Below are positions 1 through 14,210 of a stretch of 14,210 nucleotides of DNA, in pieces. Location of the stretch: positions 1 through 14,210 of the forward strand of contig RXOD01005418.1 of assembly GCA_005223375.1 (NCBI GenBank), in the 5' to 3' direction. The notes beneath the pieces are model-generated. The model was not told where the DNA came from. It ran no database searches and saw only the letters and a program-made list of their open reading frames with translations. Every line of letters begins with the position of its first letter. Position 1 is the stretch's first letter. The position numbers and the translations under genes were made by a program. This DNA comes from Amoebophrya sp. AT5.2. Its lineage: Eukaryota > Sar > Dinophyceae > Syndiniales > Amoebophryaceae.

Positions 1-1655
1 TGCTCTTCCGGCGGAGGTGGGAAATGTTCATCTTCCGGCGGAGGTGGGAAGTGTTCTTCCGGTGGGAAGTGCTCTCCCGGCGAAAAGGAATTCAGATCAT
101 TCTCTTGTTCGTGGTTGTTTTCCTCCAGACTGCAAACCGTCGGCGGTACCACCACCTCCGGCGACCGCGCCCCCCGCCCCCCGAGCGGCGATGCCGGATC
201 GTGCAGAGAATACCGCGAGTTGCTGGATGAATTTCCCATGTTGGGAATACCTGCCTGCCCATCCTCCGCGCGTAGCGAAGATGCGTACTGGTCCAGATCG
301 AGGTCAATGGAGAAGCTCGTCAGCAACGATTGCATCGTCTGAGGTCTGCCCGTACCGTCCTTGCTCCGGGAACCCCTCGACAAACTCCTTTCCCTTTTCG
401 CGCACAACTCCGCGACGGCAATCTTTCGCGCCCACCGGTCTCGATTCACGCCGGGAGAACTGAAGCACGATAGGTCTCCGCGGATCTGCAGCGGCGAAGA
501 AGTTTGTACAGGTATCTCCCTCTCCTCACCGGAAGTCTGGGACTCTGCTGGGACCTTCGTGTACATAGAAGTAGTAGTGTCTGCGACTCTGCGCCTAGCC
601 CCGCCGCGGCAGAACGCCCGCGCGGGCCGCTCTTGCGCGGACACTGGCCGCCGCGGAAGAAATCGACTCTTTCCCTTCCTACCTGTGGTTCTGCCGGTAC
701 TAGGCCGCGGCGAAATAAAACCCGCCTGCGGTAATTCATCCCGATAATCTCGAAAATCCGGCGGAACCACGGGGGGGCAGCTCGTCCTCGGCGGAGGAAC
801 CACCGCGCGCGTCGACTCGCCCCCTGTGCAACCTCCCACTGCAGCTTCCGCCCCGATGACCGGGTCGAACCGACTGCCCGCCGGCGCCGGCAGCAGCATG
901 AGCAGCCTACTTTCGGCCTGAAGATTCCCCATTTTCGTCTCTTCCGCGCTCAGGGGTCGCGGCCCTCCGTGGCAAGCCCCGCGCAGCCCCAAGTCTGGCG
1001 GCGGCTTGCGGCGGACGCCGGAACACAGCGGCGGCGCCATCATCCGCAAGAGCCCACCCGGATCGAGTGCCTGGCCCGCGGGCTGCTCCGGCGCGCAAGT
1101 TCTTTCCTTTTCAGTTTCACCTCCTCCAATTCGGCGTTCCGCGTCGGCCGTCCCACTCGCCGTCCATGCCCCGGGCCGGCTGGGCCGCACATTCGCGCCT
1201 CCGATCTTCTGGCCCCCCGGGAACAATCGCCGCGCAGAGGAAGTGGATGCGGAAGAGGTGCCGCTGCTGCTGCTGCCGGGCCGCGGAAAGTTTGTCTTCG
1301 CCCCCCCTAAACCCTGATCGCCGTCGTTTTCTCCCAGCAGAGGAAAGTCGTGGTGCAATGCCTGCCTGCAGCGGGAGGCGGCGCTCTCCAGCACGGCGTC
1401 GACTTGCCGGTGCGATTTTTGCAGAATGCGGAGCAGCTGTTTTTTCTTCGCGTGGTCGGCCTGCGCCTCGAAACGGTGCTGGGACTGCCGAAGCCTAAAA
1501 AAAGAACACTTCACCGCCTCCACGTTCCAGCGGAGATCCGATGCCCAATTCGGTTGATCGTGGGAAGTTGTGGTCGGCGGCGTCGGCGCAAAGCGCCCGC
1601 CTCCAGACGAGAGTCCACGACTTGGGGGGCAGTCCATAGCTTGGGGTTTTTTCAT
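1..1655 (-). CDS. Long, mostly disordered hypothetical protein (N-terminal 551 residues, runs off the left edge)
   Basis: An open frame runs from an ATG at 1655 to the left edge without a stop. The next in-frame stop upstream is at 1797-1799, and no other ATG lies between, so this is the first possible start; a second Met follows at residue 7. I do not recognise the protein. Residues about 38-100 are rich in Leu, Gln, Arg, Lys and His and could form a helix or coiled coil. The rest is dominated by Ser, Pro, Gly and Arg and looks disordered. The last visible residues repeat a HFPPPPEDE-like unit whose period is a multiple of three, which supports this frame as coding. No membrane segment or signal peptide is seen. 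The region is GC-rich and shorter ORFs exist on the other strand, so frame choice rests on length and the in-frame repeat. Introns further downstream are possible but none is needed here. Confidence 0.6.
   Translation of the reverse strand, partial: MKKPQAMDCPPSRGLSSGGGRFAPTPPTTTSHDQPNWASDLRWNVEAVKCSFFRLRQSQHRFEAQADHAKKKQLLRILQKSHRQVDAVLESAASRCRQALHHDFPLLGENDGDQGLGGAKTNFPRPGSSSSGTSSASTSSARRLFPGGQKIGGANVRPSRPGAWTASGTADAERRIGGGETEKERTCAPEQPAGQALDPGGLLRMMAPPLCSGVRRKPPPDLGLRGACHGGPRPLSAEETKMGNLQAESRLLMLLPAPAGSRFDPVIGAEAAVGGCTGGESTRAVVPPPRTSCPPVVPPDFRDYRDELPQAGFISPRPSTGRTTGRKGKSRFLPRRPVSAQERPARAFCRGGARRRVADTTTSMYTKVPAESQTSGEEREIPVQTSSPLQIRGDLSCFSSPGVNRDRWARKIAVAELCAKRERSLSRGSRSKDGTGRPQTMQSLLTSFSIDLDLDQYASSLRAEDGQAGIPNMGNSSSNSRYSLHDPASPLGGRGARSPEVVVPPTVCSLEENNHEQENDLNSFSPGEHFPPEEHFPPPPEDEHFPPPPEE
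6..80 (-). repeat. In-frame 27-bp tandem repeat, HFPPPPEDE type
   Basis: Two copies of a 27-bp unit (6-32 and 33-59) differ at only a few bases. A third copy, shortened by six bases, follows at about 60-80. On the minus strand each full unit encodes nine residues of the HFPPPPED/EE kind. The shortening keeps the reading frame, as expected of a repeat inside coding sequence. It may continue beyond the left edge. Confidence 0.75.
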
Positions 1656-1681
1656 ACCTATGAGGCTATGCGGCACTCGCT

Positions 1682-1692
1682 CTGAATAAAAA
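1682..1692 (-). promoter_or_regulatory. Candidate splice or spliced-leader acceptor upstream of the left-edge gene
   Basis: On the minus strand a T-rich stretch (five T at 1688-1692) is followed by CAG (1684-1682), 26 bases before the ATG at 1655. Genes A and B have a similar arrangement. In dinoflagellates such a site would receive the spliced leader. This is inference from position and composition only. Confidence 0.3.
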
Positions 1693-1746
1693 TTATAGGT
1701 ATACCCGATCCCTTTACTGCTAGTACATAGCTCGCTCCTACAGTGA

Positions 1747-1790
1747 TACTGATTTTCTCGGCAAGCTCTTGCTGGGCTACTGATTTTCTC
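1747..1790. repeat. 13-bp direct repeat, 31-bp spacing
   Basis: TACTGATTTTCTC occurs identically at 1747-1759 and 1778-1790 in the spacer. No function can be assigned. Confidence 0.6.
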
Positions 1791-1800
1791 TCGATCTTAT

Positions 1801-1878
1801 GCCGCTCGCTCAAACCGCGCCAAGAACATCGATCCTCACACTATAGCTCGCTCGTTTTGTGTTTGAGCGAGAAGCGGC
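1801..1878. repeat. Inverted repeat, 15-bp arms
   Basis: GCCGCTCGCTCAAAC (1801-1815) is matched in reverse complement by GTTTGAGCG...AGCGGC (1861-1878), with three extra bases in the right arm and a 45-base spacer. A shorter hairpin also fits inside it: CTCGCTC at about 1848-1854 pairs with GAGCGAG at about 1864-1870. It could be a structured RNA end or the remains of a small element; I cannot decide. Confidence 0.55.
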
Positions 1879-2259
1879 TAAAATGATATGAGATTCTTGT
1901 CCTTGCGCTTTCGTATGATGACACAATGTGTGCACAGCGGTCGCTGTGTACAAAATTTCGGTACAGCTATTCAGTACATGTTCGGCTCTATGGTGGTGTT
2001 ACATGTTGTTCGGTCGCTGCGTATAGCACGCTACCGGTACAAAATTGCGCCGCTCATATGAAAAAACTGCAGCACTGTGAAGATTCAATCATGATTCATG
2101 GTCGGATGAGAATGTCTGTCCGATGCTACGGTTGTACTCGAGTCTTTTATGTCTCGATCAAAGCGGTAAAGTACAGTTCGAGGCAATGATGAAGCTATTC
2201 AACAGACTTTCAATCTTCGCCATCGCCCCACCTCCATGAACAATTAAAATCGAACATCC

Positions 2260-4228
2260 CTAAACCGCTTCTGCCGCCGCCTCTCTCCTGTGTATTTCCA
2301 TCAGTGCTTGTCTGGTTTCCACCAGGTCTGGGTCTTCCTCCCCCCTTTCTGCCTCGCTGAGCTCCCCCTCACTACCCGCTGCCTGCGTGGCCAGGAGCTG
2401 GTAGACATCACTGCCGCTGTTGGACAGAAAGAAGTGCTGGTTCAGCGTGATCAAAAACTTCGAGTACAGGTGCATCACCAGCCGCAGGAAGAAGACTATG
2501 AAGGGGACCAGCGATGGTAAGTTGTGGGTAGTGCCTGGTATACTTAAAGTGCTATGAAAAGACTGCTGAGCCGCGGCACGCCAGCGGCAAACATAACCAC
2601 TGATCGACGCAGGGGATCGAGGTTCCCGACCTACGGCGGATTGCCCTAGCGACGGCAGAACTGCCGCCATCAAGGCGCTCTTGGAAATTTACATACCCGG
2701 CACGAGGCGAGGTCTGGGCCGCGGTGATTAGGAATGGGCCCCACTCGATGGGGGGTAGGACGAGGCAGGCGGCACTAGAGCTCGATGGGGGGGGTACGGC
2801 CTACGGGCCTACGGGTAGAGGGGGAAGCCAGAAACTTCGAGTACAGGTGCATCACCACTTAACCACTTACCGTCGCTGGTTCCGGTACATCACCATAAAG
2901 ATGAAGAGGTTGAACTTGCGCACGTACTCCGCGAAGATCATGAGCACCAGTCCCACGATCGCCGCCACGCAGAACTTGCCCATGTGCTCGTGCTTCTCAA
3001 TCGGCCTCCCATAACACGCCCGCACCCCGTACCCGTAGTAGAAGACGCAAAACGCCAACTGCACCCCGAACAGCACCCAGTAGATGTCGTGCATGGACCT
3101 TTTATTGCCCCTCAGCCCCCACAGCTCCATGCCCGTGGAGTACGAAAGGTATAAGTACTGGGCCATGACGAAAAAATCAAGAAAGAGCAAACAGAGAAAA
3201 AGAATCTGGTGGCGGGCGTAGAGGACCTCGAGGTCGCTCATCTGGTCGATCAAAACGCCGTCGGTCTGGTGCTCCATCCCAAAAAACGTGCCCGGGTTCA
3301 AGTGTCGCCGCTCGGTGGAGTGCCGCTTCTCTAGTATCCTCGCGGAGATGCGCTCAAACTCGGATCGGTAATTCTTCATGTAGGCGAGGAAACTGCTGCC
3401 GTCCGGCGCCTGCACGCCAATCAGCTTGGACTCGTCGATTACCAGCGACTTGGGATTGTTACTGGTAGTCGACCCGTCTAAGCTGCTCGGCACTTCTTGT
3501 CCACTTGAGAATTTTTGGGAGGAATTGGAATCGTTCGCATCGCCGATTGGAGAATTTGTCCCAGTTCCAACCGTCGTTCCACCAGTTGGCAACTTTGCAA
3601 CAGGAAGCGGAGCAGCCCGGTCGTTGATGGCGAGGGGCTTGTGGGGGCGGCTGTTGTGGGAAGCGGAAGTGGCACCGAGGCCGGTGGTCACAGTGCTCAC
3701 CGCAGAGTGGAAAAAATCCGCAGCGGTGGAAAGAAGTGTGCCGTCACCTGGTATTAGTTGTTTTTTTTCGCGGAAAAACACTACCCGCACGCCGAAAAAA
3801 CTCTCGCCAAAAAAATTTGTGCCAATCGACCCATAATTGCAGTTGGTCTTATAGCTAAAATCTCTAAGGAGCGCGGCAGACCACTTCTCGATAGGAGTAG
3901 ATCGATAGATTGTCGACGAATATTTGAATGGGTAGGAACCTCGCGTGGTCCCGACAGCTTCCTCTTTCTGCATGAGGTCTCGGTCTTCCTCGTTGTCGCT
4001 GTCTAACGGTTCGTTCGCAAGTTTCTCCGTGATCACTTCTTTCAGCTCGCGGCGGCTCCGGTTGTCGTTTGGGTCCTTGACGTAGGTCACGGCGCCGTAG
4101 GTCAGAATCTCGTCGTGCTCACTCGCGGAGGAATCGTGGGACGAGGAGGAGGAGGAACTTCTTCCCGAACCCGATGTAACTCGGTGCCTATGCGATTGGG
4201 TTTGTGCTCTACTTCTGCTCTCGGACAT
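2260..4228 (-). CDS. Gene A: four-helix membrane protein with long Ser-rich N-terminus, paralog of gene B
   Basis: Exon 1 is 4228-2898 and exon 2 is 2491-2260, giving 520 residues. The ATG at 4228 is the first Met in a frame that is open further upstream. Residues 1 to about 50 are Ser/His-rich and acidic, and residues to about 330 look largely disordered. The C-terminal third is the membrane part: LYARH (336-340), then hydrophobic segments at about 342-361, 382-402, 419-434 and 440-457, followed by a soluble acidic tail of about 65 residues. Gene B has the same order of motifs and segments, and its last helix guides the splice join: removing 2492-2897 gives NLFIFFLRLVMHLYSKFL, aligned without gaps to gene B's NMLVFFLRLLAYLYSKFL. 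The family is unknown to me and I assign no function. An unspliced reading would stop ten residues after the junction. Confidence 0.75.
2492..2897 (-). mobile_element. Introner-like intron of gene A with terminal inverted repeats
   Basis: On the minus strand the element begins TATGG at 2897 and ends CATA at 2497. It is flanked by ATCTT (2902-2898, exon 1) and GTCTT (2496-2492), four of five bases alike. Its ends form an inverted repeat: ACCAGCGATGGTAAGT (2507-2522, plus) and ACCAGCGACGGTAAGT (2880-2865, minus), 15 of 16 identical. Removing the element and one flank copy restores the frame and the residues seen in paralog B. The GTAAGT inside the left arm is not an in-frame GT-AG donor when paired with the only nearby acceptor, CATAG. 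Internal sequence at about 2690-2800 (plus) matches clathrin intron 7 on its minus strand. Confidence 0.75.
2832..2857. repeat. 26-nt copy of gene A exon 2 inside its own intron
   Basis: Positions 2832-2857 are identical to 2455-2480, in the same orientation. The 2455-2480 copy is coding sequence of exon 2 (residues around MHLYSKF); the 2832-2857 copy lies in the intron, a few bases inside the inverted repeat next to exon 1. Similarity falls away on both sides. Confidence 0.9.
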
Positions 4229-4324
4229 ATTGTTCTCGGTCGTGTCTGTCTCGGTGGAGTCGCCGCCCCCCGCACTGGTTGTACTGGATGCGGCGCGGGG
4301 CTTGTGCGTCCAGGAAGACGCGGG

Positions 4325-4345
4325 CTGTCGAATGAAAAAAAAAAA
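4325..4345 (-). promoter_or_regulatory. Candidate splice or spliced-leader acceptor of gene A
   Basis: On the minus strand eleven T (4345-4335) are followed by CATTCGA and CAG (4327-4325), 97 bases before the ATG of gene A. The frame stays open through this stretch without a Met, so it reads as 5' UTR. A long pyrimidine tract then CAG is an acceptor; with no upstream exon visible, spliced-leader addition is one explanation and a 5' UTR intron is the other. Confidence 0.4.
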
Positions 4346-4422
4346 TTAGGTTAATTCGATGACGTTTTTGCATTCACATGAATTCATTCACGACTGGAGC
4401 CTGGTGGTGCAGCAGGGGTGGG

Positions 4423-4731
4423 TCAGCTCGTAAACTCGACTGCAGCGTTGGCGACAACGCTAGCAGGAGCAGAGGAGAGTTCGACTCTTGAAAAATGAAA
4501 GCTGAGTAATCGATGAATATATTTTATTTTAAGTAAAGTTGTAGGTACCGGCCTGCTCCGATAAAGGCGAGATTCAGTCTCCGACTGCGAGCTGGCATTA
4601 GGATTTGCGGCCTCCGATTCCGAGTGCGCAGTACTCGAAGAGCTCGCATTCCCTGAACATGTAGCTCCCCTCCCCGACCCAAACGCGAACGCCCCCCGGG
4701 CCTCCAACGCAGTTTCCTGCTTCATGGCCAT
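4423..4731 (-). CDS. Small Ser-rich ORF, doubtful
   Basis: A 102-residue ORF begins MAMKQETALEARG and has a Ser/Glu/Asn-rich stretch at about residues 27-55. It is on the same strand as the surrounding genes, and the first half (about 4560-4731) is more GC-rich than its surroundings. The second half is AT-rich and less protein-like. It could be a small gene, a first exon, or chance; I see no motif or repeat that decides. Confidence 0.2.
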   Translation of the reverse strand: MAMKQETALEARGAFAFGSGRGATCSGNASSSSTAHSESEAANPNASSQSETESRLYRSRPVPTTLLKIKYIHRLLSFHFSRVELSSAPASVVANAAVEFTS

Positions 4732-4903
4732 CCGAGGGGCCCTTTATAGGCTATGGTTATGAATCGATCCTCCAAGTACTCAATGTCGATATGCCATGAA
4801 TTTTTGGTGGATCTTCAGAACTTGGGAATATGCTCATGTACATGGATGTTGCTTGTAATATAAATATCTTCCAGAGGTAAATGAATCAGGGTCCGTAGCG
4901 CAT

Positions 4904-5137
4904 ATGTTGCTCGATTGGGATCGATTACATGAAATGTACCCACAACGGGCTATGGTGGCCGAAAAAAACCCGCCTGTGGAAATTAAGTGGGAGGGAAGCG
5001 GTTTTGAATGGTCTGAGGCGAGACGACGGCTGACGAAGGCACGAGGCGGCATATTTATTCAACATCTTTCTTCGCCTACGGAAAACCTACAACCTTTTAC
5101 CGAGACGAACGCACACGAAGTAGACGAGTCACTGTAA
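4904..5137 (+). CDS. Small ORF on the opposite strand, doubtful
   Basis: A 77-residue ORF starts at ATG 4904 and ends with TAA at 5135-5137; the frame is open back to about 4862. Its composition is more balanced than that of neighbouring chance ORFs, with Trp, charged and hydrophobic residues mixed (for example VEIKWEGSGFEWSEARRR). It would be the only plus-strand gene in the window. Sequence around its start (CCGTAGC at 4891-4897, then CAT and GCTC) loosely resembles the conserved dinoflagellate spliced leader, so a decayed retroposed copy is conceivable. I do not recognise the protein. Confidence 0.25.
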   Translation: MLLDWDRLHEMYPQRAMVAEKNPPVEIKWEGSGFEWSEARRRLTKARGGIFIQHLSSPTENLQPFTETNAHEVDESL

Positions 5138-5636
5138 TTATAGGTACATCCACAGACGAAATGTACCGATTTCTAGATACCGATCAACCGATCAATCCAA
5201 CTAGCGACGACGCACGACGATTGCCACCGACGTTTGTTTGTCCATGCTTGTTCAAGGAAAAGTAACGAATGCAACCCTTTCCCGCCTGATTGCCACGATA
5301 AATCCGAAAAGTACACACGGAAAACCGATACTGCAAACGTGAAACTCACCCGTGCAGGCACCGTTTGCGAGCGGCCCAGCGCCCGCTCGTCGTAATTTGT
5401 TGCCGGTTCTAAATCAATTTTCCACTTGTAAAACGAGCGAGCGAATCAATACCTCCAAACCTCCCAATTTCAACCGGCACGCTGCTAGATTGTTACATCA
5501 GAAACAAGTTTGTTACAGAAACGTCTATAGTAGCTATCTTATGGGCGAAACCGCATTTTTTACATTTCAATCGCAAAATCAAATGTCTTCAGTTCGATGT
5601 TCGATGAGACCAGCTCGCTTCATTGGTCACCGTGAT

Positions 5637-6752
5637 TCAAGCCATTAAGCGGTCTCCTGCTCCCAGCGCGTTCTGGTGCTGTGCGACCGAACGCAAGAAT
5701 TTGCTGTACAGGTAGGCGAGCAGCCGCAGGAAGAACACAAGCATGTTGAACTTGTTGATGTACGTCATCAGTAGCTCCGCAACAATCCCCGATAGTAGAA
5801 GAGGGGCGAAGAAAACGAAGGCTGCCTATGCTTGTGCGGTGGCGCGTGATTATACGAGGCGCAAGCCCGAGGCACATGACGCAATACAGAGAGGGAGACG
5901 TGGGCCCGGTTCTTGGTGCTCGTCCCTGAATTCACCTACATTGTCTAAAGCTAGAAGAAGCACCATACGAGCACACGTCGAAGACAACACAGGCCATCGA
6001 AAAACTACCCCTAGCCACATGTCTATCGCGTCGATCTTACGAGATAAAAATCGAATAAATATTTATAAGTAGCCATCGATGGGCTCTGCTGCTTCATCTT
6101 CTTCTCGCCCAATCCCCTTTTTTAAGAGTAGCGACCAGCTGGCGAAGAGCTTGAACACTGGCGACTGGGCCCGGCGCACCGCCTCCAGCGCCAGCAGGTA
6201 GTAGACCAGCGAATACACCGCCCGCAGCCCGAACGCGACGCCCAGCGTGGTGCCGAGCGAGCTTTTTCGGGCGTGCCCGTACACCGTCTCCAGCTCCGCC
6301 ACGGTTTGCTGCCACGAGCACCAGAACAAAGTCAAGTACAGGCCCTCCACGAGGAGCTCGAGGAATAGTAGAATGACGAACAGCTTCTCGTGCCGGGCGT
6401 ATAGCAGGTCGAGCTCCTCGGTCAAAGCCGTCTCCTCCAGCTCGCCCCACAGCAGCCCGGAGGCGCTGAAGCCAATCCGCGGGGACCGCTTCGGCGACTT
6501 CTCGCGCCACCCGGGGGGAAGGGACCGCGCGATCGACCCGTCCGGGTTCTGCACCAGCAGCGGCTGCTTTTGTTCTCCAGATGTGTGCTCCACTGCTCCC
6601 GAAAGAATCGGCAACTTTAGTTTGCTCGGCTTCGCACGCCGATCGTTTGTGTTTGGTCGACGATGGGGGGGCGTACGCGCCGGCTCGTCCAGCGGCGGGG
6701 AGGCATTTTCAGCTGGATGACCAGGCGCGGGCGAGGACGTTGCAGCCGACAT
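5637..6752 (-). CDS. Gene B: four-helix membrane protein, paralog of gene A
   Basis: Exon 1 is 6752 to about 6111 and exon 2 about 5783-5637, giving 262 residues with TGA at 5639-5637. The ATG at 6752 is the first Met of the frame. Residues 1 to about 110 are Pro/Ser/Lys-rich and likely disordered. LYARH (117-121) precedes the first hydrophobic segment (about 124-143); others lie at about 166-188, 201-225 and 227-247. The C-terminal tail is only about 15 residues. Gene A has the same motif order with a longer head and tail. The exon junction is uncertain by a few codons because an 8-bp direct repeat, GGGGATTG, sits at both sides: joining at the repeat gives SLLLKKGIVAELL, while joining at CTACT a little further out gives SLLSGIVAELL, which is a better helix. 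Function unknown. Confidence 0.7.
5784..6110 (-). mobile_element. Introner-like intron of gene B
   Basis: GGGGATTG occurs at the end of exon 1 (6117-6110) and the start of exon 2 (5790-5783). Inside these lie imperfect inverted arms, GGGCGAGAAGAAGATGAAG (6110-6092, minus) and GGGCGAAGAAAACGAAGG (5804-5821, plus). No AG lies in the roughly 40 bases before exon 2, so an ordinary acceptor at that point is absent. The longer pair CTACTCTT...GGGGATT and CTACTATC-GGGGATT suggests the duplicated target may be larger, which would shift the ends to about 5795 and 6126. Confidence 0.6.
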
Positions 6753-6779
6753 AGCGATACAAAAACGAGCACTCCGCGA

Positions 6780-6796
6780 CTGTCTTTGGTAAAAAA
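6780..6796 (-). promoter_or_regulatory. Candidate splice or spliced-leader acceptor of gene B
   Basis: On the minus strand six T (6796-6791) are followed by ACCAAAGA and CAG (6782-6780), 27 bases before the ATG of gene B. The arrangement matches those upstream of gene A and the left-edge gene. Inference only. Confidence 0.3.
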
Positions 6797-7043
6797 TCTT
6801 CGATTGTCCCACTAAAGAATCTCCGATTGTGAGCCGATTAGCGATAGCCGAAGAGAGTTTCTATTCGCCGGATCAATAAATCGAGTGACGAAGCAGCAGC
6901 CTTTCGAATGGCCACCGCGATCCGATGGATGCGAGCACGCCTCTGGAATCTCACACGTCGCTCTCCGAAACACGGTCCATGAGTGCTACGAAAAACTCCA
7001 CTGGGTAGGCGAGGCAAAAACGGCCCAGTACCCTCGCAATACG
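6797..7043. other. Short spacer upstream of gene B
   Basis: A minus-strand ORF at 6838-7065 is Arg-rich with no motif. The frame of the 7044-7520 fragment continues past its stop at 7044 for about 35 codons (to TGA near 6940) and includes another hydrophobic stretch, AYPVEFFVALM. That could be a decayed continuation. I see nothing else. Confidence 0.3.
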
Positions 7044-7520
7044 TCATGATGAGTCGCGCGTGCACAGCAGCAGGACTGTATACGCGGCCAGAAATAAGTT
7101 TAGTCGCTTAATAGGGAGAGCCTGTGCAGACTCAGTCGTTCGTTCGTTCTTCGCTGGGTGCCACTGTAGGAACCAGATGGTTTCTTTGCCGTCAATCGAT
7201 TCGCATCCAGCGAGTAAGTACATCAGGGGCGGACAGTACAAAAACATAAACTTTCGATAAAAAAATATCAGAGTGATGAGTAAAAACAGGAAATCACTAC
7301 CAGTTGCATAGGAGCCGTAAAGTAGAATAGCATCGGCGAACTGATACCAGCCGCGACAGCGAAACTTCCATGGTGAAACGAACTGGAATACAGGTGATGG
7401 GTCTCTCGATCGATTAAGGGCTGAAAATAGGTGTCTCAGAGCAGCTTTGCCGGTTTCGCTGCCACCAATCGCTTGGATACAATCAGTTCTGCGAAACCAC
7501 CAGCATTTCGCCGCAGTGGT
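7044..7520 (-). pseudogene. Possible third, incomplete member of the gene A/B membrane family
   Basis: An open frame without a usable start runs from 7520 (just after TAG at 7523-7521) to TGA at 7046-7044, 158 codons. It has three hydrophobic stretches. The segment SDFLFLLITLIFFYRKFM aligns with the last helix of gene B (LVFFLRLLAYLYSKFL), sharing aromatic, Leu and Tyr-x-Lys-Phe positions. About 35 residues before it is SPVFQFVSPW, comparable to SPVFKLFASW in gene B at nearly the same spacing. The first two helices and the LYARH motif are missing. A different frame just upstream reads KYLYVLALAIAI, faintly like the end of helix 1. I think this is a decayed or unresolved paralog; an independent small membrane protein is the alternative. 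Confidence 0.35.
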
Positions 7521-7719
7521 CTATTGCGATTGCCAGAGCCAGTACATATAGGTACTTAGCTAGAGTCTGATCGCTTGTTCTCGATCTCGATCTACAGCCT
7601 CATCGCAACCGCCCTGATGCACTTTTCTATGCCATGGCTATACGTACTATGCTCGGGCATTTTAAATGCAGATACGTACGTCGGCATCGATGAAAAAACG
7701 TTTTTCCGCGAATTTTCCG
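7521..7719. other. Spacer after the clathrin stop codon
   Basis: Apart from the KYLYVLALAIAI-coding stretch noted with the 7044-7520 fragment, I see no feature. It should include the 3' UTR of the clathrin gene. Confidence 0.35.
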
Positions 7720-10700
7720 TCACATCATCCCCATCCCCGGGCCCATACCTGGACCCATGCCCATACCTCCCATCATCCCATTCGGCATTCCTGGGTTGCC
7801 TCCCATCATCGGGTTTCCTGCGTGTGGCGCGTTTCCGATTGCCAGATGCCCGAAGCCGCCCGGCCCCCCCATCATGCTCGGGCCAGATGGTAAGAAAGTA
7901 GCGGTATCACTTTGGCATCAGTAAAACAGCTGGCGGCGGGGTGACCATACAACGGCACCGCGCTGCGAAGATGGTGGCATCCGCCCCGGGGTCGTGTCAC
8001 CCTTCTACCCCGTGGCTTCTTCCCACCTTCCCACCCCCCGCCCAACGGTTCGTCTCTGCGAGGGTGCCAGCTCAAGTCTCGACATCGAATGGGGTCGCTC
8101 GCGTCGCGCCCCAGACACCAATCCTATCAGACCGCCCTAATCGCAAGCACCCGCCATCTGCTAAGCCCAAGCGCCTATAGCCCTAGTGGTCGCCCCCCAT
8201 CCTACTAGCCTCGAGGTTGCTTTCTAAATGGAAATCGTAATACTAGTTGCCTTACCTTACCATCTCTGTACCACCATTCCTACCCATCCCTGCTCCCATT
8301 CCGTACTCGACGAAGTCGTTGTTGGCGGATTTTTGTTGTTCCTTTTCCTTTTCGTCCTTCTCCACCTTCTTGTCCAGGCCGTCTATCCTCGCTGTGTACT
8401 GCTTCACCGACTGAATGATGTACGGCATCGCCGCATCCATAAACTGGTTCCGCCACGCCAGCTCCAGCACCACGTCGGGCTTGAGCAGCGAGTAGCACGT
8501 GAACAAAGACGCCGTGAACGATGGCTTGTCGTTCTGCGAGATGAAGTACTGGATCTGTGGAGGGTTTTGATAGAAGTTGTTGTGTTTCGGGATTTTGATT
8601 GGCCATGGCAGCTTGCTTCCACCACTGCTCGAATGGGTGGATCAAAACTTCCACAATTTGTATCAAACAATACCAGTTCCAGTGCAAGTTCCGCGTTTCC
8701 GCTATCCCGCGCTGTTTCCATGGCGTCTTTGAAGATTTTGTCGTTTTTCGAGAGTTCGATGGCCTTCGCGTACTTTTTGTTCTTTTTGTACACCAAACTC
8801 GCGATTCGCCGCATCTCAAGAAGCTCGTGGTTTTCCAACCGGCTCGCCAGGGATAGTTGGTCCAGGTTCTCGTACTCGTCGATCGACTTCCGCAGCGACT
8901 CGTAGTCCTCCGCTTCCAAGTAAAGCTCGTTCAACGCCTCGTTTACGGCCTGAATGTTGTGGCTCTGCACCTGCTTCAGGTAGTTCTGCACCAAAGGCAG
9001 GTGCCCAATCTCGCGCATCTGCGTAACCACGCGAGCGTGGTCGACCTGTGGTCGGCGATTTTTATAGGGCTTTATCTTTATTTTTGCCCAGAGTTCGACG
9101 TGGTCCATGCGAATAGCCATAGGAAGACCGCCCTATAAATGCCTCCGTCGGTCTGCCTTATCGCGTATATAAGCCGACTATTCGCGTGCCCGCGCGGCTG
9201 TTTCGCTACCCTCGCCAACTGGTCACAGAGCAAAGTACTTCTTCCAACATGATAGCGCCAGACAAATGAACCGCAAATCGCCTCAATCATCATAGCCGAA
9301 TTCTTATTCTTCTATAAGTAAATCTGTACCTTGCTCTCGATCGTTTTCATGAGTGCGTCCAGCAACAAAGGCTGTTCTTCGATGTAGAAGGTGATCGCTC
9401 GGTAGAGCAGTTCCGTGTTGGCCACTTTTTGCATGACGAACAAGAACTGGTCGTGCGAGAAGGCCACCGGCGAGTGCTGCATCATACAGTTCGCCGCCGA
9501 GTCGTACTCGTCGTAGTGCGTGTACAGGTGCACCGCCTCTTCCCAGTGGTTGTGCCGCTCGCAGGCGCGGATCACCTTCGGGATGTTGCACTTCTGCGTG
9601 TTCAGCTTGATTATGCCGCGACCAGATGGTAAGTGGTAGAAAAGCCACCATGGTTTTGTGCAACCCCCTACGGCTAAAAATGAATCACACCCCTGGGCAG
9701 CGTTATATTAATATTTTACCCAGTTGTGCTTTCAGGCCCTTTCCCCATGGCAGTCAGAGGCCATTTCCGCTACATAGCCTCTCCCGACCCCCCGTCGCTG
9801 TACCCCCCATCACCTACCCCGCGCCCCCATATAGTACCCCCTACCCCCCATCGAATGGCCGGCCCATTTCTTAGAAAAACGCCCCCGACCCCTTCGCGCC
9901 GGGTTGTATCACCTTCGGGATGCTGCACTTCTGCGTGCTTACCATAGGTACCCACTTACCATCGGATCTGGTCCGGTCATATTGATGAAGTCCATCAGCT
10001 TCTCCGGCTTGTATTTCGAGTACAGAATCGCGAGTTCCGTGTACATGCCCACGTGCGCGCGCTCCGCGGAGAGCCCCGCGTCCAGCAGCTCGATCAGCTC
10101 CTCGGCGTACCCGTGCTTTTCGTACTGCGCAATCAACTCCTCCAAGTGGTCCGGGTGCACAATAATCGCCATCCCGGCGACGGAAGCGCAGCGGAACTCC
10201 TTGGCGGCGACGCAGGCGACTGAGACCTCCTTCCACACCTTCGGGTTGTTGGCCTTCTTAGCCGCCTCCACGGCCTGCGTATATTCCTCCAGCTTCACGT
10301 GACAGGAAGCGAGCGTCTATGGAAGAGGGAGGAAATTTGCCCCTGATGGAAATGGATTTTTCCGAACGCGATTTGGGACGTAGAGTAAGAAAGTCTACTC
10401 GCGAAATCTACGTATGACCCTGCCGCACCATGAGGGAGTCGCTGATAGATTAATTTCCTAGGGGTGTCCACGTGCCAAAGCCAGCCATGGAACGCCGCAT
10501 ACAGTATGGGGGAAAGTTTCTGCCATAGGTCTCGCTCTAATCTCAGGGCCCCTGCCGATCGAGGAAGTTCCCCGATTACGGTCGACAGCTAGCTAATGCC
10601 GATAGACTCCCGAAACCCCGACCGCCTCCCCAAAACTCTACAACTTGAGAAAGTATGTATTAGTGGGAACCAAATAAATTAATAGGGGCAAATTTCCAAT

Positions 10701-13700
10701 TCGCCCTAGCTTCGCGTTGTTGGAGATCGACTGGAACAACAACTTCGCCGCCTTGAAGTTTTGCTCGCCGAAGAGCCGGTCGCCGATCCCCTGACAGTTC
10801 GCCGTGTTCGTCCCGGAGACGAACTCCTCCAAATCAACTAAATTGTCGGTCTTCGCGTAGCTGTAGACGAGCTCGGAGTCGAGGTGCTGGTCCTTCTGCT
10901 TGGTCCGCGCCATCTTTAAATAGGTGACCAAGTCCTCGTATTTTCCCTCCCGCTCGGCGACGGAAATCACCTCCGCGTAGTCCGAAGCGTCCTGCGCCTT
11001 GATGTACGAATCAATCGCGTCCGCGACGGCACCTGTTTGGGGAGGGAGGTGGGTGTGGAGACTTGGTATATTTGGCGATGGATCATGGTGCGTTGCTGAG
11101 AGGTAGTTCTCACTGTATTTACAAGTATGCTCCGGCTTGTTCTCGATGGGGGAAGGCGCGGGGGGAGAGGTCAAGAACGCGCGCACAAAACCATCTAGGT
11201 AAAGCTACTTACTAAGCTATGTTGAGCAACATGTTTCTTCCATCGGCCAAGCACTAGATTGAATTGCACTTGCAAATATCAGGCGGAAGTATCGTATAGC
11301 CTCTTAGGCACCTGCTGCGAGGTATGCCTTTCCGAGTTTGGACCAGACAACTCCTTCGTTGACCCTTGCAGCGTACTCGCTCGCCCGTTCCAGGGATTCA
11401 ATGTTGAGCAGCAGCACGTCCATCGCCTCCGGGTGCATGTCCTGCTTCTTGTAAATCACAAAAGCCTCCTCGTACAGCTTGTACTCGGGACCGAGCGCCA
11501 CCTTCGCAATCTCGGGCCCGTTGTAGCACGTCAGCCGGTTGATGTAGTCCATCACACGGGATTTGGCTTAGAGAGCGGAGCCATAGAGGACAAAAAATTG
11601 GGAGTGCTTCGGTTTGGATTGGTTTGATATTGATTTGCCGATTGCGGTTCCTAGATGAGGACAAAAGGCAGCATCGGTGATCTTGATCTCTTGCGGGAGG
11701 AGACAGCGCATGACCCACCGCCATCGAAGCCTAGAGAGCTGTAGACCGGGCGCCGGATGGGGGAAGGCTCAGGACAGGAAGGATCGGCAGAACCAGGACC
11801 ACGCCGCTACCCCGCATACCTGAGACTCTCAAGCACCGCCCAACCATAGGTAGCGAAGTCCGTGAGTGAATGCTGCCTGCGCAAACGCAATGGCTCGCGT
11901 AGCTAGCACTTAGTACAATCGAATGGTCACAATTAAAAATTCCAAAAGCCCATTAATCTGCATCCGATAGCTCATTTATTTTGTCCTCCTCCATTTTCCT
12001 AATTGTCCGCGCGGATGGCTGTGAGTATGAGGAGGTTCTGGAGGTTGCGGGCGTTGGCGAACTCCGACCTGTGAAGCACGATTTTTTCTAGGAGCTCGAT
12101 CAGTTCACTGTGGAGTTCCGCGGAGATGAAGGCCTTCACCGTCACGGAAACCTCGTCCGGGTTGGTGCATTCGGGTAAAGCGCTGCTGATGGTCTGGTCG
12201 ATGGTCTTCCGCCGGTACTCGTTCTCCGGATCGAGGACCGTAGCCCAAAGTTCTGGCGACTTTCGCTCCACCAGGTACTTCGCCTGGAGCTTGAACAAGC
12301 CATTCTTGTTCGTGGTTGCTACCAGCGGCTCGTCGCACTGGCCCCAGGCCCGCTTGTACGCCGTGTACGCCAAATGCGGGTCCCGCTCCTCGCAGAACTT
12401 GCCCACCACCAGCGAATCGTAGTACTGGTTGTTTTTCAAAAAGGTCTCCGGGTCTCTCTCCTTAGAGGGGTGAAAAACCCATTTTTGGCGGTCCATTATC
12501 GGCCAGATAGATGATTCGCCTATTGCCGAGACCGAATACGATGATGGAAATACGAGGATGGAAATAGAAGACAGCACAGGAAAATGAGCCGACTCATTCT
12601 TGTCAGACCCCCTGCCCGTCGCTTTGCGGCGCTAGCTCCCTCCCTAGCAGTACCGAGCACAATGTATGAGACCAAATGCGAGACCATACACAAGACAAAA
12701 TACGCGACCAAATACGAGACAGCACAAGCCACCCACTGCCCACATCATACCAGACCAACTAACAGACGAACTACAAGCCCGCCACCACCAGAACACTGCC
12801 CAGGAAAATGGGTTGATCCCCTCCTTAATCCCCGTTTCGATGCAGATCATGGCCAGCGCGTTGTGCAGCGGCTTCTCCTGGTTCCCCTCGCTCACGCGCG
12901 CCTCGAGCCACGGCTGCAATAATCTCAACCTATTCCTCTTCTCGCACTCGGAGACGAGGGATTCCACGGGACAGGCGGAGCGGACGGCCTGGAGCAACTG
13001 CTTGATGAAGTCCTCGGAACAATCCAGATCGATCAGCGTGCCAACGAACTTGGGAGTGTTCAGAGGATTCACCTTCACCACGTACACCTCGATGTACTTC
13101 AGCAGCTGGTTGTTGTACCTGGGGGGGCGATGGTTGGGGGATTGCGATTGGAATGGGGGATGGTTTGAATTGGCCAATGGGGGAGTGTTTGAATTGGAAT
13201 TTCAGCGAGGTGAGCGGGTGAGGGGTGAGCAGAGAGAGAAAGAAAAGGGTATGATTGGTTCAATCCAATGTCACGAAGCTAAGCAACTGCACGCCCCAAT
13301 TTTCTAGGTGCGGCAGTTAAGAAACTTCGCATTTCGTGTGCGAGCCCGCGCTAGCCGGGAAAACAGGCAGAAAGCTGCGATACTGTTCCCGGCTGACGGT
13401 TAAAGTGGCAGAAACTCGCAATGTGGTATCGCACTGGAACAAACTGCAACGGAAAAATCAATACAAGTAGGTCGCCAGCTCCTCGATGAATCCGTGGAGG
13501 TCGCAAACGTAGATCAGTGGTCGCGGGTCCGGCAGCTTCTCCCCCTTCAGAAAGTCTTTTACCTGTCGTTCGTCCGATATTAAACGGATGAGTCTGCTAA
13601 ATACGTCGACAACGAATTACCAATTTCGACAAGCGGAACCTAGGCTCTATATCAAATAACCAAACCGGACATGATATAAAAACCGATGGTCTACTAAAAC

Positions 13701-13891
13701 TCCTAGCTGATCGCTATAGGTTAAACTTAAATCCGTACCTTCACTGGATCGTAGCTTTTTGGGTTGTCTTTGAGCACTCGCTCCACCTCCTGTACGTTGC
13801 CCAAGCGGCTGGCCGCCTGGATGTACTTGAAGATGACGTCGGGCTGGCCCTCCCCGATCTGGCTTGAGATCGCTCCAACGAAGCAGATTAC
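7720..13891 (-). CDS. CLTC-like: Clathrin heavy chain, C-terminal part (11 exons, 5' end outside the window)
   Basis: Exons in order: about 13891-13739, 13562-13465, 13118-12824, 12460-12003, 11562-11312, 11032-10708, 10311-9982, 9606-9330, 9045-8674, 8554-8283, 7867-7720. Exons 2-11 join into 942 codons including TGA at 7722-7720, about 990 residues in view of a protein usually near 1,650-1,700. Clathrin heavy chain forms the legs of the triskelion coat for endocytic and Golgi vesicles. Family landmarks appear in order: [187 protein letters not shown] and [19 protein letters not shown] charged trimerisation region and a Gly/Met-rich tail follow. KRAWGQCD carries two extra residues (AW) relative to animal and plant RGQCD. 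The visible part covers the leg repeats and hub; the N-terminal propeller is outside. Confidence 0.95.
7868..8282 (-). mobile_element. Clathrin intron 10, introner-like
   Basis: GATGGG lies at both edges (8288-8283 in exon 10, 7873-7868 before exon 11). The ends carry inverted GATGGTAAG motifs: GAGATGGTAAGG (8266-8255, minus) and CCAGATGGTAAG (7883-7894, plus). Removing one repeat copy with the element joins GAGMG to GPGGFG in frame, giving a Gly/Met/Pro-rich tail that ends at TGA 7722-7720. Using the GTAAGG as donor with the nearest AG (GAG before CATGATGG) puts exon 11 out of frame. Without splicing the protein would end at a TAA just inside the intron. Confidence 0.7.
8555..8673 (-). other. 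Clathrin intron 9, canonical GT-AG, 119 nt
   Basis: The donor is CTG|GTATTG and the acceptor CCACAG|ATC. The join LALEL + IQYFI matches the family spacing (ELLQWF in human). I see no terminal inverted repeat. Confidence 0.9.
9046..9329 (-). other. Clathrin intron 8, canonical GT-AG, 284 nt
   Basis: The donor is AAG|GTACAG and the acceptor CCACAG|GTC. The join ESK + VDHAR matches the family RLDHTR site. The exon ends share only AGGT, a normal proto-splice context. Confidence 0.9.
9607..9981 (-). mobile_element. Clathrin intron 7, introner-like, same family as the gene A intron
   Basis: ATCAA is present at both edges (9986-9982 in exon 7, 9611-9607 before exon 8). On the minus strand the element begins TATG (9981) and ends CATA (9612). 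The ends are inverted repeats: ACCAGATCCGATGGTAAGT (9972-9954, minus) and ACCAGATGGTAAGTGG (9621-9636, plus), with a four-base insertion in one arm. Removal with one ATCAA gives [15 protein letters not shown], the length of plant LMEHIKLFSTRLNIP. The GTAAGT in the arm could instead pair with ATCAAG|CTG in frame, but that adds NMTGPDPM in place of the K. Confidence 0.8.
9908..9937. repeat. 30-nt copy of clathrin exon 8 inside intron 7
   Basis: Positions 9908-9937 match 9571-9600 at 29 of 30 bases, same orientation. The 9571-9600 copy is coding (around [10 protein letters not shown]). The other copy sits in the intron, just inside the inverted repeat next to exon 7. Intron A shows the same arrangement. 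Confidence 0.9.
10312..10707 (-). mobile_element. Clathrin intron 6, introner-like with a perfect 14-bp inverted repeat
   Basis: GGAAATTTGCCCCT occurs on the plus strand at 10331-10344 and on the minus strand at 10697-10684, close to both ends. Exon 6 ends GAAGCT (10713-10708), and GACGCT (10317-10312) precedes exon 7, five of six bases alike. Removing the element with one copy joins [15 protein letters not shown], the length of plant NWAKLAVTLVKLQQF. An AG acceptor (CATAG|ACG) would add one Thr and would need a CT donor. Confidence 0.75.
11033..11311 (-). other. Clathrin intron 5, GT-AG with an 8-bp direct repeat
   Basis: The donor is GCAG|GTGCC and the acceptor ACAG|GTGCC, so CAGGTGCC is repeated at both edges. 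The join [13 protein letters not shown] fits the family. I see no clear inverted repeat. It may be an older insertion whose duplicated target supplied both splice signals. Confidence 0.8.
11563..12002 (-). mobile_element. Clathrin intron 4, probable introner-like element
   Basis: Imperfect inverted ends start TTAG on each side and include a shared GAGGACAAAA (11586-11595 plus; 11988-11979 minus). Exon 4 ends GCGGACAA, and GCCAA precedes exon 5, so only CAA is repeated. Joining there gives [14 protein letters not shown], the length of plant [14 protein letters not shown]. The alternative acceptor CTAAG|CC would need an AT donor. Ends are uncertain by a few bases. Confidence 0.6.
12461..12823 (-). 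mobile_element. Clathrin intron 3, introner-like, GA-AG ends possible
   Basis: TAAGGAG is repeated at the edges (12827-12821 and 12464-12458). Inverted ends follow: GGGGATCAACCCATTTT (from about 12819, minus) and GGGGTGAAAAACCCATTTTT (from about 12467, plus). Splicing as AAG|GAGGGG...CTAAG|GAG gives [16 protein letters not shown] donors are known in dinoflagellates. The loop is about three residues longer than in animals and plants. Confidence 0.7.
12668..12727. repeat. Degenerate 12-bp tandem repeat, five units, in clathrin intron 3
   Basis: Five successive 12-base units resemble GAGACCAAATAC. They lie inside the intron and have no coding role I can see. Confidence 0.6.
13119..13464 (-). 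other. Clathrin intron 2, canonical GT-AG, 346 nt
   Basis: The donor is TACTT|GTATTG and the acceptor CCCCAG|GTAC. The join [13 protein letters not shown] matches plant HYLYTNNMLRYIE in length. I see no inverted ends. Confidence 0.9.
13563..13738 (-). other. Clathrin intron 1 of those visible, canonical GT-AG, 176 nt
   Basis: The donor is AAG|GTACGG and the acceptor CGACAG|GTA. The join [15 protein letters not shown] matches human YDPERVKNFLKEAKL without gaps. Confidence 0.9.
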
Positions 13892-14210
13892 AGGTCAGAA
13901 CAATGCATCTGTTTACACATCTTTTAAAAACCAGACGTCACGAGCGACCCGATGTGGTCTGGGATCCATGCCGCTCGATTGCCAGGAGGCGTTCGCGTCC
14001 GGCATCGGGGGGGAAAGGTGTCGGGGAACCTGGAGATGAGCCATTCTAAAGTGGAGGGGGGAGATCATGCAACAGCTGGAGAGATCCAAGCAGAACGCGA
14101 AGGAGGAAACAAGACCAGGAATCGACACCAGGACGGAAAGGCTACAGGACCCACAGCGAGGCGGCGCCCTTGCTTCCAGAAGCACATGGCTCAGCAGGGT
14201 GCCAAGGCCA
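13892..14210. other. Probable intron upstream of the first visible clathrin exon
   Basis: The clathrin frame meets TGA at about 13897-13895. The exon must start downstream of it, but no AG acceptor lies between that stop and the conserved FVGAISS stretch, so this may be another non-canonical junction. A minus-strand ORF at 13913-14185 has no clathrin similarity that I can see. I find no upstream exon before the right edge. Confidence 0.4.

Follow-up and report, generated by a model that had tools for sequence, protein, structure and literature searches.

Introns 3, 4, 6 and 7 of the clathrin heavy chain gene in this window (the whole stretch of 14,210 nucleotides that was analysed) are very probably copies of non-autonomous DNA transposons that are flanked by a 5-bp duplication, are removed with one copy of it and carry the signal for removal in their terminal inverted repeats. 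In the proposed mechanism, an element would insert into a coding exon, duplicating a 5-bp target site, and the transcript would lose the element plus one duplication copy, leaving the protein unchanged. The removal signal would lie neither in the exon nor in GT-AG but in the terminal inverted repeats, through their end motifs (TTAAGG...CTCTAA, TATGG...CCATA) and a potential stem. We infer that removal takes place from RNA and that the ends and the stem are the features recognised.

The C-terminal part of the gene, exons and introns included, occupies positions 7720..13887 of the minus strand, and the stop codon is 7720-7722; the contig does not reach the N-terminal part. The gene is a dinoflagellate clathrin heavy chain, its host very probably an early-branching member of that group. 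In a protein search, the 7990 candidates with the most words in common were scored and gave at least 120 hits; among the 120 listed, the best full-length matches are 66-69% identical, and the first 64 were aligned. In a quick tree, the clathrin sequence forms a long branch just outside 37 rows including Polarella and Effrenium (support 86/88). The dinoflagellate spliced leader motif occurs at 33 places, against 0 for the control.

Introns are numbered in gene order, and all lie on the minus strand. Both ordinary and element-type introns are present. As had been claimed, introns 1 (13563..13738), 2 (13119..13464), 5 (11033..11311), 8 (9046..9329) and 9 (8555..8673) are GT-AG introns, and the resulting gene model requires no residue change. 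The further claim that they have no clear inverted repeat held for four of the five, whose 40-nt end duplexes resembled shuffled ones (z -1.0 to 0.5); intron 9 has z -2.5. An 8-bp direct repeat, CAGGTGCC, spans the borders of intron 5.

Introns 3, 4, 6 and 7 are MITE-like, with terminal inverted repeats of TTA- or TA-type and 5-bp target duplications. Their predicted inverted ends were confirmed when the 40-nt ends were compared with shuffled sequence (z -4.8, -2.0, -5.8 and -4.4, respectively). The intron 3 element (12462..12828), a member of family A, reads TTAAGG...CTCTAA in gene sense and lies between duplications at 12457-12461 and 12829-12833 (TCTCC/TCCCC on the plus strand, 4/5 matching). 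A longer repeat considered for this intron, AAGGAG, was dropped, as it adds two residues relative to the homologues whereas the element edge with the 5-bp repeat adds none. The remaining elements and their duplications, all in gene sense, are intron 4 (11568..12002, TTAGG...CTCTAA; GACAA/GCCAA at 11563-11567 and 12003-12007, 4/5), intron 6 (10318..10708, TAGGG...CCATA, with TATGG at its other end; GAAGC/GACGC at 10313-10317 and 10709-10713, 4/5) and intron 7 of family C (9612..9981, TATGACCGGACCAG...GCATA; ATCAA/ATCAA at 9607-9611 and 9982-9986, exact). Two further elements are absent from the original prediction. One is intron 0 (13888..14210, minus strand), truncated by the contig end, with a plus-strand start TTACAGG and a single 5-bp flank, GCAGA, at 13883-13887. 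It matches at least five loci at 80-92% identity, four of five sharing the TTACAGG start and the fifth match ending short of it, and it is probably the same kind of element as introns 3, 4, 6 and 7. The other is a family C element at 2497..2897 (minus strand) in a neighbouring gene, with duplications AAGAC/AAGAT on the plus strand, whose removal brings the sequence on its two sides into one frame.

Excision of each element with one repeat copy had been predicted to keep all exons in one frame. This was confirmed for introns 3, 4, 6 and 7, giving 940 codons outside introns with no stop; for intron 10, a search for a 5-bp duplication returned many weak candidates and no convincing one. The companion claim that intron 10 lacks an in-frame GT-AG solution fitting the homologues was not confirmed: an in-frame one exists at 8255..7877 (GTAAG|GTAAGG ... 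CCCGAG|C in sense), leading into a Met/Gly-rich, non-conserved tail and then a stop. Intron 10, annotated in this GT-AG reading as 7877..8255 on the minus strand, has family-C-like inverted ends; its type is unproven and it stays outside the proven element-type set. At the other four junctions, all 64 aligned homologues are gap-free within 8 residues and PDB clathrin likewise shows no alignment gap, so that removing the element and one duplication copy leaves the length of the predicted protein unchanged. Element origin with excision at the element edges rather than at GT-AG, originally proposed for five introns, is thus well supported by homology for introns 3, 4, 6 and 7, and for the families of introns 3 and 7 also by frames, duplications and copies elsewhere.

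It has to be asked whether splicing could use ordinary GT-AG sites, within the elements or immediately beyond them, at the price of a few altered residues, as reported for Aureococcus introners. The statement that no in-frame GT-AG solution exists stands only with its clause about fitting the homologues: the range tried contains none for intron 4, but 18, 7 and 7 for introns 3, 6 and 7. Such choices also exist in the outer 120 nt of 24 of 36 copies, and the 5' end of family C contains a strong donor, ATG|GTAAGT. Yet the solutions for introns 3, 6 and 7 replace, add or remove residues of a conserved protein at places where the homologues have no gaps; for intron 7, the ATG|GTAAGT donor gives in-frame solutions that, among the four of seven listed, change the length by +2, +3, -3 or +7. 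Each of the 24 copies with an in-frame pair would gain at least 16 residues, and in the other 12 the outer 120 nt contain no in-frame pair. Joined to the first downstream AG, the family C donor keeps the frame in 7 of 15 cases, near the 5 expected by chance, with 2 of 17 elements lacking the donor. We therefore regard splicing at ordinary GT-AG sites as unlikely, and retain excision at the element edges.

The end repeats of introns 3 and 7, whose absence from the rest of the genome had been named as evidence against the prediction, both recur elsewhere: 18 bases taken from the intron 3 end occur at 180 places with at most 2 mismatches (3 for the reversed control), and 12 bases from the intron 7 end at 154 places (control 2). 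A search with the whole window scored 39 of 399 candidates, and its copy numbers are thus lower bounds. Introns 0, 3 and 7 are repeated in the genome and intron 6 weakly so, with partial likeness to elements at two other loci (L079 and L080), whereas a search for other copies of intron 4, whose element was also missed by the inverted-end detector, returned only the self-match. The description of these insertions as recent found no support, because the 27 intron 3 copies matching over at least 300 bases are 67-85% identical to the intron 3 element, three of the four duplications contain a mismatch and intron 4 matches only itself.

The excision rule was also followed across loci that were fetched mostly because they resembled families A or C, and hence are not a random sample, with a codon model trained on the same loci. 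Of the 40 insertions there whose coding frames are clear, 37 return to frame when the element and one duplication are removed, the other three having coding strands that are opposite on the two sides; all 37 same-strand clear cases are therefore in frame (36 of 36 without locus L004). At L004, the reading frame runs open through the element. The 17 unclear insertions comprise 7 that fit, 3 that are shifted and 7 with opposite strands. Among 59 inverted-end pairs selected without requiring a duplication, 16 carry an exact 5-bp duplication (0.1 expected), and exact matches of lengths 3, 4 and 6-10 total one; the detector also fires on reversed sequence, with 9 pairs against 40. Among 15 full copies of family A, one (L021) is without a duplication. 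In-frame TAA codons occur at both edges in 5 of 16 TTA-type copies, and a stop at one edge in 5 of 20 TA-type copies; no edge bases can thus be retained in those copies. The 44 in-frame elements start with TTA and two purines (19), with TAT (19) or otherwise (four TAG, one TTACG and one TTTGT, which is the doubtful L004).

These duplications follow no GT or AG rule and their bases match the background set by codon position (below 0.05 in 1 of 20 uncorrected tests). An excess of G at the first duplication base (14/28), which would place AG at the intron end, was not significant against that background in a larger set (18/44), and an insertion phase bias in the smaller set evened out at 18, 14 and 12 in the larger one. 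The cut point is ambiguous across the 5-bp duplication. That element-bearing gene copies are dead, or that the assembly mixes strains and nothing is removed, is hardly credible given the 940 uninterrupted codons, the 64 homologues without gaps at the junctions and the recurrence of this pattern at 36 insertion sites.

Of 44 loci with family A elements, 33 have the element one way and none has it reversed; 2 are mixed and 9 uncalled. This bias points to the transcript. In family C, whose ends are near-symmetric, the 15 linked elements split 8 to 7, with no inconsistency in 50 pairwise links, and the orientation rule thus appears to follow the ends. This contrast bears on whether the elements are instead removed from DNA, by programmed elimination of the kind seen for ciliate internal eliminated sequences (IESs), with the assembly representing an unprocessed nucleus. 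IESs are excised exactly and have terminal inverted repeats and short duplications, all of which resemble what is seen here, and the lack of orientation preference in family C would fit. However, ciliate-type IESs duplicate TA and are excised at the DNA level independently of transcription direction, whereas the duplication here is 5 bp rather than TA alone and family A is direction-dependent (33 versus 0). Titles and abstract openings found in a literature search on dinoflagellates name no such system. DNA elimination is accordingly quite improbable, and removal from the transcript remains our preferred reading. On folding, at least 12 end pairs form in 32 of 36 elements, against 10 of 36 with shuffled ends, and family C ends pair across about 25 nt. 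Stem strength was rejected as the cause of orientation, sense and antisense being equal in the elements folded (6 family A, 17 family C and 5 others); with equal computed end-pairing both ways in the 6 family A elements, the stem alone fails to explain the orientation rule.

To our knowledge, few genomes break the GT-AG rule on a large scale. A one-way, asymmetric family A beside a near-symmetric family C used in both directions suggests that the element ends hold the rule, and the lack of splice consensus in the 5-bp duplication takes the exon out as a signal; these data may narrow where the cutting signal sits, and together they open the mechanism to tests with ordinary reporter constructs. 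Tentatively, and with less confidence than we attach to element origin, the inverted ends alone might form a portable, self-sufficient splicing signal, working both ways when near-symmetric and one way when asymmetric, for which exon sequence, GT and AG would be unneeded and which would be read by a route possibly distinct from the standard spliceosome pathway.

Judged by their sequence, the element introns belong to the Amoebophrya introner kind already known from strains A25 and A120. The portions of Farhat et al. 2021 (PMC7789003) considered here describe introns with an 8-20 nt inverted repeat between the ends and a 3-5 nt direct repeat over the boundaries, non-GT-AG borders established by RNA-seq, genomic repetition in many families, hairpin potential and genes mixing both intron types; intron ends start with TTA and two purines in A25 and with TAT in A120. 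Our elements share the inverted-repeat ends with both kinds of start, a direct repeat within that range (5 bp), genomic repetition in several families, hairpin potential, a mixed-intron gene and predicted borders other than GT-AG, here from frame and homology. The same portions state that U1 snRNA was not found in the genome; our searches returned no U1, but U2 was missing too while U6 gave two hits, which makes U1 loss unusable as a shared trait. The authors consider that their own data rule out general transposase mobilisation, and the main-text passages on orientation concern gene order only. In contrast to A25 and A120 as described there, a single genome, and even a single gene, here carries both end types, each with a 5-bp duplication; the ends of family C are longer, and the asymmetric family keeps a fixed orientation. 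Both end types in one genome with a constant 5-bp duplication suggest a single integration machinery behind the two published types. According to the part of PMC12005148 consulted, which cites AT5, the genomes of Amoebophrya ex Karlodinium veneficum and of AT5 are mainly GT-AG; they would belong to the same broad lineage if the host is a syndinian, and differ in their mainly GT-AG borders. In excerpts of Gozashti et al. 2022 (PMC9860276), introners of Symbiodinium, Chrysochromulina, Aureococcus and others show DNA-transposon features, target duplications and mass intron gain, as the first two are seen here, but use GT (rarely GC or GA) donors and AG acceptors supplied by the element or the duplication, whereas no GT-AG choice, with GT donors considered, leaves the aligned protein intact at introns 3, 4, 6 and 7. 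The nonconventional introns of euglenids, as presented in parts of Milanowski et al. 2016 (PMC4770533), have variable borders, paired ends with a conserved paired motif at +4 to +6, direct repeats and a proposed MITE origin, and occur beside conventional introns; our elements share the variable borders, pairable ends, direct repeats, proposed MITE-like origin and conventional neighbours in a different lineage.

The C-terminal part of a clathrin heavy chain lies on the minus strand at 7720-13887 (matched by PDB clathrin chains, E=0) of the window, which is one complete contig (14,210 bases) of a 50.7 Mb assembly comprising 2,759 contigs. Splicing introns 1, 2, 5, 8 and 9 at GT-AG sites and removing the inverted-end elements of introns 3, 4, 6 and 7, each with one copy of its 5-bp direct repeat, gave 940 codons without a stop. 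In a multiple alignment the four element junctions were gap-free within 8 residues in 64 of 64 homologous rows, and the PDB clathrin alignment likewise crossed them without a gap. The corresponding counts at the GT-AG junctions were 64/64 for introns 5 and 8, 61/63 for intron 9 and 53/55 for intron 2; the intron 1 junction was gap-free in only 1 of 53 rows, and the one homologue displayed (Polarella) carries a one-residue gap nearby. Excision at the element edge, as originally proposed, was supported for introns 3, 4, 6 and 7 and not for intron 10 (7877-8255, minus strand). This intron interrupts a tail that is rich in Met and Gly and not conserved; its inverted ends resemble those of family C (the element family of intron 7), but a clean GT-AG solution also keeps the frame, and a search for a duplication gave no convincing candidate. 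Intron 10 should not be counted as non-canonical. It resembles a family C element in which a GT-AG pair is available close to the element ends, and judging from its sequence an element-type intron has possibly become canonical here. GT-AG intron 5 (11033-11311) has an 8-bp direct repeat, CAGGTGCC, across its borders and may therefore also be an old insertion; the search that covered it found no copies.

Copies of intron 3 elsewhere in the assembly share its exact start and end bases and define family A, with TTA-type ends. Occurrence of the end repeats elsewhere in the genome had been set beforehand as a test, and it was observed for introns 3 and 7: 18 bases taken from the family A end were located at 180 places with at most 2 mismatches (control, 3), and 12 bases from the family C end at 154 places (control, 2). 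The intron 4 search matched nothing but intron 4 itself, and intron 6 gave partial matches only, at two places; copy numbers from the whole-window search, in which 39 of 399 candidates were scored, are lower bounds. When 15 full family A copies were compared, 13 had an exact 5-bp duplication directly outside TTA...TAA; the duplication of the window copy matches at 4 of 5 bases and that of the copy at locus L021 is absent. Family C, the second family, to which intron 7 belongs, has ends like TATGGCGGGACCAGATGGTAAGTGG and likewise a 5-bp duplication. Among 59 distinct inverted-end pairs detected in 209 kb without requiring any duplication, 16 had an exact one of 5 bp (0.1 expected), one had a duplication of length 3 and none of length 4 or 6-10. 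The insertions do not appear to be recent, as had been proposed: of the 44 family A loci, the 27 with matches of at least 300 bases were 67-85% identical to the intron 3 element, and three of the four window duplications contain mismatches. The neighbouring gene, likewise on the minus strand, contains a family C element too (2497-2897, duplications AAGAC/AAGAT), whose removal leaves both flanks in one frame. Another TTA-type family, TTA(A/C)GGGTTGAA... / ...TCAACCTCTAA, has exact 5-bp duplications at L078 (210-556) and L053 (1662-2060). A further element-type intron (13888-14210, minus strand) runs off the contig and matches five fetched loci, four of which have its TTACAGG start, the fifth match stopping short of it. 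Contigs L022, L035 and L036 also end inside element copies, and the assembly may break at introners.

We then considered 57 candidate elements in 259 kb, defined by inverted ends and a 5-bp duplication differing at no more than one base, using a codon-usage model that had been trained on clathrin and on long open frames from the fetched loci and is hence not independent of the loci tested. A clear frame was present on both sides of 40 candidates (37 on the same strand, 3 on opposite strands), and removing the element with one duplication brought the flanks into one frame in 37/37 same-strand cases. One of these, L004, is probably no element because the open frame runs through it; without it the count is 36/36. 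Of the 17 unclear candidates, 7 were in frame, 3 had a shift of two and 7 had opposite strands. On an earlier, smaller set the detector made 9 detections in reversed sequence versus 40. Since loci were mostly selected by likeness to families A and C, these counts describe how the elements behave and not how common they are.

Splicing at GT-AG sites inside the elements would be an alternative. The GTAAG in the family C 5' end, joined to the first downstream AG, keeps the frame in 7 of 15 cases (5 expected); for intron 7 this donor offers in-frame solutions of +2, +3, -3 and +7 residues (four of seven shown). Of 36 copies, 12 have no stop-free in-frame GT-AG pair in their outer 120 nt, and in the remaining 24 such a pair adds at least 16 residues. 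An in-frame TAA occurs both at the first bases and at the last three bases of the element in 5 of 16 TTA-type copies, and 5 of 20 TA-type copies have an in-frame stop at one edge, so that the edge bases cannot remain in the message in those copies. These results make GT-AG use less likely, although it may still occur in single cases.

Taking clear and unclear cases together, the 44 in-frame insertions are spread over all three phases (18, 14 and 12). Their duplication bases match the codon-position background, with 1 of 20 tests below 0.05 (uncorrected), so neither exon nor duplication supplies a visible splice motif. Family A elements are oriented one way relative to the gene at 33 of 44 loci (0 reversed, 2 mixed, 9 uncalled), the window copy agreeing, and all 20 in-frame TTA-type elements begin with TTAAG, TTACG or TTAGG and end with CTCTAA or TTCTAA. 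In family C the two ends are almost identical copies, and orientation was 8 versus 7 among 15 linked elements (0 of 50 links inconsistent); the element of intron 6 shares one orientation with the two relatives linked to it. The simplest reading is that the element ends would carry the signal for removal, which would act on the transcript. Coding-like windows made up 54/66 of family A flanks versus 197/440 in four 10-kb contig starts, consistent with existence inside exons. The ends were computed to be able to pair in 32/36 elements versus 10/36 with shuffled ends; as computed pairing did not differ between orientations in 6 family A elements, the signal must comprise more than pairing. In the one partial genome covered, where junctions are inferred from sequence, we located two U6 snRNA genes (L080, L081) with an intact ACAGAGA box, and searches found neither U1 nor U2; the absence of U1 is uninformative.

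The best full-length clathrin matches among those listed have 66-69% identity, the named ones including dinoflagellates, and none listed is near-identical. The dinoflagellate spliced leader occurs at 33 genomic places with at most one mismatch (18 exact; reversed control, 0). A quick tree built from 65 rows (the window and the first 64 of 120 listed matches) places the window sequence, on a long branch, just outside a 37-row group with Polarella and Effrenium (support 86 and 88). Taken together, clathrin matches, spliced leader and tree position make an early-branching dinoflagellate the very probable host.

Non-canonical introns with inverted repeats and 3-5 nt direct repeats have been described in Amoebophrya A25 and A120, with ends of TTA plus purines in A25 and TAT in A120, together with genes containing both intron types (Farhat et al. 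2021, PMC7789003). Within the portions of that article consulted and the introner literature searched, including Amoebophrya work from 2022 onward, we found no mention of both end types in one gene, of a fixed 5-bp duplication or of an orientation rule by end symmetry. The elements of the window resemble the A25 and A120 introns in their inverted repeats, short direct repeats and occurrence in mixed-intron genes, and from these descriptions its element-type, putatively non-GT-AG introns are already known in kind.
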